Source of the DNA: an uncultured Caulobacteraceae bacterium
Lineage (GTDB): Bacteria > Pseudomonadota > Alphaproteobacteria > Caulobacterales > Caulobacteraceae
Length of the DNA: 64,000 nt
Direction of reading: 5' to 3'
NCBI GenBank assembly: GCA_903872075.1
Contig: CAIQJF010000004.1
Location: 1-64,000, forward strand
The position numbers and the translations under genes are program-made. Every line of letters begins with the position of its first letter. Within the stretch, counting starts at the first letter, position 1. Under the pieces are notes generated by a model. The model made no database searches. It was not told the DNA's origin and saw only the letters and a program-made list of their open reading frames with translations. This document shows positions 1 to 64,000 of this stretch, in pieces.

Positions 1-2
1 TC

Positions 3-140
3 TACGAGCGCACCAGCGTCGTCATCACCACCAACCTCAGCTTCAGCGAGTGGGCCGGCGTGTTCGGCGACGCCAAGATGACCACGGCCTTGCTCGACCG
101 GCTCACCCACCACTGCGGGCCAGGGCCGCTACATGTGTAG
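3..140 (+). pseudogene. IS21-family IstB-like ATPase, C-terminal remnant
   Basis: The first bases read in frame as the C-terminal part of an IstB-like transposition helper ATPase: [15 protein letters not shown] followed by LLDRLTHHC, which is the conserved block just before the IstB C-terminus. IstB assists the IstA transposase of IS21-family elements. After HHC the reading frame departs from the family and stops within ten codons (GPGPLHV), so the usual last 15-20 residues are absent. The 5' part lies outside the window. The family is clear; whether the upstream copy is intact cannot be seen. Confidence 0.8.
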
Positions 141-170
141 CCGATCCATGAGGCACCGGTATGTGTAGCC
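133..170 (+). repeat. Paired ATGTGTAGCC direct repeats after the IstB remnant
   Basis: ATGTGTAGCC occurs at 133-142 and again at 161-170. IS21-family ends carry short repeated transposase-binding sites, so this may be the IS terminus. A closely related pair (ATGTGTAGC at 1345-1353, ATGTGTGTAGC at 1364-1374) lies just upstream of the integrase remnant, which makes recombinase arm sites an alternative reading. The function is not established. Confidence 0.35.
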
Positions 171-245
171 TTACCGCAAATTCAGCCAAAACTAGGCGCG
201 CCCACCGAGGGGCGCTTAACATATTCTAATTTATAGGTAAATTCA

Positions 246-329
246 TGGTGCCCCAGGTCGGACTCGAACCAACACGTCTCTCGACAATAGATTTTGAGTC
301 TACCGCGTCTACCATTTCGCCACTGGGGC
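246..329 (-). tRNA. tRNA-Leu (anticodon CAA)
   Basis: The minus strand folds as a class II tRNA. The acceptor stem GCCCCAG pairs with CTGGGGC, followed by discriminator A and an encoded CCA. The anticodon loop CTCAAAA in a GTAGA/TCTAT stem gives anticodon CAA (reads UUG). A long variable arm and a T-arm GGTTCGAGTCC are present. The anticodon stem is fully compatible, including a T-A pair at the one position where the partial copy at 1429-1473 differs, so this copy looks functional. It lies beside an integrase remnant. Confidence 0.95.
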
Positions 330-333
330 AGCG
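289..333 (+). repeat. att-like direct repeat, left copy (5' half of tRNA-Leu)
   Basis: These 45 bp match 1429-1473 with one mismatch (A302 versus G1442). They cover the tRNA-Leu anticodon loop to its 5' end plus four flanking bases. A further match, TTGATACG at 340-347 versus 1480-1487, keeps the same 1,140-bp offset. A direct repeat of part of a tRNA flanking a tyrosine recombinase is the standard footprint of site-specific integration, although most elements duplicate the 3' half of the tRNA. Confidence 0.75.
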
Positions 334-424
334 AACACGTTGATACGATATCCATACCCGGCTGCGCAACGTCCTGCTACGGATTTCAGGTCGCGCGACG
401 GACAACCGAGGCCCTACGCTTTGC

Positions 425-1338
425 TCACTCTGTCGGGTCGTCATCGTACTCAACGCTTGGCGTTTGCGCGCCCGCAACGACAGACGGCGGGACCATGTTG
501 ATGTTGGACATTATGGGGCTGAGCCACCGTGCATAGTGGTTCTCGATCATGACGACGCTGGTTCGGCAGTTTTTGGCTATGTCGTAAACGTTCGCGCGTT
601 CGAGCAAGCGGTTGCAGATGTAGGTGTTCCGAAGGCTCATCAGGTCGCGCCTTCGAGGCGGCACATCGGTCGTGGTCTTGAGGCCGCACTGCTCAAGGAC
701 CTTGTTGAACATGTCGCGGTGGTGGTGGAGGAATACCGCCTCCTTGCTTGATCGCCAGTTTTCTTTCAGCCCGCGGCGTTCGACTGCGCGCTCGAAGGCC
801 GGAACAGCGCCATAGCGGGTCTTGCAGACACCTTGGCGTTCAGGTGCTGCTTGATCGTCGCCGTTGAGAGATTTTTCCCGGCAATCCATTCGGCTTGGTA
901 CCGATGCCACAGCTGCTGGTTGATGGACGACAGTGGGTAACGCCCGAAAAAAGGCTTCAGATTGCTCTCAAGGAGCAGCTTCAGGCCTTTGGCGTATTCG
1001 GCGCTGCCCTTCCCTTCGCGGGCAAGCCGCTCATAGTCGGCTACAGCCAGATCGGCGAAGTAGTTGAAGGTGGTCTTCTTGGGTGCAAACGATGCACCAA
1101 ACTTCAGCTCGGCCTGCTTCGTGTAAAACCAGTGTTTCGCAAACTCGGTAGCCTCATCCAGCTTCACAAGCTTGGTCGTTTTGCGGAGGTAAACGCCCTT
1201 GTGATGGAATCCACACTGCCAAAACTGACTGTTCGGCCGGCGATAGATATGCAGCTGGCCGGCGAGAACGGTCGTCTTTTGGGGTGCTGTCGCCGCCAAT
1301 TTCGCTATCGATTTACGCGCCATTTTCCACACGCCCAA
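425..1338 (-). pseudogene. Tyrosine recombinase (integrase), internally deleted and frameshifted
   Basis: Two overlapping minus-strand frames hold the two ends of one phage-type integrase. The N-terminal part (766-1338) carries the DNA-binding and core-binding segment and runs to about STATIKQHLNA before leaving the family. The C-terminal part (425-910) carries FNKVLEQCGL, then DLMSLRNTYICNRLL and AKNCRTSVVMIENHYA, with the catalytic tyrosine in NHYA. Roughly 100 residues between them, which should hold the first catalytic Arg and the Lys, are missing, and the halves are in different frames. The usual RHTY motif reads RNTY. The enzyme cannot be active. Its position between the tRNA-Leu and the tRNA half-copy identifies it as the integrase that made that site. 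Confidence 0.85.
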
Positions 1339-1428
1339 GAATTTATGTGTAGCTCATTTGGGTATGTGTGTAGCGTCAATAATAATCCATTTTCCTTATA
1401 TTTTCAAGGTTTTCACGAGTTTCAGAAG

Positions 1429-1473
1429 AGATTTTGAGTCTGCCGCGTCTACCATTTCGCCACTGGGGCAGCG
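1429..1473 (+). repeat. att-like direct repeat, right copy (orphan tRNA-Leu 5' half)
   Basis: This is the second copy of the 45-bp tRNA-Leu 5'-half repeat. The 3' half of a tRNA is absent: left of 1429 the anticodon stem cannot form, so this is not a tRNA gene. It marks the right boundary of the interval containing the integrase remnant. The variant base G1442 restores a C in the anticodon stem on the minus strand and may be the ancestral chromosomal state, which is inference. Confidence 0.75.
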
Positions 1474-1540
1474 GCCTGTTTGATACGCCGGGCGATGGGC
1501 GTCGCGCAAGTTGCGCCAGCCCGACGACCGGGGCGGAGGC

Positions 1541-2560
1541 CTAGAGAATCGCCGCGACCTCGCTCACCGGCTGTTCGATAGCGCCGAAGATCGAGTGATG
1601 ATGGCGATCGCGCATCTCGATGCGCACCACATCGCCCGAGCGCAGGAACGGCGTGACCGGCGCGCCGGCGGTCAGTGTTTCCACCGTGCGCTGCTCGGCG
1701 ATGCAGGCATAGCCCGCGCCGCCCGCGGCAATGGTCTTGCCCGAACCGCCGTCGGGTCCGCGGTTTGAGACCGTGCCCGATCCGATGATGGTCCCGGCGG
1801 CCAGGGAGCGGGTCTTGGCCGCATGGGCGATCAGGGTTCCGAAGTCGAAGGTCATGTCGACCCCGGCGTCGGGGCATCCGAACGCCTTGTCGTTGAGATC
1901 GACCGTCACCTGGCCCGAGAGGCGGCCACCCGACCAGGCCTCGCCCAGTTCGTCGGGGGTGACGGCCACGGGTGAAAACGATCCGGCCGGCTTGGACTGG
2001 AAGAAGCCGAACGACTTGGCGATCTCGCCGGGGATCAGGTTTCGCAGCGAGACATCGTTGGCCAGCATCACCAGCCGCACCCGGCTCAGGCACTCCGCCG
2101 GATCGAGGCCCCGGCGCACATCGCCGGTGATAACCGCCACCTCGGCCTCGAAGTCGCAGCCCCAGGACTCGTCGGCCAGGGGAATGGGATCGCGGGGTCC
2201 GAGGAAGCCGTCCGAGCCGCCCTGATAGATCAGCGGATCGGTCCAGAAGCTCTCCGGCAGAGCCGCGCCGCGCGCCCGGCGCACCAGCTCCACATGGTTC
2301 ACATAGGCCGAGCCGTCGGCCCACTGATAGGCCCGCGGCAGGGGGCTGGCGGCCTCATGTTCATGGAACCGCTGGCGCGGCACGGCGCCCAGTTCGACGC
2401 TCTCGGCCAGGCCGCGCAGATAGGGCTCGCACCGCTCCCAGTCATCCAGCGCCGCCTGCAGGGTCGGGGCGATGTGGTCGGCGGAGACACACCAGGCCAG
2501 ATCGCGCGAGACCACCACCAGGGCGCCGTCACGGCCGGACTTGAGCGAGGCGAGCTTCAT
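1541..2560 (-). CDS. fahA: Fumarylacetoacetate hydrolase family protein (fumarylacetoacetase)
   Basis: Cleaves fumarylacetoacetate to fumarate and acetoacetate, the last step of tyrosine/homogentisate breakdown, in the cytoplasm. The 339-residue protein has the FAH fold. Metal ligands are visible in GCDFEAEVAVI (E138 and E140, preceded by D136) and in LANDVSLRN (D169), and the conserved GSGTVSN block lies in the last third. Its start overlaps the stop of orf94 by 4 nt, and hppD and hmgA lie just upstream, so it is the distal gene of a four-gene minus-strand operon. FAH-fold proteins also include acylpyruvases and oxalomesaconate-type enzymes; the operon makes fumarylacetoacetase the best call. 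No maleylacetoacetate isomerase gene is adjacent. Confidence 0.9.
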   Translation of the reverse strand: MKLASLKSGRDGALVVVSRDLAWCVSADHIAPTLQAALDDWERCEPYLRGLAESVELGAVPRQRFHEHEAASPLPRAYQWADGSAYVNHVELVRRARGAALPESFWTDPLIYQGGSDGFLGPRDPIPLADESWGCDFEAEVAVITGDVRRGLDPAECLSRVRLVMLANDVSLRNLIPGEIAKSFGFFQSKPAGSFSPVAVTPDELGEAWSGGRLSGQVTVDLNDKAFGCPDAGVDMTFDFGTLIAHAAKTRSLAAGTIIGSGTVSNRGPDGGSGKTIAAGGAGYACIAEQRTVETLTAGAPVTPFLRSGDVVRIEMRDRHHHSIFGAIEQPVSEVAAIL

Positions 2561-2841
2561 GCGGTCCGAACTCCCGTTTTGCCGATCACCGCGCTGACCT
2601 TTTCGCCGGCGTCGAAGCGGGACTCTCCGCCATAGACCGTCACTTCACACAGAATGTCGCCTCCAGGGGCGTCGCGCCAGAGATAGGCCGTTTCGACGAT
2701 CACGTCCCGGCCGCCTGGCGAAATCCCTTCGAAGCTGTCGCCCCAGGGGACGATCCTGCTGAGCGCCCGCCATTGCAGGGTCAGGGCGCGCTTCAGTTCG
2801 TCCTGCGCCATGGCCAGCAGATCGGGATCGGCGCCGTTCAC
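2557..2841 (-). CDS. Small conserved-looking protein of the tyrosine-catabolic operon
   Basis: This 94-residue soluble protein sits between hmgA and fahA with 4-nt overlaps at both ends, so it is almost certainly translated with them. It begins MNGADPDLLAMAQDELKRA and has a predicted helix followed by beta-rich sequence (GGDILCEVTVYGG, then EKVSAVIGKTG). I recognise no domain. It is too short to be a maleylacetoacetate isomerase, the one enzyme missing here, and shows no glutathione-transferase motif. An accessory or regulatory role in the pathway is possible but unsupported. Confidence 0.75.
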   Translation of the reverse strand: MNGADPDLLAMAQDELKRALTLQWRALSRIVPWGDSFEGISPGGRDVIVETAYLWRDAPGGDILCEVTVYGGESRFDAGEKVSAVIGKTGVRTA

Positions 2842-3974
2842 TCCGCGGTCTTCCAGCTGTTCACATAGGCGAGGTTTTCCACCGCCGCCGCCGCCTCGCC
2901 CACATCCAGCGGATCGCGCGTGTCGATCATCACCGCATATTCGTCGGTGGCGGTCTTGGGCTGGACCAGCATGTTCTTCAGCGCCTTGGGATGCGGGCCG
3001 TGGGTGAAGCCGCTGGGGTGGAAGGTCATCATGCCCGCGTCGATATTGTCCCGGCTGAAGAAGTCGCCGGCGTGGTAGAACAGCACCTCGTCGTAGTCGT
3101 CATTGTTGTGGAAGAACGGCACTTTCAGCGCGCCCGGATCGGTCTCGAAGGGCCGCGGCGCGAAGGTGCAGACCACGAACCGCTCGCCCACGAACGTGGT
3201 GTGGACCGACGGCGGCAGGTGATAGCGGTGGCTGACCACCGGCCGCAGGGCCGAGACATTGATCCGCGCCGCCGCCAGCTCGCCGTGCCAGCCGACCACG
3301 TCGAGGGGATTGTAGCCATAGGTGGCCACGGATACCGCCCCGCGCTTCTTTATGCGCACGGCGACCTCGCCGGACTGATCCTGGTGGGCGCGGAAGGCGC
3401 CGTCCATCACCGGCGTGTCGAGCATGGCCGGATCGAAGATGGCGTGACCGCCAAGCAGGCCCTTGTCCGGCAGGGTGTAGTGGCCGTTGGTCGCCTCGAT
3501 CATCAGGATCGCCGCCCGGCCCTCCGGCGCCAGGCGCCACATGGTCCCGCGCGGCAGATAGACATAGTCGCCGGCCGTGAACCGCAAGCGCCCGAAATCG
3601 CAGAACAGATCGCCCGCGCCCACATGAACGAACAGCAGCTGGTCGCCGTCGGCGTTGCGGGCCAGGGCCGGCATCGCCCCGGCGAGGGTCCAGTAGCGGA
3701 TCTCCACATGGGCGTTGTGCAGGATCCGCGGGGCGTCCCAGGGACACGGCGCCGCGTCCAGCAGGGCGGCCACGTCGAAGGCCCGGGGCCGCAAGGGACC
3801 CTGGAAATCCGACCAACCGGTGGGCGGTCGGCGATGGTGGAAAAAGGCGGCGGGCCCGAAGAATCCCTCCTTGGACATCTCCCGCTCGAACGTGCCTTCG
3901 GGCATGTCGGCGTGGGCCTGGCGGGAGTGGGTCCCCTGCGCCCCGCGAACCGGAATCCAGCGACGCTCGGCCAT
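2838..3974 (-). CDS. hmgA: Homogentisate 1,2-dioxygenase
   Basis: Opens the homogentisate ring to maleylacetoacetate using Fe(II) and O2. The 378-residue protein is a double-cupin enzyme of the shorter bacterial type. The C-terminal metal site is visible as PFFHNNDDYDEVLFY (H289, E296) and FHPSGFTHGPHP (H319, H325, H328). The start was chosen at 3974 (MAERRWIPV), because it follows the hppD stop by one base and the upstream extension is composition-like Arg/Ser sequence. Its stop overlaps orf94 by 4 nt. The gene order hppD-hmgA-orf94-fahA supports the pathway assignment. Confidence 0.95.
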   Translation of the reverse strand: MAERRWIPVRGAQGTHSRQAHADMPEGTFEREMSKEGFFGPAAFFHHRRPPTGWSDFQGPLRPRAFDVAALLDAAPCPWDAPRILHNAHVEIRYWTLAGAMPALARNADGDQLLFVHVGAGDLFCDFGRLRFTAGDYVYLPRGTMWRLAPEGRAAILMIEATNGHYTLPDKGLLGGHAIFDPAMLDTPVMDGAFRAHQDQSGEVAVRIKKRGAVSVATYGYNPLDVVGWHGELAAARINVSALRPVVSHRYHLPPSVHTTFVGERFVVCTFAPRPFETDPGALKVPFFHNNDDYDEVLFYHAGDFFSRDNIDAGMMTFHPSGFTHGPHPKALKNMLVQPKTATDEYAVMIDTRDPLDVGEAAAAVENLAYVNSWKTAE

Positions 3975-3975
3975 C

Positions 3976-5067
3976 TCAGGACGCCGTCGCCGGCAGGACG
4001 CCGCGGCGAATCTGATCGGCCTCGATGGATTCGAACAGGGCCCGGAAGTTGCCCTCGCCGAAGCCCTCATTGCCCTTGCGCTGAATGACCTCGAAGAAGA
4101 TCGGGCCGATCATGTTCTGGGTGAAGATCTGCAGCAGCAGGCCCTGCCCCTCGGTGGGCGCCCCATCCACCAGGATGCGATCGGCCCGCAGCCGCTGCAG
4201 GCTCTCGCCGTGGCCGGGAACGCGGGCGTCCAGAAGGTCGTAATAGGTGTCGGGGCTGTCCTGGAACCTGACCCCCTGCGCGGCCATGGTTTCCACGGCC
4301 GTGAAGATGTCGCCTGTTCCCAGGGCGATGTGCTGGATGCCCTCGCCGCGATAGTCCCGCAGGAACTCCTCGATATGGGAATGGTCGTCGCGGCTTTCGT
4401 TCAGCGGAATGCGGATGCGCCCGCAGGGGCTGGTCATGGCCTTGGACAGCAGGCCTGTCTGAGCGCCCTCGATGTCGAAATAGCGGATTTCCCGGAAGTT
4501 GAAGATCCGCTCATAGAAGTCCGCCCAGTGCGCCATCTGGCCGCGATGGACGTTGTGGGTCAGGTGATCGATGTAGGTGAGACCGACGCCGGGAACGGTC
4601 TGGGGCGCGCCGGGGATCGGGATGAAGTCCACGTCGTAAATCGCCTGGGCGCCGTAGCGATCCACCAGATAGAGATTCGAGCCGCCGATCCCCTCGATGG
4701 CGGGGATGTTCAGCTCCATCGGGCCCACAAGACCGCGCACCGGCTTGGCGCCGCGTTCGATCGCCAGGGCGAAGGCCTTGGCCGCGTCCCGCACCCGGAA
4801 GGCCATGGCGTTGGCCGAGGGGCCATGGCTCTCGCGGAAAGCCGCTGGCTGGCCCTGGGGTTCCATGTTCAGGATGAAGTTGATGTCGCCCTGGGCGAAC
4901 CGCAGCACGTTCTTGGAGCGGTGGCGGGACACCGCGGCGAACCCCATCTGCTCGAAAAGGCCCTTCAGGCGCTCCGGTTCGGGCGAGGTGAACTCCACGA
5001 ACTCGAATCCGTCGGTGCCCAGAGGGTTTTCGAACAGGTCCGTGGGCGCCGCGACGTCGCCGTTCAT
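3976..5067 (-). CDS. hppD: 4-hydroxyphenylpyruvate dioxygenase
   Basis: Converts 4-hydroxyphenylpyruvate to homogentisate, the entry step of the operon. The 363 residues form two vicinal-oxygen-chelate halves. The Fe(II) facial triad is visible: H168 in YIDHLTHNV, H246 in GIQHIALGTGD and E326 in GPIFFEVIQRKG. The C-terminal helix motif GFGEGNFRALFESIE is typical of the family. It is the first gene of the operon. About 125 bp separate it from the divergent YqaA-type gene, and that gap holds a 14-bp perfect palindrome (5131-5144) that could be an operator. Confidence 0.97.
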   Translation of the reverse strand: MNGDVAAPTDLFENPLGTDGFEFVEFTSPEPERLKGLFEQMGFAAVSRHRSKNVLRFAQGDINFILNMEPQGQPAAFRESHGPSANAMAFRVRDAAKAFALAIERGAKPVRGLVGPMELNIPAIEGIGGSNLYLVDRYGAQAIYDVDFIPIPGAPQTVPGVGLTYIDHLTHNVHRGQMAHWADFYERIFNFREIRYFDIEGAQTGLLSKAMTSPCGRIRIPLNESRDDHSHIEEFLRDYRGEGIQHIALGTGDIFTAVETMAAQGVRFQDSPDTYYDLLDARVPGHGESLQRLRADRILVDGAPTEGQGLLLQIFTQNMIGPIFFEVIQRKGNEGFGEGNFRALFESIEADQIRRGVLPATAS

Positions 5068-5130
5068 GCCGAACTCCTATGCCACCACCCGATATTGTCA
5101 GGCTCAACGCCTTTGCGGAAGGCGCCGTTC

Positions 5131-5144
5131 CTCTGCTAGCAGAG
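5131..5144. promoter_or_regulatory. 14-bp perfect palindrome between divergent genes, possible operator
   Basis: CTCTGCTAGCAGAG is a perfect dyad in the 127-bp gap between hppD (minus) and the YqaA-type gene (plus), 64 bp upstream of the hppD start. Its position fits an operator for a dimeric repressor controlling the tyrosine operon, but no regulator gene is adjacent, and a palindrome of this size can occur by chance. Confidence 0.35.
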
Positions 5145-5194
5145 CGGCCCGGTCGCGCGCTCCGACGCGACCCGCCTGCTGGACACCGCCTTCG

Positions 5195-5779
5195 ATGCTG
5201 CGACGCCTCTACATGTGGGTGATGAGGCTGTCGGCGTCCCGCCATGCCGGCCTGGCCCTGTTCTGCATCGCCTTCGCCGAGAGCTCGTTCTTTCCGATCC
5301 CGCCCGACACCCTGCTGGCGCCCATGGTGCTCGCCCGGCCCACCCATACCTGGCGCTATGCGGCGATCTGTACCGCCGGGTCGATTCTGGGCGGCATTCT
5401 CGGCTACGCCATCGGCTACAGCCTCGGGCCCGTCGGTCACTGGATTCTGGCGGTCACCGGCCATCCCGGCGGGGAAGGTCCCCTGCGAGCGGAATTCGCC
5501 AAATGGGGCGTCGGGGTCATCCTCGTTCAGGGGTTGTTGCCCGTCCCGTACAAACTGGTGACCATCACCACCGGGCTAGCCCACTTCAGCCTCTGGCAGT
5601 TTGTTCTGGCGTCCTGCGCCACGCGCGGGGCGCGGTTCTTCGGGGTTGCAGCCCTGCTGCGGCGCTTCGGTCCGACCCTGTTGCCGGTGATCGAGCGTCG
5701 CCTGGTGCTGGTGTCGAGCCTGGTCGCCGTCGCCTTGATCCTCATCATTGTCGCCCTCAAGTTCTTGGGCCACAGTTGA
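5195..5779 (+). CDS. YqaA/DedA-type inner-membrane protein
   Basis: A 194-residue integral membrane protein of the YqaA branch of the DedA (SNARE-associated) superfamily. It shows the signature ESSFFPIPPDTLLAPMVLA near residue 28, a glycine-rich helix (GSILGGILGYAIGYSLG), a re-entrant segment (GLLPVPYKLVTITTGLA) and a C-terminal hydrophobic helix. DedA-family proteins are linked to lipid-carrier flipping and membrane energetics. The start at 5195 (MLRRLYMWVMRL) was preferred over in-frame upstream extension, which runs into hppD. The next gene, dsbB, follows 31 bp downstream. Confidence 0.85.
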   Translation: MLRRLYMWVMRLSASRHAGLALFCIAFAESSFFPIPPDTLLAPMVLARPTHTWRYAAICTAGSILGGILGYAIGYSLGPVGHWILAVTGHPGGEGPLRAEFAKWGVGVILVQGLLPVPYKLVTITTGLAHFSLWQFVLASCATRGARFFGVAALLRRFGPTLLPVIERRLVLVSSLVAVALILIIVALKFLGHS

Positions 5780-5810
5780 CGCTGTCTCTTTCCCGCCGCG
5801 GTAAGGTCTC

Positions 5811-6332
5811 GTGCCCATCTTCACCCTCGTAAGACCCTTCCTGCGCAACTGGCCGTGGGTGGCCCTCGCGGTGAGCGCCCTGATGCTCGCGCTCGTCCAT
5901 GCGGTCGAAACCTTCGGCGGCCTGCGGCCCTGCGAGCTCTGCCTGCGTCAGAGGGAGGTCTACTGGGTCGCCATGGGCGCGGCGGCCACCGTGATCGCCC
6001 TGCGCATGACGCCGCTTAACCCGGGCCGCTGGGTCAACGCCGCGTTCGGCCTGATCTTCCTCGTCGGCGCCGGAATCGCGGCCTATCACGCCGGCGTCGA
6101 GTACAAATGGTGGCCGGGCCCCGCCAGTTGCACCGGCGGCCATACGGTCAGCGCGGCCGACCTCGCCGGCTTCCTGGGTGGTGCGAAGGCAACCCCGCCG
6201 CAGTGCGACAAGGCCGCCTGGGTGTTCCTTGGAATCTCCATGGCCGGCTACAACGCCCTGCTCTCGCTGAAACTGACCCTTCTCAGCTTCTGGGCCGCGT
6301 TCGGCCCGGTCCGGGAGCCCGGCGCGGCATGA
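5811..6332 (+). CDS. dsbB: Disulfide bond formation protein B
   Basis: Reoxidises DsbA in the periplasm and passes electrons to ubiquinone. The 173 residues show four transmembrane helices. The first cysteine pair is C41/C44 (RPCELCLRQR) and the second is C107 (PASCTGG) and C132 (PPQCDKAAW). The start is GTG at 5811. The stop overlaps the start of coq7 (ATGA), so the two are probably co-translated; a quinone link between them is suggestive, since DsbB needs quinone and Coq7 helps make it. Confidence 0.92.
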   Translation: MPIFTLVRPFLRNWPWVALAVSALMLALVHAVETFGGLRPCELCLRQREVYWVAMGAAATVIALRMTPLNPGRWVNAAFGLIFLVGAGIAAYHAGVEYKWWPGPASCTGGHTVSAADLAGFLGGAKATPPQCDKAAWVFLGISMAGYNALLSLKLTLLSFWAAFGPVREPGAA

Positions 6333-6892
6333 CCGAACGCCCCATTCCTCCTCGTCCCGGCCCTGGCGGCCAGGCCATGCGACTCGCCCAGATGCTGCGG
6401 GTGGATCACGCCGGCGAACTGGCCGCCGTGCAGATCTACCGCGGCCAGCGCGCGGTGCTCGGCGCCTCGCGGGGCCATGAGGCCCTCAACGCCCAGCTCA
6501 CGCGCATGGAGGAGCATGAGGCGCGGCATCTGGCCCGCTTCGACACCCTGCTGAACGAGACCCGCACCCGGCCGACCCTGCTGGCCCCCGTCTGGCGGGC
6601 TGCGGCCTTCGCCCTGGGCGCCGGCACGGCCCTGCTGGGCGAGAAGGCCGCGCACGTCTGCACCGAGGCCGTGGAGAGCGTGATCGAGGTTCACTACGCC
6701 GAGCAGATCGCGGAACTGGAAGGCCAGGACGCCGTCCTGGCCGCCGAGCTGAGCGGCTTCCGCGACGACGAACTGGCCCACAAGCAGGAGGCTATCGACT
6801 CCGGGTCCCATCAGGCGCCGGGTGGCGCGCTGCTCGCCGCGGTGATCCGCGCCGGCTGCCGCGCCGCCATCAAGATCACCGAACGGGTCTGA
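6329..6892 (+). CDS. coq7: Demethoxyubiquinone hydroxylase Coq7
   Basis: Di-iron monooxygenase that hydroxylates demethoxyubiquinone late in ubiquinone synthesis. The 187-residue protein has a repeated four-helix iron site: E30 (DHAGELAAVQIY), E64xxH67 (EARHLARF), E120 (VIEVHYAEQ) and E148xxH151 (DDELAHKQEA). The start at 6329 overlaps the dsbB stop by 4 nt, and its stop overlaps the next start (TGATG). Alphaproteobacteria use either Coq7 or UbiF-like flavoproteins for this step; here it is the Coq7 type. Confidence 0.93.
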   Translation: MTERPIPPRPGPGGQAMRLAQMLRVDHAGELAAVQIYRGQRAVLGASRGHEALNAQLTRMEEHEARHLARFDTLLNETRTRPTLLAPVWRAAAFALGAGTALLGEKAAHVCTEAVESVIEVHYAEQIAELEGQDAVLAAELSGFRDDELAHKQEAIDSGSHQAPGGALLAAVIRAGCRAAIKITERV

Positions 6893-7539
6893 TGGACGTC
6901 GACGCCCTGCGACGCGGCGCCGAGACTCCGGTCCAGGCCGGCCGGAGCGATCTGCCCGGCGTCGCCGCCGATCTCTCCGACGCCTTCGCCGACGACGTGA
7001 TGTTCGACTGGTTCCTGCGCCCGGACACTCGCCGCGACGCGGCCCGTCTGAAGTTGTTCAACCTGATGGTCGCCGACATGGCGTTCGGCGCCGGACGCAT
7101 CGACCGGCCGGCCGTCGGGGGCGCGGCCGCGGTCTGGCTGCCGTTCAAGGCCCTCGTTCCCACGCCGCTGATGACCGAGCTCCGGGCCCTGCCCACCCTG
7201 CTCTTCGCCACCGGTCTCGCCCGCTTCAGCCGACTGACGGCGATGCGGGAATGCATGGACAAGCACCATCCCATGGACAGGCCCCACGCCTATCTGATGT
7301 TCCTCGGCGTCAGCCGGGCGGCGCAGGGGCATGGGGTCGGCTCGCGCCTGTTGAAGGCCGGGACCGATCGCTGTGACGCGGCCGGACAGCCGGCCTATCT
7401 TGAGACCCAGACCGAGCGGAACATCGCCCTCTACCGGCGGCACGGCTTCGAGGTGATCTCGGAAAACCGCCCGCGGCCGGACGCCCCGCGGCTGTGGAGC
7501 ATGTGGCGCGAGCCTCAGGCCGTGGAACCGGCGGCCTGA
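6892..7539 (+). CDS. GNAT family N-acetyltransferase
   Basis: A 215-residue acetyl-CoA-dependent transferase. The acetyl-CoA-binding motif A is FLGVSRAAQGHGVGSRLL in the last third, followed by YLETQTERNIALYRRHGFEV (motif B). The first ~110 residues are more divergent, matching the long-N-terminus GNATs often of unknown substrate. Its ATG overlaps the coq7 stop (TGATG), which suggests co-translation with dsbB-coq7. The substrate cannot be inferred from sequence. Confidence 0.88.
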   Translation: MDVDALRRGAETPVQAGRSDLPGVAADLSDAFADDVMFDWFLRPDTRRDAARLKLFNLMVADMAFGAGRIDRPAVGGAAAVWLPFKALVPTPLMTELRALPTLLFATGLARFSRLTAMRECMDKHHPMDRPHAYLMFLGVSRAAQGHGVGSRLLKAGTDRCDAAGQPAYLETQTERNIALYRRHGFEVISENRPRPDAPRLWSMWREPQAVEPAA

Positions 7540-7574
7540 CTGGCCGTTGGCTCTTCACACCCTGGAGACCCGTG

Positions 7575-7910
7575 ATGACACTGTCCCTGACGATTGGGCG
7601 CGCCCTGGCGCTTGCCCTCGTGGCCGCAACGCTCGCCGGCCCACTCGCGGCCGCCGCGCAAACCTATGGGCCGGATCGCCCGCACGCCCGCCATCATCAT
7701 CATCACCGCACCGCCCGCCGTGCGGTTCGCCGCGACTACCGTGACTGCGACCGGCATGGCCAGGCCAATACCGGCACATTGCTGGGGGCGGTCGGCGGCG
7801 GCGTGCTGGGTTCGTCCATGAGTGGCGGCCGCGTGGGCGGAACCCTGCTCGGCGCCGGCGCCGGCGCGGTGGTCGGCCATGAGGTCGCCAAGCGCAACGC
7901 GCACTGCTGA
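7575..7910 (+). CDS. Secreted glycine-zipper protein with His-rich linker
   Basis: A 111-residue protein with an N-terminal signal peptide ending near AAAAQT, a His/Arg-rich linker (ARHHHHHRTARRAVRR) and a C-terminal glycine-zipper membrane segment (LLGAVGGGVLGSSMSGG, then GTLLGAGAGAVVGHEVAKR), as in Rick_17kDa/2TM outer-envelope proteins. There is no lipobox cysteine. The start at 7575 gives a clean signal peptide, while an in-frame upstream extension overlaps the GNAT gene. The gene is convergent with mprF, 8 bp apart. The role is unknown. Confidence 0.8.
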   Translation: MTLSLTIGRALALALVAATLAGPLAAAAQTYGPDRPHARHHHHHRTARRAVRRDYRDCDRHGQANTGTLLGAVGGGVLGSSMSGGRVGGTLLGAGAGAVVGHEVAKRNAHC

Positions 7911-7917
7911 AGCCCGG

Positions 7918-9597
7918 TCAGGCCGCATCGGCGCCCGCCGCGACGGCCTTTTCCTTGGGCTTCTTGCCGCGCAGGCCGATGCCGCTCATGCCGCCTGAAC
8001 TCAGCAGGCCCACGTCGGCCACCAGCATGGGGATGGTCCACTTGTTCGGCGCGGCGATGTAGCGGGGCTGCCAGACCGGATCGTACTTGTCCTTGTAGCG
8101 ATGGACGCCCCGGAAATTGTAGATTTCCTCGCCCCGCTCGAACATCAGCCGGCCGACGCGCGACATGATCGGCGCGAGCGGGCGATCTTCAAGACCGGCC
8201 AGCGGCGCCATGCCGAATTCGAAGGCGACGTAGCCCTGCTCCTGACCCCAGCGCAGGAGTTCGACGAACAGGAAATCCATCACATCCTTGGGCGCGTCGT
8301 CGGCGTAGCGCATCAGGTCAATGGAGAACGAGGTCTTGGCCGCGGTGGTCCACAGGGTCGCGAAGGCCAGCACGCGGTTTCCGACCCGCACCACCGCGAA
8401 GGGGAACTGCCAGATATAGGGCTCCTCGAAACCGCCCATGGAGAAGCTCTTCTCCCCGCCGGCGTGGTTGGCCATCCATTGGTCGGAGACCTGGCGCAGT
8501 TCCGCCGCTAGACAATTTGCTCCGCCGACGGGAATGACCTCGAACACCGCCCCTTCCTCGCCCGTCTTGCGCCAGCTCCGCCGCAGATTGCCCCGCCGGC
8601 GGCCCTCGAGAGAGAAACTGTCCAGCGGCACCGCGGCCGACTCGCCGATCTTCTGGATCGAGAACCCCAGTTCGACCAGGTCGGGCAGATCGTCCGGGCC
8701 GACGCCATAGATGCCGGCCCGCGCGGCGTTGACGTCGGCCATCTCGCGGAACCGCCAGAGCAGGTCGAGCCGCTCATCACGGCGTCCCACCGGCGCGCCC
8801 AGGGCGATCCAGGAGCGGCCACGCACGCCGAACATCAGGAAGCTTTCACCCGACGGCGAGAACAGGAACCGCTTGTCGCCCCGCAGCGCCAGATTGGCCC
8901 ACGGCTCGGCGCAATCGGCGCCGGCCAGGATGGAGAGCACACGCGGGTATTCCGGATCCGTCTCCCCCATCACGGGCGGCTTGGCCGGGGTGACCAGCAG
9001 ACGCCAGACGCCGATGCCCAGCAGCAGGACCGCCGCCCCGGCCGACGAGCGCAGGGCGCGTTCGGCGTCCTGATCGGCCATGATCTTGAGCACCGACAGA
9101 TTGGCCGAATCCAGATGCTGGAACGACCACCAGCCCACCAGCCCCGCGCCGCCCACGGCGGCCAGGGCCGACAGCAGCCAGCCGGGCGCGATCTCCAGGC
9201 GCGAGAGCCGCGCCTTGCGGTGGAAGGCCTCGTGGCAGGGCGCCAGCAGGCCCAGCAGGACCACGAGCGCGAGCGATTCCTCCCAGTTGAAGCCTTTGAA
9301 CAGGGCCAGGATGGCCGAGAGAACCAGCACGACGGCCGTGGCGCCCCAGGCGCCGTCCAGGCGGCGCGACAGGCCGAAGGCGAGGAGGATCAGCACCAGA
9401 CCGAGGATGCTGGACACGAAATGGCTGACCTCGATCAGGATGATCGGGGCGTGTTCGGCCAACCACATGAAGCGGCCGGGATCGGAGGGCGTGGCGCCGG
9501 AGGTCAGGAGCATCACGCCGGCGGCGGCGGTCAGCAGGGCCAGGAGGCCGGGCGCTCCGGCCATCATCGCCGGACGCAAATCGCGTAGCCAGCCCAT
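7918..9597 (-). CDS. MprF-like aminoacyl-phosphatidylglycerol synthase with short membrane domain
   Basis: A 559-residue protein with about six hydrophobic helices in the first ~240 residues, followed by a cytoplasmic DUF2156 catalytic domain. The terminal signature is visible in EFGMAPLAGLEDRPLAP and NFRGVHRYKDKYDP. Members transfer Lys or Ala from aminoacyl-tRNA to phosphatidylglycerol, which reduces surface negative charge. Full-length MprF has about 14 helices including a flippase part, so this form lacks much of the flippase region. The start at 9597 (MGWLRDLRPAMM) was chosen because upstream codons are non-family Arg-rich sequence. The gene is divergent from the downstream acyl-CoA dehydrogenase. 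Confidence 0.85.
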   Translation of the reverse strand: MGWLRDLRPAMMAGAPGLLALLTAAAGVMLLTSGATPSDPGRFMWLAEHAPIILIEVSHFVSSILGLVLILLAFGLSRRLDGAWGATAVVLVLSAILALFKGFNWEESLALVVLLGLLAPCHEAFHRKARLSRLEIAPGWLLSALAAVGGAGLVGWWSFQHLDSANLSVLKIMADQDAERALRSSAGAAVLLLGIGVWRLLVTPAKPPVMGETDPEYPRVLSILAGADCAEPWANLALRGDKRFLFSPSGESFLMFGVRGRSWIALGAPVGRRDERLDLLWRFREMADVNAARAGIYGVGPDDLPDLVELGFSIQKIGESAAVPLDSFSLEGRRRGNLRRSWRKTGEEGAVFEVIPVGGANCLAAELRQVSDQWMANHAGGEKSFSMGGFEEPYIWQFPFAVVRVGNRVLAFATLWTTAAKTSFSIDLMRYADDAPKDVMDFLFVELLRWGQEQGYVAFEFGMAPLAGLEDRPLAPIMSRVGRLMFERGEEIYNFRGVHRYKDKYDPVWQPRYIAAPNKWTIPMLVADVGLLSSGGMSGIGLRGKKPKEKAVAAGADAA

Positions 9598-9772
9598 TCG
9601 TCTCCCGTCTCGGCGGCGGCCGGGCGATGTCCGGCGCGTAGCATTATAGACATATTCGGGCGCATGGCATCCGGCGAGGCGATTCATGGTCGCGCGCTCC
9701 CGGCCGGCTCGCCCTTGCGGCCCCCGGCGGCGGCGGTAAAAGGGGCGGCTTTCGAAGCCACAGGAGGATGCC

Positions 9773-10999
9773 ATGGCCGATTTCGGCGCGACCGAGCTCG
9801 ACGCGTTCCGCACCGAGGTCCGGACCTGGCTGGCGGACAACTATCCGGCCGAACTGCGGGAATCGAAAACCGCCGCCGATCCGGAGGCCCAGTGGGGCGG
9901 CCGCGCCTTCGCCGGCAGCAACGATCCGCAGATCGTGTGGATGCGGCGTATGGCCGCGCGCGGCTGGACCACCCCGACCTGGCCGGCCGAATTCGGCGGC
10001 GGCGGCCTCTCGGCCGATCAGGCGCGCGTTCTCGAATCGGAACTGTCGGCCGGCAAATACCGCTCGCCCCTGGCCTCCTTCGGCGTCTGGATGCTCGGCC
10101 CCGTGCTGCTGGAGTACGCCAACGAGGCCCAGAAGAAGGAACACCTGCCCCGGATCACCAACGGCGAGATCCGCTGGTGCCAGGGCTATTCCGAGCCGGG
10201 CGCCGGGTCAGACCTCGCCGGTCTCGCCACCCGCTGCGAGGACAAGGGCGATCACTGGCTGATCAACGGTCAGAAGGTCTGGACCTCCTACGCCAACAGG
10301 GCCGACTGGTGCTTCTGCCTGGTGCGCACCGACACCACCAAGAAGCACGAGGGCGTGAGCTTCGTGCTGATCGACATGACCACGCCCGGCGTTGAAACGC
10401 GGCCGATCAAGCTGATCTCCGGCGAGTCGCCGTTCTGCGAGACCTTCTTCACCGACGTGAAGATCCCCAAGGAAAACCTCGTCGGCCGGGTGAACGGCGG
10501 CTGGGAAATCGCCAAGCGCCTGCTTCAGTATGAGCGCCAGAACATCTCCGGCGGCTTCGCCTCGGGCGAAGGCGGCGCCGGCGGCGCGGCCGGCGACCTG
10601 GCCGAGATCGCCAAGGGCTACATCGGCGTCGACGAGACCGGCGCCCTGGCCGACGCAGACCTGCGCAGCCGCCTGACCCAGAACCGGATCGACTTGAAGG
10701 CCTTCTTCCTCACCCTCTCGCGCGTCTCCGCCGAGTCGCGGGCCAGCAACGGCCCGAGCGCCGCCACCTCGATCATCAAATACGCCGCCGCCACCCTGGC
10801 CCAGCAGCGTTCGGAACTTATGGTCGAAGCCATGGGCCACCAGGGCCTGGGCTGGGAAGGCGACGACTTCTCCACCTTCGAAAAGACCGTCACCCGCGGC
10901 TGGCTGCGCTCAAAGGCCAATTCCATCGAGGGCGGCACCTCGGAGGTGAACCTGAACGTTGTGTCGAAGCGGGTGCTGGGGCTGCCTGATCCGAAGTAG
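9773..10999 (+). CDS. Acyl-CoA dehydrogenase (paralogue 1)
   Basis: FAD enzyme oxidising an acyl-CoA to the enoyl-CoA. The 408 residues have the three-domain ACAD layout: N-terminal helices, the FAD/beta domain with WCQGYSEPGAGSDLAG near residue 135, then a C-terminal helical domain. The helix-G segment LLQYERQNISGG holds the likely catalytic Glu; at the medium-chain position the motif reads IEGGTSEVN, without that Glu. An AGGAGG site at 9762-9767 fixes the start at 9773. It is closely related to the pair at 15347-17788, with an accessory patch (11.0-15.1 kb) between. The substrate is unknown. Confidence 0.92.
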   Translation: MADFGATELDAFRTEVRTWLADNYPAELRESKTAADPEAQWGGRAFAGSNDPQIVWMRRMAARGWTTPTWPAEFGGGGLSADQARVLESELSAGKYRSPLASFGVWMLGPVLLEYANEAQKKEHLPRITNGEIRWCQGYSEPGAGSDLAGLATRCEDKGDHWLINGQKVWTSYANRADWCFCLVRTDTTKKHEGVSFVLIDMTTPGVETRPIKLISGESPFCETFFTDVKIPKENLVGRVNGGWEIAKRLLQYERQNISGGFASGEGGAGGAAGDLAEIAKGYIGVDETGALADADLRSRLTQNRIDLKAFFLTLSRVSAESRASNGPSAATSIIKYAAATLAQQRSELMVEAMGHQGLGWEGDDFSTFEKTVTRGWLRSKANSIEGGTSEVNLNVVSKRVLGLPDPK

Positions 11000-11038
11000 G
11001 GGCGGGATCAGCGATGCTCCGGTAGCAGGCGTCGGACG

Positions 11039-11401
11039 TCACTGATCGGGACGCCCTGCCCCGCGGAGCGGCGCCAGGCTCACCAAGAGATTGGGCAGTG
11101 CAGCCTGGACCGTCTCCCAGACCACGTCGAGATCGATCTCGTAGTAGCCATGCGCAATGCGATTGCGCATTCCCCGCATCTCTCGCCAGGGCGACTCCGG
11201 ATGCTCATCCAGGAAGCTGGCGTGGTCTCTCAGTAGACCCGCCGCGATTTCGCCGATCAGCATGAGATTGAGGATGACCGCCTGTTGGGTGCGCTTGTCG
11301 CCTAGGAACTCTGACTTGCTCATTCCCTCGACGTAGGCACAGGCCAGCGCCGCCGCGTCGTACATGCGGTCGATGTGATCGATAAGGCGGTCAGAGCTCA
11401 C
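11039..11401 (-). CDS. hepT: HepT-type toxin (HEPN ribonuclease)
   Basis: A 120-residue all-helical HEPN protein of the HepT (DUF86) family. The RX4HXY active motif is visible as RNRIAHGYYE. HepT toxins are RNases neutralised by the partner MntA nucleotidyltransferase, which adds AMP units to the Tyr of that motif. The mntA gene lies immediately upstream, overlapping by 4 nt (stop/start), the standard order. Both reading frames are intact, so this may be an active module. The family is confident; activity is inferred. Confidence 0.9.
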   Translation of the reverse strand: MSSDRLIDHIDRMYDAAALACAYVEGMSKSEFLGDKRTQQAVILNLMLIGEIAAGLLRDHASFLDEHPESPWREMRGMRNRIAHGYYEIDLDVVWETVQAALPNLLVSLAPLRGAGRPDQ

Positions 11402-11688
11402 AAAGGCACGGCCCCCGCGAGCACCTCCGCGCGGAACTTCTCGGGCAGGTCGCCTGGCGTCTTGACGTCAATGCGAACCCCCAGGCGCTCTTCGAGGTCC
11501 GCCTGAAGCCCGCCGAGGTCGAACAGCGTCGCTCCCGGCAGGGCGTCCACGAGAAGGTCGAGGTCGCTCTCCTCCCGGTCTTCACCACGCGCGACGGAGC
11601 CAAAAACGCGCCCGTTGCAGGCGCGGTGAGCCGCGATCGACTGGCGGATGAAGGTCCGCTCGCGGTTCAACGCGTCAGAGGGTTTCAT
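11398..11688 (-). CDS. mntA: MntA-type nucleotidyltransferase antitoxin
   Basis: A 96-residue minimal nucleotidyltransferase. The signature GSX10DXD is present as GSVARGEDREESDLD, followed by a typical LFDLGGLQADLEERLG helix and a VDVKT-like strand (IDVKTPGDLP). The start at 11688 (MKPSDALNRERTFI) was preferred to an upstream ATG at 11739, whose extra residues do not look like the family. It precedes hepT with a 4-nt overlap, and the pair forms a HepT/MntA toxin-antitoxin module inserted between acyl-CoA dehydrogenase genes. Confidence 0.88.
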   Translation of the reverse strand: MKPSDALNRERTFIRQSIAAHRACNGRVFGSVARGEDREESDLDLLVDALPGATLFDLGGLQADLEERLGVRIDVKTPGDLPEKFRAEVLAGAVPL

Positions 11689-11835
11689 TGAGGGGACGTC
11701 CGAAACTTCTACGTTAGAATTCCGAAACCCAGCATACACGCCGATGAGCCAGAAGCCGAGCCGCCTACGATCCGCAGCCGAGGATCAGGCTTCACTTTCG
11801 GCCACTGACCAACTCCGGCGAACAAGGCGATCGAT

Positions 11836-13017
11836 CTAGGACGCCGGCCCCAGTTGCAACGCCCGCACCGCGGCCCGGATCAGGGCGACGGTCTCAAGCG
11901 AGGCGTCGCTGTCACTCGACTGACGCCAGGCGCTCTGGATCGCGATGACGATCTGCTCCCGCGTATTGATGTAGATGACCTGACCATAGGCGCCGTTGGC
12001 CGAAAAGAGCCCGTCGTGGACACCCGGTACGGGCGGCGTCACCCACCAGTGGTAGCCGTATCCACCCGGATCGCCCGGCCTTAGCCGGCCGAAGGCCGTG
12101 CCCGCGCAGTCGGGCCGCCCGGCGAGATCGCGCCATCCGGGCGGCAGGACCCTTTGCCCACTGAACGCTTCGCCGTCCTCCAGCGCAAACAGGCCGAAAC
12201 GTCCGAGATCGCGCAGCCGCGCGCTGACGCCGAGGCCGCCCATCTCAAGACCGCCCTCGGACTCAAGTTGCCAATGCGCGTCGGCCTCCATGCCGGCGGG
12301 GCCCCAGATCTTCTCGCCAAAATAGTTGGCCAGCGGCCTTCCGACAGCGGCCGCGACAACGGCGGCGAGCACGAAGCTTTCGCCGGTCGAATAGTTGAAG
12401 ACCTCGCCCTGGGGGTGGGCCCGCGGCAGCTTACACATCAGCTCCAGGACAGCGCCGGGACGCCGGCTCACCATGGCCCGGCCCAGGCGAACCACCTCGG
12501 AGCGCCCCTCAAAGTTTTCGTCCTCGCGCCAGGCCACGCCCGAGCACATGCGCAGGACATTGCATATGGTGACACCCTCCTAGGCCGAGCCGCGCAGCCG
12601 CGGCACATAGGCCTCGCAAGGATCGTCCAGGCTGCCGATGGCGCCCTCATGCAGCGCGCAGCCCGCCAGGGTCGCGGTCATCGATTTGGCGGTCGAGAAG
12701 CCGGTCCAAAGGCTCTCCGGGCCATTGCCCAGGCCGTAGCGTTCCAGCGCGGTCTCGCCGTTTTTGAGGATCAGCAGTCCCGCCGTGCGCCGGCGCGCCA
12801 TGAAGTCGTCGACCTTGAAGCGCGCGCCGCCCAGGTCATAGGTCAGGTCCGCGAGCGAAACCTTGTGCGGCGGCAGCGGCCGTACCACCTCGCCACGCCG
12901 GATCGCGCGCACGGCCCAGACCTGGTCCTGATTGCGCAAGGTCGCCGCCTGGTTCTCCGGCGTCGTTTCAGTGACATAGGGCGCGATCTCCTCGCCCGTC
13001 GACGTAAGCCAAACCAT
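11836..13017 (-). pseudogene. Serine hydrolase (beta-lactamase/6-aminohexanoate-dimer hydrolase type), interrupted by one stop codon
   Basis: One continuous reading frame encodes a class C beta-lactamase-fold hydrolase of about 390 residues. The nucleophile motif is FSTAKSMTA (SxxK), followed by VFNYSTGES and YGYHWWV. A single in-frame TAG at 12580-12582 cuts it after YVPRLRGSA; the frame resumes at once with EGVTICNVLRMCSG, where relatives would have a residue such as Tyr. The start at 13017 (MVWLTSTGEE) has a GGAGAGG site 8 nt upstream. No frameshift is needed, so this is a recent nonsense mutation, a sequencing error, or a suppressed stop. The final ~237 codons could be reinitiated at 12549. 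Confidence 0.85.
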
Positions 13018-13281
13018 GCGACCCTCTCCAGTTGAGAGGGCCCCTATCCCACGGTCCGTCGGCTGCGGCAAAACAACTTAAGTTGGCTTGAAGCGACCTT
13101 GGCGCGCTGGCATGGTTACGGTCGTCGCTGTCCCGAAAGCACCCCAAAAGCGCTCGCACTGGGCTCACCTCGGTCGCGCACAATCGCGACGTGGCGACCG
13201 CGGACCTGACATTCACGGCACATTGTCCTTCAGGGAGAAAGGCCGCCCGTCGGCCGAGTCAGACCGGTCGTGAGCAGCCAA

Positions 13282-13770
13282 TCACCTAATCACCCCGGCC
13301 CGGCCGGATGAGATATCTTCCACGACATAAAAGCCTTCGATCGTGCCGCTGATCGGGCCGTGGACGGATGGCAGATCGGATTGGTAGCGGATGGGAAACG
13401 TGCTCGCGGCGTCGCTTTGAAGACGCGCGTAGTCCTCCGCCAACTGTTCCGAGGTCGGCGCCGAGATGCCGAGCCAGAACGACACCTGCCCACCTCCCGT
13501 AACCACCACCGGTTGAACGATTCCGAGAGATGCATCACCCAGGCTGGGCGGTGTCAGATAGCCGTTCCGCGTTGAACCGTCATTCAACCTGAAGGTGGCC
13601 CTCACGACGAACATGCCGTCTGACGGGTCCACGACCCCGTCGACCGCGAAGGGGCGCACCGTCGCCTCGTCCTGCGCCTCGTCCCCCTCTTCGTCGAGCG
13701 CGAATTCCCAGACGGCGTTCGCCGTCAAATCGTGCGGCGTGAGGTCGTAGACTTGTTTTCGGACTAACAT
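13282..13770 (-). CDS. Hypothetical acidic protein
   Basis: A 162-residue soluble protein of unknown function, starting MLVRKQVYDLTPHDLTANA at 13770 with a GAGAGGG site upstream. It has an acidic stretch (FALDEEGDEAQDEATV) followed by beta-rich sequence and a C-terminal VSFWLGISAPTSEQLAEDY segment. Compact acidic single-gene proteins of this kind in accessory patches are often immunity proteins, but no toxin partner is adjacent, so this stays a guess. It lies in the patch containing hepT/mntA and the broken hydrolase. Confidence 0.6.
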   Translation of the reverse strand: MLVRKQVYDLTPHDLTANAVWEFALDEEGDEAQDEATVRPFAVDGVVDPSDGMFVVRATFRLNDGSTRNGYLTPPSLGDASLGIVQPVVVTGGGQVSFWLGISAPTSEQLAEDYARLQSDAASTFPIRYQSDLPSVHGPISGTIEGFYVVEDISSGRAGVIR

Positions 13771-13993
13771 GGTTTTGGCCCTCTCACAGGTGGCTTGGAC
13801 TGATCGTTTGGGCGTGGGCGGAACCTGACACGGCTGCGCCGAGTCCACGCGTGGGCACATGCCGATGACTGCGCTGCTCTCCAAATGGCGGGTCGTGTCC
13901 CCGGTGGTGGTGTCGCGGCCATGTTGACGGAAGCGGACCCTCGGGGGGGCTCTTGAGGGGGATAGCTGCCCAACGATCTACGACGCGCAGGCA

Positions 13994-14626
13994 CTAACCC
14001 GTGTCGAAGGTGCAACTGTAGTAAGTCGCCGTGATGGGCAAGCACGGCCCTAAAGACTCCTCACCGACAGGAGGGCCTGAGGCTCCCAGACCTGTTGGGT
14101 CATAGAGGATTCCTTGCGATATTGAGTTCCAGCCGGTGAGTTCGAAAATGATCCTGTTAGGCGCACCGCGCTCGGCATAGACCGACGTGCCATCGCTCAA
14201 GCGCTCGTCCAGGATGGGGCCGCCATTCGCCCTCGAAGCTTCCGCCACCTGACGGACGACATGCTCGTATCTACTGTAGTTCCGGACCAGAACGCCGCAG
14301 GTCATCACATACTGCACGCCCCAAATTATGGGGAAGAACAAAGCGAAACCCAATATTACGACGCCCGGCGGGATCAGTGCGGTAACTACAGCTCGCAGCG
14401 GCGTCTGACGTTGTCGCCAGGAGCTGACAAAACCGGCGATCAATAACAGCCCGGCAACTACCAGAAATGGAGCTGCGAACACGATCACAAGGAACGACCA
14501 GCCCACGCCCAAGAACCATGCGCCAGGCGCACTGAGCACGGCCAGGCCGCATAGCGCCGCCAGCCACAATGCCAGCGCGACATTCAGCCGGTCCCAATTT
14601 AGGAAGCGCGTCGAGGCGTTTGCCAT
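13994..14626 (-). CDS. Hypothetical membrane protein
   Basis: A 210-residue protein with three or four hydrophobic segments in the first ~120 residues (ALALWLAALCGLAVLSA, FLVIVFAAPFLVVAGLLL and AVVTALIPPGVVILGFALF) and a ~90-residue soluble C-terminal part that is probably extracytoplasmic, with two late cysteines (GPCLP, YYSCTF). I recognise no family. The sequence is less GC-skewed than its neighbours and sits in the accessory patch, which suggests acquisition. Confidence 0.65.
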   Translation of the reverse strand: MANASTRFLNWDRLNVALALWLAALCGLAVLSAPGAWFLGVGWSFLVIVFAAPFLVVAGLLLIAGFVSSWRQRQTPLRAVVTALIPPGVVILGFALFFPIIWGVQYVMTCGVLVRNYSRYEHVVRQVAEASRANGGPILDERLSDGTSVYAERGAPNRIIFELTGWNSISQGILYDPTGLGASGPPVGEESLGPCLPITATYYSCTFDTG

Positions 14627-14683
14627 TTTCAGAGCATGATCGAAGTTCGTTGCAGCACCCTCGACACAAGACGGGCGACCACA

Positions 14684-14836
14684 TCACCGGTCAACGGCGA
14701 TTGTCGGCAGAGTCTGTTCGGGGTCGACGTTACTCCTTGTCTTTCGTCCAGACAGCGGTCGTCCGATGCTCTGAATAGGGACAAGCGCGATACGCTCAGC
14801 GATCGCCAGGAGCCGAAGTCGCTCCTCTTCAGGCAT
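14684..14836 (-). pseudogene. Possible stub of a HepT-like partner
   Basis: A 50-codon frame begins with ATG at 14836, overlapping the MNT antitoxin stop (14829-14831), exactly where a hepT gene normally starts. Its first ~18 residues (MPEEERLRLLAIAERIAL) resemble the N-terminal helix of a HEPN toxin, then the sequence becomes unrelated and ends at 14684. No RX4HXY motif is present. If it is a hepT remnant, the toxin has been lost. The resemblance is short, so this is tentative. Confidence 0.35.
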
Positions 14837-15113
14837 CCAGCGCGTCGCGAAGAGCCGTATATCTGATGTCCGGCGCCAGAGCGGCTTCGGTCACGAGGTC
14901 CACCTTCAGGCCCAGGCGGGCCGCGACCTCGTCCTGCAGTGAGAACAGGCGAAGGCCCATAGGTTGGGCGAGGTCCACGATCAGGTCGACATCGCTATCG
15001 CTCCCGGCTTCATCGCGCGCGTGCGAGCCGAACAGGCGCAGGCGCGTCACCCCCTGGCTGGCTAGCCACGGCTTCAGCTTCCCAAGTCGAAGGAGAAGTT
15101 CCTCTCGGCGCAT
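14829..15113 (-). CDS. MNT-type nucleotidyltransferase, orphan antitoxin
   Basis: A 94-residue minimal nucleotidyltransferase with the GSX10DXD motif (GSHARDEAGSDSDVD), then LIVDLAQPMGLRLFSLQDEV and VDLVTEAAL. The start at 15113 (MRREELLLRL) was preferred over 15161, which adds non-family residues. It belongs to the MntA-like antitoxins, but no full hepT follows; only a short frame overlaps its end. It is not closely similar to the mntA gene at 11398-11688, so it is not a recent duplicate. Confidence 0.8.
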   Translation of the reverse strand: MRREELLLRLGKLKPWLASQGVTRLRLFGSHARDEAGSDSDVDLIVDLAQPMGLRLFSLQDEVAARLGLKVDLVTEAALAPDIRYTALRDALDA

Positions 15114-15346
15114 GCCGGCCAACCTACCACAACCCCGCGAAGGGTCATCGCGGCTTCGCACCGCGCCCAGGGCTCATCAACGGCGCGTGGTCGGGCCGCC
15201 TGGATTGGTCTCTCTCATCACCAATATTGCTCCGGGCGCCGCATTCCCATATCGATTTCGCCGCCGGGCGCGCCTAGGATTTCGCGGCGCCCCCAGAGAG
15301 CCTCGCGAAGAGGCCATGCGGGATTTTCGGGAGAGAGACGACCATC

Positions 15347-16540
15347 ATGGCGGACAAGAACGACGCCCTTGAAGCTTTCCGGGCCGAGGCGCGCGCCTGG
15401 CTGGAAGAGAACGTCCCGCAGTCCCTGCGCGGTAATCCCGACAAGGTGCTCGAGGCCTTCATGGCCGGCGAGAAGCCCACCGGCGACTTCGACCTCTGGC
15501 GCCGGCGCATGGGCGAAAAGGGCTGGGGCGCCCCGACCTGGCCCAAGGCCTACTGCGGCGGCGGGCTGAGCCCGGCGCAGGCCCGCGTTCTGGCCCAGGA
15601 GATGGCGGCCATGGGCGTGGCCAATCCGATCATCGGCATGGGCACCAGCATGTTCGGCCCCACCCTGCTGGAGTACGGCACGGAAGAGCAGAAGCAGCGG
15701 CATATCCCTTCGATCGTGCGCGGCGACCTGCGCTGGTGCCAGGGCTATTCCGAGCCCGGCGCGGGATCGGATCTGGCCGCCCTTCAGACCAAGCTCGAGG
15801 ACGCCGGCGATCACTGGGTGGTCAACGGCCAGAAGATCTGGACCTCCGGCGCCCAGTGGGCCGACTGGTGCTTCTGCCTGGTGCGCACCGACACCTCGCG
15901 CAAGCACGAGGGCATCAGCTTCGTGCTGATCAACATGCGCCAGCCGGGCGTGGAGACACGGCCGATCCGGCTGATCGCCGGCAATTCGCCGTTCTGCGAG
16001 ACCTTCTTCACCAACGCCCGCGTCGAGAAAACCGACATGGTCGGGCCCCTGAACGGCGGCTGGACCATCGGCAAGCGCCTGCTGCAGCACGAACGCTCCG
16101 GCCAGGGCGGCGGCGGCCGGGTGATGGGCGGCGGCGCCAGCTTGCCGGGCCTGCTGGAAACCTATTGGACCCAGCCCGACGGCGAAGAGGATATCCGCAC
16201 CCGCATGGTCGGCAATCTGGTGGACGCCAGGGCCCATGCCTTGACCCTTCAGCGCGCGGCCAGTGAGGCTAAGGGCAATCAGAACCCCAGCGCCGCCACC
16301 TCGATCATGAAGAATTCCGGCACGCGCATCGGCCAGGAGAAGGCCGAACTGACCCTGGAACTCATGGGCGCCCAGGGCCTGGGCTGGGAAGGCGAGGCTT
16401 TCACCGCCGACGAACGGGGCGCCGTGCGGGGCTGGCTGTCCGGCAAGGCCACCACGATCTACGGCGGATCGTTCGAAATCCAGAACAACATCATCTCAAA
16501 ACGGATTCTGGGCTTGCCCGATCCCACCAAATCCGCATGA
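15347..16540 (+). CDS. Acyl-CoA dehydrogenase (paralogue 2)
   Basis: A 397-residue ACAD with the FAD-domain block WCQGYSEPGAGSDLAA and the helix-G Glu in LLQHERSGQGGG. The C-terminal loop reads TIYGGSFEIQNN, so the Glu used by medium-chain enzymes (YEGT) is Gly here and helix-G Glu is the likely base. The start at 15347 (MADKNDALEAF) follows a purine-rich GGGAGAGAGA stretch. It is followed 30 bp later by paralogue 3, and the three genes to 18948 form an operon. The acyl substrate is unknown; pairs like this are often heteromeric. Confidence 0.92.
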   Translation: MADKNDALEAFRAEARAWLEENVPQSLRGNPDKVLEAFMAGEKPTGDFDLWRRRMGEKGWGAPTWPKAYCGGGLSPAQARVLAQEMAAMGVANPIIGMGTSMFGPTLLEYGTEEQKQRHIPSIVRGDLRWCQGYSEPGAGSDLAALQTKLEDAGDHWVVNGQKIWTSGAQWADWCFCLVRTDTSRKHEGISFVLINMRQPGVETRPIRLIAGNSPFCETFFTNARVEKTDMVGPLNGGWTIGKRLLQHERSGQGGGGRVMGGGASLPGLLETYWTQPDGEEDIRTRMVGNLVDARAHALTLQRAASEAKGNQNPSAATSIMKNSGTRIGQEKAELTLELMGAQGLGWEGEAFTADERGAVRGWLSGKATTIYGGSFEIQNNIISKRILGLPDPTKSA

Positions 16541-16570
16541 CGACATCATCGACAACGAGGACACGACTCC

Positions 16571-17788
16571 ATGGCTGATTTCGGCGGCGAAGACACCACC
16601 GCATTCCGCGCCGAGGCGCGCGACTGGCTGACCGCCAACTTCCCCGCCTCGCTCAAGGGCAAGGGCGCCATGATCTACGCCGAGGCGGCCACGCCCCAGA
16701 GCGCGGACTTCAAGGCCTGGACCAAGGCAATGGGCGAGAAGGGTTGGGGCGTCGCGACCTGGCCCAAGGCCTATGGCGGCGGCGGCCTGTCCAAGGCCGA
16801 GGCGCGCGTCCTGCAGCAGGAAATGAACGCCATCGGCGCCTGGAGCCCGATCGGCGGCATGGGCGTGATGATGTTCGGCCCCACCCTGCTCGAGTATGGC
16901 AACGAGGCCCAGAAGCAGGAGCACATCCCCAAGATCGCCACGGCGGAAATCCGCTGGTGCCAGGGCTTCTCAGAGCCGGGCGCCGGCTCCGACCTGGCCT
17001 CCCTGCAGACCAAGTGCGAGGACAAGGGCGATCACTGGCTGGTCAACGGCCAGAAGATCTGGACCTCCGGCGCCCAGTGGGCCGACTGGTGCTTCTGCCT
17101 GGTCCGCACCGACACCACCAAGAAGCATGAGGGCATCAGCTTCCTGCTGATCGACATGCGCACGCCGGGTGTCGAGACCCGCCCGATCCGCCTGATCAGC
17201 GGCAACTCGCCGTTCTGCGAGACCTTCTTCACCGACGTGAAGGTGCCGAAGGAAAACCTCGTCGGCCCCCTCGGCGGCGGCTGGACGATCGCCAAGCGTC
17301 TGCTGCAGCATGAACGCAGCGGCCTGGCCGGCGGCGGCGGCGGCGGACGGGGCAACCTGTTCACCGGACCGATCAGCGACCTCGCCAAGGCCTATGTGGG
17401 CGTGGACAGCGCCGGCCGCATCGACGACGCCGACATGCGCTCGCGCATCACCCAGCACGAGATCGAGGCCCGGGCCTTCCAGCTCACCGCCCTTCGGTCC
17501 ATGAGCGAGGCGAAGTCCAACTCCGGACCCAATACCACCACCTCGATCATGAAGAACGCCGGCACCAAGGTCGCCCAGGACCGTCACGAGTTGACCCTCG
17601 AGATCCTCGGCAATCAGGGCCTGGGCTGGGATGGCGAGGACTTCAAGGCCGAGGAACTGGCCGCCGTGCGCGGCTGGCTGGGCGGCAAGGCCTTCACCAT
17701 CTACGGCGGCTCGGCCGAGATTCAGAACAACATCATCTCCAAGCGGATCCTCGACCTCCCCGATCCGCTCTCCCCCACCAAAGCTTAA
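16571..17788 (+). CDS. Acyl-CoA dehydrogenase (paralogue 3)
   Basis: A 405-residue ACAD very similar to paralogues 1 and 2, with WCQGFSEPGAGSDLAS in the FAD domain, LLQHERSGLAGG (helix-G Glu) and TIYGGSAEIQNN near the C-terminus. A glycine-rich loop (AGGGGGGRGN) around residue 255 replaces the shorter loop of paralogue 2. Spacing to the neighbours is 30 bp upstream and 23 bp downstream, so it is mid-operon. Tandem duplication of an ancestral fadE explains genes 1-3. Confidence 0.92.
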   Translation: MADFGGEDTTAFRAEARDWLTANFPASLKGKGAMIYAEAATPQSADFKAWTKAMGEKGWGVATWPKAYGGGGLSKAEARVLQQEMNAIGAWSPIGGMGVMMFGPTLLEYGNEAQKQEHIPKIATAEIRWCQGFSEPGAGSDLASLQTKCEDKGDHWLVNGQKIWTSGAQWADWCFCLVRTDTTKKHEGISFLLIDMRTPGVETRPIRLISGNSPFCETFFTDVKVPKENLVGPLGGGWTIAKRLLQHERSGLAGGGGGGRGNLFTGPISDLAKAYVGVDSAGRIDDADMRSRITQHEIEARAFQLTALRSMSEAKSNSGPNTTTSIMKNAGTKVAQDRHELTLEILGNQGLGWDGEDFKAEELAAVRGWLGGKAFTIYGGSAEIQNNIISKRILDLPDPLSPTKA

Positions 17789-17811
17789 GAGACCAGGAAG
17801 AAGAACACGCC

Positions 17812-18948
17812 ATGGCCGTACTGAACGAAGAACAATCGATGCTGCGGGACGCCGCCCGCACCTGGACGCGCGAAAAGTCGCCGGTGACCGCCTTCCGCAA
17901 GGTCCGCGATTCCGGAGCCCCGCTGGGCTACGATCCCGCCGCCTTCGCCGAAATGGCCGAAATGGGCTGGACCGGCGTCATCATCCCCGAAGAGTACGGC
18001 GGATCGGATTTCGGCTATCTCAGCCTCGGCCTCATCCTCGAGGAAACCGGCCGCACCCTGACGGCCTCGCCGATCCTCGCCTCGGCCCTGGCCGGCGCCA
18101 GCGCCATCATCCTCGGCGGCACGGACGCCCAGAAGGAAGCCTGGCTGCCGAAGATCGCGTCCGGCGAGACCGTCGCCACCCTGGCCGTCGATGAAGGCGC
18201 TCACCATCGCCCCAACCATGTGGCCGTTTCGGCGACGAACAAGGGCGCCGGCTATACCCTGTCGGGGACCAAGACCTTCGTGCTGGAAGGCATGGCGGCC
18301 GGCGTGTTCGTCGTGTCGGCGCGCACCAGCGGCGACGTGGACGACAAGTTCGGCGTAAGCCTGTTCCTGGTCCCGGCCGACGCCAAGGGCGTCAGCCGCA
18401 AGGCCCTCAAGCTCGCCGACTCCCGCGGCGCGGCGATCGTGACCTTCGACAACGTCGAGCTGGGCGCCGACGCCCGCCTTGGCGCCGAGAGCCAGGGCTA
18501 CGAGCTGCTGGAACAGACCCTCGACCGCGCCCGCGCCGGCCTCTGCGCCGAAATGCTCGGCTCGGCCGTGCAGGCCTTCGAAACCACCCTCGACTACCTC
18601 AAGACCCGCGTGCAGTTCGGCCAGGTGATCGGCGCCTTCCAGGCGCTGCAGCACCGCGCGGCCAAGATGTTCACCGATCTGGAACTGGCGCGCTCCTGCG
18701 TCGAGGCGGCTCTGACGGCGATCGACAACAACGCCCCGGACACCGCCGAGTTGGTCTCCCTGGCCAAGGCCAAGATGGGCGACACCCTGCACTTGGTGTC
18801 CAATGAAATGGTTCAGATGCACGGCGGCATCGGCATGACCGACGCCCACGATGCGGGCCTCTATCTCAAGCGCGCCCGGGCGACCGAAGCCACCTACGGC
18901 GGTCAGGCCTACCACCGCGACCGCTACGCCCGTCTCCAGGGCTATTGA
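17812..18948 (+). CDS. Acyl-CoA dehydrogenase-like subunit lacking the usual catalytic Glu
   Basis: A 378-residue ACAD-fold protein, more distant from the three upstream paralogues. The core motif WTGVIIPEEYGGSDFG and the FAD-binding region are present. Helix G reads TLDRARAG, with Asp where the others have Glu (QHERSG), and the C-terminal loop reads YGGQAYHRD, with no Glu at the medium-chain position either. The tail MHGGIGMTDAHDAG is otherwise typical. In heterotetrameric ACADs one subunit lacks the base and the partner supplies it, so this may be the structural partner of paralogue 2 or 3. It is the last gene of the operon, followed by a strong hairpin. Confidence 0.88.
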   Translation: MAVLNEEQSMLRDAARTWTREKSPVTAFRKVRDSGAPLGYDPAAFAEMAEMGWTGVIIPEEYGGSDFGYLSLGLILEETGRTLTASPILASALAGASAIILGGTDAQKEAWLPKIASGETVATLAVDEGAHHRPNHVAVSATNKGAGYTLSGTKTFVLEGMAAGVFVVSARTSGDVDDKFGVSLFLVPADAKGVSRKALKLADSRGAAIVTFDNVELGADARLGAESQGYELLEQTLDRARAGLCAEMLGSAVQAFETTLDYLKTRVQFGQVIGAFQALQHRAAKMFTDLELARSCVEAALTAIDNNAPDTAELVSLAKAKMGDTLHLVSNEMVQMHGGIGMTDAHDAGLYLKRARATEATYGGQAYHRDRYARLQGY

Positions 18949-18956
18949 TCGTCAGC

Positions 18957-18987
18957 GGCGGCGATCCGGTCTTTCCGGTTCGCCGCC
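18957..18987. terminator. Hairpin terminator, probably bidirectional
   Basis: GGCGGCGA-T-CCGG, loop TCTTT, CCGG-T-TCGCCGCC forms a 12-bp stem with one T-T mismatch, starting nine bases after the acyl-CoA dehydrogenase stop. It lies between that plus-strand operon and a minus-strand small gene ending at 19002. There is no U-tract, as is common in high-GC bacteria. Confidence 0.5.
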
Positions 18988-19001
18988 AGCGGCCTTACGC
19001 C

Positions 19002-19130
19002 TCAGGTCTTCTTGCCGCCGGACGGCTTGGCCGGCGTCACAATGAAACGCGACGCCTCCGGCGCCGGAGCGGCCTTGGCCTGCTTCGGCTTGCGGGCTTC
19101 CTTGTTGCCGCGCTGATCCCTGTTGCCCAT
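19002..19130 (-). CDS. Short basic protein, 42 residues
   Basis: A short frame starting ATG at 19130, beginning MGNRDQRGNKEARKPKQAKA and ending PSGGKKT. It is rich in Lys, Arg, Ala and Pro and probably disordered. A GGATAG stretch precedes the start. Proteins opening MGNRDQRGNKE with a lysine-rich body are, from memory, a recurrent small family in Caulobacterales, which supports it as a real gene although the function is unknown. It is convergent with the acyl-CoA dehydrogenase operon. Confidence 0.65.
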   Translation of the reverse strand: MGNRDQRGNKEARKPKQAKAAPAPEASRFIVTPAKPSGGKKT

Positions 19131-19201
19131 CGGGCTATCCTTGTCTGCGCGCCGCGGCGCGCGTTGCGTGGCCGTCCGCGGGTTGCGGTCGTCCGGCCCG
19201 T

Positions 19202-19390
19202 TCAGAAGTAGCCGGACTCGCCTTCGACCCGGACCTGCACAACCCGGCCCTGACCGACGGCGGCGCGGGCGAGTTTGGTAGCGGAGGCGACGACCTCGGC
19301 CTTGTCCCGGGCCCGGTTGGAGAAACGTCCCTCGTGCTCAACGGCCCAGGCGCCGTCGTGTTTGACGATCCGAAAGATCAAAGCTGACAT
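19202..19390 (-). CDS. Small DUF2188-like protein
   Basis: A 62-residue protein, MSALIFRIVKHDGAWAVEHE at the start, with a helix KAEVVASATKLARAAVGQG and a terminal strand VVQVRVEGESGY. The layout (strand, WAV-E-G turn, Ala-rich helix, strand) matches DUF2188-like small proteins. It starts at 19390 with GGAG nine bases upstream. It stands alone, about 70 bp upstream of the 42-residue gene on the same strand. The function is unknown. Confidence 0.7.
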   Translation of the reverse strand: MSALIFRIVKHDGAWAVEHEGRFSNRARDKAEVVASATKLARAAVGQGRVVQVRVEGESGYF

Positions 19391-19570
19391 GATGGGGCTC
19401 CGCCGACGCTGTTCGCCGGCTGCGTCACTATGCGCCCTAACGCCGGCAAACGCGAGGGCGCCTCATCGCACCCGCCGACCATGTAACTTTTCCGGAGTGG
19501 CGAAGCGCAGCGGGGGTGTGTATTTCGCCGTTGACAAGAACCTTTTGCATTCGAGAGGCATTATACGGTC

Positions 19571-20266
19571 GTGACCGGTCTCCCATCGCCGCGCTCCAAG
19601 CGAGTCAAGGCCGCCGTCCTCGTCGCCGGTCTTCTCTGGCCGCTGTCGACGCACGCCCAGACGCCGGCGCAGCTTCAGGCCGCCGTGGCGCCAATGGCCG
19701 CTCAGTCGTCGGCGGACTACAGGATCGGGCCGCTCGACAAACTCAACATCGTCGTCTTCCAGGTGAAGGACCTGTCCATCGACAACCTTCAGGTGGACGC
19801 CAACGGCAGGGTCCTTCTGCCGCTGATCGGAGGTGTCGAGGCCCGGGGCAAGACCACCACGGAACTCTCCAACGAGATCGCCGCCCGGCTGAGCGCCCAG
19901 TACCTGCAGTCGCCGCAAGTGTCCGTGACCGTGGCCGACACCGCCAGCCAGAAGGTGACTGTGGAGGGCGCCGTGAACGACGCCGGGGTGTTTGAACTCA
20001 AGGGCCGCACGAGTCTGCTGGAGGCCGTCGCCCGGGCCAAGGGGCTCTCCAAGGCGGCCAACACTCACCGGGTCGCGATCATCCGCAACGTCGACGGCTC
20101 GCCCCACTCGGCCACCTTCGACCTTGCGGCGATCAGCGCCGGCAAAGCCAGGAACCCGGAAGTGATCGCCAACGATGTGGTCATCGTAGACACATCGAAG
20201 TCCAAATCCTTCTGGCACGGGATGGTCGAAGTGATCCCGGCCTTCTATCTGTTCACCTTCCTCTAG
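19571..20266 (+). CDS. Polysaccharide export protein, Wza/GumB family
   Basis: A 231-residue exported protein with a signal peptide (AVLVAGLLWPLSTHAQ), a poly-export domain starting ADYRIGPLDKLNIVVFQ, and one SLBB-type domain (VTVEGAVNDAGVFELKG). It would be the outer-membrane polysaccharide secretin subunit. Unlike classical Wza there is no lipobox cysteine at the cleavage site. It has a GTG start, with GAGAGG 12 nt upstream and a TTGACA element at 19531-19536 as a possible -35 box. It heads an export operon with the Wzc-like gene 20 bp downstream. Confidence 0.88.
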   Translation: MTGLPSPRSKRVKAAVLVAGLLWPLSTHAQTPAQLQAAVAPMAAQSSADYRIGPLDKLNIVVFQVKDLSIDNLQVDANGRVLLPLIGGVEARGKTTTELSNEIAARLSAQYLQSPQVSVTVADTASQKVTVEGAVNDAGVFELKGRTSLLEAVARAKGLSKAANTHRVAIIRNVDGSPHSATFDLAAISAGKARNPEVIANDVVIVDTSKSKSFWHGMVEVIPAFYLFTFL

Positions 20267-20286
20267 CCGGCGAATTCACCTCTCTC

Positions 20287-22605
20287 ATGCCCAGACCGCC
20301 CGGCTCGACGAACGACCCTCGCCGCGGACCACCGCGCCTCGGCAGCGTCGCCGCCCTCCCCGTCGCCCAGTCCCCGACCCTCGTCCAGGTCGGCTGGCAG
20401 CCCGAACCGCGCGGCGACGCCGGGGCGACACCGGTGGATGTCGCGGGTCTGTGGCGCATCGTCGTCAAACACGCCGGCATCATCGGCCTGGGCGTGGCCA
20501 TAGCCCTGACGGTCGGGGCGGCGGTCACCTTGCTGACCCGCCCGACCTACACCGCCCGCGCCACCCTGCAGATCGACCGAGAAGGGGTGAAGGTCGTCAA
20601 CGCCGGCGAACAGACGCCGGTCGACAATCTCAGCGAGGAGTTCTTCCAGACCCAGTATGGCCTGCTACGCAGCCGCGCCCTGGCGGCGCGTGTCGCCGAG
20701 AGCCTGGACCTGACCCGGGACGACCGTTTCATCCTGGCCATGACCTCGCAGCGGCGAGGCGCCGCCAAACCGCTGTCGACCGACGCCCGCCGCAAGGCCG
20801 TCATCGATCTGCTGCAGGCCAACGAGGGGGTGACCCCGGAACGCGGCTCGCGCCTGGTGGCGGTGACCTTCAACAGCCCCAGTGCGACGCTGTCATCGCG
20901 CGTCGCCAACGCGTTTGCCGAAAACTTCATCGCCGCGGCGCTCGACCGGCGGTTCGAGTCCTCCTCCTACGCCCGGGACTTCCTCGAAAAGCGCCTCGGC
21001 CAGGTCAAGGCGAAGCTGGAAGAGAGCGAACGCGACCTCGTGGCCTACGCGGCCAGCCAGCAGATCATCCAGCTGCCGACCTCCGGTCAGACTGGCCAGA
21101 ACGAGACCGGTCCGTCGCTGGCGTCGGCCAACCTGGAGGCATTCAACACCGCCCTGGCCACGGCGCGCACCGAGCGGATCAGGGCCGAACAGAAATGGCG
21201 CCAGGCCCAGACGGCCACGGGCGTCGGCCTCACCGATATCCTGCAAAGCCCCACGTTCCAGACCCTGAGCCAGGAGCACGCCAAGCTGGCGGCCGAATAT
21301 CAGGACAAGCTGCGGATCTATAAGCCCGACTATCCGGACATGGTTCAGCTCCGCGCGCGGGTGGAGGAGACCCAGCGCCAGCTCGATCTGGAAGCCGGGA
21401 ATGTGCGTCAGTCCCTACGCGCCCAGTACGAAGCCGCCCTGGCCAATGAGCACGCGCTCGGCGCCCAGGTGAATGGACTCAAGTCGTCCGTGCTCGACCT
21501 GCGCGGCCGGTCGATCCGCTACACCATCCTCCAGCGCGAGGTGGACACCAACCGGACGCTCTACGACGGCCTCCTCCAGCGCTACAAGGAAGTCGGCGTC
21601 GCGGGCGGGGTGTCGGACAACAACATCTCCATCGTCGACCGCGCCGAGGCGCCGACCAGGCCGTCCCACCCGCGCCCCCTGGTCAACATGGCCCTGGCGC
21701 TCCTGGCGGGGCTCAGCCTGGGCGGACTGATGGCCTTCATCCGCGAGGCGTTCGACCAGTCCCTGCGGTCACCGGCCGACGTGGAAGCCGGCCTGGACCT
21801 GTCGCTGCTCGGCTCTATTCCCAGGCTCAAGAAGGGCCTGACGCCGAAGGAGGCGCTGGCCGACAGCCGCTCGCATATGGCCGAGGCCTACCACGCCCTG
21901 CGCTCGGCCCTGCAGTTCTCGACCGCCGATGGCCTGCCCAAGACCCTGCTGGTCACCAGCCTGTCGCCCGGCGGCGGCAAGACCACCACGGCCTTCGCCA
22001 TCGCCCAGTACGTGGCCCGTCTGGGCTTCCGCGTTCTGCTGGTCGACGCCGACCTGCGCAGCCCCTCGCTGCGTCAACTCATCGGCGTCGAGGGCAATCT
22101 GGGACTCTCAAGCCTGCTGACCGGCGGAGCGGTGCTCAAGGAGGCCGCCCAGCCCACCGAGTTCCCCAACCTGTTCGTGGTCACCGCCGGACCGCACGCG
22201 CCAAATCCGGCCGAACTGCTGGCCGGGTCACGGCTGCAGATGCTGGTGGCCGAAGCCGTGGCGGTGTTCGACATGGTCGTGTTCGACGGCCCGCCGATCA
22301 TGGGTCTGGCCGACGCGCCGATGATCGGCTCAGTGGTGGCGGGGTACCTGCTGGTGATCGAGGCCGGACGCACCACCCGCGCCCAGGTGCGCGAAGCGTT
22401 GCGCCGGAGGTCACTGGGCGGCGCCCATGTGCTCGGCGGGGTCCTCACAAAGTACCGCATGCGCCGCGATCCCTATGGCTACGGGTATGGCTATGGATAC
22501 GGCTACGGCTTTTCCTATGGCGACCCGCCCAAGGACGCGGCCAACACCGACCGACCCGGGCTTGGCGGTGTGGTCGACCAGGCCCGCCGGCTGATCTCGC
22601 GCTAA
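20287..22605 (+). CDS. Wzc/GumC-type chain-length regulator with BY-kinase domain
   Basis: A 772-residue inner-membrane polysaccharide co-polymerase fused to a bacterial tyrosine kinase. It has Wzz domains flanked by membrane helices (about 55-75 and 465-490), long coiled coils between, then the kinase: Walker A SPGGGKTTT (K565), Walker A' LLVDADLRSPS and Walker B MVVFDGPPIMG. The C-terminus holds a tyrosine cluster written as six consecutive Tyr-Gly pairs followed by FSY (Y730-Y744), presumably the autophosphorylation tail. It works with the Wza-like gene just upstream to control polymer length and export. Confidence 0.92.
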   Translation: MPRPPGSTNDPRRGPPRLGSVAALPVAQSPTLVQVGWQPEPRGDAGATPVDVAGLWRIVVKHAGIIGLGVAIALTVGAAVTLLTRPTYTARATLQIDREGVKVVNAGEQTPVDNLSEEFFQTQYGLLRSRALAARVAESLDLTRDDRFILAMTSQRRGAAKPLSTDARRKAVIDLLQANEGVTPERGSRLVAVTFNSPSATLSSRVANAFAENFIAAALDRRFESSSYARDFLEKRLGQVKAKLEESERDLVAYAASQQIIQLPTSGQTGQNETGPSLASANLEAFNTALATARTERIRAEQKWRQAQTATGVGLTDILQSPTFQTLSQEHAKLAAEYQDKLRIYKPDYPDMVQLRARVEETQRQLDLEAGNVRQSLRAQYEAALANEHALGAQVNGLKSSVLDLRGRSIRYTILQREVDTNRTLYDGLLQRYKEVGVAGGVSDNNISIVDRAEAPTRPSHPRPLVNMALALLAGLSLGGLMAFIREAFDQSLRSPADVEAGLDLSLLGSIPRLKKGLTPKEALADSRSHMAEAYHALRSALQFSTADGLPKTLLVTSLSPGGGKTTTAFAIAQYVARLGFRVLLVDADLRSPSLRQLIGVEGNLGLSSLLTGGAVLKEAAQPTEFPNLFVVTAGPHAPNPAELLAGSRLQMLVAEAVAVFDMVVFDGPPIMGLADAPMIGSVVAGYLLVIEAGRTTRAQVREALRRRSLGGAHVLGGVLTKYRMRRDPYGYGYGYGYGYGFSYGDPPKDAANTDRPGLGGVVDQARRLISR

Positions 22606-23745
22606 ATGCGCGGACCGGCGCGCCGCATGGACACCGCCGCGCCGCGCAAGTTCTCCGCATCGGATGGCCTGGCCGCGGTCGCCGGGCTGGTCCTGGCCGG
22701 CGTCGTGATCTGGACGGCCAGCGACAGCCCCGACCCCGACCCCAGTCTCGCCACGGCTCTCTCGCGGCTCGCCGGCGATCCACTGGACACCGACGCCCTG
22801 CGGGTCGTCGGCCTTGACCGCGCATGGCGGGGCGACATCCGCGGCGCGACCCGCCTGCTCAGCTTCGTCGAAAGCCGCACCTGGCGCGATGGCCCCGCCG
22901 AAGTCTGGCTGCTCGGTCACCGTCTGGACCGGCACGACTACGATGGCGCCCTGAAGGCCGCCGATTCCCTGTTGCGCCGGGACCCGGACGGCGAGGTGCG
23001 GCCGGTCCTGTTCCCTGCCCTGACCGCCCTGGCCGCCTATCCCGAGGCCCGTCCGGCCCTGTCGGCGCGCCTGGCGAAGTCGCCCTGGTGGCGCGACCGA
23101 TTCCTGACCTTCCTCGCGACGCATGGTGAGGCGGTCGGCGCGCGCCGGGTGTTCGCCGACCTCGCCGGCGGCCCCACCCCGCCATCGCCGGACGACTATG
23201 CGCCGTTCATCAACCGCCTCGTCGCCGATCAGGACCATGCCGGGGCGCTGGCGGCGTGGCGCGAGATCGCCCGGCCGCCGGGTGGCGCGAGCGACAACCT
23301 GGCCTTCTCAGACGTCTCCGACCACACGCCCTTCACCTGGAGTCCAGCCGCCGGAGTCGGCGCGACCAGCGAGACGACCGCGCTCGGCGGCGCGACAACG
23401 CTTCGAACGGACTACGACGGCTTTTCGACCCCCGACCTGCCCTCCCGACTGCTGGTCCTGGCGCCCGGGTCTTACCGCCTGACCTGGCGGGACAAAGTCG
23501 CGGGGACCTCCGATCGGCTCACGTGGCGTCTGCGCTGCGCCGACACCGGCCGGGTGATCGGTCAGGCGCAGACCTCGCCCGGCGAGACGCCGGCCGGCGG
23601 AGCCTGGGTCGAGAAAAGCCTGACGGCCGAGGTCCCGGCGGACTCCTGCCGGGCCCAGTGGCTGGAGCTCGCAGCCTCGCCGGGCGAGCGGCGCGCGCCG
23701 GGAACCCTCTGGTCGACCGGCATGACCCTGAGGTCAGGACCTTAA
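22606..23745 (+). CDS. Hypothetical membrane-anchored protein of the polysaccharide cluster
   Basis: A 379-residue protein whose ATG abuts the Wzc stop, so it is translated with the export genes. It has one N-terminal membrane helix (AAVAGLVLAGVVIWTA), an Ala-rich helical repeat region with TPR-like character (about residues 45-215), and a C-terminal beta-sandwich-like region (LLVLAPGSYRLTWRDKV) with two cysteines. The layout suggests a periplasmic scaffold acting in polymer assembly, but I recognise no named family. The last ~160 residues may be a carbohydrate-binding-like domain, which is inference. Confidence 0.7.
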   Translation: MRGPARRMDTAAPRKFSASDGLAAVAGLVLAGVVIWTASDSPDPDPSLATALSRLAGDPLDTDALRVVGLDRAWRGDIRGATRLLSFVESRTWRDGPAEVWLLGHRLDRHDYDGALKAADSLLRRDPDGEVRPVLFPALTALAAYPEARPALSARLAKSPWWRDRFLTFLATHGEAVGARRVFADLAGGPTPPSPDDYAPFINRLVADQDHAGALAAWREIARPPGGASDNLAFSDVSDHTPFTWSPAAGVGATSETTALGGATTLRTDYDGFSTPDLPSRLLVLAPGSYRLTWRDKVAGTSDRLTWRLRCADTGRVIGQAQTSPGETPAGGAWVEKSLTAEVPADSCRAQWLELAASPGERRAPGTLWSTGMTLRSGP

Positions 23746-23752
23746 AGTCGCC

Positions 23753-24988
23753 TCAGCGCGATCCGCCGCCGCTCAGCAAGGTCCAGACGGTCCGCAGGCA
23801 GACCTGGACGTCCAGACCCAGAGAGAAATTCTTCAGGTAAAACAGGTCATAGGCCAGCTTGACCCGCGTCTCGGCCAGGTCCGCCGCATAGCCCGCCCGC
23901 ACCTGGGCCCAGCCGGTGATGCCCGGCCGGACGAGCTGGCGATAGGCGAAGGCGGGTTCCTCGCGCGCATAGGTCTCGGCCAGAACCGGCTGCTCCGGAC
24001 GCGGGCCGACCAGGCTCATCTCACCCACCAGCACATTCCAAAGCTGCGGCAGCTCGTCGATGTGGCTGCGCCGCAGCCACCGGCCATAGGGTGTGATCCG
24101 GTCGTCCTTCACGGCGGTGGCGATCTGCGGTCCGGCCGGCGCCGCCGCGCGCATGGTCCGGATCTTCAGGATATTGAACGTCCGCGCGCCCTGACCGACC
24201 CGGGACTGGGCGAAGAACATGGGTCGCCCCATCGTGAGCAACACGCCAACCGCGGCCAGAAGGATCACCGGCAGGGCGAGGGGCAGCAGAACCACCGACG
24301 CGGCGATGTCGATCAACCGCTTGGCGCTGCGGTAGCTGGTCAGCCCGCCCTCGGGCAGATGGTCGAGGTCAAAGTGGGCGATCGCCACCACACCGTGGAC
24401 CTCCTCGAGATAGTCGGTGACGTGCCTGACCCGCTTGCCCGACAGCAGGGCGCGGGAAACGACCGCCGCCAGCTCCGGCGGCGGCTCGCCTGGGAACGCA
24501 ACCAGCAGCAGGTCATAGGGCCGGATCGAGGCGCCCGGGTCGGTGATCGGCTCGCAGCCGAGGGCGGGCGCCTCCAGCTCCGGGCTCCACGGGCCGAGCA
24601 CGCCCACCCGGGGGCGGGAGGCCTGCTGCCGGATCAGCACCACCGCCCCGCCCAGCAGGAGGGAAGCCGGCACGCCGGTGAGAAGCATGGGAATGGAATA
24701 GTAGTTGCGCGAGACCAGCATGATCAGCGCGAGCACGCCATGGGCGCCGAGCGCTCGGGCGAACACGCCGGAGAGGCGCTGGTCCAGGCGCCCGCCGAGC
24801 CGCGTGGCGCTGACCATCACGGCGAGATTGGCCAGGGTGTTCAGAACGGCGTGCGCGAACACCGGCGGATTGATGAAGGGGCGCCAGACGCCATGAAAGG
24901 CCGCCAGCCCATAGACCAGAGGCATGGCCAGGGCGGCCAGAGCGATAGCGCTCGCCGTGGCGGCGGACGGCGCGCGGCCGGTGGTCAA
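23753..24988 (-). CDS. Initiating sugar-1-phosphate transferase (ExoY/WcaJ type)
   Basis: Transfers a sugar phosphate to undecaprenyl phosphate to start exopolysaccharide repeat units. The 411 residues have about four N-terminal helices and a nucleotide-binding-like middle, then the bacterial sugar transferase domain from about residue 218: SAKRLIDIAASVVLLPLA, FNILKIRTMR, LRRSHIDELPQLWNVLVGEMSLVGPRP and RPGITGWAQVRAGYA. It is convergent with the export operon and overlaps rmlD by 4 nt upstream. The sugar specificity is not visible. Confidence 0.9.
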   Translation of the reverse strand: MTTGRAPSAATASAIALAALAMPLVYGLAAFHGVWRPFINPPVFAHAVLNTLANLAVMVSATRLGGRLDQRLSGVFARALGAHGVLALIMLVSRNYYSIPMLLTGVPASLLLGGAVVLIRQQASRPRVGVLGPWSPELEAPALGCEPITDPGASIRPYDLLLVAFPGEPPPELAAVVSRALLSGKRVRHVTDYLEEVHGVVAIAHFDLDHLPEGGLTSYRSAKRLIDIAASVVLLPLALPVILLAAVGVLLTMGRPMFFAQSRVGQGARTFNILKIRTMRAAAPAGPQIATAVKDDRITPYGRWLRRSHIDELPQLWNVLVGEMSLVGPRPEQPVLAETYAREEPAFAYRQLVRPGITGWAQVRAGYAADLAETRVKLAYDLFYLKNFSLGLDVQVCLRTVWTLLSGGGSR

Positions 24989-25851
24989 GCGGTTGCGGCC
25001 ATCCGGGCCAGGACCTCGCGCAGGGCCGCGCGCCAGTGGGGAAAGGGCCCGCCCAGGGCCTCCCAGGTCGAGGTCTTGTCGAGGACGCTATAGGCCGGAC
25101 GGCGCGCCGGCGTCGGATAGTCCTCGGTCCTGATGGGAATGACGCGCGGCGTGGCGGCGAGAAGCCCCGCGGCGTGTCCATCCTCGCCGATCGCCTGGGC
25201 GAAGTCGTACCAGGAGGCGACGCCGGCGTCGGTGTGATGGTGAAGCCCGATCTCCCCCGCGACGGCGAGGCCCCACAGGGCCGCTGCCAAGGTGGTGGCC
25301 GAGGTCGGCGTGCCCACCTGATCGGCCACGACCCGAACCTCGCCGCGCTCGGCCATGAGCCGCAGCATGGTCTTCAGGAAATTGCCCCCGTGGGGCGAAT
25401 AGACCCAGGCGGTGCGCAGGATCAGGGCCTGGGGCGCGTGCTCCAGCACCGCGGTCTCGCCGGCCAGTTTCGAGGCGCCGTAGACGCCCAGCGGGCCGGT
25501 GGCGTCATCGGGCCGATAGGGCCGGCTGGCGGCGCCGTCGAAGACGAAATCGGTGGAGACATGGGCAAAGCGGGCGCCGGCCTGCGTCGCCGCCAGGGCC
25601 AGGTTAGCCGCGCCATCGCGGTTGACCGCATAGGCCAGCTCCGAATCGCTCTCGGCCTTGTCCACGGCCGTATAGGCGGCGGCGTTCAGGACGACGTCAG
25701 GAGCTGAGGTGGTCACGGCGGCCCGCACCGCGGCGAGATCGCGGATGTCGAGTTCGACCTCCGACAGCGCCTCGACCGTCCAGCCCCGCGGCGGCGCGGC
25801 GAGGAGCTCGGTGGCGAGTTGTCCGCCCGCTCCGGTAACCAACGCCTTCAT
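24985..25851 (-). CDS. rmlD: dTDP-4-dehydrorhamnose reductase
   Basis: Makes dTDP-L-rhamnose from dTDP-6-deoxy-4-keto-L-mannose. The 288-residue short-chain-dehydrogenase-fold protein has an N-terminal VTGAGGQLATELL nucleotide site, FVFDGAASRPY, the catalytic YxxxK in VYGASKLAGE and RTAWVYSPHGGNFLKTM. Its stop overlaps the start of the sugar transferase (ATGA), which links rhamnose supply to this polysaccharide. No rmlA, rmlB or rmlC lies in the window, so the rest of the pathway must be elsewhere. Confidence 0.92.
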   Translation of the reverse strand: MKALVTGAGGQLATELLAAPPRGWTVEALSEVELDIRDLAAVRAAVTTSAPDVVLNAAAYTAVDKAESDSELAYAVNRDGAANLALAATQAGARFAHVSTDFVFDGAASRPYRPDDATGPLGVYGASKLAGETAVLEHAPQALILRTAWVYSPHGGNFLKTMLRLMAERGEVRVVADQVGTPTSATTLAAALWGLAVAGEIGLHHHTDAGVASWYDFAQAIGEDGHAAGLLAATPRVIPIRTEDYPTPARRPAYSVLDKTSTWEALGGPFPHWRAALREVLARMAATA

Positions 25852-25976
25852 GATGAGAGCCCCGCCTTAAGCGCCTGCAAATTATGCTCGCAGGCCTAGC
25901 CCGCGAGCGGCGCCGTCGGCAAGGGCGCGCGGCGCCTTGATGTCGGTCGATTTCAGCCGCGCAATCGGATAGGCCG

Positions 25977-27353
25977 ATGACTGTGGCAGGAAGCGCCGTC
26001 CCGGCGTCATCGGACGGCGTCGGACAACGGCTGGAGCTCGGCTTGAACGAAACGATCCCAGGAGAGTCCGGCCGCGCCGCGAAAGGTGGCCGTCGATCCG
26101 GGATGCGAACCCTTGTGGGCGCGGGCGTGGTCATCGTGATCGCCCTCGCCCTCGGCCTTGGCCTGACCTATTGCGCCAGGTCCGCCGGCCCTGGCCCAGG
26201 CGGCAAGCCGGGCGCGGGCGGCGGCGGCCGGCCGGGCGGGCGGTTCGGCGGCGGAGGGCCGGGGGGACGGCCCATCATCACCGTCGGAGTCGCCACGGCC
26301 GCGACGGGACCCATGCCGATCCAGCTCAGCGCCCTCGGCACGGTCACACCCGTGACCACGGTGAATGTGAGCGCCCGCGTGTCGGGCATGCTGGAGAAGG
26401 TCGCCTTCACCGAGGGGCAGGTGGTGCGCAAGGGCCAGCTGTTGGCGGTGATCGATCCGCGTCCGTTCGAGGTCGCCCTCCAGCAGGCCCAGGGTCAGCT
26501 CCAGCGGGATCAGGCTCTGCTGCAGACCGCCCGGGCGGACCTTGTCCGCTACCAGACCCTGCGTGCGCAGGACTCCATCTCCGGCCAGACCTATGACACC
26601 CAGGCGGCGCTGGTCCGGCAGGACGAAGCGGTCGTCGCCGCCGATCAGGCGACCATCGCCAACGCCAGGCTCAACCTCTCCTTCACGCGGATCGCCTCGC
26701 CGGTGGCCGGACGGGTCGGTCTGCGCCTGATCGATCCCGGTAATCAGATCACCGCCAACCAGGCCACGGCCCTGGCGGTCGTCACCCAGGTCCGGCCGAT
26801 CACGGTGGTCTTCGCCTTGCCGGAATCGGCCATCGCCGCCGTCACGCGTCACCGCGCCGGCGCCGGCCTGCCGGTGACCGCCTATGATCGGGCCGGCGGC
26901 TCGCCCCTGGCCACCGGGACCCTCGCGACCCTCGACAACCAGATCGACACCACCACCGGCACGGTGAAGGCCAAGGCGCTGTTCGCCAACGCCGACGACG
27001 GCCTGTTTCCCAATCAGTTCGTCAACGTCACCCTGCTGGTGGACACCCTCCAGAACCAGATCATCGTCCCCACCACCGCCACGCGTCACGGGCCACAGGG
27101 CGACTTCGTCTGGGTCCTGCAGCCGGACAAGACGGTGAAAGCCCGCCCCGTCGCCGTCGGACCGGGCCTGCCCGAGACCGTCTCGATCGTCTCAGGTCTG
27201 AAGGCCGGCGAGATCGTGATCACCGACGGCGGCGATCGCCTGCGCGAAGACGCCAAGGTGACCCTGGCCAGGCCCGAAGCGCCCGGCGCGGCCAGCGGCC
27301 GATCGGGAGGCCCCGGAGGCCGGCGCAGACACCGCGAACAGGCGGCGCAATGA
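25977..27353 (+). CDS. RND efflux periplasmic adaptor (MFP, MdtA type)
   Basis: Bridges the inner-membrane pump and the outer-membrane channel. It has an N-terminal membrane anchor (GAGVVIVIALALGLGLTY), a Gly/Pro-rich linker, a lipoyl half (VSGMLEKVAFTEGQVVRKGQLL), an alpha-hairpin, the second lipoyl half (TRIASPVAGRVGLRLIDPG) and the barrel domain. It is 458 residues from the ATG at 25977. A TTG at 26043 with GGAG six bases upstream, or ATG 26103, are plausible shorter starts. It leads an operon with two RND pumps and the channel. Confidence 0.92.
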   Translation: MTVAGSAVPASSDGVGQRLELGLNETIPGESGRAAKGGRRSGMRTLVGAGVVIVIALALGLGLTYCARSAGPGPGGKPGAGGGGRPGGRFGGGGPGGRPIITVGVATAATGPMPIQLSALGTVTPVTTVNVSARVSGMLEKVAFTEGQVVRKGQLLAVIDPRPFEVALQQAQGQLQRDQALLQTARADLVRYQTLRAQDSISGQTYDTQAALVRQDEAVVAADQATIANARLNLSFTRIASPVAGRVGLRLIDPGNQITANQATALAVVTQVRPITVVFALPESAIAAVTRHRAGAGLPVTAYDRAGGSPLATGTLATLDNQIDTTTGTVKAKALFANADDGLFPNQFVNVTLLVDTLQNQIIVPTTATRHGPQGDFVWVLQPDKTVKARPVAVGPGLPETVSIVSGLKAGEIVITDGGDRLREDAKVTLARPEAPGAASGRSGGPGGRRRHREQAAQ

Positions 27354-27386
27354 CCTTCACCGTTCCGGGTTGAGGCCGCCGCCGCC

Positions 27387-30300
27387 GTGAATCCCTCACG
27401 CCCGTTCATTCAGCGTCCGGTCGCCACGTCGCTGTTCATGGTGGCGATCCTGCTGGCCGGCATGGTCGCCTTCCGCTTCCTGCCGCTCTCGGCCCTGCCG
27501 GAGGTGGACTATCCGACCATCCAGGTGACGACCTCCTATCCGGGCGCCAGCCCCGAGGTCATGGCCACCACGGTGACCGCGCCGCTGGAGGTGCAGTTCG
27601 GCCAGATGAGCCAGCTGAACCGGATGTCCTCGACCAGCTCCGGCGGCTCGTCGGTGGTCACCCTGCAGTTCGACCTCAACCTCAAGCTCGATGTGGCCGA
27701 ACAGGAGGTTCAGGCGGCGATCAACGCCTCTCAAAGTCTGCTCCCCACCGACCTGCCCGCCCCGCCGATCTACGCCAAGGTCAACCCGGCCGACGCCCCG
27801 GTGCTGACTCTCGCGCTCACCTCGGCCTCCATTCCCCTCACCGAGGTCGAGAAGGTCGGCAACCAGCAGCTCGGCCAGAAGATCTCCCAGCTGCCGGGCG
27901 TGGGCCTGGTGTCGGTGAGCGGCGGTCAGCGCCCGGCGGTGCGGATCCAGGCCAACACCGAGAAGCTGGCCTCCTACGGCCTATCGCTGTCCCAGCTCAG
28001 CGCGGCCATCGCCTCGTCCAACGCCAATGGGGCGAAGGGGGCGTTCGACGGACCGACCCGCTCCTACGCCATCGACGCCAACGATCAGCTGCTCACCGCC
28101 GACGACTACGCCAATCAGATCATCGCCTTCCGGGGCGGGGCGCCGATCCGTCTGCGGGACGTGGCGCGGATCGTGGCGGGCGCGGAGAACAACGAACTGG
28201 GCGCCTGGTACAACCGCACACCGGCCGTGCTGCTCAATGTCCAGCGCCAGCCGGGCGCCAACGTCATCAGCACGGTGGACCAGATCAAGGCCGCCCTTCC
28301 CGGCCTGTCCGCGAGCCTGCCGCCGGGCGTGGACGTGAAGGTCGTCTCCGACCGCACCACCGGCATCCGCGCCTCGGTCACCGACGTCGAGTTCGAGCTG
28401 ATGCTCAGCGTCGCCCTGGTGGTGGCGGTGATCTTCCTGTTCCTGCGCAGCCTGCCGGCCACCTTCATCGCCAGCGTCGCCGTGCCCCTGTCGCTCGTGG
28501 GCGCCTTCGGGGCGATGTACGCCCTGCATTTCTCGCTCAACAACCTCACCCTGATGGCCCTGACCATCGCCACCGGCTTCGTGGTCGACGACGCCATCGT
28601 GATGATCGAGAACATCGCCCGCTATATCGAGGCCGGCGAGAAGCCGATGGATGCGGCCCTCAAGGGCGCCCAGCAGATCGGCTTCACGATCATCTCCCTG
28701 ACGGTGTCGCTGATCGCCGTGCTCATCCCCCTGCTGTTCATGGGCGATGTGGTGGGCCGGCTGTTCCGCCAGTTCGCCATCACCCTGGCGGTGACCATTG
28801 TCATCTCAGCCGTGGTCTCCCTGACCCTGGTGCCGACCCTCTCGGCGCGCTGGCTGAAGACCCACGACAAGGCCGAGGACACCCCCTTCGCCCGCCGCGC
28901 CAAGGCGGCGGTGGACCGGGTGGTGGATCAGTACGACCACGCCCTGACCTGGGTTCTCGCGCGGCAGGGGCTGACCCTCGCCGTCGCGGGGGCGACCCTG
29001 GCGGTCACCGTCCTGCTGTTCATCCTCATCCCCAAGGGCCTCTTCCCGACCCAGGACACCGGCATCGTCCAGGGCGTGACCCAGGCCGGACAGGGCGTCT
29101 CCTTTCAGGCCATGGCGAAATCCCAGCAGCAGGTGGCCGACGCCCTGCTCAAGGATCCCGACGTCGCCAGCCTGACCAGCTTCATCGGCGTGGACGGAAC
29201 CAACACCACCCTGAACAGCGGCCGGCTGCTGATCAACCTCGCGCCCTTCGGCGAGCGGACGTCGTCCCTGGCGCGCATCCTCGACCGCCTGCGCAAGGCC
29301 GCCGAGCCCATCCCCGGCATGCGCCTGTTCCTGCTGCCCGTGCAGGACCTGACCATCGACGCCTCCTCCGGCCGCACACAGTACCAGTTCGCGCTTCAAG
29401 GCTCGGACAGCGCCACGGTGGCCACCTGGTCGGCGCAGCTGGTCGAGCGGCTGACCAGCGATCCGCGCCTGCGCAACGTCGGCTCGGACCTGCAGAACGA
29501 GGGTCTGGCGGCCTTTGTGAATATCGACCGCGACACCGCCGCCCGCCTGGGCGTGACCCCGGCGACGGTGGACGACACCCTCTACTACGCCTTCGGCCAG
29601 CGGATCATCTCGACGATCTTTACCCAGTCGAGCCAGGAGAGGGTGATCCTCCAGGCCGACCCGTCCGCCCTGCAGACGCCGGACGGACTGCGCAGCCTCT
29701 ACCTGACCGCGGGGTCGGGAACGCCCACGCCCCTGGCGGCCATCGCCACCATCGAGACCCGCGCGGCGCCCCTGCAGATCAACCATGTGGGCCAGTTCCC
29801 GGCCGCCAATATCGCGTTCGACGTGGCGCCCGGCGTGGCGCTGGGCGACGCCGTCGCGTCGATCCAGAAAGACGAGGCGGCGATCGGCGTGCCGGCCACG
29901 ATCACCACCCACTTCCTGGGCGCCGCAAGCGCCTTCAAGGCCTCGCTCGGCAACGAGCTTTGGCTGATCCTGGCGGCGATCGTCACGGTCTATATCGTCC
30001 TGGGCGTGCTCTATGAGAGCTACATCCACCCGATCACCATTCTCTCCACCCTGCCCTCGGCCGGGGCGGGCGCCCTGGTCGCCCTGATGATCGCCGGCCA
30101 GGACCTGGGGGTGATCGGCATCATCGGCCTGATTCTGCTGATCGGCATCGTGAAGAAGAACGCGATCATGATGATCGACTTCGCCCTCGACGCCGAACGC
30201 AACGAGGGCAAGTCGCCGCGCGAAGCCATTCATCAGGCCGCCCTGCTGCGCTTCCGGCCGATCATCATGACCACCCTGGCGGCCCTGTTCGCGGCCCTGC

Positions 30301-30497
30301 CGCTGATGCTGGGCTGGGGCGTGGGCTCGGAACTGCGCCATCCGCTGGGGATCAGCATCGTCGGCGGGCTGATCGTCAGCCAGGCCCTGACCCTGTTCAC
30401 CACCCCGGTGATCTATCTGCAGTTCGACCGCCTGGCCCGCCGCCTGGGCGAGAGGAATTCCCGGACGGGGGCGGGCGCGCAGGCGGCGCCGCCGTGA
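27387..30497 (+). CDS. RND multidrug efflux pump, MdtB-like
   Basis: Proton-driven exporter of 1,036 residues with the HAE1 layout: helix 1, a porter domain, helices 2-6 with the proton-relay pair in [13 protein letters not shown], a second periplasmic domain and helices 7-12 with [13 protein letters not shown]. The GTG start lies 34 bp after the adaptor gene, and the end overlaps the second pump by 4 nt. The two different pump subunits in tandem resemble MdtB/MdtC, which assemble as a heterotrimer; the substrate range is not predictable. Confidence 0.93.
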
Positions 30498-33400
30498 ACC
30501 TGCCGGAGCTCTTCATCCGCCGGCCCATCGCCACGGTCCTGCTGACCATCGGCCTGGCCATGGCCGGCGGGGCCGCCTTCTTCCAGCTGCCGATCTCGCC
30601 CCTGCCGCAGATCGATCTGCCAACCATCGCCGTCAGCGCCAGCCTGCCCGGGGCCAGCCCCGAGACCATGGCCACCAGCGTCGCCACACCGCTGGAGAAA
30701 CATCTTGGAGTGATTGCCGACGTCACCGAGATGACCTCGCGCAGCCGGGTCGGCCAGACCGACGTGGTGCTGCAGTTCGGCCTCGACCGCGACATCGACG
30801 GCGCGGCGCGGGACGTGCAGGCGGCGATCAACGCCTCGCGCGTCGACCTGCCCACAACCCTGCGGGCCAACCCGACCTATCACAAGATCAACCCCACCGA
30901 CGCGCCGGTGATCATCCTCGCCCTGACGTCGAAGACCCGCTCGCCCGGCCAGATCTACGACGTCGCCAGCACCGTCATCCAGCAGCAGCTGAGCCAGGTG
31001 AAGGGCGTGGGCGAGGTGCAGATCGGCGGCGGCTCCCTGCCGGCGGTGCGGGTGGAGCTCAACCCCCTGTCCCTCGGCCGTTACGGGATCAGCCTCGAGG
31101 ACGTGCGCGCCGCCCTGGCCTCGGCCAACGCCAACCGGCCCAAGGGGGTGATCCAGGACCAGCGCCTGCGCTTCCAGATCTACACCAATGACACAGGCCT
31201 CTCGGCGGCGACCTTCGCGCCCACGGTGATCGCCTACCGAAACGGCGCGGCGGTGCGGTTGAGGGATGTCGCCGAGGTGGTGGACGGGGTCGCCGACATC
31301 CACAACCTCGGCCTGTTCAACGGCAAGCCGGCGATCATCGTGGTGGTCAACCGTCAGCCGGGCGCGAACATCATCAGCACCGTCGACAAGGTGAAGGCCC
31401 TGATGCCGATCCTGCGCCAGGTGCTGCCGGCCGACATCGACATGACCGTCGCCTCCGACCGGACCGTGACCATCCGGGCCTCGCTGCTGGAGGTGGAGCG
31501 GACCGTGCTCATCGCCATCGTCCTGGTGGTGGCGGTCGTCGCCTTCTTCCTGCGCAACGGACGGGCCGTGCTGATTCCCAGCGTCGCCGTCACCGTCTCC
31601 CTGCTGGGGGCCCTGGGCGTGATGTTCCTGCTCGGCTTCTCCCTCGACAACCTCTCGCTCATGGCCCTGACGGTCTCCACCGGCTTCGTCGTCGATGACG
31701 CCATCGTCGTGCTGGAGAACGTCACCCGCCACGTGGAGGCGGGCATGGGCCGGTTCCAGGCGGCGCTGCTGGGGGCGAAGGAGGTGAGCTTCACGGTCCT
31801 CTCGATCAGCATCTCCCTCGTGGCGGTGTTCATCCCCATCCTGCTCATGGGCGGCCTCGTGGGCCGGCTGTTCCGCGAATTCGCCGTGACCCTCTCGGCG
31901 GCCATCCTGGTCTCCCTGGTCATCTCGCTGACCACCACGCCGATGATGTGCGCCTATCTGATCGACCCGGCCCGCCCGGCGGCGAAACAGGGGCGCCTGG
32001 CCCGCCTGGCCGACCGGAGCTTCGCCGCCATGCTGCGCGGCTATGAGCGCGCCCTGGACTGGGCCCTGGGCGAGGGCCCGCTGATGCTCTTCGTCCTCGC
32101 CGCCACGGTGGTCCTGAGCATCTATCTCTATGGCGTCGCCCCCAAGGGGTTCTTCCCGCAGCAGGACACCGGCCAGATCGCCGCCGGCCTGCAGTCGGAC
32201 CAGTCGAGTTCCTTCGCGCTCAGCGGTCAGAGGCTGCGGCGGTTCGTCGACATCATCGGCCGCGATCCCCAGGTCGCCACCGAGGTCGCCTTCGCCGGCA
32301 ACAACGCCGCCGGCGGTTTCATGTTCATCAACCTCAAGCCCGGCAGCCGACATCACGGCGGGTCGGTCGGGGTGGTGCAGCGGCTACGGCCGCAGCTGGC
32401 CCGGGTGGTCGGGGCGAACCTGTTCCTCAATCCGGTCCAGGACATCCGCACGGGCGGCCGCCAGAGCAACGCCAGCTATCAGTACACCCTGCAGGCGGGG
32501 AACCTCGCCGAACTGCGCCGCTGGGCGGCCAAACTGGCCGAGGCGATGAAGACCCAGCCGGGCCTGATGGACGTCAACACCGACCAGGAAGATCACGGCC
32601 TGGAAAGCTTCATCACCGTCGATCGGGACAAGGCCGCCCGCCTGGGGATCACCAATACCGCCATCGACAACACCCTCTACGACGCCTTCGGCCAGCGCCC
32701 GGTCTCGACGATCTATCGGGAGACCAACCAGTACCGGGTGATCATGGAGGCCGCGCCCCGCTACACCCAGGATCCCACGGCCCTGAACGGCATCTATGTG
32801 AGCAACGGCACGGCGGCCAAGGCCTCGGCCGCCCGCAACACACCCGCGGCCCCGTCGCTGAACAACGGCCCGGGAACGGGCAATGTCGCCGGACAGCCCG
32901 GCGCCCTGCCGGCCGGGGCCGGCGCCACCCTGGCGGTAGGACGGACCGCCGTGGCCGGACCCGCGGCGCCGCCCGGCCGCGCCGCGTCGCAGGGCGTGGC
33001 GGTGAGCACGGCGGCGGAAGTCATCACCCCGCTCTCGGCCATCGCCCGCTGGGCCGACGGCGCGACGCCCACCTCGGTCAACCACCAGGGGACCGAGCCG
33101 GCCACGACGATTTCCTACAATCTGGCCCCCGGAAAGTCCCTCGGCGACGCCCTCAAGGCCATCGCCCAGGCCGGCGCCCGGATCGGCATGCCCTCGAGCA
33201 TCCACGGCGACTCCCAGGGCACGGCCAAGATCTTCGCCCAGTCCCTGGCCAGCGAGCCCCTGCTGATCCTGGCCGCCCTGGTGGCGATCTATATCGTCCT
33301 CGGCGTGCTCTATGAGAGCTATGTCCACCCCCTGACGGTGCTCTCGACCCTGCCCTCGGCGGGGATCGGGGCGGTGATCGCCCTGATCGTCTTCCACATC

Positions 33401-33802
33401 GAATTCACCATCATCGCCCTGATCGGCGTCATCCTGCTCATCGGCATCGTCAAGAAGAACGCCATCCTGATGATCGACTTCGCCATCGCCGCCGAACGCG
33501 ATCACGGCCTCTCGGCCCACGACGCCATCCGTCAGGCGGCCCTGGCGCGCTTCCGGCCGATCATGATGACCACCTTCGCGGCCATCTTCGGCGCCCTGCC
33601 GCTCGCCATCGGCTGGGGCGAGGGCTCGGAACTGCGTCAGCCGCTCGGCGTTACGATCATCGGCGGTCTCCTGGTCAGCCAGGCCGTGACCCTGTTCACC
33701 ACGCCGGTGGTCTATCTCTACCTCGACCGACTTCGGGGCCGGCGCCGTGGGCGCGGCGCGGTCCCCGCCCCGACCGGGCTCGACCCGGCCCCCGCCGCGT
33801 GA
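30494..33802 (+). CDS. RND multidrug efflux pump, MdtC-like, with periplasmic insertion
   Basis: The second pump subunit, 1,102 residues. It shows the same RND core as its partner ([26 protein letters not shown]). Between [13 protein letters not shown] (about residue 770) and [10 protein letters not shown] (about 843) it carries an extra ~65 residues rich in Ala, Gly and Pro that the upstream paralogue lacks, in the second periplasmic domain. The insertion looks disordered. GTG start overlapping the MdtB-like stop; the channel gene overlaps its end. It would form a heteromeric pump with the upstream protein. Confidence 0.92.
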
Positions 33803-35232
33803 GACCCGTCATGGCCGCCTCGTCCCCACGCAAAACGACGTCCGTTCTCGCCCCCGCGCTGCTGGCCGCGTCGCTGAGCGCCTGCATGGTCGGCCCGACC
33901 TATCACCGTCCCGACTCCGCCTCGGCCGCGACTCCGGCCTTCAAGGAGGCCGCGGGCTGGGCCCCGGCCAATCCGTCAGACGCCGCCGACCGCAAGGACT
34001 GGTGGACGGTGTTCGGCGACCCCACTCTCAACGACCTGGAAGGCCGGGTCCTGGTCTCCAACCAGACCCTGAAGGGCGCGGAGGCGGCCTATCGCGAGGC
34101 CCGCGCCCTGGTGGCCCAGGATCGCGCGGCGCTGTTTCCCACCGTCGGTCTCACCGGCGCCGCGAGCGCCGGCCAGACCGGCGCGGCGCCCAGCCGGACG
34201 ACCTATCAGCCCAGCCTCGGCGGCAGTTGGGCGCCCGACATCTGGGGATCGGTCCGGCGCACCATCCAGGGCGCCAAGGCCAGCGCCCAGGCCTCGGCCG
34301 CGACCCTCGCCAACGCCCGCCTCTCGGCCCAGACCGAGATGGCGGTGGACTATATCCAGCTGCGCCAGCTGGACGAGCAGGGCCGGCTGCTCGGCGCGAC
34401 GGCGGACGCCTACGCCCGCACCCTGACCATCGTGCGCAACAAATACGCCGCCGGCGTCGCGGCCCGGGGCGACGTCCTGACCGCCCAGAGCCAGGCCGAT
34501 GCGGCCCGGGCCAATCTCGCCGACCTCGAACAGCAGCGCGCGCGGGTGGAACACGCCATCGCCATCCTGGCCGGTCAGGCGCCGTCCACCGTCACCCTCG
34601 CGCCGGCGCCCTGGTCCCTGCAGGTTCCCCCAATCCCGGCCGCCCTGCCCTCGACCCTGCTGGAGCGCCGGCCGGACATCGCCGCCGCCGAGCGATCGGC
34701 CGCCGCCGCCAACGCCCGGATCGGCGTCCAGACCGCCGCCTATTTCCCCGCCCTCACCCTGACAGGCCAGGGCGGCTACGCCTCCAGCCAGATCGGCCAG
34801 CTGTTCAGCGCCTCCACCAGCTTCTGGTCGGTGGGGGCTTCGGTGGCCGAGAGCGTGTTCGACGCCGGCGCGCGCCGGGCCCGGGTGGCGGGCGCGCGGG
34901 CGGCCTATGACCAGACCGTGGCCGCCTATCGCCAGACGGTTCTGACGGCGCTCGGCCAGGTCGAGGACAATCTGGCCGCCCAGCGGGTGCTGGCCGCGGA
35001 GGAGGCCTTGCGCCGCTCCGCCGCCGACGCGGCCAACGCCGCCGAGACCATCGCCCGCAACCAGTACGCGGCCGGCACGGTGGACTACACCACCGTGGTC
35101 GTGGCCCAGGCCAATGCGCTGTCCGCCCGCAACACCCTGCTGGCCATCCAGGCCCAGCGCCTGACCGTCGCCGTCACCCTCATCGAAGCCCTCGGCGGCG
35201 GCTGGCGGACGGCCGATATGGCCCGGAGCTAA
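33799..35232 (+). CDS. Outer-membrane efflux channel, NodT/OprM family lipoprotein
   Basis: TolC-like channel completing the RND system. The 477 residues include a lipoprotein signal (LLAASLSACMVGPTY) and two OEP repeats (for example FLRQ-like helices around WAPDIWGSVRRTIQGAKA and YFPALTLTGQGGYAS). The start overlaps the second pump gene by 4 nt, giving a complete adaptor-pump-pump-channel operon. The gene is convergent with the DUF3606 gene, overlapping by 4 nt. A dedicated regulator gene is not visible next to the operon. Confidence 0.93.
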   Translation: MRPVMAASSPRKTTSVLAPALLAASLSACMVGPTYHRPDSASAATPAFKEAAGWAPANPSDAADRKDWWTVFGDPTLNDLEGRVLVSNQTLKGAEAAYREARALVAQDRAALFPTVGLTGAASAGQTGAAPSRTTYQPSLGGSWAPDIWGSVRRTIQGAKASAQASAATLANARLSAQTEMAVDYIQLRQLDEQGRLLGATADAYARTLTIVRNKYAAGVAARGDVLTAQSQADAARANLADLEQQRARVEHAIAILAGQAPSTVTLAPAPWSLQVPPIPAALPSTLLERRPDIAAAERSAAAANARIGVQTAAYFPALTLTGQGGYASSQIGQLFSASTSFWSVGASVAESVFDAGARRARVAGARAAYDQTVAAYRQTVLTALGQVEDNLAAQRVLAAEEALRRSAADAANAAETIARNQYAAGTVDYTTVVVAQANALSARNTLLAIQAQRLTVAVTLIEALGGGWRTADMARS

Positions 35233-35411
35233 CGCTTCTTGCCCAGCTCCGCGGCGATATCCTTGGTCAGGCGACCGACCTTGCGGTGGGCGGCGGTGAG
35301 CTGATCGCGGGTAACGCCCCAGCGCTTGACCCAGTAGTCGACGGCCTGGCGCTCGGAGAGATCGAGCCGGTCCTTGTCGATGAAGCCGCGTTTGTCCTTC
35401 AGTCCGGCCAT
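35229..35411 (-). CDS. DUF3606 small protein
   Basis: A 60-residue protein, MAGLKDKRGFIDKDRLDLSE at the start, followed by VDYWVKRWGVTRDQL and AVRKVG-like sequence, matching DUF3606. These are widespread small basic proteins of unknown role in alphaproteobacteria. The start at 35411 has GAGGAG upstream. The reading frame extends further upstream without family similarity, so the shorter start was used. Confidence 0.85.
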   Translation of the reverse strand: MAGLKDKRGFIDKDRLDLSERQAVDYWVKRWGVTRDQLTAAHRKVGRLTKDIAAELGKKR

Positions 35412-35495
35412 GGGGGGCTCCTCTCGGCATTGCAGGAGCCATTGTCGCACGGCCCGGCTCTCGGCGCCAAAACCGATCGGGGCTAAGGTGGTCTC

Positions 35496-35939
35496 ATGAC
35501 CGACCGACCCGCCCTGCGCCGCCTGATCGACCTGCCCGGCGTCGCCGACCTGGAACACGCCGCCGTGCTCAAGCCCCTGCCCGGCATCGGCGAGGTCCGC
35601 CCCGCCGATCCGGCCATCGATGTCTGCTGCGCGGAGCTGTTCGGCCTGACACCGGACGAGGCCGACGCCATCGAACGCCCAGACGACTGGGACGGCGTCG
35701 AGGACAGGCCGGTTCCCCGACAGGTGATGGCCTTCGAGGACGCCGGCTGGGACGTGACCGACAACAAGCGCCGGCCGCTGCGGGTGCTGGCCTATTTCAG
35801 CGGGCCGCTGTGGCTGGCGGTGCGCGGCGTGGCGGGCAGCCTGCCGTTCCTGGCCGACGACGGCCCGGGGGACGCGGAAGGGTCAACCGACTGGGGCTCG
35901 AACCTCGCCGCCGAAGCCGCGCGGTTCCGCAAGCGCTGA
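35496..35939 (+). CDS. Hypothetical acidic protein
   Basis: A 147-residue soluble protein with clear coding character (ATG with GGTGG-like purines upstream), acidic, containing CCAELFGLTPDEADAIERP and a hydrophobic WLAVRGVAGSLPFLAD segment near the C-terminus. I recognise no domain. It stands between the DUF3606 gene (divergent) and the glycine-zipper gene (convergent). Confidence 0.65.
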   Translation: MTDRPALRRLIDLPGVADLEHAAVLKPLPGIGEVRPADPAIDVCCAELFGLTPDEADAIERPDDWDGVEDRPVPRQVMAFEDAGWDVTDNKRRPLRVLAYFSGPLWLAVRGVAGSLPFLADDGPGDAEGSTDWGSNLAAEAARFRKR

Positions 35940-35952
35940 GTCGCGCCCGCCG

Positions 35953-36195
35953 TCAGTGGTGATGAGGATGGCGATGCGGCCGCGGATGGCGCGGACGCGG
36001 GTGATGGTGGCCGCGATGATAGTTGTGGCCGACGACCGCGCCGCCGACTCCGCCGACCACCGCGCCCACCGGTCCGGCGACCAGGGCGCCGCCCACGGCG
36101 CCGGCGACGGCGCCCTTGCCGGTGTTATTCAGCGCCAGGGCCCCGCCGGCCGAGAGCGTGGCCACGGCGCAGACGATGACAAGAAGCGATTTCAT
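35953..36195 (-). CDS. Small exported glycine-zipper protein with His/Pro tail
   Basis: An 80-residue protein with signal peptide MKSLLVIVCAVATLSAGGALA, a glycine-zipper segment (GAVAGAVGGALVAGPVGAVVG) and a C-terminal tail of His, Arg and Pro (HRGHHHPRPRHPRPHRHPHH). It resembles the 7575-7910 protein in design. Its ATG overlaps the stop of the 47-residue gene upstream (36192-36335), whose first half is nearly the same signal peptide, so the pair arose by tandem duplication. The His-rich tail could bind metal, which is inference. Confidence 0.7.
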   Translation of the reverse strand: MKSLLVIVCAVATLSAGGALALNNTGKGAVAGAVGGALVAGPVGAVVGGVGGAVVGHNYHRGHHHPRPRHPRPHRHPHHH

Positions 36196-36335
36196 TGGAA
36201 TCTCCAGCCCAGGGCCTGAACGACGGCGTCGAGCGATCGCGAGGCCAGGGCGCTGTGTTCGCTGTTGTTGAGGGCCACGGCTCCGCCGGCGGCGAAGGTT
36301 GCGACGGCGCAAACCACGACGAGCAGCGATTTCAT
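36192..36335 (-). CDS. 47-residue exported peptide, truncated duplicate of the next gene
   Basis: It begins MKSLLVVVCAVATFAAGGAVA, nearly identical to the signal peptide of the downstream glycine-zipper protein, then diverges into NNSEHSALASRSLDAVVQALG with no zipper or His tail. The mature peptide would be about 26 residues. The start at 36335 gives a clean signal sequence. The stop overlaps the next start, so the two are translationally coupled. It could be a degraded duplicate or a short secreted peptide. Confidence 0.5.
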   Translation of the reverse strand: MKSLLVVVCAVATFAAGGAVALNNSEHSALASRSLDAVVQALGWRFQ

Positions 36336-36501
36336 GACCGGTTTCTCCCCAGACACCGCGGACGGCGTCCCCGCAGGCCATACGCGCGAGAGCGGCAAAG
36401 GTTCCCGGCACTCCTTGAGCTGGCGTTGATCTGGCGCGTTGACCTGATCCCAGGGCGGGTCGAAGGTGCGCGCATCGCTTCCCGCAGCACGGATCTCCAA
36501 C

Positions 36502-36981
36502 ATGCGCGCCTCCCTGTTCCTGATCGCCGCCGTCGCCCTGTCGGCCGCCACGGCGAACGCCCAGAACCTTCCCGGCCGCCGCGGCGGCATGTGGGAAATG
36601 TCCATGACCGCCCCGGAGACCCAGGGCCACGCCATGAAGATGCGCCAGTGCGTCAATCCGGCCACGGAGCGCAGCTTCTCCCCCTTCAACGGCCCCCACG
36701 ACCGCGACGTCGACCACAGCTGCACCAGGCATGAGGTGCACCGGATCGCCGGCGGCTGGGCGTTCGAGTCGGTTTGCCTGCGCGGCGGCAAGCCGGTGAC
36801 CACAACCGGAACCATCACCGGCGATTTCCAGACCCACTACAAGATGGACATCTCCAGCCGCGGCCCCGAGGGCGTCCACAAGATGACCATGGACAACACC
36901 TGGGTCGGCCCCTGCCCGGCCGGCGGCAAGGACACCATGGTCCTGCCCGACGGACGCACCATCCATATCCCCCACCACTGA
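36502..36981 (+). CDS. Exported DUF3617-type protein
   Basis: A 159-residue periplasmic protein with signal peptide MRASLFLIAAVALSAATANA, then GGMWEMSMTAPETQG and two conserved-looking cysteine pairs (RQCVNP, HSCTRHE; ESVCLRG, GPCPAGG), as in DUF3617. The start at 36502 was chosen for the signal peptide. The function is unknown. The next gene, 30 bp downstream, is also exported. Confidence 0.78.
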   Translation: MRASLFLIAAVALSAATANAQNLPGRRGGMWEMSMTAPETQGHAMKMRQCVNPATERSFSPFNGPHDRDVDHSCTRHEVHRIAGGWAFESVCLRGGKPVTTTGTITGDFQTHYKMDISSRGPEGVHKMTMDNTWVGPCPAGGKDTMVLPDGRTIHIPHH

Positions 36982-37011
36982 CCCCGCCCTCCCTGCCCTG
37001 AAAGCGACCTC

Positions 37012-37830
37012 ATGACCCTGAACCGCCGCGACTTCGGCCTGGGCGCTGCCGCCCTCACCCTCGCCGCCGGCCAGGCGGGGGCCACCGCCAAGGTGAAGGT
37101 TCCGCCGGCCATCGTGGCGGCGGTGAACGGCGCGGCGCGGACCCAGAGCAACAGAATCCGCGATCCCTGGCGCCACCCGGCCGAGACCCTGGCCTTCTGG
37201 GGCCTGAAGCCCGGTCTGACCGTGGTCGAGATCGCCCCGGCGGGCGGTTACTGGACCGAAATCCTGGCCCCCTATCTCAAGGCTAACCACGGCCACTACA
37301 TCGCCGCCCAGGGCGGCGATGTCGCCAAGTTCAAGGCCCGCTACGCCGATCCGGCCGTCTGGGGCGACGTGCGCGTCACCCCGTTCGAGGCCGACAGCGG
37401 GCCTCTGGGCCGGGCGGGCAGCGCCGACATGGTCATCACCTCGCGCAACATCCACGACTGGATGTGGACGCCGGGACGCCTGGACAAGGCGCTGAAGGAC
37501 TTCCACGCCGTGCTGAAGCGGGGCGGCGTCCTGGCCGTCGAGGAGCACCGCGCCGATCCCCGGCCCATGGCCTTCGAGGCCCGCGACGGCTACGTGGCCA
37601 CCGCCTGGCTGACGGCGGCGGTGGAGAAGGCCGGCTTCCGCCTTCAGGGCGCGTCCGAGATCAACGCCAATCCCAAGGACACCAAGGACCATCCCTTCGG
37701 CGTCTGGACCCTGCCGCCGACCCGCCGCACCCACGAGAAGGACAAGCCGACGCCCGACGGCTTCAACCCGGCCGTCTATGACACCATCGGCGAGAGCGAC
37801 CGCATGACCTTGCGGTTCAGGAAGGTCTAG
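37012..37830 (+). CDS. Tat-exported methyltransferase-like protein
   Basis: A 272-residue protein with a twin-arginine signal (LNRRDFGLGAAALTLAAG) followed by a class I methyltransferase-like fold: LKPGLTVVEIAPAGGYWTEIL (motif I), SADMVITSRNIHDWM (motif IV region) and FHAVLKRGGVLAVEEH (motif VI). Related proteins are annotated as methyltransferases in Caulobacterales. S-adenosylmethionine is not expected in the periplasm, so an export signal on this fold is odd: the protein may bind another ligand, or the RR motif may not be used. It lies downstream of the DUF3617 gene, probably in the same operon. Confidence 0.82.
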   Translation: MTLNRRDFGLGAAALTLAAGQAGATAKVKVPPAIVAAVNGAARTQSNRIRDPWRHPAETLAFWGLKPGLTVVEIAPAGGYWTEILAPYLKANHGHYIAAQGGDVAKFKARYADPAVWGDVRVTPFEADSGPLGRAGSADMVITSRNIHDWMWTPGRLDKALKDFHAVLKRGGVLAVEEHRADPRPMAFEARDGYVATAWLTAAVEKAGFRLQGASEINANPKDTKDHPFGVWTLPPTRRTHEKDKPTPDGFNPAVYDTIGESDRMTLRFRKV

Positions 37831-37878
37831 CGCGCCGCCTTGCTTTACGCCCGCCCGCCCGGGTGGTCTAAACCGCGG

Positions 37879-39903
37879 ATGACTCGCAAAAACCTGCTCG
37901 CCGCCCTCTCCGTCCTCGCCCTGACGCCGGGGATCGCCGCGGCGGCGACCGCCAACTGGTCGGTGATCTTCGGGGGCAAGGTCGTCGGCCATCTGATCGC
38001 CGACACCAAGGGCGACACCATCGCCATCGACTTCGACTACAAGAACAACGGCCGCGGTCCGACCATGGCCGAGACGATCAAGGTGGACACGGCCGGCCTG
38101 CCGACGGACTGGGCGATCAAGGGCGCGACCACCTTCGGCAGCAAGGTCGACGAGCATTTCAGCCAGGCCGGCGGCCACGCCGACTGGACAGACTCCACGG
38201 GCAAGGGCCACGCCGACGTCTCGTCGCCGGGTCTCTACGTGGCCCAGAGCGGCAGCCCGTTCTCGGACCAGATCTACGCCCGCGCGATCCTGAAACATCC
38301 GGGCCTGACGGCCCCGGCCCTGCCGGGCGGGACCCTGCGCCTGGAAAAAGGCGAGACCTTCACCGTGGCGGGCGCCGGCGGGCCTTTGAAGGTCACCCGC
38401 TATGACCTGAGCGGCATCCAGCTGACGCCGGAAACCATGCTGCTGGACGCCAAGGGCGACCTTTTCGCCACCGTGGACCCGAGCTTCATCGTCGTGCGCA
38501 AGGGCTATGAGGGCGAGGAGACCCGGCTGCGGGGCCTCGCCGCCGACTGGTCGACCCGGCGCTTCGTCGACATCGAAAAGCAGGTCGCCCACCGCTATGA
38601 CGCGCCGGTGCGCATCCGCGATGTGCGCCTGTTCGATCCGAAGACCTCCGCCCTCACCGCCCCGGTCTCGGTGGTGATCCGGGGCAAGTCCATCGCCGGT
38701 GTCGAGCCGCTCGACAGCCCGGCCACGCCGGGAGAGGTGACCATCGACGGGGCCGGCGGGACCCTGATCGCGGGCATGTACGAGATGCACGCCCATCTGG
38801 GTCAGGACGGCGCCCTGCTGAACCTCATGGCCGGCATCACCACCGTGCGCGACATGGGCAATGACAACGCCGTGCTCGACAAGCTGATCGCGCGCATGGA
38901 GGCCGGCGAGATCGGCGGGCCGCATGTGATCCGCTCGGGCTTCATCGAGGGCAAGAGCCCGTTCAACGCCAACAACGGCATCCTGGTCGACAGCCAGCAG
39001 GCGGCCATCGACGCGGTGCGCTGGTACGGCGCGCGCGGCTACTGGCAGATCAAGATCTACAACAGCATGAACCCCGCCTGGGTTCCGGCCATGACCGCCG
39101 AGGCCCATCGGCTGGGCATGCGGGTCGCCGGCCACGTGCCCGCCTTCTCCACCGCCGACGAGATGATGGCCGCCGGCTACGACGAGATGACCCACATCAA
39201 CCAATATATGATCGGCTGGGTGATCAAGCCGGGCGAGGACACCCGCACCCTCTTCCGCCTGCATGTGCTCAAGCGCTTCCCGGGCATCGACCTGGGCAGC
39301 GCGCCCGTCCAGCACACAGTCCAGACCATGGTCGACAAACACATCGCCATTGACCCGACCCTGGGCATCCATGAGATCCTGACCCTCAACCGCGACGGCG
39401 CGGCGCCGCCCGGGGCCGTGGACTATATCGACCACCTGCCCATCGGCGCCCGGCGCGACGCCATGAAGGCCTGGATCGACACCTCGGCGCCAGGCGACGA
39501 CGCGGCCTATCGCGGCGCGTTCGAGAAGATCATCGACACCGTCCGCCTGCTGCACGACCGGGGCGTGTTCATGGTGTTCGGCACCGACACGGGCGGCTCG
39601 TTCACCTATCACCGCGAGCTGGAACTCTATCTGCGCGCCGGCATGACGGCGCCGGAGATTCTCAAGCGCGCCACCTGGGACACCGCCCGCTACACCGGCC
39701 AGGACCAGACCATGGGCTCGATCGAGAAGGGCAAGCTGGCCGACTTTTTCCTCGTCCCGGGCGATCCCACCAAGGATCTCAGGGCGATCAAGTCCATCGC
39801 CATGGTGGTCAAGGACGGCGCGATCTATTTCCCGGCCGAGGTCTATCCGAAGTTCGGCATCGCCCCGTTCGCGGCCGCGCCGAAGGTGACGACGGCGCCT
39901 TAG
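37879..39903 (+). CDS. Exported amidohydrolase family protein
   Basis: A 674-residue protein with a signal peptide (ALSVLALTPGIAAAATA), a ~220-residue N-terminal beta-rich region, then an amidohydrolase barrel. Metal site elements are visible: MYEMHAHLG (HxH), YWQIKIYNS (bridging Lys), a His in GHVPAF, THINQ, and the catalytic Asp in FGTDTGGSF. The start at 37879 was chosen for the signal peptide. Relatives hydrolyse cyclic amides or dipeptides; the substrate is not visible. The large N-terminal region is unusual for simple amidohydrolases. Confidence 0.87.
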   Translation: MTRKNLLAALSVLALTPGIAAAATANWSVIFGGKVVGHLIADTKGDTIAIDFDYKNNGRGPTMAETIKVDTAGLPTDWAIKGATTFGSKVDEHFSQAGGHADWTDSTGKGHADVSSPGLYVAQSGSPFSDQIYARAILKHPGLTAPALPGGTLRLEKGETFTVAGAGGPLKVTRYDLSGIQLTPETMLLDAKGDLFATVDPSFIVVRKGYEGEETRLRGLAADWSTRRFVDIEKQVAHRYDAPVRIRDVRLFDPKTSALTAPVSVVIRGKSIAGVEPLDSPATPGEVTIDGAGGTLIAGMYEMHAHLGQDGALLNLMAGITTVRDMGNDNAVLDKLIARMEAGEIGGPHVIRSGFIEGKSPFNANNGILVDSQQAAIDAVRWYGARGYWQIKIYNSMNPAWVPAMTAEAHRLGMRVAGHVPAFSTADEMMAAGYDEMTHINQYMIGWVIKPGEDTRTLFRLHVLKRFPGIDLGSAPVQHTVQTMVDKHIAIDPTLGIHEILTLNRDGAAPPGAVDYIDHLPIGARRDAMKAWIDTSAPGDDAAYRGAFEKIIDTVRLLHDRGVFMVFGTDTGGSFTYHRELELYLRAGMTAPEILKRATWDTARYTGQDQTMGSIEKGKLADFFLVPGDPTKDLRAIKSIAMVVKDGAIYFPAEVYPKFGIAPFAAAPKVTTAP

Positions 39904-40012
39904 CGTCCCGCGCGCCCCGCTCTGTCATCCGCGCGTCACCGCTGTCGTGCAACGTGGCGCGCGTGGCTTAGCCGCGCCCACGCGGCGGCGGCGTCAGACG
40001 AGGGCAATGGGC

Positions 40013-40576
40013 ATGAAGATAGTCTCCGCGGCGGTGCTGGCCGCCCTCCTGGCGTTTCAATCCGTCCCGGTGCACGCGACCCTGCTGGCCTTCTCGTATC
40101 GCGCGGCGGCGGGGACCATCGCCGGCGAGATCGACGGCACGCTGGAGGCCGACGGCAATACGGTCGCTGTGAACAAGGTTCTGGATTTCGTCACCTTCAA
40201 CGGCGCCGGCCATGTCTCTCTGCCCTGGCTGGGAACCGCCGACATCATCTATGGGGGCAGCCGGTCTCCCACGGTGACGTTCGACGGCGCGTTCGTCGAC
40301 TTCGCCGCTTGCGAATCCGCGTTCTGCTACCCCGGCGAAGGCGTGATCTTCGATCCCGACACCATCGCCTTCACCGAACCGGTCGTGCGGACGAGCCCCG
40401 CCTTCGGCAACATCGTCCCCCCTGATTTCGACTCGCCGGAGCCCGAAGTCTTCGACGCCCGCAAGTGGACCCTGACCGTGGTTCCCGAGCCCGCGACCTG
40501 GGCGATGTTGTTGCTGGGCTTCGGCATGATCGGCGGGGCAATGCGCAACCGCCGCGTTCCGATCAGCGCCGGCTGA
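40013..40576 (+). CDS. PEPxxWA-CTERM surface protein
   Basis: A 187-residue exported protein: signal peptide MKIVSAAVLAALLAFQSVPV, a beta-rich body (LFSYRAA-like start, GAGHVSLPWLGTADIIYGG) with a cysteine pair (AACESAFCYPG), and a C-terminal sorting tail PEPATWAMLLLGFGMIG, then an Arg-rich end. This tail type is processed by exosortase systems linked to extracellular polysaccharide. The start at 40013 has GAGGG eight bases upstream; ATG 40007 is too close to it. Convergent with the response regulator. Confidence 0.88.
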   Translation: MKIVSAAVLAALLAFQSVPVHATLLAFSYRAAAGTIAGEIDGTLEADGNTVAVNKVLDFVTFNGAGHVSLPWLGTADIIYGGSRSPTVTFDGAFVDFAACESAFCYPGEGVIFDPDTIAFTEPVVRTSPAFGNIVPPDFDSPEPEVFDARKWTLTVVPEPATWAMLLLGFGMIGGAMRNRRVPISAG

Positions 40577-40595
40577 CGTCGCCGGGCGGCGCGTC
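40575..40595. terminator. Hairpin between convergent PEP-CTERM and regulator genes
   Basis: GACG-T-CGCC and GGCGCGTC form an eight-pair stem with one bulged T and a short loop. It fills the 22-bp gap between the stops of the PEP-CTERM gene and the response regulator, so it could end transcription from both sides. No U-tract. Confidence 0.4.
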
Positions 40596-40598
40596 GGC

Positions 40599-41213
40599 CT
40601 AAGCGAGACCCCTATCGCGCATCCGCAGCACAAGTTCGGTTCGGGACCCGACCCCGAGCTTCTCGTAGATGTTGTGCAGGTGCATCTTGACCGTGCCTTC
40701 GGAGATGCTCGCCCGGTAGGCGATTTCCTTGTTGCGCAGACCCTGCGCCACGAACCGGGCGACCTCGGCCTCGCGGTCGGTGAGCCGGGTTGGCGGCGGC
40801 GCGGATAGCCGGCGGAGGGCGCGGTTCGTCACCTCCCGGTCCATCCAGGTTTCGCCGCGGCAGACGGCCGCGATGCAGGTCAGCAGATCGTCGCTGGCGG
40901 CTTCCTTCAGCACCAGCCCGTCCACACCTTCGCGCACGACCTCCATGAGGGCGTCGTCATCGATGCTGGACGTCAGGAGGACGATCTTGACCGGCAGGCC
41001 CTCCGCGCGGACGCGCTTGAGGACCTCGATCCCGGACATCCCCGGCATGTTGATGTCGAGCACCGCCACATCGCAGGCCCCGCGCGCGATCTGCGCCATC
41101 GCCGCCGCGCCGTCGCCGCAGAGGGCGACGATCTCAAACTGGGAGGGGTCGAACAGGCCCTCCATGCCCCGCAGCACAAGGGGGTGATCATCGGCCAGCA
41201 CCAGGCGGATCAC
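40599..41213 (-). CDS. NarL/LuxR-type response regulator
   Basis: A 204-residue transcription regulator. The receiver domain has the acidic pocket (VLADDHP), phospho-acceptor D53 (VAVLDINMPGMSG), a switch Thr (VLLTSS) and a conserved Lys (GLVLKEAAS). The C-terminal LuxR helix-turn-helix reads LTDREAEVARFVAQGLRNKE to GTVKMHLHNIYEKLGV. Its start overlaps the stop of the histidine kinase, so they form a cognate pair. PEP-CTERM genes lie on both sides and are candidate targets. Confidence 0.93.
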   Translation of the reverse strand: MIRLVLADDHPLVLRGMEGLFDPSQFEIVALCGDGAAAMAQIARGACDVAVLDINMPGMSGIEVLKRVRAEGLPVKIVLLTSSIDDDALMEVVREGVDGLVLKEAASDDLLTCIAAVCRGETWMDREVTNRALRRLSAPPPTRLTDREAEVARFVAQGLRNKEIAYRASISEGTVKMHLHNIYEKLGVGSRTELVLRMRDRGLA

Positions 41214-42901
41214 GCCGCGGTCCTCGCAAGAGGCGCGACGATTCGCAGTGTCGTTCCATCCGGCCCGCTTTGCAGCATCAGCTCCCCGCCGAGCCCTGCG
41301 ACGCGCTCGCGCACCATGCGTGGTCCCAAGCCCAGTCTTCTGAGTTCCTGCATATTGAATACGCCGTGCAGCGGCACGCCAATCCCATTGTCAGCGATCG
41401 TCAGCCGCAATGCGATCGAGTCGAAGTCGGCCCGGATGGACACGGCGCTCGCCTTGCCGTGACGCACCGCGTTGGAGATCGCCTCCCGCACGATCTGCAG
41501 CAGGTCGAAGGACAGATTGCCGGGCAGATCCCGTTCGGCGGACCGTTCGACATCGACGGTGATGTCGGTGCTCCACCGGCGCGCCAGAACGGCCGCGAGA
41601 TTGCGGACCTCGCCTTCGAAATCGACGGGGTGGCCGCCGGCCCGCAGAGGTCCGGAGGTGGAGTCGACCAGCACGCGCAACTGGCGTTGCTCGGCCTTGA
41701 GATCCTCGAGCAGCCGTTGAATCCGGTCGTGGGCCACGCGCTCTTCAGGGGAAAGTTCCCGGCTCAGGGACGTCAGCTGCATCGCCGTGGCGGCCATGAA
41801 CTGGAGTGTGCCGTCGTGCAGGTCGCGGGCGATACGGACCCGCTCCTCCGCCGCCGCCGCGTCGCGCCAGGCCACCAGCGAGCGCCAGGCCTCGATGGCG
41901 ATACCTGACTGCGTCGCCACCACCCCGCCGAGCATCAGGGCTTCGCGATCCAGATCGGGGAAGTCGGGAAGAACGATCCAGCCCGAGAAGCGCGAGGCGC
42001 CGACCGGCAGGACCAGGGTAAGTCCCGCCGCGAAGACGCTCAGCAGCGGGCTGGCCAGAATGTCCCCGCCGTCGCGCCGGATCCGCCCGTCGGGCGCAAG
42101 CGTCACCAGCCTCGATCCACGCGTGTCGACAAAGAAGGGTTCGTCCGTGTGGTCCAGCAGAGGCTCGCCGCCCGCGGCGGGGGGCCAGGCGCTGCGCGTC
42201 GCGCCGGCCGGCGTATACTGCTCGATCTGCAGGCTGGGTTCTTCCGGATCGCCCCAGACGAACACCGCCCTCTCCAGGCCGAAGACCGAGGCGGCGAACT
42301 CCAGGCACTCGGCGATCGGCGGGGTTTCAGAGGCCTCGGCGGGCGGCGGCGAGCCGAACAGCCGCAGCATGCCGTTGTTGATCCGCTCCTGGTGCTGCCC
42401 GTAGGCGACGAGCAACCCGCCAACGCTCAGCAGCGTCCCGATGCGGAGGAGGAATCTTGGCGCGTCGAACGGTCCGCCGGCGAGATCGCGATAGGCCGGA
42501 AGGCCCGTGACGGCGAACACCGCCAAAGCCGCGGCCGTCGCCACCGCCGCGCCCCGCCAGCCCCATTGCAAGGTCGCGCTCAGCGCGATGAGCAGGAACA
42601 CCGCGAGAGAAGCGCCGGTGGCGCCCGCGGTCAGGAGGAGCACCGCGACGAAGACAAGCCCGTCGACCGCCAGCAGGGCAAAGAACAGGGCCTCGTGGCG
42701 GCTGCGCCAGACGTATGCGGCAACCCAGCCCACGGCGGAGACGCCAAGATAGGCCGTAAGGATTTGGCGGATCCACGAATCGGCGACGCCGTCGCCGCCG
42801 TGTTCGACCAGAGCCGAGGCCAGCGCGAAGCAGGCCTGGATGACCCTGACCACCGCGACCAGCCGGTTCTGGCGCGCCTGGAGGAGGAGATGATTTTGCA
42901 T
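41210..42901 (-). CDS. Sensor histidine kinase (HisKA_3, NarX-like)
   Basis: A 563-residue membrane kinase with about five hydrophobic helices in the first ~180 residues (for example LLAVDGLVFVAVLLLTA), a GAF-like sensory middle, then the dimerisation domain with the phospho-acceptor in RIARDLHDGTLQFMAA (near residue 358), and an HATPase_c domain (LQIVREAISNAVRHG, IADNGIGV). It pairs with the NarL-type regulator just downstream. The signal is unknown; a multi-helix input of this kind usually senses a membrane or envelope cue. Confidence 0.92.
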   Translation of the reverse strand: MQNHLLLQARQNRLVAVVRVIQACFALASALVEHGGDGVADSWIRQILTAYLGVSAVGWVAAYVWRSRHEALFFALLAVDGLVFVAVLLLTAGATGASLAVFLLIALSATLQWGWRGAAVATAAALAVFAVTGLPAYRDLAGGPFDAPRFLLRIGTLLSVGGLLVAYGQHQERINNGMLRLFGSPPPAEASETPPIAECLEFAASVFGLERAVFVWGDPEEPSLQIEQYTPAGATRSAWPPAAGGEPLLDHTDEPFFVDTRGSRLVTLAPDGRIRRDGGDILASPLLSVFAAGLTLVLPVGASRFSGWIVLPDFPDLDREALMLGGVVATQSGIAIEAWRSLVAWRDAAAAEERVRIARDLHDGTLQFMAATAMQLTSLSRELSPEERVAHDRIQRLLEDLKAEQRQLRVLVDSTSGPLRAGGHPVDFEGEVRNLAAVLARRWSTDITVDVERSAERDLPGNLSFDLLQIVREAISNAVRHGKASAVSIRADFDSIALRLTIADNGIGVPLHGVFNMQELRRLGLGPRMVRERVAGLGGELMLQSGPDGTTLRIVAPLARTAA

Positions 42902-43014
42902 CGCTCACCCCACCCCTAGGTCTCATGCCACCAAAAGGAAAGTCCAGCGCAGGTGTCGACGCAAGGACCCACGACCTCCGGCGCATCCGGGGCGGTGTCT
43001 TGGGGAATGCGGGT

Positions 43015-43075
43015 GTCTGAACGGCGCCGGGGAGGGACGCTACGCTACTGAACTAGAGACTAACGCCGTTCAGAC
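43015..43075. promoter_or_regulatory. 12-bp perfect inverted repeat, 37-bp spacer
   Basis: GTCTGAACGGCG at 43015-43026 and its reverse complement CGCCGTTCAGAC at 43064-43075 are exact. They lie in the 230-bp gap upstream of the histidine kinase, which otherwise holds no gene. Two half-sites for a dimeric regulator, for example the adjacent NarL-type protein acting on its own operon, is one reading; a long-loop hairpin is another. Confidence 0.4.
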
Positions 43076-43131
43076 GCCGCAGAGGTAACATCACGCGCGA
43101 CGTCAACAAGCTGGGTAAAGGTTAGTGTGGC

Positions 43132-44268
43132 CTATATCGAAAGATCACCTTGCGGCGCGGACGCCACAGGTGAGGTCCGGCGTCCGCGGACCGCGGCGCC
43201 CAGCAGGGCGACGCCCAGAAACATGGTCGCCCATGCGGCCGGCTCCGGAACGCCGCCGGGCGACCCGGATTCCGGGATTGTCTCGCCAGGCGCCACAACG
43301 CCGCCGAGCGGTTCGCCCCCGAGGCCGGCGTTGATCACGTTGGGCGTCACGCCGACGGGTCCTGGGACCGGAGACGTCTGGGCGACCGGGGCTTGCCAGG
43401 GCGTCACATAGGGAACGCCTCCGCCGGCGATAGCGACCGGGCCGGATCCATCCTGCCCAACCGGCGGGGTGAGATAGGGGCCGGTCTGCGATCCCGTTGC
43501 GCCATCGGGGCCATTGGAGGCGGAGCCCGTACCACCGCCATGGTGTCCGGACGGCCCGGAGGACCCCGAGGTCAAGTCGCCGACGCCCGCGCCGGCCAGA
43601 TCGAGGGACGGGGCGGCGCCGAAGCCGTCCGCGCGGTCGCCCCAACCCGCGGAGGCGTCCGTAAGCGCATGCATGGCGCTCCAGGCCTGCCCCGCCGAAT
43701 GCGCCCGCGACGCCAATTCGACGACAGCCAGATCGCTCTCGGTCTTGTTCTGACCGGCGAGGTGAGAGTCCGAGGCGTGCATGGCGCCAGCCGAAAGAGC
43801 GCCCCCCGCCTGCGGCGCTTTCGCCTCCGCGGGACGGGACGACGCGACCTGGCGACCGGCGGCGGTCTTCGCGACGGACGGTGTCGTGCTGGCTTGAATT
43901 CCCAGACCCGTAGCCAGCGCGCCCACGACCACGGTCCGGATCACGCTCTCGCCCAGCCAGGCCTTGAGGGCGTTGCGGCGCGCGGAGATGATGGCCAGCA
44001 GCCCGGCCCAGGCCGGACCCGATAGAAGCGCCTCACGCCGATCGAACCGGCGTCGCCGGTAGACGGGTTTCAGGCGGTCCTGAGGTGCGAATTTGGAACT
44101 GGCCAACGGGAACGCCTCACCGAACGTTACTTCAGCACGCGGTTCTTTCTCACACCTGCCCAGCCCCGGCAACGGACGCCAAGGCCCCCTTGTAGAAATA
44201 CAGGGGCAGAGGCGCGCGTGGCGCCTCCCGGTTACTTGGGTCGTATCGCCGGCCGCGATGCGGGGCAA
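43132..44268 (-). CDS. PEPxxWA-CTERM protein with low-complexity body
   Basis: The C-terminus carries a PEP sorting tail (VPEPAAWATMFLGVALLGAA, then Arg-rich end). An internal hydrophobic segment (TVVVGALATGLGIQAST, about residue 115 of the longest frame) should be the signal peptide or anchor, and the body is rich in Gly, Ser, Pro and Ala (for example SSGPSGHHGGGTGSASNG). The start is unsure: the longest frame begins at 44268 but the first ~60 residues look non-coding, and no clear ribosome site marks a later start. It is divergent from the repeat-bearing PEP-CTERM gene and upstream of the kinase on the same strand. Confidence 0.6.
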   Translation of the reverse strand: MPRIAAGDTTQVTGRRHARLCPCISTRGPWRPLPGLGRCEKEPRAEVTFGEAFPLASSKFAPQDRLKPVYRRRRFDRREALLSGPAWAGLLAIISARRNALKAWLGESVIRTVVVGALATGLGIQASTTPSVAKTAAGRQVASSRPAEAKAPQAGGALSAGAMHASDSHLAGQNKTESDLAVVELASRAHSAGQAWSAMHALTDASAGWGDRADGFGAAPSLDLAGAGVGDLTSGSSGPSGHHGGGTGSASNGPDGATGSQTGPYLTPPVGQDGSGPVAIAGGGVPYVTPWQAPVAQTSPVPGPVGVTPNVINAGLGGEPLGGVVAPGETIPESGSPGGVPEPAAWATMFLGVALLGAAVRGRRTSPVASAPQGDLSI

Positions 44269-44369
44269 GCCGGACGAAGGTTAAGGCCGATCTATATCCA
44301 ACGGTCAGATTGACCGCCGGCGTCAAATTCAGCGTTGTTGTCCACGATTTGTAACAGTGGAGATGCGTT

Positions 44370-45632
44370 GTGAACCCGATTTCCAAGCGAGACGCGATGC
44401 GGTTTGCTCTGCCGGCCGCCTTGGCGCTGGCCATGGCGTCGCACGCCGACGCCCGCATCTACACCTTCGCCGCCATGAGCCCCGTCCCAACCGGCGTGCT
44501 TCAATATAACATTCAGTACGCCAATCAGGACGTCCCGACCTATCAGAAGATCGCCGTCTACAATTCCGCCAACGTATATTATGCGACGAACGTTTATAAC
44601 GCCGCTCCAGTCTATTACACCAGCAACATCTACAACACCACGAACGTCTATTATTCGTCCAACGTTTACAACACCTCGCCGGTCACCTGGGCGACAAGCG
44701 GCGTTTGCGGAACGGGCGGCTGCTACATCAACGGTGTCCTGAAGCCCAAGGGCACGCACTACACCGCCGGACAGTTGGAGTACGCCATCGGGCAACAGCT
44801 GCTGCACGCCAAGGGTTCGGTGCAATACGCGCCGGGACAGCAGCTGCTGCACGCCGCGGGATCCTTGCAATATGCGCCTGGCCAGCAGGTGCTTCACGCC
44901 GCCGGCTCGCTGCAGTACGCCAAGGGGACCCATGTCCAGGGCTACAGGAACGGCCCGCTGATCAGCAACGCCCCCTCCGGCGTGCTTGAGACGACGTCGC
45001 TCTCCGTCCCGGTCAAGTTCAGCTTTCTCGACGCCTTGTCGGCGAAGATCACCAACGTACCCGCCACCCTGACCTTGTCCGCAACGTCCACCGATCCCGC
45101 CGACAAGATCCTCGGCCCGAACGCCTTCCTGAGCGTCCTCGCCCAGGGCGACTTCAACGGCTCCTTCTCGATCGTCGCCGACAAGCCGATCACCGTGGGG
45201 ATCGGCAAGGGTCAGGTCATCGGGACGAACCTGCTTTCCGGGGTGTTCACCGACGGACTCCTGCAGGGCCAGACCGGCGGCTCGACGGCGTCGTTCCTCA
45301 TCAACGGCGGCGCCGGGTCGCCCCCCGGAACGACCCTGGTCTACAGTTCGGACTTCCTGGATTTCCTCAACAACCGCGCCGAAGCGGGCTCCTTCGCGAT
45401 GACCGGCCTGTCCACCGTGCTCAGCGCGCTTCGGCCCGAGATCAACGGCGCCGCCAGCCCCACGGCCAGCTCGCTCAACAGCTTCAAGGGCGACGCCGTC
45501 GGCAATTTCGCGTCCGACCCGGCGCCCCGGACGCTGGGCGTCCCTGAACCGGCGGCATGGACGGTGATTCTGGTCGGATTTGGCGCCGTCGGCGCGGCGA
45601 TCCGGCGGCGGCGCGGCCCCGCAATCGCCTAA
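44370..45632 (+). CDS. PEPxxWA-CTERM protein with two internal tandem-repeat arrays
   Basis: A 420-residue exported protein. After the signal peptide (FALPAALALAMASHADA) come three 12-residue units of the form xxNVYYxxNVYN (44565-44672), a short CGTGGC link, then three 15-residue units YAPGQQLLHAAGSLQ with partial copies at each end (44781-44915). A ~190-residue beta-rich domain follows (LSVPVKFSFLDALSAK onward) and then the tail VPEPAAWTVILVGFGAVGAA. Repeats of Tyr/Asn and Gln/Gly/His suggest a stacked or amyloid-like surface fibre. GTG start with GGAG nine bases upstream. I recognise no family for the body. Confidence 0.85.
   Translation: MNPISKRDAMRFALPAALALAMASHADARIYTFAAMSPVPTGVLQYNIQYANQDVPTYQKIAVYNSANVYYATNVYNAAPVYYTSNIYNTTNVYYSSNVYNTSPVTWATSGVCGTGGCYINGVLKPKGTHYTAGQLEYAIGQQLLHAKGSVQYAPGQQLLHAAGSLQYAPGQQVLHAAGSLQYAKGTHVQGYRNGPLISNAPSGVLETTSLSVPVKFSFLDALSAKITNVPATLTLSATSTDPADKILGPNAFLSVLAQGDFNGSFSIVADKPITVGIGKGQVIGTNLLSGVFTDGLLQGQTGGSTASFLINGGAGSPPGTTLVYSSDFLDFLNNRAEAGSFAMTGLSTVLSALRPEINGAASPTASSLNSFKGDAVGNFASDPAPRTLGVPEPAAWTVILVGFGAVGAAIRRRRGPAIA
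44565..44672 (+). repeat. Three 36-bp coding repeats (12-residue NVYY/NVYN units)
   Basis: Units at 44565-44600, 44601-44636 and 44637-44672 encode SANVYYATNVYN, AAPVYYTSNIYN and TTNVYYSSNVYN. Partial units flank them (QKIAVYN before, TSPV after). Codons differ between units while the residues are kept, which argues for selection on the protein rather than recent slippage. Confidence 0.9.
44781..44915 (+). repeat. Three 45-bp coding repeats (15-residue YAPGQQLLHAAGSLQ units)
   Basis: Units at 44781-44825, 44826-44870 and 44871-44915 encode YAIGQQLLHAKGSVQ, YAPGQQLLHAAGSLQ and YAPGQQVLHAAGSLQ. Partial copies flank them: KGTHYTAGQLE before and YAKGTHVQ after. Third-position differences exceed residue differences, as in the first array. 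Confidence 0.92.
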
Positions 45633-45874
45633 GGTTTGGACTCGCGCTCCGGCCGCCAGTCCGACTGCTGCGGCTTGAGGGCGAAGAAATCCGGCTCGTG
45701 CGTGAAGTGATAGGCCGCCGTGTCCAGCGCCTTCCGCACCGCGTCCAGGATCAGATAGTCGGGCCCGAACGGGCGGAAGCGATCCTGCATGCCGCGCACC
45801 CGCTCGCGCAGCGGGCGGAGTTCGTCGAACGCCCCCTTGGGGTCGGGAAGGCCGGTATAGCGAACGGGAACCAT
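45629..45874 (-). CDS. Hypothetical protein, 81 residues
   Basis: Starts at 45874 with GGAGGT seven bases upstream: MVPVRYTGLPDPKGAFDELR, then a helical stretch (LRERVRGMQDRFRPFGPDY, LILDAVRKALDTAAYHFTHE). Soluble, no known domain. Its end overlaps the PEP-CTERM stop by 4 nt. It is divergent from the SnoaL-like gene, with about 180 bp between them. Confidence 0.7.
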   Translation of the reverse strand: MVPVRYTGLPDPKGAFDELRPLRERVRGMQDRFRPFGPDYLILDAVRKALDTAAYHFTHEPDFFALKPQQSDWRPERESKP

Positions 45875-46058
45875 GGGAGACCTCCGGGGCGAAAGCGAGC
45901 CTGAAGCTTCTCGCAACGCCGCCGCCGGCGCAAGGGTTTGTTCTCTTTTTGTTCCGTTGCGGCCGCGACGATCCGCCCGCCCTTGCCCCTGGCCCCGCCC
46001 GCCGAAAAGGGCCACAAAACCCGAAACCGGCGAGCAACGCCGGACAGGGAGCCAAGGC

Positions 46059-46619
46059 ATGAAAGTCGACCCCACCCGCACCTGGGCCGCCGTCGAGGCG
46101 GCCTATGAGGCCGAAACCAATCCGCGCCACAAGCTGCTGCTGAAAGAGGTGCGCGATCACATGAAGACCGAGGTCTGCGGCGAGCTCGAGCTGCTCATGG
46201 CCACCCTCACCGCCGAACCGCAATATCACATCTGGGGCCAGGGCCCGGACCGGGGACCCAAGGGCCGCGCCGCCGTGCGCGCCTTCTACGAGGGCCTGAT
46301 CGCGGCCGGCGGCAATCTCTTCGAGTTCAACGTCGAGAAGGTGATCGTCGACGACAACGCCGTGGTCACCGAGGGCCGGCTGCGCAACACCCATCCGGGC
46401 GAACAGCTGCTGGCGGCGGGCGTCGCCACGGTCGGCGGCGCGCCGGTCGAGGCCGGCGCCCTCTATGTGTCGAACGCCCAGCTCCTCACCGTCTGGCCGG
46501 CCGATCCGGCCGGCAAACTGATCGGCGAGGACATCTATTTCGGCACGAACCCGTTCGACAACCTCGCGAAGCTGGGCCCCGGCGAGGCGCCGCAAAGGGT
46601 CTCGATCGACACCGTCTGA
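46059..46619 (+). CDS. SnoaL/NTF2-like protein
   Basis: A 186-residue soluble protein with an NTF2-like cone fold: an N-terminal helix pair (TWAAVEAAYEAETNPRHKLL), MATLTAEPQYHIWGQGPDRG, GRAAVRAFYEGLIAAGGNLF and a strand VEKVIVDDNAVVTEGRL. Such proteins are polyketide cyclases, isomerases or unknown. AGGGAG nine bases upstream fixes the start. The C-terminal ~40 residues extend beyond the usual fold. Confidence 0.82.
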   Translation: MKVDPTRTWAAVEAAYEAETNPRHKLLLKEVRDHMKTEVCGELELLMATLTAEPQYHIWGQGPDRGPKGRAAVRAFYEGLIAAGGNLFEFNVEKVIVDDNAVVTEGRLRNTHPGEQLLAAGVATVGGAPVEAGALYVSNAQLLTVWPADPAGKLIGEDIYFGTNPFDNLAKLGPGEAPQRVSIDTV

Positions 46620-47128
46620 ACGGCGGGGCCGGTGACGGGTAGACTCGTTCCGGCGGGCCGCGCCGCTGAGTCTTCCAGGCCCTACCGATCAATCACGATC
46701 ACCGTCTTCAGCAGACCATCCTCCCCCGACTGCGGTCGGAGGTGTGTGGACCGCCGCCGTCCGCCTGTCTGTCTGCCCGCCGGCGCCTGACAAGGCCGGC
46801 CCTCACCCCTGACGGCATTTTTGTACAGTCAACACGGTCATAGTGATTGATGACGACGTGTGGTGAAAAATTTGTACGCGTATATTTTTGATACCGATCC
46901 TTATCAACTACAACAACAGTCTGTTTTCACCAAAATCTGCGAGATTTTTCTGTCTGGAATCGCCGATTTCGCACGACTTTGGCGAAATTTCCCGCGCAGA
47001 ATCATTCATATACTCAAGGGATAGTCTTCGCCCCGCCAACGGGCGAGGGGGTTGGCTTGCGCCTGGGCGCCGCACGGGTGGCCCGCCGGCGAGCAGGTCG
47101 TCTGTCGCGCGGAGAGCCCCGGAGCGCC
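46620..47128. other. Gene-free interval containing an AT-rich island
   Basis: No convincing gene lies here. From about 46815 to 47030 the sequence is strikingly AT-rich against its very GC-rich surroundings, with runs such as GAAAAATTTGTACGCG and TATATTTTTGAT, two TTTGTAC occurrences and two dyads. It precedes the sulfotransferase gene. It may be a regulatory region or the edge of acquired DNA. Confidence 0.6.
46932..46988. promoter_or_regulatory. Two short perfect dyads in the AT-rich island
   Basis: AAAATCT-GCG-AGATTTT at 46932-46948 is a 7-bp hairpin or operator followed by an extra T and C. ATTTCGC at 46966-46972 and GCGAAAT at 46982-46988 form a second 7-bp dyad with a 9-bp spacer. Both lie 140-200 bp upstream of the sulfotransferase start. 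The first also resembles a weak intrinsic terminator. Confidence 0.4.
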
Positions 47129-47692
47129 ATGGACAACGCAATCGCCTCCCTGGCGGCCCCGAGCCCGAAGGTGTTCGGGATCGGCTTTCACAAGACGGGC
47201 ACGACGTCGCTGGCCGACGCCCTTGCCGGTCTGGGATACAGGGTGACCGGTCCCGACGGTCTGGGAGACCCGGACATCGCCGCGAACGCCCTGCCGATGG
47301 CGTTGCGCATCGCCTGCCAGTTTGACGCCTTTCAGGACAACCCCTGGCCGGTTCTGTTCCGGGAAATGGACGCCGCCTTCCCCGGCAGCCGGTTCGTGCT
47401 GACGGTGCGGTCGCCGGAGGCCTGGATGGCCAGCGTGATCCGTCATTTCGGCGCATCGTCCACGCCGATGCGGCGATGGATCTACGGCGCGGGATCGCCC
47501 CTCGGCGCGGAGGCGACCTACCGGGCGCGGTACGACCGGCACAATCAGGAGGTCGTCGACTTTTTCGCGGGACGACCCCGGGACCTGCTGGTCCTGAGGA
47601 TCACCGAGGGCGAAGGGTGGGAGCGCCTCTGTCCCTTCCTGGACCGCCAGCCTCCCGACCGGGCGTTCCCGCACAGCAACAGAGCGGCCTGA
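47129..47692 (+). CDS. Sulfotransferase family protein
   Basis: A 187-residue cytoplasmic or peripheral enzyme with the 5'-phosphosulfate loop GIGFHKTGTTSLADAL and the 3'-phosphate-binding region FVLTVRSPEAWMAS, then a C-terminal LLVLRITEGEGWERLCPFL typical of the Sulfotransfer_4 group. It would move sulfate from PAPS to an acceptor, perhaps a polysaccharide, but this is not visible. It is shorter than many relatives. The AT-rich upstream region suggests acquisition. tRNA-Gly follows on the other strand. Confidence 0.85.
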   Translation: MDNAIASLAAPSPKVFGIGFHKTGTTSLADALAGLGYRVTGPDGLGDPDIAANALPMALRIACQFDAFQDNPWPVLFREMDAAFPGSRFVLTVRSPEAWMASVIRHFGASSTPMRRWIYGAGSPLGAEATYRARYDRHNQEVVDFFAGRPRDLLVLRITEGEGWERLCPFLDRQPPDRAFPHSNRAA

Positions 47693-47747
47693 GGTCCGGG
47701 TCGATCAGTCCTCGGCCTTGGAGACGCGTCGGCGGGGCGATGGCAAT

Positions 47748-47822
47748 TGGAGCGGCCGGGGGGGATCGAACCCCCAACATTCAGCTTGGAAGGCTGACGT
47801 TCTACCGCTGAACTACGGCCGC
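47748..47822 (-). tRNA. tRNA-Gly (anticodon TCC)
   Basis: Minus strand. The acceptor GCGGCCG pairs with CGGCCGC, then discriminator T and an encoded CCA. The anticodon arm TCAGC-CTTCCAA-GCTGA gives TCC (reads GGA). The T-arm GGTTCGATCC is canonical. A second tRNA-Gly with nearly the same sequence lies 580 bp away on the same strand. Confidence 0.96.
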
Positions 47823-47905
47823 GCTGGAGAAATCATGCCGCAAGTTCAGCCGGCGCCAAAGCGCTGGTTTCGGTCGGCCGGGCGCGGGTCTATCCTGGCG
47901 CGACC

Positions 47906-48118
47906 ATGATCGACACACCAGACTCAGGTACAGGCAGCGGACCCGCTCCGATCGATCCGGTGGACGGGTCCATCCGCACCCGCATCCTTGGCGAAATCAA
48001 GACCCGCATCCGCGCTATCGCGCGCGAGAGCGGGCTCGCCGGCAAGGCCAGCGTGGCCGACTTCTTGTCCTGGCGCGCCGAGGAGCGGAAGGCCGAGTCC
48101 GGGATCGCGGAGGATTGA
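47906..48118 (+). CDS. Possible VapB-like antitoxin
   Basis: A 70-residue protein beginning MIDTPDSGTGSGPAPID, then a basic helix (RTRILGEIKTRIRAIARESG) and an acidic end. Its stop overlaps the first codon of the following VapC-like remnant, the usual antitoxin-toxin arrangement. No clear ribbon-helix-helix or AbrB motif is visible, so the class is inferred from position. With the toxin destroyed, this gene has no obvious target. Confidence 0.55.
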   Translation: MIDTPDSGTGSGPAPIDPVDGSIRTRILGEIKTRIRAIARESGLAGKASVADFLSWRAEERKAESGIAED

Positions 48119-48328
48119 ACGCGGTCGTCTTCGACGCCTCCGTCGTCCTTGCCGCGATCCAGGACAGAGGCGGCGGCGATGCGGTCTTTGATCACATTGA
48201 AGACGCGGTGATCGGCGCCGTTAACGTCGCCTAGGTCTACGCCTACGCGGCCGTCGGTTCTGACGGCCGACCGCCCCTGGGCGGCGATGGCCGAAGCTCT
48301 CGGCCTGTCGATCACGCTGTTGCGCTAA
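48115..48328 (+). pseudogene. VapC PIN-domain toxin, internally deleted with nonsense codon
   Basis: Starting at TTG 48115, the frame gives NAVVFDASVVLAAIQDRGGG and ends AVIGAVNVA followed by TAG at 48232-48234, where VapC proteins have Glu (NVAEV). After a one-base frame change at about 48257 the sequence reads VLTADRPWAAMAEALGLSIT and LLR, the typical VapC C-terminus with its catalytic Asp. About 65 residues in the middle are missing. The toxin is therefore dead. It overlaps the antitoxin-like gene and is enclosed by two tRNA-Gly genes. Confidence 0.8.
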
Positions 48329-48404
48329 CATCCGAACCCGGCGCGGTTCCTGAGCACATCGCTGGGGCGACAGATCGGCAGACCGTCAACCCTGACACGA
48401 CGTT

Positions 48405-48479
48405 TGGAGCGGCCGGGGGGAATCGAACCCCCGACATTCAGCTTGGGAAGCTGACGTTCTACCTCTGAACTACGGCCGC
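48405..48479 (-). tRNA. tRNA-Gly (anticodon CCC)
   Basis: Minus strand. Same acceptor (GCGGCCG/CGGCCGC), discriminator T and encoded CCA as the TCC isoacceptor. The anticodon arm TCAGC-TTCCCAA-GCTGA gives CCC (reads GGG). The two genes differ at only a few positions, so they are likely duplicates with a changed anticodon. Confidence 0.94.
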
Positions 48480-48736
48480 GCTGAGCGGGCAATTACGCGG
48501 TTTTGGTCCCGTTGCAAAGCGCCGCCGAGCCCGGAGAAGCCGGCGATCATCATCGCCCAGCTCGCCGGCTCCGGAACCGCCGTGCCGCCGAACGCCAGGT
48601 CGACCGGCGGGCCATATCCGCCCGTGGAGAGGACCTGTTCCACGGTCATGGTCAGCAGGGCGTAGCTGGCGTTGGGTGTCAGGCCCACCGACAGGGAGAT
48701 GGCGGCCCCGGGACCGAAGAGACCCCAACCGGTCAC
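48470..48736 (-). pseudogene. PEPxxWA-CTERM protein, C-terminal fragment
   Basis: An 88-codon frame ending in a sorting tail (VPEPASWAMMIAGFSGLGGA, then charged end) preceded by a short beta-rich stretch (YALLTMTVEQVLSTGGYG). No signal peptide is possible: the frame begins against the glyoxalase-fold gene, whose stop is at 48733. The 5' part has been lost, probably by a deletion that joined the two genes. The 3' end overlaps the tRNA-Gly 5' end by about 10 nt. Confidence 0.65.
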
Positions 48737-49122
48737 TTAGACCGCTCTGTTTGCCAGATCGCCTCGACATTGTTGCCGTCAGGATCAATGACGAAGGCGG
48801 AGTAGCAGGCGGGCCTGCGGTAGCCAGGCGGCCCATTGTCGAGCCCCCCAGCCGCCAGAGCCGCGGCGTGGAAGGCGTCAACCTCTTCGGGCGACGCCGC
48901 GGCGAACCCCAGATGTATCCGCGATCGTCCGGCCTGCCCGCTCCATTCGGGTCCGCCCTCACCAAGCCACCAGAACACGGGCGAGCCCTCGCGCTTGAAG
49001 ATCGCGGCATTGAGGTGCGGCTGTTCCTGGATCGCCACGATCCCAAGCGGCGCGAGGCAGGCGCGATAGAAGGGAAGGCTGACCGACGCCTTGCGGCAAT
49101 AGAGGCCGATGTGGTCGAGCAT
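48733..49122 (-). CDS. VOC (glyoxalase-fold) protein
   Basis: A 129-residue single vicinal-oxygen-chelate domain: MLDHIGLYCRKASVSLPFY (His ligand near the start), HLGFAAASPEEVDAFHAAAL and AFVIDPDGNNVEAIW (Glu ligand). Such proteins are lyases, dioxygenases or resistance proteins; the substrate is unknown. The start at 49122 was chosen because the longer frame runs into the NHL gene promoter region. Only a few bases separate it from the truncated PEP-CTERM fragment. Confidence 0.87.
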   Translation of the reverse strand: MLDHIGLYCRKASVSLPFYRACLAPLGIVAIQEQPHLNAAIFKREGSPVFWWLGEGGPEWSGQAGRSRIHLGFAAASPEEVDAFHAAALAAGGLDNGPPGYRRPACYSAFVIDPDGNNVEAIWQTERSK

Positions 49123-49245
49123 GGACGTCCCCGGTCTCCGATGTCTGCTGAACAAAGGCCCTGCGGGGCAGCGGGTCAATGTCGGCGTTCTCAGCGGCGC
49201 CTCGACCCGTTGCGGACCCTCGATCATGATGGTCTGGTTTCTTGC

Positions 49246-50238
49246 ATGAACAACCCCACCAAGCGCGGCGCTGTCTTGGCGCTGGCGGCCTGCGCCATCG
49301 TTGTCACCAGCGTCGCCGCCAGCCCCCGCGCTCGCCATGACGACTTCAAGGTCGTCCACGGCTGGCCGATCCTGCCGGAGGGCGAAGTCATGGGCCAGCC
49401 CGCCGGAGTCGGCGTCGATTCCCACGGCGATGTCTTCGTCTTTCATCGCGCGGGACGCAGCTGGAAGGAGCCCATGTCGCTCGACCCCATCAAGAAGGAT
49501 GTGGTCTGGGTCTTCAAGGGCGATTCCGGCAAGGTCCTCCGCCGCTGGGGCGCGGGGCTCTTCGCCCTGCCGCACGGCCTCACCATTGATGACCACGACA
49601 ACGTCTGGCTGACCGACGTCGCGCTCAACCAGGTCTTCAAGTTCAGCCCGGGCGGCAAACTGCTGATGAGCATCGGTGAGAGGGGCGTGGCCGGCGATGA
49701 CGCCACACACTTCAACCGGCCCACGGGTGTCGCGGTGCGGAAAGACGGGTCGTTTCTGGTGAGCGACGGCTACCGGAACACGCGGATCGCGGTGTTTTCC
49801 GCCGATGGCCACTTCATGCGCCAATGGGGAACGCCAGGCGCAAAGCCCGGCCAGTTCAACCTGCCCCACGCCGTCATCATGGATGCAAAGGGCCGCGTTC
49901 TGGTGGCCGACCGTGAAAACGATCGCGTCGAGGTTTTCGATGCCTCAGGGCAGCTGCTCGAAATCTGGAAATCGCCGATGATCGGCCGCCCCTACGGGAT
50001 TGCGCCCCTGAGCGGCGGCCGCTTCGTCATCGCCGACGGCGGTGAACAACCGGACGAGGGACCCAATCGCTCCGGCGGCGCGGTCGTCGATCAGCATGGC
50101 CGGGTCCTTGGCCGGTTCGGCCGGTTCGGAGTCTACGACGGTCAATTCTGGGGGGCCCACGCGGTGGCCACCGATCGCCATGATGGCGTCTATATCGTGG
50201 ATGTTGACGGCCTGAGGGTTCAGAAGTTCACTCCCTAG
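49246..50238 (+). CDS. Exported NHL-repeat beta-propeller protein
   Basis: A 330-residue exported protein with a signal peptide (AVLALAACAIVVTSVAAS) and six propeller-blade motifs, for example GQPAGVGVDSHGDVFVF, FALPHGLTIDDHDNVWLTD and FNLPHAVIMDAKGRVLVAD. This is the layout of peptidyl-alpha-hydroxyglycine alpha-amidating lyase-like proteins, which bind a metal in the propeller centre. The enzymatic role in bacteria is mostly untested. The start at 49246 gives the signal peptide. Confidence 0.85.
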   Translation: MNNPTKRGAVLALAACAIVVTSVAASPRARHDDFKVVHGWPILPEGEVMGQPAGVGVDSHGDVFVFHRAGRSWKEPMSLDPIKKDVVWVFKGDSGKVLRRWGAGLFALPHGLTIDDHDNVWLTDVALNQVFKFSPGGKLLMSIGERGVAGDDATHFNRPTGVAVRKDGSFLVSDGYRNTRIAVFSADGHFMRQWGTPGAKPGQFNLPHAVIMDAKGRVLVADRENDRVEVFDASGQLLEIWKSPMIGRPYGIAPLSGGRFVIADGGEQPDEGPNRSGGAVVDQHGRVLGRFGRFGVYDGQFWGAHAVATDRHDGVYIVDVDGLRVQKFTP

Positions 50239-50480
50239 CGCTCCACCGCACCTGAACGTCCTAAGGTCCTCTTACGTCCCCTGCGGCGGTTCGCAGGGTC
50301 GGCTTGCCGCCGCGAAGCCCCAACGGGCTGGGGTGCCGGCTTCCTGCTCGACACCGCGAGACCGTTCGCGACCCATGTCGAACTCCCGGAAGGTCGGGTT
50401 GTGGGCAGATCGTTTGACCTGGGGCGATGGCGCGAGGCGGATCGATGGCGCGCGTCGGCCCGATGTGACGCACGAGCCCC

Positions 50481-50510
50481 TTGACTTGGATATTGCAATT
50501 TGCGACTATC
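50481..50510 (+). promoter_or_regulatory. Candidate promoter, possibly giving a leaderless mRNA
   Basis: TTGACT at 50481-50486 and a CTATC-type -10 element at 50506-50510 resemble the alphaproteobacterial housekeeping promoter. Transcription would start at or near 50517, the A of the ATG of the next gene, and no Shine-Dalgarno sequence precedes that ATG. Confidence 0.35.
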
Positions 50511-50516
50511 TCGTCG

Positions 50517-51230
50517 ATGCCGACCTCCACCGCCCAACCCACGGAGACCTTGCCACCCCGCGTCGCCCAGGCCGAGGAGCGCATCGCCATGCTCCACGAA
50601 CTGGCGGAGCTCGGCATGATGTTGACGCGGGCCACGGTTCGCCGCGCGGTGGAGGAGCTTGAAGCGCCGGAGACGTCCGCGCCAGAGGCTGAGAGCGAGC
50701 CCGCCAAACGCCCCGCCGCCCCGCGCCGCGACCCGGCCGAGACCTTCGCCACGCTGTCGCGCGCCGTCCGGCTCACGCTGACCCTCGCGTCGAAATTCGA
50801 CGACGCCCTGACCGCACGGCTCGCGGGAGAGGTCGCAAAATGCGAAGAAAAGCGCGCCCGCGCCCGAGCGGACGCCGAGTCTGATCCCTACGCCGCCCTG
50901 AAGACCGGCCGGAAGGCCCGCGTCCGCGAACTGGTCAGAGATGTGGCCGACCGCGAAATTCCCGACCCCGAGGACCATGACATCCTCACCGACGCCCTCG
51001 AAGAGCGCCTGCTGTGCGACGAGGCCTACGACAATATTGAAGACCTGCCCCTGCGCGACATCGTCGAACATCTCTGCCGCGATCTGAAGCTGTCGCCCGA
51101 CTGGCGCCGCTGGACCGGCGAGGGCTGGACGCCGAACCTGCCCTTCTACCGGCCGCGCTGCTCCCTGTTCACCGCGCCGAGCCGGGTTCCGGTCCTGCAG
51201 GACACGGATGACCCCACCCCGCGCGAATGA
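50517..51230 (+). CDS. Hypothetical helical acidic protein
   Basis: A 237-residue soluble protein, mostly helical and charged. It has a coiled-coil-like N-terminus (RVAQAEERIAMLHELAELG), an Ala/Pro-rich linker, then two helical regions (LTLTLASKFDDALTARLAG; REIPDPEDHDILTDALEERL) and a Trp-rich C-terminus (DWRRWTGEGWTPNLPFY). I recognise no domain. Length and composition suggest a regulator or DNA-associated protein, which is a guess. Confidence 0.7.
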   Translation: MPTSTAQPTETLPPRVAQAEERIAMLHELAELGMMLTRATVRRAVEELEAPETSAPEAESEPAKRPAAPRRDPAETFATLSRAVRLTLTLASKFDDALTARLAGEVAKCEEKRARARADAESDPYAALKTGRKARVRELVRDVADREIPDPEDHDILTDALEERLLCDEAYDNIEDLPLRDIVEHLCRDLKLSPDWRRWTGEGWTPNLPFYRPRCSLFTAPSRVPVLQDTDDPTPRE

Positions 51231-51245
51231 TCCGCCCCCGTCAGC

Positions 51246-52259
51246 TCAGGTCCACGCCCTGAAATACTTCGCCAGCCGCAGCCCCTGTCGCTGATAGTGC
51301 GAGCCGCCGTCGCCGTAGAGGCGGGTGGGGCGGGCGGTCAGAGGTTCGAACACAAGGCGGGCCACGGTCTGGCCGTCCTCCAGCAGGAACGGCGTCTCGC
51401 GGCTGCGCACCTCCAGCACCCCGCGCGAGCCCTCCCCGCCCGCCTCGGCCACGCCGAAGCCCGGATCGAAGAACCCGGCGTAGTGGACGCGGAATTCGCC
51501 CACGGCCGGATCGATCGGGGTCATCTCGGCGGCCTGGTCGACGGGGATCTCGATCGCCGCCTTGGAGGCCAGGATGTAGAATTCGCCGGGATCGAGCAGC
51601 AGCTCGCCATGGCGCGGCTCCAACAGGTCCCAGAAATCCTTGGGATCGAGACTGTCCTCCAGGTCCATGTCGATGATCGGGGCGTGGCGGCGGGCGCGGA
51701 AGCCGGCGACGGCGCCGGTGAGGTCGACGCCGACGCTCGTCGTCGCCAGGGCGGGCGGATGACCGCGCTTCAGGCGCAGCTGGTTGAGCCGGGTGCCGGC
51801 GCGGGCCAGGACCGAGAAGGTCTGGGGGGCGATTTCCAGATAGAGGGGCCCGTGATAGCCCTCGGCCACGTCGTCGAAGGCCGGCTGGCCGTCGGTGAGC
51901 AGGCGCACGAACAGGTCGACCCGGCCGGTGGAGCTCTTGGGGTTGGCGCGGCCGCCGACACCGGGCGGCAGGGCGAGGTGTTCGGCGATCTCGGCGATAT
52001 AGACGCAGCCGCGTTCGAACACCGCCCCCTGGGTCAGGTCCAGCTCGTGCAGGGCCACATCCTCGATGCGGCTCAACACCGTCCGGCCCGGCCGGGGCAG
52101 GAACGAGGCCCGCACCCGCCACGCCCGGCGGCCCAGGCGCAGATCGACGCTGGCCGGCTGCACCTGATCGGCGGAGACGCCCTGCAACGCGTCGATCGAC
52201 CGGTCGGCGATCAGAGCGCCTAAGGTCTGGCAGGGAAGGATTCCGGCGGGCTCGGTCAT
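51246..52259 (-). CDS. dcd: 2'-deoxycytidine 5'-triphosphate deaminase (double-domain type)
   Basis: Deaminates dCTP to dUTP for thymidylate synthesis. The 337 residues are about twice the E. coli Dcd length and hold two dUTPase-like trimer folds: the first with ANPKSSTGRVDLFVRLL (active-site Ser/Arg region), the second with GEFYILASKAAIEIPVD and FFDPGFGVAEAG. This long form is known in alphaproteobacteria. It is divergent from metZ, about 115 bp away. Confidence 0.9.
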   Translation of the reverse strand: MTEPAGILPCQTLGALIADRSIDALQGVSADQVQPASVDLRLGRRAWRVRASFLPRPGRTVLSRIEDVALHELDLTQGAVFERGCVYIAEIAEHLALPPGVGGRANPKSSTGRVDLFVRLLTDGQPAFDDVAEGYHGPLYLEIAPQTFSVLARAGTRLNQLRLKRGHPPALATTSVGVDLTGAVAGFRARRHAPIIDMDLEDSLDPKDFWDLLEPRHGELLLDPGEFYILASKAAIEIPVDQAAEMTPIDPAVGEFRVHYAGFFDPGFGVAEAGGEGSRGVLEVRSRETPFLLEDGQTVARLVFEPLTARPTRLYGDGGSHYQRQGLRLAKYFRAWT

Positions 52260-52374
52260 GGGGCGGCGACAGTCGGGGATGCGGGCGCTTAAGGCAAGAC
52301 GCCAACGCGACCTTGCGGCCCCTTGACCCGGCCCCGGTCGGCGCCTCTATTGCCGCCCCTTTTTGGAGCCCCGC

Positions 52375-53559
52375 ATGGCCGAAGATCCGAACGACTGGGA
52401 AACCGCCACGCGGCTGATCCGCGGCGGTCTCGACCGGTCCCCGCATGGCGAGACGGCCGAGCCGATCTACCTGACACAGAGCTTCGTCTACGACAGCCCG
52501 GAGAGCGCCGACGCGCGTTTCGCGGGCACGGAGCCCGGCTTCATCTATGCCCGCTACGGCAATCCTACCGTGAAGATGTTCGAGGATCGCCTGGCCCTGC
52601 TGGAGGGCGCGGAAGCCTGCCGCGCCGCGGCCTCGGGCATGGCGGCGGTGCAGCTGGCGATCAGCGGCCTGGTGCGCGCCGGCGACCACATCGTCTCGGG
52701 CAAGGCCCTGTTCGGCTCCTGCCGCTGGATCCTCAACAACTGGGCGCCGCGGTTCGGGGTGGAGACCACCCTGGTGCACGCCCCCGACATCGCCGCCTGG
52801 AAGGCCGCGGTGCGCCCCAACACCAAGCTGTTCTTCCTGGAGACCCCGGCCAATCCGCTGCTGGAGGTGTGCGACATCGCCGCCATCTGCGCGATCGCCC
52901 GCGAGATCGGCGCCAAGGTGGTGGTGGACAATGTCTTCGCCACCCCGATCTTCCAGTCGCCGCTGAAGCTGGGCGCGGACCTGGTGGTCTATTCCGCCAC
53001 CAAGCATATCGACGGCCAGGGCCGGGTGCTGGGCGGGGCCCTGCTCGGCGACCTCGCGGTGATCGAGGAGAACTTCAAGGACCTGATCCGCCACACCGGC
53101 CCGTCGCTCTCGCCGTTCAACGCCTGGGTGTTGTTCAAGGGACTGGAGACCCTCGATCTGAGGGTCCGCCGCCAGACCGAGACGGCCGGCGTGCTGGCCG
53201 ATCTGATCGGCGATCATGCCAAGGTCGGCGCCGTGCGCTATCCAGGCCGCGCCGACCATCCCCAGGCCGAGATCATCGCCCGGCAGATGAGCGGGGCCGG
53301 CACGGTGGTGGCCTTCGACCTCGGCTCGCGCGACGCGGCCTTCCGCTTCCTCAATGCCCTGGAGCTGGTCGACATCTCCAACAACCTCGGCGACGCCAAG
53401 TCCATGGCCACCCATCCCAACACCACCACCCATCGGTCCATGACCGAGGAACAACGGCTGGAGATCGGCCTGACCGAGGGCTGGGTGCGGCTGTCGGTGG
53501 GTCTGGAAGGGCCCAAGGACCTGGCGCGCGATCTCAGCCGCGCCCTGGACGCCGCATGA
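52375..53559 (+). CDS. metZ: O-succinylhomoserine sulfhydrylase
   Basis: PLP enzyme converting O-succinylhomoserine and sulfide to homocysteine, in direct-sulfhydrylation methionine synthesis. The 394 residues show the Cys/Met-metabolism fold: YARYGNPT, ETPANPLLEV (PLP-phosphate and ring contacts), and the PLP Lys K210 in YSATKHIDGQGR, with the LSVGLE C-terminus. The MetZ-type HIDGQGR motif separates it from MetB. The start at 52375 has GGAG upstream. Its stop overlaps apaG by 4 nt. Confidence 0.93.
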   Translation: MAEDPNDWETATRLIRGGLDRSPHGETAEPIYLTQSFVYDSPESADARFAGTEPGFIYARYGNPTVKMFEDRLALLEGAEACRAAASGMAAVQLAISGLVRAGDHIVSGKALFGSCRWILNNWAPRFGVETTLVHAPDIAAWKAAVRPNTKLFFLETPANPLLEVCDIAAICAIAREIGAKVVVDNVFATPIFQSPLKLGADLVVYSATKHIDGQGRVLGGALLGDLAVIEENFKDLIRHTGPSLSPFNAWVLFKGLETLDLRVRRQTETAGVLADLIGDHAKVGAVRYPGRADHPQAEIIARQMSGAGTVVAFDLGSRDAAFRFLNALELVDISNNLGDAKSMATHPNTTTHRSMTEEQRLEIGLTEGWVRLSVGLEGPKDLARDLSRALDAA

Positions 53560-53972
53560 GTTCGCCCGACGCCTCGTCGGCCTATGCCGCCGTCACCCGC
53601 GGCCTGAGGGTCGAGGTGACGCCCCGCTATCTGCCCGACCAGTCGGATCCGGCCCGGCCGCGGCACGTGTGGTCCTATACCGTGCGGATCGAGAACCAGG
53701 GCGCCGAGACAGTGCAGCTGGTCTCCCGGCACTGGATCATCACCGACGCCTACAATCATGTCGAAGAGGTCAAGGGTCCCGGTGTGGTGGGCGAACAGCC
53801 GGTGCTGAAGCCCGGCGACGCCTTCGAATACACCTCCGGCTGCCCGCTCGCCGCGCCGTCCGGGTCCATGCGCGGGACCTATCAGATGGTCACCGGCGAC
53901 GGCGACGCCTTCACCGCCGAAATCCCCGCCTTCTCCCTGCACCAGCCCGGGGCGACCCGGCGGCTGAACTAG
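53556..53972 (+). CDS. apaG: ApaG domain protein
   Basis: A 138-residue immunoglobulin-like protein of the ApaG family. Signatures are VTPRYLPDQSDP, YTVRIENQGAETVQLVSRHW, GPGVVGEQPVLKPGDAFEYT and MRGTYQM. It is linked in enterics to Co/Mg resistance and apaH; here it is translationally coupled to metZ instead. The cellular role in alphaproteobacteria is not settled. Confidence 0.93.
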   Translation: MSSPDASSAYAAVTRGLRVEVTPRYLPDQSDPARPRHVWSYTVRIENQGAETVQLVSRHWIITDAYNHVEEVKGPGVVGEQPVLKPGDAFEYTSGCPLAAPSGSMRGTYQMVTGDGDAFTAEIPAFSLHQPGATRRLN

Positions 53973-53987
53973 GGGAAGGGGGGCGGC

Positions 53988-55238
53988 TCAGACCGCGCTG
54001 CGCTGTCCGCAGAACCGGCCGAAGGCGGCGATGACCAGATAGCAGAGCGCGGGCACGATCAGGGCGAGCCGCAGGCCGCCCATGTCGGCCACTTGTCCGG
54101 TGAGCGGTGGGATGATCGCCCCGCCGACGATGGCCACGCAGATGATCCCCGAGCCGTCCGCCGCGCGCGGCCCCAGGCCCGCGCTGGCCAGGGAGAAGAT
54201 GGTCGGGAACATGATCGAATTGCACAGGCCGATGGCGATGATGGCGTAGCCTGAGACGACGCCCTGGCTGAGGCCGGAGACGAGCAGCAGGCTCGCCGCG
54301 CCCAGGGCCACGCCGATCAGCACGCGGTTGGGCGCAAAGCGCTGCATGGCCGCCGAGCCGATGAAACGCCCGACCATGGCGCCGCCCCAGTAGAAGGCGG
54401 TGAGCTTGCCGGCGGCCACGGCGGCCAGGCCGAGGGTCGAGGCCTGCATCAGATAGTTGGTCAGATTGCTGCCGATGGCGACTTCGGCGCCGACATAGAG
54501 AAAGATACAGGCCGCCCCGAAGGCGAAACGGGGCTGCTTGAGCAGTCCGAACCCGCTCAGCAGGCCCTGCTCCGGCGGCGCGTCCTCCTTGAAGCTGTTG
54601 CGCCCGAGCCAGACGAAGCCGGCGATGGCCGCCAGGGTCAGGGCCAGCCCGAAATAGGCCGAGACCACCACCTGGGTCTCGTGGGTGCGGAAGGCCGTGA
54701 GGGCCGCGCCGGTAAGGCTGCTCACATCCACCTTCTGCAGCGATCCGAGGATCAGCTGCGCCCCGACGAAGGGAAAGATCGTAGTGCCCAGGGCGTTGAA
54801 GGCCTGGGCGAACGTCAGACGGCTGGGCGCCGAGTCCTGCGGGCCGAGCATGGAGATCAGGGGGTTGGTCACCACCTGCACCACCGTCACCCCCGCCGCC
54901 AGGACGAACAGGGCGGCCAGGAACATCCAGAACGTCGCCGCCGCCGAGGCCGGAGCGAACAGCAGGCAACCGGCGGTCATCACCAGCAGGCCGACGCTGG
55001 CGCTGCGCAGGAATCCGATCCGTTTCACCAGGGCCGCGGCCGGCAGGGAGATCAGCAGATAGGCGCCAAAAAAGGCGAACTGGACCAGGTTGGCCTGAAA
55101 AAAATTCAGGTGGAACAGACCCTTGAGCTTGGGCACCAGGACGTCGTTGAGGCTGGTCACCCCGCCGAACAGGAAAAAGAGCAGATAGATCGACCAGCGC
55201 AGCGCGCCGCTGTCGCGGCCGCGATCATCAGCTGACAT
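53988..55238 (-). CDS. FucP/GluP-type sugar:proton symporter (MFS)
   Basis: A 416-residue, 12-helix MFS carrier of the FHS (fucose-galactose-glucose-hexuronide) group: LFFLFGGVTSLNDVLVPKLK at helix 1, LISLPAAALVKRIGF, FNALGTTIFPFVGAQLIL and GAMVGRFIGSAAMQ. It would import a hexose with protons. It is divergent from the ROK kinase, about 100 bp away, and the zwf-edd-eda operon follows, so the likely cargo is glucose or galactose. The exact sugar is inferred. Confidence 0.88.
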   Translation of the reverse strand: MSADDRGRDSGALRWSIYLLFFLFGGVTSLNDVLVPKLKGLFHLNFFQANLVQFAFFGAYLLISLPAAALVKRIGFLRSASVGLLVMTAGCLLFAPASAAATFWMFLAALFVLAAGVTVVQVVTNPLISMLGPQDSAPSRLTFAQAFNALGTTIFPFVGAQLILGSLQKVDVSSLTGAALTAFRTHETQVVVSAYFGLALTLAAIAGFVWLGRNSFKEDAPPEQGLLSGFGLLKQPRFAFGAACIFLYVGAEVAIGSNLTNYLMQASTLGLAAVAAGKLTAFYWGGAMVGRFIGSAAMQRFAPNRVLIGVALGAASLLLVSGLSQGVVSGYAIIAIGLCNSIMFPTIFSLASAGLGPRAADGSGIICVAIVGGAIIPPLTGQVADMGGLRLALIVPALCYLVIAAFGRFCGQRSAV

Positions 55239-55339
55239 CCGTGGTCGCCTCCCTGAGAACCCTCGCCGGCGGGTCTAGCAAACAAACCGCGCCGACGCAC
55301 CGCGCTTCCCTCCCGCCGTCCGAGGCCTATAGCGGGTGT

Positions 55340-56272
55340 GTGACCAAGGACTCGAAACCGCCGAACCCGTTGATCGCCGGCATGGAGCTGGGGGGGACCA
55401 AGAGCGTCGCCCTGATCGCGCGGGGCCGCCGCATCCTGAAATCCGCCCGCATCCCGACCGGCCGGCCGGCGGAGACCCTGACGGCGCTCGGCGATCTCAT
55501 CGCCGGCTGGACCGCGCGCGCCGGTCCGATCGCGGCGCTCGGCGTCGGCAGCTTCGGCCCCCTCGGCCTGGATCCCACCCGCGCCGACTATGGCCGCATC
55601 ACCTCGACGCCCAAGCCCGGCTGGTCCAACACCGATGTTCTGGGCGCCTTGCGGGCCCGCTTTGACATCCCGACCGGTTTCGACACCGACGTGGCCGGCG
55701 CCGCCCTGGCCGAAAGCCTCTGGGGCGCGGCCATCGGGGCCGGAACGGTCGTCTATCTCACCGTCGGAACGGGCGTGGGGGGCGGCGTGCTGGTCGGCGG
55801 CCGGCCGGTGCACGGTCTCGTCCATCCGGAGATGGGTCATGTGCGCATCCGGCGGGCGCCGGGCGATGATTTTGCGGGCGTCTGTCCGTTTCACGGCGAC
55901 TGCCTTGAGGGGCTGGCGTCGGGGCCCGCCATCGCGGCCCGCGCCGGGGCGCCGGCCGAGACCCTGGCTGAGGACCATCCCATTTGGGATCTCGTCGCCG
56001 ACGAGCTGGCGGAGCTGACAACAACATTGATTCTCACGCTTTCGCCCGAACGCCTCCTGCTCGGCGGCGGCGTGGCCGGCGGAAAGCCATTCCTGATGGC
56101 GAAAATCCGCGCGGCGACCGCGGTCCGCCTGGGCGGCTATGTGGCCGGCCTGTCGCCCGCCCGGCTGGCGCGCATCATTCGGGCGCCCGGCCTCGGCGAC
56201 CGCGCCGGCCCCCTGGGCGCCGTTGCCTTGGGCCTGAGGGCCATGCAAGACTTTCCGCAGCGCAGCAAATAG
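55340..56272 (+). CDS. ROK-family sugar kinase (fructokinase/glucokinase type)
   Basis: A 310-residue ATP-dependent hexokinase-fold enzyme: ELGGTKSVALIARGR (phosphate 1), a DTDVAGAALAESLWG active-site Asp, TVGTGVGGGVLVGG, and a zinc motif GHVRIRRAPGDD...CPFHGDCLEG. The zinc-Cys/His cluster is typical of ROK fructokinases and also of some glucokinases. The GTG start at 55340 avoids a non-family N-terminal extension. It sits just before zwf, so it most likely phosphorylates the imported hexose. Confidence 0.88.
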   Translation: MTKDSKPPNPLIAGMELGGTKSVALIARGRRILKSARIPTGRPAETLTALGDLIAGWTARAGPIAALGVGSFGPLGLDPTRADYGRITSTPKPGWSNTDVLGALRARFDIPTGFDTDVAGAALAESLWGAAIGAGTVVYLTVGTGVGGGVLVGGRPVHGLVHPEMGHVRIRRAPGDDFAGVCPFHGDCLEGLASGPAIAARAGAPAETLAEDHPIWDLVADELAELTTTLILTLSPERLLLGGGVAGGKPFLMAKIRAATAVRLGGYVAGLSPARLARIIRAPGLGDRAGPLGAVALGLRAMQDFPQRSK

Positions 56273-56306
56273 CCGCGCCGCCTGCCGTGATCGTGAGCCT
56301 CGCAAG

Positions 56307-57770
56307 ATGAAGAGCCTGCTGCTGTTCGGCGCCACGGGCGATCTCGCCCGCCGCATGCTGATGCCCTCGCTCTATGGCCTTGACAGCGACGGCCTGCTGC
56401 CGGACGACCTGCGCATCGTCGGCACGGCCCGCAGCCTGCTGAGCGAAGACGCCTTCAAGGCCATGATCGAAACGGCGCTGGGCGAGTTTGTCGAGAAGGA
56501 CAGGCAACGCCCCGAGTGGATCGCCAAGTTCATCGCCCGCCTCCGCTATGTGCCGCTCGATGTTTCCGACCCGACGCAGTATCAGGCGCTGCACGACGCG
56601 CTGAGCCGCGAGGACGGAGGCCACGGCCCGGCGGACGGGCTGCGGATCTTCCTGTCCACCGCGCCGTCCCTGTTCGGACCCACCATCGCGGGCCTGAAGA
56701 GCGCCGGTCTCTGCGGCGATCAGACCCGCCTGGCGCTTGAAAAGCCGCTCGGCCACGACCTCGCCTCCAGCGCGGCGATCAACGACGCCGTCGCCGCCGT
56801 GTTTCCCGAGAGCCGCACCTTCCGGATCGATCACTATCTGGGCAAGGAAACCGTCCAGAACCTGCTCGCCCTGCGCTTCGGCAACGCCCTGTTCGAGCCC
56901 CTGTGGAACGCCCAGGGCATCAATCACATCCAGATCACCGTGGCCGAGACCGTGGGGCTGGAGGGGCGTCTCGGCTTCTATGACGACGCCGGCGCCATCC
57001 GCGACATGGTGCAGAATCACATGCTTCAGCTGTTGGCCCTCACGGCCATGGAGCCCCCGGCGCGGTTCGACGCCACCAGCGTGCGCGACGAGAAGGTCAA
57101 GGTCCTGCGCTCCCTGCGCCCGATCGACGGGGCGTCGGCGGCGACCCACAGCGTCATCGGCCAGTACGGCGCCGGCGCCGTGGCCGGCCAGCCGGTGAAG
57201 GCCTATGACGAGGAACTCGGCCGGGCCTCGACCACCGAGACCTTCGTGGCGCTCAAGGCCCACGTGGACAACTGGCGCTGGCAGGGCGTTCCCTTCTACC
57301 TGCGGACCGGTAAGCGCCTGCCCACGCGCAGCACCGAGATCTTCATCCAGTTCAAGGCCGTGCCGCACTCGATCTTCGCCGGCGCGGGCGCGGCCTTGCA
57401 GCCGAACAAGCTGATCATCCGCCTGCAGCCGGATGAGGGGATTACGCTGCGAGTGATGCTCAAGGAGCCTGGCCTGGATCGCGCCGGCATGCGTCTGCGC
57501 GAGACGCCGCTGGACATCTCCATGCCCAACGCCTTCGCCGATTCGCGGCGGCGGATCGCCTATGAGCGCCTGCTTCTGGATCTGCTCGACGGCGAGCCGA
57601 CCCTGTTCGTGCGCCGCGACGAGGTCGAGGCCCAATGGTCCTGGATCGACGCCATCCGCGCGGGCTGGAAGGCCAACGGCATGACGCCGAAGTCCTATCC
57701 CGCCGGCACCTGGGGCCCCTCGGCGGCGATCGCTCTGACCGAGCGCGACGGAGTGACCTGGCATGACTGA
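56307..57770 (+). CDS. zwf: Glucose-6-phosphate dehydrogenase
   Basis: First enzyme of the Entner-Doudoroff entry, making 6-phosphogluconolactone. The 487 residues show the NADP site [11 protein letters not shown] near the start and the active-site RIDHYLGKE (D175, H176, K180), then the G6PDH C-terminal domain. It overlaps edd by 8 nt. No 6-phosphogluconolactonase gene lies between or beside, unlike the zwf-pgl-edd order of Caulobacter. Confidence 0.96.
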
Positions 57771-59592
57771 GACGCCGCTTCATCCGACCCTGGCCGCGGT
57801 CACGGCGCGAATCGTCAGCCGCAGCGCGGCCACCCGGCACGCCTATCTCGATCTGATCGCGCGGGAACGCGACAAGGGCGTGGACCGGCCGATGCTCAGC
57901 TGCGGCAACCTGGCCCACGGCTTCGCGGCCTCGGGCGAGGACAAGGCGGCGATCCGCGGCGGAAAGGCCATGAACATCGGCATCGTCACCGCCTACAACG
58001 ACATGCTCTCGGCCCATCAACCCTATGCGCGCTATCCCGAGGCCATCAAGCTCTACGCCCGCGAGATCGGGGCCACGGCCCAGGTGGCCGGCGGGGTGCC
58101 GGCCATGTGCGACGGAGTCACCCAGGGCCAGCTCGGCATGGAGCTGTCGCTGTTCAGCCGCGACACCATCGCCCTGTCGACCGCGGTGGGCTTGAGCCAC
58201 GGGATGTTCGAGGGCGCCCTGCTGCTGGGCATCTGCGACAAGATCGTGCCGGGCCTCCTGATGGGCGCCCTGCGCTTCGGCCACCTGCCGATGATCATGG
58301 TCCCCGCCGGCCCCATGCCGTCCGGCCTGCCCAACAAGGAAAAGCAGCGCGTCCGCGCCCTCTACGCCGAGGGCAAGGCCACCCGCGAGCACCTGCTGGA
58401 AGCCGAAGCGGCCAGCTATCACAGCCCGGGCACCTGCACCTTCTACGGCACGGCCAACTCCAATCAGATGCTGATGGAGGTCATGGGCCTGCACATGCCG
58501 GGGGCCGCCTTCGTGCCGCCCGCCGACCGTCTGCGCGCGGCCCTGACCCGCGCCGCGGTGCGCCGCCTGACCGAGATCGGCTGGGACGGGAACGACTATC
58601 GACCCCTGGGCCGCTGCATCGACGAGAAGGCTATCGTCAACGCCGCCGTCGGCCTGATGGCCACGGGCGGCTCCACCAACCACGCCATCCACCTGCCGGC
58701 CATCGCCCGGGCCGCCGGGATCGTCATCGACTGGAGCGACCTTGACGCCCTGTCCGCCGTTACACCCCTGCTGGCGCGCGTCTATCCCAATGGCGCGGGC
58801 GACGTGAACGAATTCGAGGCGGCCGGCGGGGTCGGTTTCGTCATTCGCGAACTGCTCGGCGCCGGGCTGCTGCACGACGATCTGCTGACCGTCGCGGGCG
58901 CGGACCTCTCCGCCTACGCCGCCACACCCCGCCTCACCGACGACAAACTCGACTGGGCGCCCTCCCCCGTCGAGAGCCGCGACGACACCATCCTGCGCCC
59001 TGCCGCCGCGCCCTTCGCCGCCGACGGCGGCATGCGCCTGCTGACCGGCAATCTCGGCCGGGCGATCATCAAGACCAGCGCCGTGGCCGAGGACTATCTG
59101 ACCATCGAGGCGCCCGTCCGAATCTTCACCGACCAGGAGTCGGTCCAGGCCGCCTTCAAGGCCGGCGAGCTGGACCGTGATGTCATCGTCGTCGTCCGCT
59201 TCCAGGGCCCCCGCGCCAACGGCATGCCGGAACTTCACAAGCTCACCCCTGCCCTCGGCGTGCTTCTCGACCGCGGCCACAAGGTCGCCCTGGTCACCGA
59301 CGGGCGGATGAGCGGGGCCAGCGGCAAGGTGCCCGCCGCCATTCACCTGTCGCCGGAAAGCCTGAACAACGGGCCGATCGGCAAGCTGCGTGACGGCGAT
59401 GTCGTGCGCCTGTGCGCCCGCACCGGCGAGCTGACGGCCGTGGTGGACCCCGCCGACTGGGCCGCGCGCGCGCCGGCTTCCGCGCCGACGCTGAGCGCCG
59501 GAACCGGCCGCGAACTCTTCGCCTTCATGCGCGCCGGCGCCGACAACGCCGAGCACGGCGCCTCCGCCATGCTCGCCGCCGCGGGACTCTAG
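57763..59592 (+). CDS. edd: Phosphogluconate dehydratase
   Basis: Makes 2-keto-3-deoxy-6-phosphogluconate. The 609-residue IlvD/Edd protein has cysteine ligands for its iron-sulfur cluster in [11 protein letters not shown] and [10 protein letters not shown], and a Lys/Glu-containing [12 protein letters not shown]. The Edd subtype is supported by its neighbours and by the length. It is translationally coupled to zwf (8-nt overlap) and followed three bases later by eda. Confidence 0.95.
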
Positions 59593-59595
59593 GTC

Positions 59596-60153
59596 ATGAC
59601 CACGATCGACGCCCTGATGCGCCTCTCACCGGTGATCCCGGTGCTGGTGATCGACGATCCCGCCAAGGCCCAACCCCTGGCTCGGGCTCTGGTCGCCCGG
59701 GGCCATCCCGTTCTGGAGGTCACCCTGCGCACGGCGGCGGCGCTGGAGGTTATCGCCGAGATGGCCAAGGTCGACGGCGCCATCGTCGGGGCGGGAACGG
59801 TGCTCAACCCCAGGGACCTGGACGCCAGCCTGAAAGCCGGCGCCCGGTTCATCGTCAGTCCCGGCCTGACCGAGCCCCTGGCCCGCGCCGCCATCGCCAG
59901 CGGCGTTCCGTTCCTGCCCGGCGTCGCCAACGCCGGCGACATCATGCGCGGTCTGGACCTGGGCCTCGACCGGTTCAAATTCTTCCCCGCCGTGGCGGCG
60001 GGCGGCATTCCGGCTCTGAAGGCCCTGGCCGCGCCCTTCGCGCAATGCCGGTTCTGCCCGACCGGCGGGCTGACGGAGGCCACGGCGCCGGACTGGCTGG
60101 CGCTCGACACCGTGCTCTGCGTCGGGGGTAGCTGGGTGGCGGCCGACCTGTAG
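59596..60153 (+). CDS. eda: KDPG aldolase
   Basis: Cleaves KDPG to pyruvate and glyceraldehyde 3-phosphate. The 185-residue TIM barrel has an EVTLRT strand, VGAGTVLNPRDL, and the Schiff-base Lys in FKFFPAVAAGG, then FCPTGGLT. It is slightly shorter than most Eda proteins but complete in motifs. It closes the ED operon; a downstream alarmone-hydrolase-like gene begins about 105 bp later. Confidence 0.94.
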   Translation: MTTIDALMRLSPVIPVLVIDDPAKAQPLARALVARGHPVLEVTLRTAAALEVIAEMAKVDGAIVGAGTVLNPRDLDASLKAGARFIVSPGLTEPLARAAIASGVPFLPGVANAGDIMRGLDLGLDRFKFFPAVAAGGIPALKALAAPFAQCRFCPTGGLTEATAPDWLALDTVLCVGGSWVAADL

Positions 60154-60258
60154 TTTACCGGGCGTTGCCTTCCGGCGTCGAAGGGCGCGACAAGGAACCT
60201 TGGAGAGCCGCGCGCGACGAGTCGCCGCCGCCGGCCGAACCCTGGAGCCCTAACCGAC

Positions 60259-60807
60259 TTGAACGCCATCCTCACGCTCGCCGACGCCTACCATTTCGCC
60301 GCCGCCAAACATGTGGGTCAGCGGCGCAAGGGCGAGGCCGAGGAGCCCTATGTCAATCACCTGACCGAGGTGGCGGACCTGGTGGCCCAGGCGACCCGTG
60401 GCGAGGATGTTGAGGCCATCGTGGCGGCGATCCTGCACGACACCGTCGAGGACACCGAGACCAGTTTCGAGGAGATCGCGGACCGCTTCGGCCAGCGCGT
60501 GGCGGATCTCGTGGCCGAGGTCACCGATGACTGGTCCCTGCCCAAGGCCGAGCGCAAGCGCCTGCAGATCGAACACGCCGCCCACGCCTCGGCGGCCGCC
60601 AAGGTGATCAAGCTGGCCGACAAGACCTCCAACCTGCGCGCCATGGCCGTCAGCCCGCCCAAGGGCTGGCCGGCCGCCCGCCGGGCCGAATATCTCGACT
60701 GGTCGCAAAGGGTCGTGGCCGGCTGCCGCGGCGCCAACCGCTGGCTGGAAAGCCAGTTCGATCAGGCCGCCGAGGTTCTCGCCGAACGCGAAGGCCTGAC
60801 GGTTTAG
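60259..60807 (+). CDS. Small HD-domain alarmone hydrolase-like protein (SAH/MESH1 type)
   Basis: A 182-residue HD-domain protein with VNHLTEVADLV, the HD pair in AAILHDTVEDTETSFEEI and VIKLADKTSNL, matching the hydrolase half of SpoT/RelA and stand-alone MESH1 proteins. There is no synthetase or TGS domain, so it should act as a ppGpp hydrolase if active. TTG start. It lies downstream of the ED operon, on the same strand but 105 bp away, and overlaps hslO at the 3' end by 4 nt. Confidence 0.85.
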   Translation: MNAILTLADAYHFAAAKHVGQRRKGEAEEPYVNHLTEVADLVAQATRGEDVEAIVAAILHDTVEDTETSFEEIADRFGQRVADLVAEVTDDWSLPKAERKRLQIEHAAHASAAAKVIKLADKTSNLRAMAVSPPKGWPAARRAEYLDWSQRVVAGCRGANRWLESQFDQAAEVLAEREGLTV

Positions 60808-61709
60808 TCCACCGCGCCGGGGGCCAGGGCGTAGACGCGCGAGCAGTACTCGCAGGTGACGTGGATGGCGCCGTCGGGCTCGACCATCTCGGCGCGTTCC
60901 TCGGCCGGGAACGAGCGCAGCATGCCGATGATCTTGTCCTCGGAGCAGCGGCAGAAGCCGGTGAGGGCCTTGGCCGGGAACATGCGCACGCCGTTCTCAT
61001 GGAACAGCCGCCACAGCAGGGTCTCGCTCGACACCAGCGGATCGAGAAGTTCGTCCTCGCCCACGGTCGCGATGAACGCCTGCGCCGTCTCCCAGGCGTC
61101 CTCGGTGGAGCCCCGCGCCTGATCTTCGGCGATGTTCTGGATCAGGAGGCCGCCGGCGCGCCATTTCGGCCCGTCGCCCGTATCGAGCTGGCCCACGGCC
61201 AGGCGCACGCGTGTGGGCGTCTGTTCCGACTGGACGAAATAGGCCTCGGCGCACAGCGCCAGGGTCTCGCCCTCAATGGGCGTGACGCCCTGATAGCGAT
61301 CCATGTCGGGGCCTTGATCCACCGTCATGATGAACACGCCGTTGCCGAGCAGGGTGCCGGCGCCCGGCAGGGCGAAACCGCCGCTCGCCTCCGCCACCCG
61401 CTCCGGGTTGAAGCGGCAGTAGCCGCGCAGCCCGCCGGAGGTGTCGTAGTCGGCCACCACATAGGCGACGGGGCCGTCGCCCTGAGCCTGCACGATCAGC
61501 CGGCCTTCGAACTTCAGGCTGGCGCCCACCAGCGCGGCCAGGGCGCAGGCCTCGCCCAGCAGGTTGGCCACGGCGGGCGGATAGGCGTGGCGGGTCAGGA
61601 CCTCGTCCACGGCGGGGCCAAGGCGAACGATCCGGCCGCGCACGGGCTGGGAGTCGATCTGGAACGGGGCGACGATGTCGTCGGTCAGGGTCTGGGTCAC
61701 CGGGGCCAT
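60804..61709 (-). CDS. hslO: Hsp33 redox-regulated chaperonin
   Basis: Oxidation-activated holdase. The 301 residues show the N-terminal domain with GGFALPGAGTLLGNG-type loops and the C-terminal redox switch: FCRCSEDK (CxC) and TCEYCSRVY (CxxC), the four zinc-ligand cysteines. It protects proteins during oxidative and heat stress. It is convergent with the HD gene. Confidence 0.94.
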   Translation of the reverse strand: MAPVTQTLTDDIVAPFQIDSQPVRGRIVRLGPAVDEVLTRHAYPPAVANLLGEACALAALVGASLKFEGRLIVQAQGDGPVAYVVADYDTSGGLRGYCRFNPERVAEASGGFALPGAGTLLGNGVFIMTVDQGPDMDRYQGVTPIEGETLALCAEAYFVQSEQTPTRVRLAVGQLDTGDGPKWRAGGLLIQNIAEDQARGSTEDAWETAQAFIATVGEDELLDPLVSSETLLWRLFHENGVRMFPAKALTGFCRCSEDKIIGMLRSFPAEERAEMVEPDGAIHVTCEYCSRVYALAPGAVD

Positions 61710-61732
61710 ATAGGGACGGACGCGGTTCGCGA

Positions 61733-63859
61733 CTAGGTCGGGCCGTCCAGCCGCGTGAGCCGCAGGATCACCGCCCGCTCGGCCCGCAGCGGCGGCATGG
61801 GCCAGCCGATCGCCCCGAGGCGGGCGCCGCTGGCGATCTGGCCCTCGGCGTCGGCATCGCGGTCGACCCGGCGCACGCGGTAGCGCGCCTCGGCCGCCAG
61901 CATCGGCAGGCGCAGGGGCGCGGCGTGGCCGAAGCTTGCCGGATCGGCGCGATAGGCGAGAACCACCAGCTCCGTTTCGGCCGCGTCGGCGTGCGCCTGC
62001 CAGACCATGCCGTCCTCGCCGTCGCCCAGCCAGACCCGCCCGCCGTGCAGAATTCCGCGCAGGTCCTTGTAGAGCCGCACCTTGTCGGCGAGGCGCGCCA
62101 GATCGGCGGTGTCGAGCTTTCTCAGGTCGAGTTCCACGCCGAAATGCCCGGGCAGGGCCACGGCGGCGCGGAACGCCATGGACTGACCCCGGCCGGTGGT
62201 GTGGGCCGGGTCGGCGCCCACATGCGCGCCCATGATTTCCGGAGGGAAGAACTGCAGGAAGCCGCGCTGGATGCCCAGGCGCGAGACCGCATCGATGTTG
62301 TCGCTGGTCCAGAACCGGTGGGTGTGGCGCAGCACCCCCATGTCGATGCGCCCGCCGCCGCCGGCGCAGGCCTCGATCTCGACCTCAGGATGGGCGGCGC
62401 GCAGCCGGGCCATCAGGCCGTAGGCCGCCAGGATCTGGTTGTGATAGGCGGCCCGGCCGCCGGCCCCGCCCGCCGTGGCCAGATCGCGGTTGTGGTCCCA
62501 CTTCAGATAGCCGATCGGGTGCCCGCGCAGCAGCGTATCGATGGCGCCGAACAGATAGTCGACCACCTCCGGCCGGGTCAGATCCAGCACCAGCTGGTTG
62601 CGCGCGGTCAGCCGCGGGCGGCCGGCCAGCTCCAGGGCCCAGTCGGGATGGGCGCGCAGCAGGTCGCTGTCGGGATTGACCATCTCCGGCTCGACCCACA
62701 GGCCGAACTCCAAGCCCAGACCCGTCACGTAATCGATCAGATCGCCGAGACCCTCCGGATACTTGGCCGGATCCGGCGTCCAGTCACCCAGGCTCGTGGT
62801 GTCGTTGTTCCGGCCGCGGAACCAGCCGTCGTCGAGCACGAAGCGCTCCATGCCGATGCCCGCGGCCAGGGAGGCGAGTTGCCTGAGCTCCGCCTGGTCG
62901 TGACGGAAATAGAAACCCTCCCAGGTGTTCAGCGACGCAGGCCGTGGCCGCATCGTCCCGCCGGGCCATGCGATCCGCCGTCGCGCCGCCACATGGAATC
63001 CCTGCGCCACGCCGTTGAGTCCCCCGGCCGAACAGACAGCGATCATCTCAGGCGAAGCGAGCCGCTCGCCGGGGCCGAGACGGACCTCGCCCGGCGCCAG
63101 CCATTCGCCCATCTGCCACTGAAAACGGCCGTCATCGAAGCTGTCGATCAGCTGAGCGTGATTGCCGGACCAGGCCAGATGCACGCCATATGTCAGGCCC
63201 GTGTCATGAGTTGTTCCGGGCGTTGTGACCACGGCGCCGGGAAAGCATCCGTGCGAGGTCAGACCCCGGCGGTTCTCCCGCCGCCAGCCGCTGCGGCTGA
63301 GCGCGTCCTCGACCGGACGGAACTCATCCATGTGCCGCCCGACAAACGAGCGCACGTTAGCTGACCGCTCCGGCAGGGGCAGGACGCCGGCCGCCAGCCA
63401 CTGCACCTCAAGGACGCCGTCGCCTGTGTTAGTCAGGACCGTGGAGATCGTCAGCGTGTCGTCTTCGGCGGACATCGCCAGCGACACCTCGATCGTCAAC
63501 GCCGCGACGTCGTCGAACAGGCGAACCACCGCCGCCCGCCCGGGTTCGCGCCAGTCGATCTCGCAACGCTGGAAGGCCTGATGAAAATCGCGGCCGTCGC
63601 GGTGCGCCAGCAGGGCGCTCTGATTGAACCAGCCGCCGCCGAACGTGGGGAACAGGCTGAAGGGCTGATCGGTGTCCGGCGAGGACGACGGCGTCGGCCG
63701 CTGCGACGCCAGGGGCGGCCAGGGCGCGCCGTCGGCGTGAAGGGCCGGGCCCCAGTAGCGCCAGAGCGGCGCGCCACCCGCCACACATTCCAGAACCAGG
63801 CTCGTTCGCGCGCCATGGAGTACGATGATGTCCGCAACTGCGCCCGGCGATGCGTTCAC
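61733..63859 (-). CDS. Alpha-galactosidase, GH36
   Basis: Removes alpha-linked galactose from oligosaccharides. The 708 residues hold the GH36 N-terminal beta domain, then the barrel with nucleophile D455 in YLKWDHNRDL and the acid/base D520 in WTSDNIDAV, plus CAGGGGRIDMG. GTG start at 63859 with GAGG about nine bases upstream. No signal peptide is visible, so it acts in the cytoplasm on an imported sugar. Its place beside the sugar carrier and ED genes fits galactoside use. Confidence 0.92.
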   Translation of the reverse strand: MNASPGAVADIIVLHGARTSLVLECVAGGAPLWRYWGPALHADGAPWPPLASQRPTPSSSPDTDQPFSLFPTFGGGWFNQSALLAHRDGRDFHQAFQRCEIDWREPGRAAVVRLFDDVAALTIEVSLAMSAEDDTLTISTVLTNTGDGVLEVQWLAAGVLPLPERSANVRSFVGRHMDEFRPVEDALSRSGWRRENRRGLTSHGCFPGAVVTTPGTTHDTGLTYGVHLAWSGNHAQLIDSFDDGRFQWQMGEWLAPGEVRLGPGERLASPEMIAVCSAGGLNGVAQGFHVAARRRIAWPGGTMRPRPASLNTWEGFYFRHDQAELRQLASLAAGIGMERFVLDDGWFRGRNNDTTSLGDWTPDPAKYPEGLGDLIDYVTGLGLEFGLWVEPEMVNPDSDLLRAHPDWALELAGRPRLTARNQLVLDLTRPEVVDYLFGAIDTLLRGHPIGYLKWDHNRDLATAGGAGGRAAYHNQILAAYGLMARLRAAHPEVEIEACAGGGGRIDMGVLRHTHRFWTSDNIDAVSRLGIQRGFLQFFPPEIMGAHVGADPAHTTGRGQSMAFRAAVALPGHFGVELDLRKLDTADLARLADKVRLYKDLRGILHGGRVWLGDGEDGMVWQAHADAAETELVVLAYRADPASFGHAAPLRLPMLAAEARYRVRRVDRDADAEGQIASGARLGAIGWPMPPLRAERAVILRLTRLDGPT

Positions 63860-63955
63860 GACCTGACCTCTTGGTTTGCGGAGTCGCGGACACGCGTCCG
63901 GCGGACCGCCCGACCTAAGCGCAGTCCGGCCGGCGGTCAAAGCCGGTTCGGGGGG

Positions 63956-64000
63956 TCAGATCTCCTCGGCCCGCAGATCGATGGCCGCAATCACGTCCTC
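63956..64000 (-). CDS. Gene fragment at the window edge
   Basis: The minus strand from 64000 reads EDVIAAIDLRAEEI followed by TGA at 63956-63958, so a gene ends here and its body lies outside the window. Fourteen residues are too few to name a family. It is separated from the alpha-galactosidase start by about 95 bp and is on the same strand. Confidence 0.5.
   Translation of the reverse strand, partial: EDVIAAIDLRAEEI

Follow-up and report, generated by a model that had tools for sequence, protein, structure and literature searches.

A PEPxxWA-CTERM protein of an uncultured Caulobacteraceae bacterium carries two unlike tandem arrays on a scaffold common to a paralogous family

What kind of surface protein bears two unrelated tandem arrays ahead of a C-terminal sorting signal? 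The question is raised by a reading frame at 44370-45632 (+) in the window, the whole stretch of 64,000 nucleotides from an uncultured Caulobacteraceae bacterium that was analyzed. From the sequence alone, the product of this frame, hereafter the target, had been taken for an exosortase-sorted protein with arrays of 12 and 15 residues that might stack into a fibre or an amyloid.

The target has 420 residues and starts at GTG; a ribosome-binding-like GGAG (44359..44362, +), read from the sequence, ends 7 nt 5' of that codon. Its N-terminus shows, by eye, a hydrophobic stretch ending in ADA, and residues 1-28 (44370..44453, +) make a likely signal peptide when placed by eye as in the paralogues described below. 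The PEPxxWA-CTERM sorting signal, a 24-residue domain at residues 391-414 (45540..45611, +), passes both NF035944 (37.6 bits, with 35 required) and Pfam model PF07589 (24.9 bits, with 20.7 required), which bears out the assignment as a PEP-CTERM surface protein. In NCBIfam and Pfam, only PEP-CTERM-type families match the target at E<=1, and no other family exceeds its cut-off. GC at third codon positions is 0.69-0.91 in all six measured sections of the frame, arrays included. A search of 43900-45900 for promoter- and terminator-like sites was negative, as was a PADLOC search. The target is a real surface protein of a known export class.

The genome, a draft of 4.36 Mb in 100 contigs and about 93% complete, has 60 matches to NF035944; 50 were counted as exceeding the cut-off, including one that does so only together with its in-frame neighbours. 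It has one exosortase match (PF09721, 200.3 bits). This exosortase scores above the threshold of the XrtV model (324.1 bits, cut-off 313), and the adjoining gene passes the model for V-type EpsI (240 bits against 228). EpsD-, EpsE-, EpsF- and sugar-transferase-like genes, all scoring below curated cut-offs, surround XrtV, which on this predicted gene content sits in an exopolysaccharide-type locus. The target gene lies outside that locus (contig C4, against C71), and no neighbouring gene ties the target itself to exopolysaccharide. With XrtV and a V-type EpsI both encoded, the genome has the genes that sorting of the target would need. As far as gene content goes, then, the proposed exosortase sorting is supported by the PEPxxWA-CTERM signal, XrtV and EpsI, and the co-occurrence of signal and enzyme gene suggests that the target is processed and displayed on the surface by XrtV.

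The target's surroundings hold more genes of the same class. Divergent from it is a second PEPxxWA-type gene (43132-44265, -), which scores 32.5 bits against NF035944 in one search, under the cut-off of 35, and 36.0 in the genome search; its counterpart, recognized by eye, occurs near a histidine kinase in a related genome, G002 (L130, 3363-4433). Further PEPxxWA-CTERM genes are found at 39947-40573 (+) and 48470-48733 (-), making four within about 9 kb, and the group lies near a two-component pair at 40599-42901. G002 also has the window's histidine kinase and response regulator; of three PEPxxWA-type genes close to them, two match the target, in the C-terminal part only. Orthologues of the neighbouring gene at 46059 occur in G012 and G003, and the 10-kb stretches around those orthologues contain none of nine other window proteins tested, the target among them.

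Array 1 comprises eight hexads, AVYNSA, NVYYAT, NVYNAA, PVYYTS, NIYNTT, NVYYSS, NVYNTS and PVTWAT, at residues 62-109 (44553..44696, +), the last of which coincides with the second strand (b2) of the scaffold. Period 12 gives the best autocorrelation, followed by 24, 18, 36 and 6, and the observed value was reached by 1 of 5000 shuffles of the array's own segment. Hexads 1-7 alternate between VYY and VYN types. Over 50 residues the segment is free of D, E, K and R and contains ten Tyr and nine Asn, and its combined Tyr and Asn content peaks at 20 per 48 residues, compared with 13 or fewer in the other 48 PEPxxWA rows examined. Tandem Repeats Finder, working at the DNA level, did not report array 1. 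Array 2 (44775..44930, +) reads LEYAIGQQLLHAKGS, VQYAPGQQLLHAAGS and LQYAPGQQVLHAAGS, followed by a partial LQYAKGT; its period is 15, with three copies at residues 136-180 (44775-44909) before the partial fourth. None of 5000 shuffles of its own segment reached the observed autocorrelation, and Tandem Repeats Finder gave 45 bp x 3.0 copies at 79% matches. Both of the arrays first described are real, although the 12-residue period is better put as 2 x 6, since the unit of array 1 is six residues. The only two Cys residues of the target (113 and 118; CGTGGC, 44706-44723) fall on the turn between the arrays and could, from their placement in the sequence, form a small disulfide loop.

Mismatches between copies at first, second and third codon positions number 10, 4 and 23 for the 15-mers, 14, 4 and 16 for the 12-mers, and 41, 10 and 51 for six hexads. 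Simulated neutral change equalled the real copies in same-residue pairs in 1, 75 and 0 of 5000 runs for 15-mers, 12-mers and hexads, respectively, and in third-position share in 4, 382 and 51 of 5000. These counts make the support for residue-keeping strong for the 15-mers and the hexads and weaker for the 12-mers. The early impression that residues are kept while codons drift therefore stands, least strongly for the 12-mers. Because the repeat residues are kept more than under neutral drift, the arrays are not just ordinary loops.

The carrier of the arrays is, by sequence comparison, a long member of a paralogous family predicted to be beta-rich. A pairwise search of 60 relatives with the whole protein, made before any profile was built, found its C-terminal half to be common to paralogues (best E 3.1e-14) from the target's genome as well as from G002, G009, G011 and G012. 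A profile built from seven members, in a search that scored at most 7 candidates per genome, gave hits at E<=1e-9 in 61 genomes of the bacterial family out of 388, many of those listed touching the sorting signal only; at least 31 near-full-length rows from at least 19 genomes, the target included, are among the matches listed. The target, itself a row of the profile, scores 233.7 bits over positions 11-243 of 244. An alignment, a structure model and a tree were made from the target plus 23 of the 30 other near-full-length rows, the remaining seven being left out. Mature length in the 23 aligned members is 176-208 aa, against 362 aa in the target. Six of the seven unaligned rows are complete at the N-terminus, measure about 174-210 residues by eye from signal peptide to PEP motif, and have no arrays; the seventh (G015:C71) is cut at a contig end. 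Among the matches listed, this makes 29 other members whose N-terminus is complete, and all of them lack both the arrays and any comparably large insert. Two frames of the family, L019 in G012 (712-2241, -, 509 aa) and L006 in G002 (700-2259, -, 519 aa), each hold two scaffold copies, with an internal PEPxxWA motif, then a second signal-peptide-like stretch, and no stop between the copies; they represent either gene fusions or a stop codon missing from the draft.

Three segments of the target, residues 31-38, 104-120 and 203-390, align with the 23 family members. The first is scaffold strand b1, YTFAAMSP (44460..44483, +), which aligns to the family motif TFAxFxP and is a strand in the AlphaFold2 model. 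The second is strand b2 with the turn that follows it, PVTWATSGVCGTGGCYI (44679..44729, +), where the alignment of mature sequences sets PVTWATSG..TGG of the target on the family's second-strand motif N-x-T-W-T-S..TGG. The third (44976..45539, +) is the beta-rich body of the family scaffold, delimited by profile match, alignment and pLDDT. Of the target's sequence, GVLETTSLSVPVKFSF aligns with the family's third strand. Predicted strands 1 and 2 thereby flank array 1, and predicted strands 2 and 3 flank array 2. An earlier full-length alignment, with signal peptides kept, and the profile search had instead matched the family's N-terminal motif to the last part of array 2. We prefer the mature-sequence alignment because it puts the target's own TFAAMSP on the motif, where the model strand is confident. 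In a tree of the 24 aligned rows, the target joins an insert-free member from G012 at a fork (90/48) that is not firm. Since this tree neighbour is insert-free, the insert is most simply a gain, and its absence from all 29 other N-terminally complete members likewise suggests that it was gained rather than lost.

AlphaFold2 was run with the family alignment of mature sequences, so that the model is not independent of that alignment; it reached a pTM of 0.59, with mean pLDDT of the five models from 47.7 to 63.3. A run on the whole mature protein without an alignment was uninformative, with a mean pLDDT of 31. In the aligned run, block pLDDT is 67-93 over model residues 181-360, the scaffold; strand b1 lies at model residues 3-10, with 88 in the first ten-residue block, and strand b2 is short, at model residues 77-79 in a block of pLDDT 58. 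Model residues 28-74 and 83-177, which make up almost all of the insert, fall below 50. Foldseek found no match to the model at E<=0.001, while VIA-align gave Z of at most 7.3 (PagL), among small beta-barrels and at a level that the tool terms common, and 5.2-6.2 against dirigent proteins. Pfam has no family for the scaffold, with one hit (E 0.018) in one of the 24 members, and a scaffold profile made a single marginal hit to a solved structure, that of the cell-surface adhesin 4ng0 (E 0.041). The fold searches named no family, small outer-membrane barrels and dirigent or allene-oxide-cyclase-like proteins being among those considered, and a lack of matches of this kind does not count as evidence of a new fold. 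The original prediction had named a globular fold with the repeats as unrelated loops as evidence against it; half of that objection holds, for the arrays lie in two loops of a compact predicted scaffold, yet they are real repeats whose residues are kept beyond neutral drift.

Of 16 genomes of the genus, the 15 other than the target's own yield nothing at E<=0.01 for the insert of 168 residues. More widely, matches at E<=0.01 occur in 16 of 390 genomes of the family and at E<=0.001 in 4 of 398 genomes of the order, the target's own genome counted in both. The weak matches comprise 17 rows from the family search, at 16.5-22.3 bits, and three from the order search, one of them shared. Ten different stretches, covering 8 of the 17 family rows and all three order rows, were translated, and the arrays were absent from each; one of these stretches, L129, is of low complexity. 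As none of the ten shows arrays, the weak matches were taken as chance rather than as relatives of the insert. Scans of plasmids, viruses, phages and species genomes were aimed at close relatives only and may omit the target's own genome and very near ones. Exact-peptide scans of about 85,000 species genomes yielded 41 and 13 pattern matches, none of them confirmed; plasmids gave no array match; viral contigs, scanned for array 2 only, gave 47 pattern matches with none confirmed; and phage records gave one hit for array 1, at E 0.6, and none for array 2. Matches in the PDB to a designed TPR, other designed proteins and 4D2 (array 1 at E 0.057 and array 2 at E 0.032 at best) were set aside as reflecting composition. 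The claim that no known family has this pairing of arrays agrees with all of these searches, which did not find the pairing in genus, family, order, GTDB, plasmid, phage or viral sequences.

Strong tandem repeats as such are not confined to the target among PEPxxWA proteins of its genome. They were seen in 3 of the 49 rows examined, drawn from 55 frames after leaving out rows that shared locus and strand, in a frame search that misses degenerate motifs and sets start codons by rule of thumb. The other two are L099 (G000:C35:6250-7800, -), a PEPxxWA-CTERM protein with a repeat of about 59 residues, and L101 (G000:C12:9300-10700, +), a PEPxxWA-CTERM protein with a long Gly/Ser/Thr-rich stretch of low complexity.

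Hexapeptide proteins in the relaxed sense have an aliphatic residue at position i and a small residue at i+4, and the strict motif is [LIV][GAED]xx[STAVC]x. All eight hexads of array 1 fit [LIV]-x3-[STAV]-x in phase. With a wider pattern that also allows F and C, none of 20,000 shuffles of array 1 gives a run of eight, and the next-best hexad run among the 49 PEPxxWA rows of the genome is four. The strict motif fits none of the eight. Searched alone against PHROGs, array 1 matches phrog_7964 at E 4.1e-4 and phrog_5070 at E 4.7e-5, the latter a permissive model, since every one of 14 control genomes gives it a hit at E<=1. The whole target matches more weakly (E 2.7e-4 for phrog_5070 and 0.006 for phrog_7964), and eight shuffled array-1 controls hit neither family, 0.032 being the lowest E value that they gave against any family. 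Protein P0002 of Dulem virus 30 belongs to both families (E 3.4e-49 and 5.5e-49) and reads IYNNAR IYNNAG IYNNTK; it has sub-cut-off Pfam signals for the YdcK beta-solenoid and Hexapep. In the target genome, phrog_5070 also weakly matches LpxD (E 0.0255), a hexapeptide protein by Pfam. Neither array alone matches any Pfam family, even at E<=10.

Array 1 thus resembles the hexapeptide left-handed beta-helix in its six-residue period and in having V or I followed by a small residue four positions on, and it resembles the phage protein in having Tyr after V or I. It differs from the beta-helix in its 12-residue super-period, in matching no Pfam family, in departing from the strict motif and in the absence of a confident model, and eight hexads would make 2.7 coils only. 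On balance, a hexapeptide-type beta-solenoid is a tentative reading of array 1, to which we give somewhat less than an even chance. Given the weak match to phage families of hexapeptide beta-solenoid type, a short beta-helix is nevertheless a better guess than an amyloid. For array 2, the alternation of LQYA, PG, QQLLHA and AGS prompts the guess that its units may be beta-hairpins.

The explanation we favor is that the target is made with a signal peptide, would be held by its PEPxxWA-CTERM segment and would be processed by an XrtV-type exosortase. Its body would be the compact beta fold common to the paralogous family, with two adjacent loops expanded. Array 1, the eight Tyr/Asn hexapeptides between b1 and b2, would most likely form a short solenoid of hexapeptide type, and array 2, whose 15-residue Gln/Gly/His/Leu units number at least three between b2 and b3, would form hairpin units. 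Together the arrays may protrude from the scaffold and give the protein an adhesive face for exopolysaccharide or some other surface. As a whole, this account of a lineage-specific, repeat-decorated exosortase cargo has in our judgment about an even chance of being right. By analogy with the published work on PEP-CTERM proteins and bound polymer described below, a matrix or adhesion protein with the arrays as its contact face is the most likely role.

If the arrays were instead functional amyloid or fibre-forming units, they would stack between chains into a matrix fibre, a prospect that the uncharged, Tyr/Asn-rich make-up of array 1, with a peak well above that of other rows, and the keeping of repeat residues both favor. 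Yet no amyloid family matches the target in NCBIfam or Pfam at E<=1, nor the arrays in Pfam at E<=10. The copy numbers, 3 and 8, are low, the arrays appear as loop insertions in a compact predicted scaffold, and a literature search found PEP-CTERM, exosortase, repeat and amyloid together in no paper. Amyloid or fibre formation as originally proposed is thus without backing from family evidence in these two collections, and we consider it distinctly improbable. Slippage might also have expanded surface loops that tolerate it, leaving arrays that are largely disordered and have no specific role, a reading that would suit their low pLDDT and low-complexity make-up, the confirmation of the insert in no relative searched and its origin in a single draft genome. 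Against slippage, residues are kept beyond neutral drift, as the simulations above indicate, and array 1 is not a fresh product of it, because its DNA is too diverged for Tandem Repeats Finder to report; idle slippage is unlikely, if less so than amyloid.

A further proposal concerns the source of array 1, which may have been amplified from family strand b2 (N-x-T-W-T-S), a scaffold strand seeding a new beta-solenoid. The last hexad, PVTWAT, aligns with b2, and the in-phase hexads score best of the six phases against the family profile (mean -4.1 for seven hexads, against -7.5 to -14.2). Only 4 of 5000 residue shuffles reach the six-hexad score of -2.8, by a null that is lenient because shuffling destroys hexad order. 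The profile scores are nonetheless negative, with single hexads in the top 3 to 62 percent of family 6-mers, and the chance of such an origin seems slim. Slimmer still is that of a combined scheme in which two neighbouring loops were replaced by different repeat modules, array 1 having grown from b2 into a nascent solenoid, so as to make a paired, tunable adhesive tip on a protein linked to exopolysaccharide. That the target is an assembly or gene-call artefact, or a pseudogene, is hardly credible: draft assemblies can have wrong repeat copy numbers, and this one is in 100 contigs at about 93% completeness, but the gene has one stop-free frame with coding third-position GC throughout, copies that are not identical, and signals at both ends. 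The adhesive-face account of the decorated cargo protein remains our preferred reading.

Curli-type amyloids, like the target, have tandem Gln/Asn/Gly-rich units on a secreted protein, and their repeats differ from those of the target in unit length and residues; no amyloid family in NCBIfam or Pfam matches the target. With PEPxxWA-CTERM cargo in general the target has in common a likely signal peptide, a PEP motif, a hydrophobic segment and an Arg cluster, a class membership that says nothing about the body of the protein. The paralogous family has the same scaffold, and among the members compared the two array-bearing loop insertions occur in the target only. Like the target, the PepA floc and PEP-CTERM matrix proteins are PEP-CTERM cargo, for which a role with bound extracellular polymer is proposed (PMC9850573); NF033554 (floc_PepA) has no match to the target at E<=1, and only the class of sorting signal is shared. 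In Aquincola, the product of a PEP-CTERM gene is reported to shift polysaccharide from soluble to bound; the gene affected the formation of flocs and had no such effect on biofilms (PMC9850573). The title of the founding paper ties PEP-CTERM sorting to exopolysaccharide, and processing by exosortase is phrased there as a hypothesis (PMC1569441). PEP-CTERM, tandem repeat and surface protein are joined in one paper, which appears to be about ice-binding proteins. The literature search found no paper with "PEPxxWA-CTERM" or "exosortase V", and none that joined PEP-CTERM with beta-helix.

Genomes with an exosortase can hold dozens of PEP-CTERM cargo proteins, and 50 are over the cut-off here. What is new is the carrier family, with one predicted beta scaffold common to PEP-CTERM cargo and with the sites of insertion located. 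If the arrays are unfolded and idle, the target would be an ordinary lineage-specific surface protein. A testable guess of a hexapeptide solenoid now stands beside that of an amyloid, and the insert-bearing target and its insert-free paralogues in the same genome make a clean pair for the effect of a repeat insertion.
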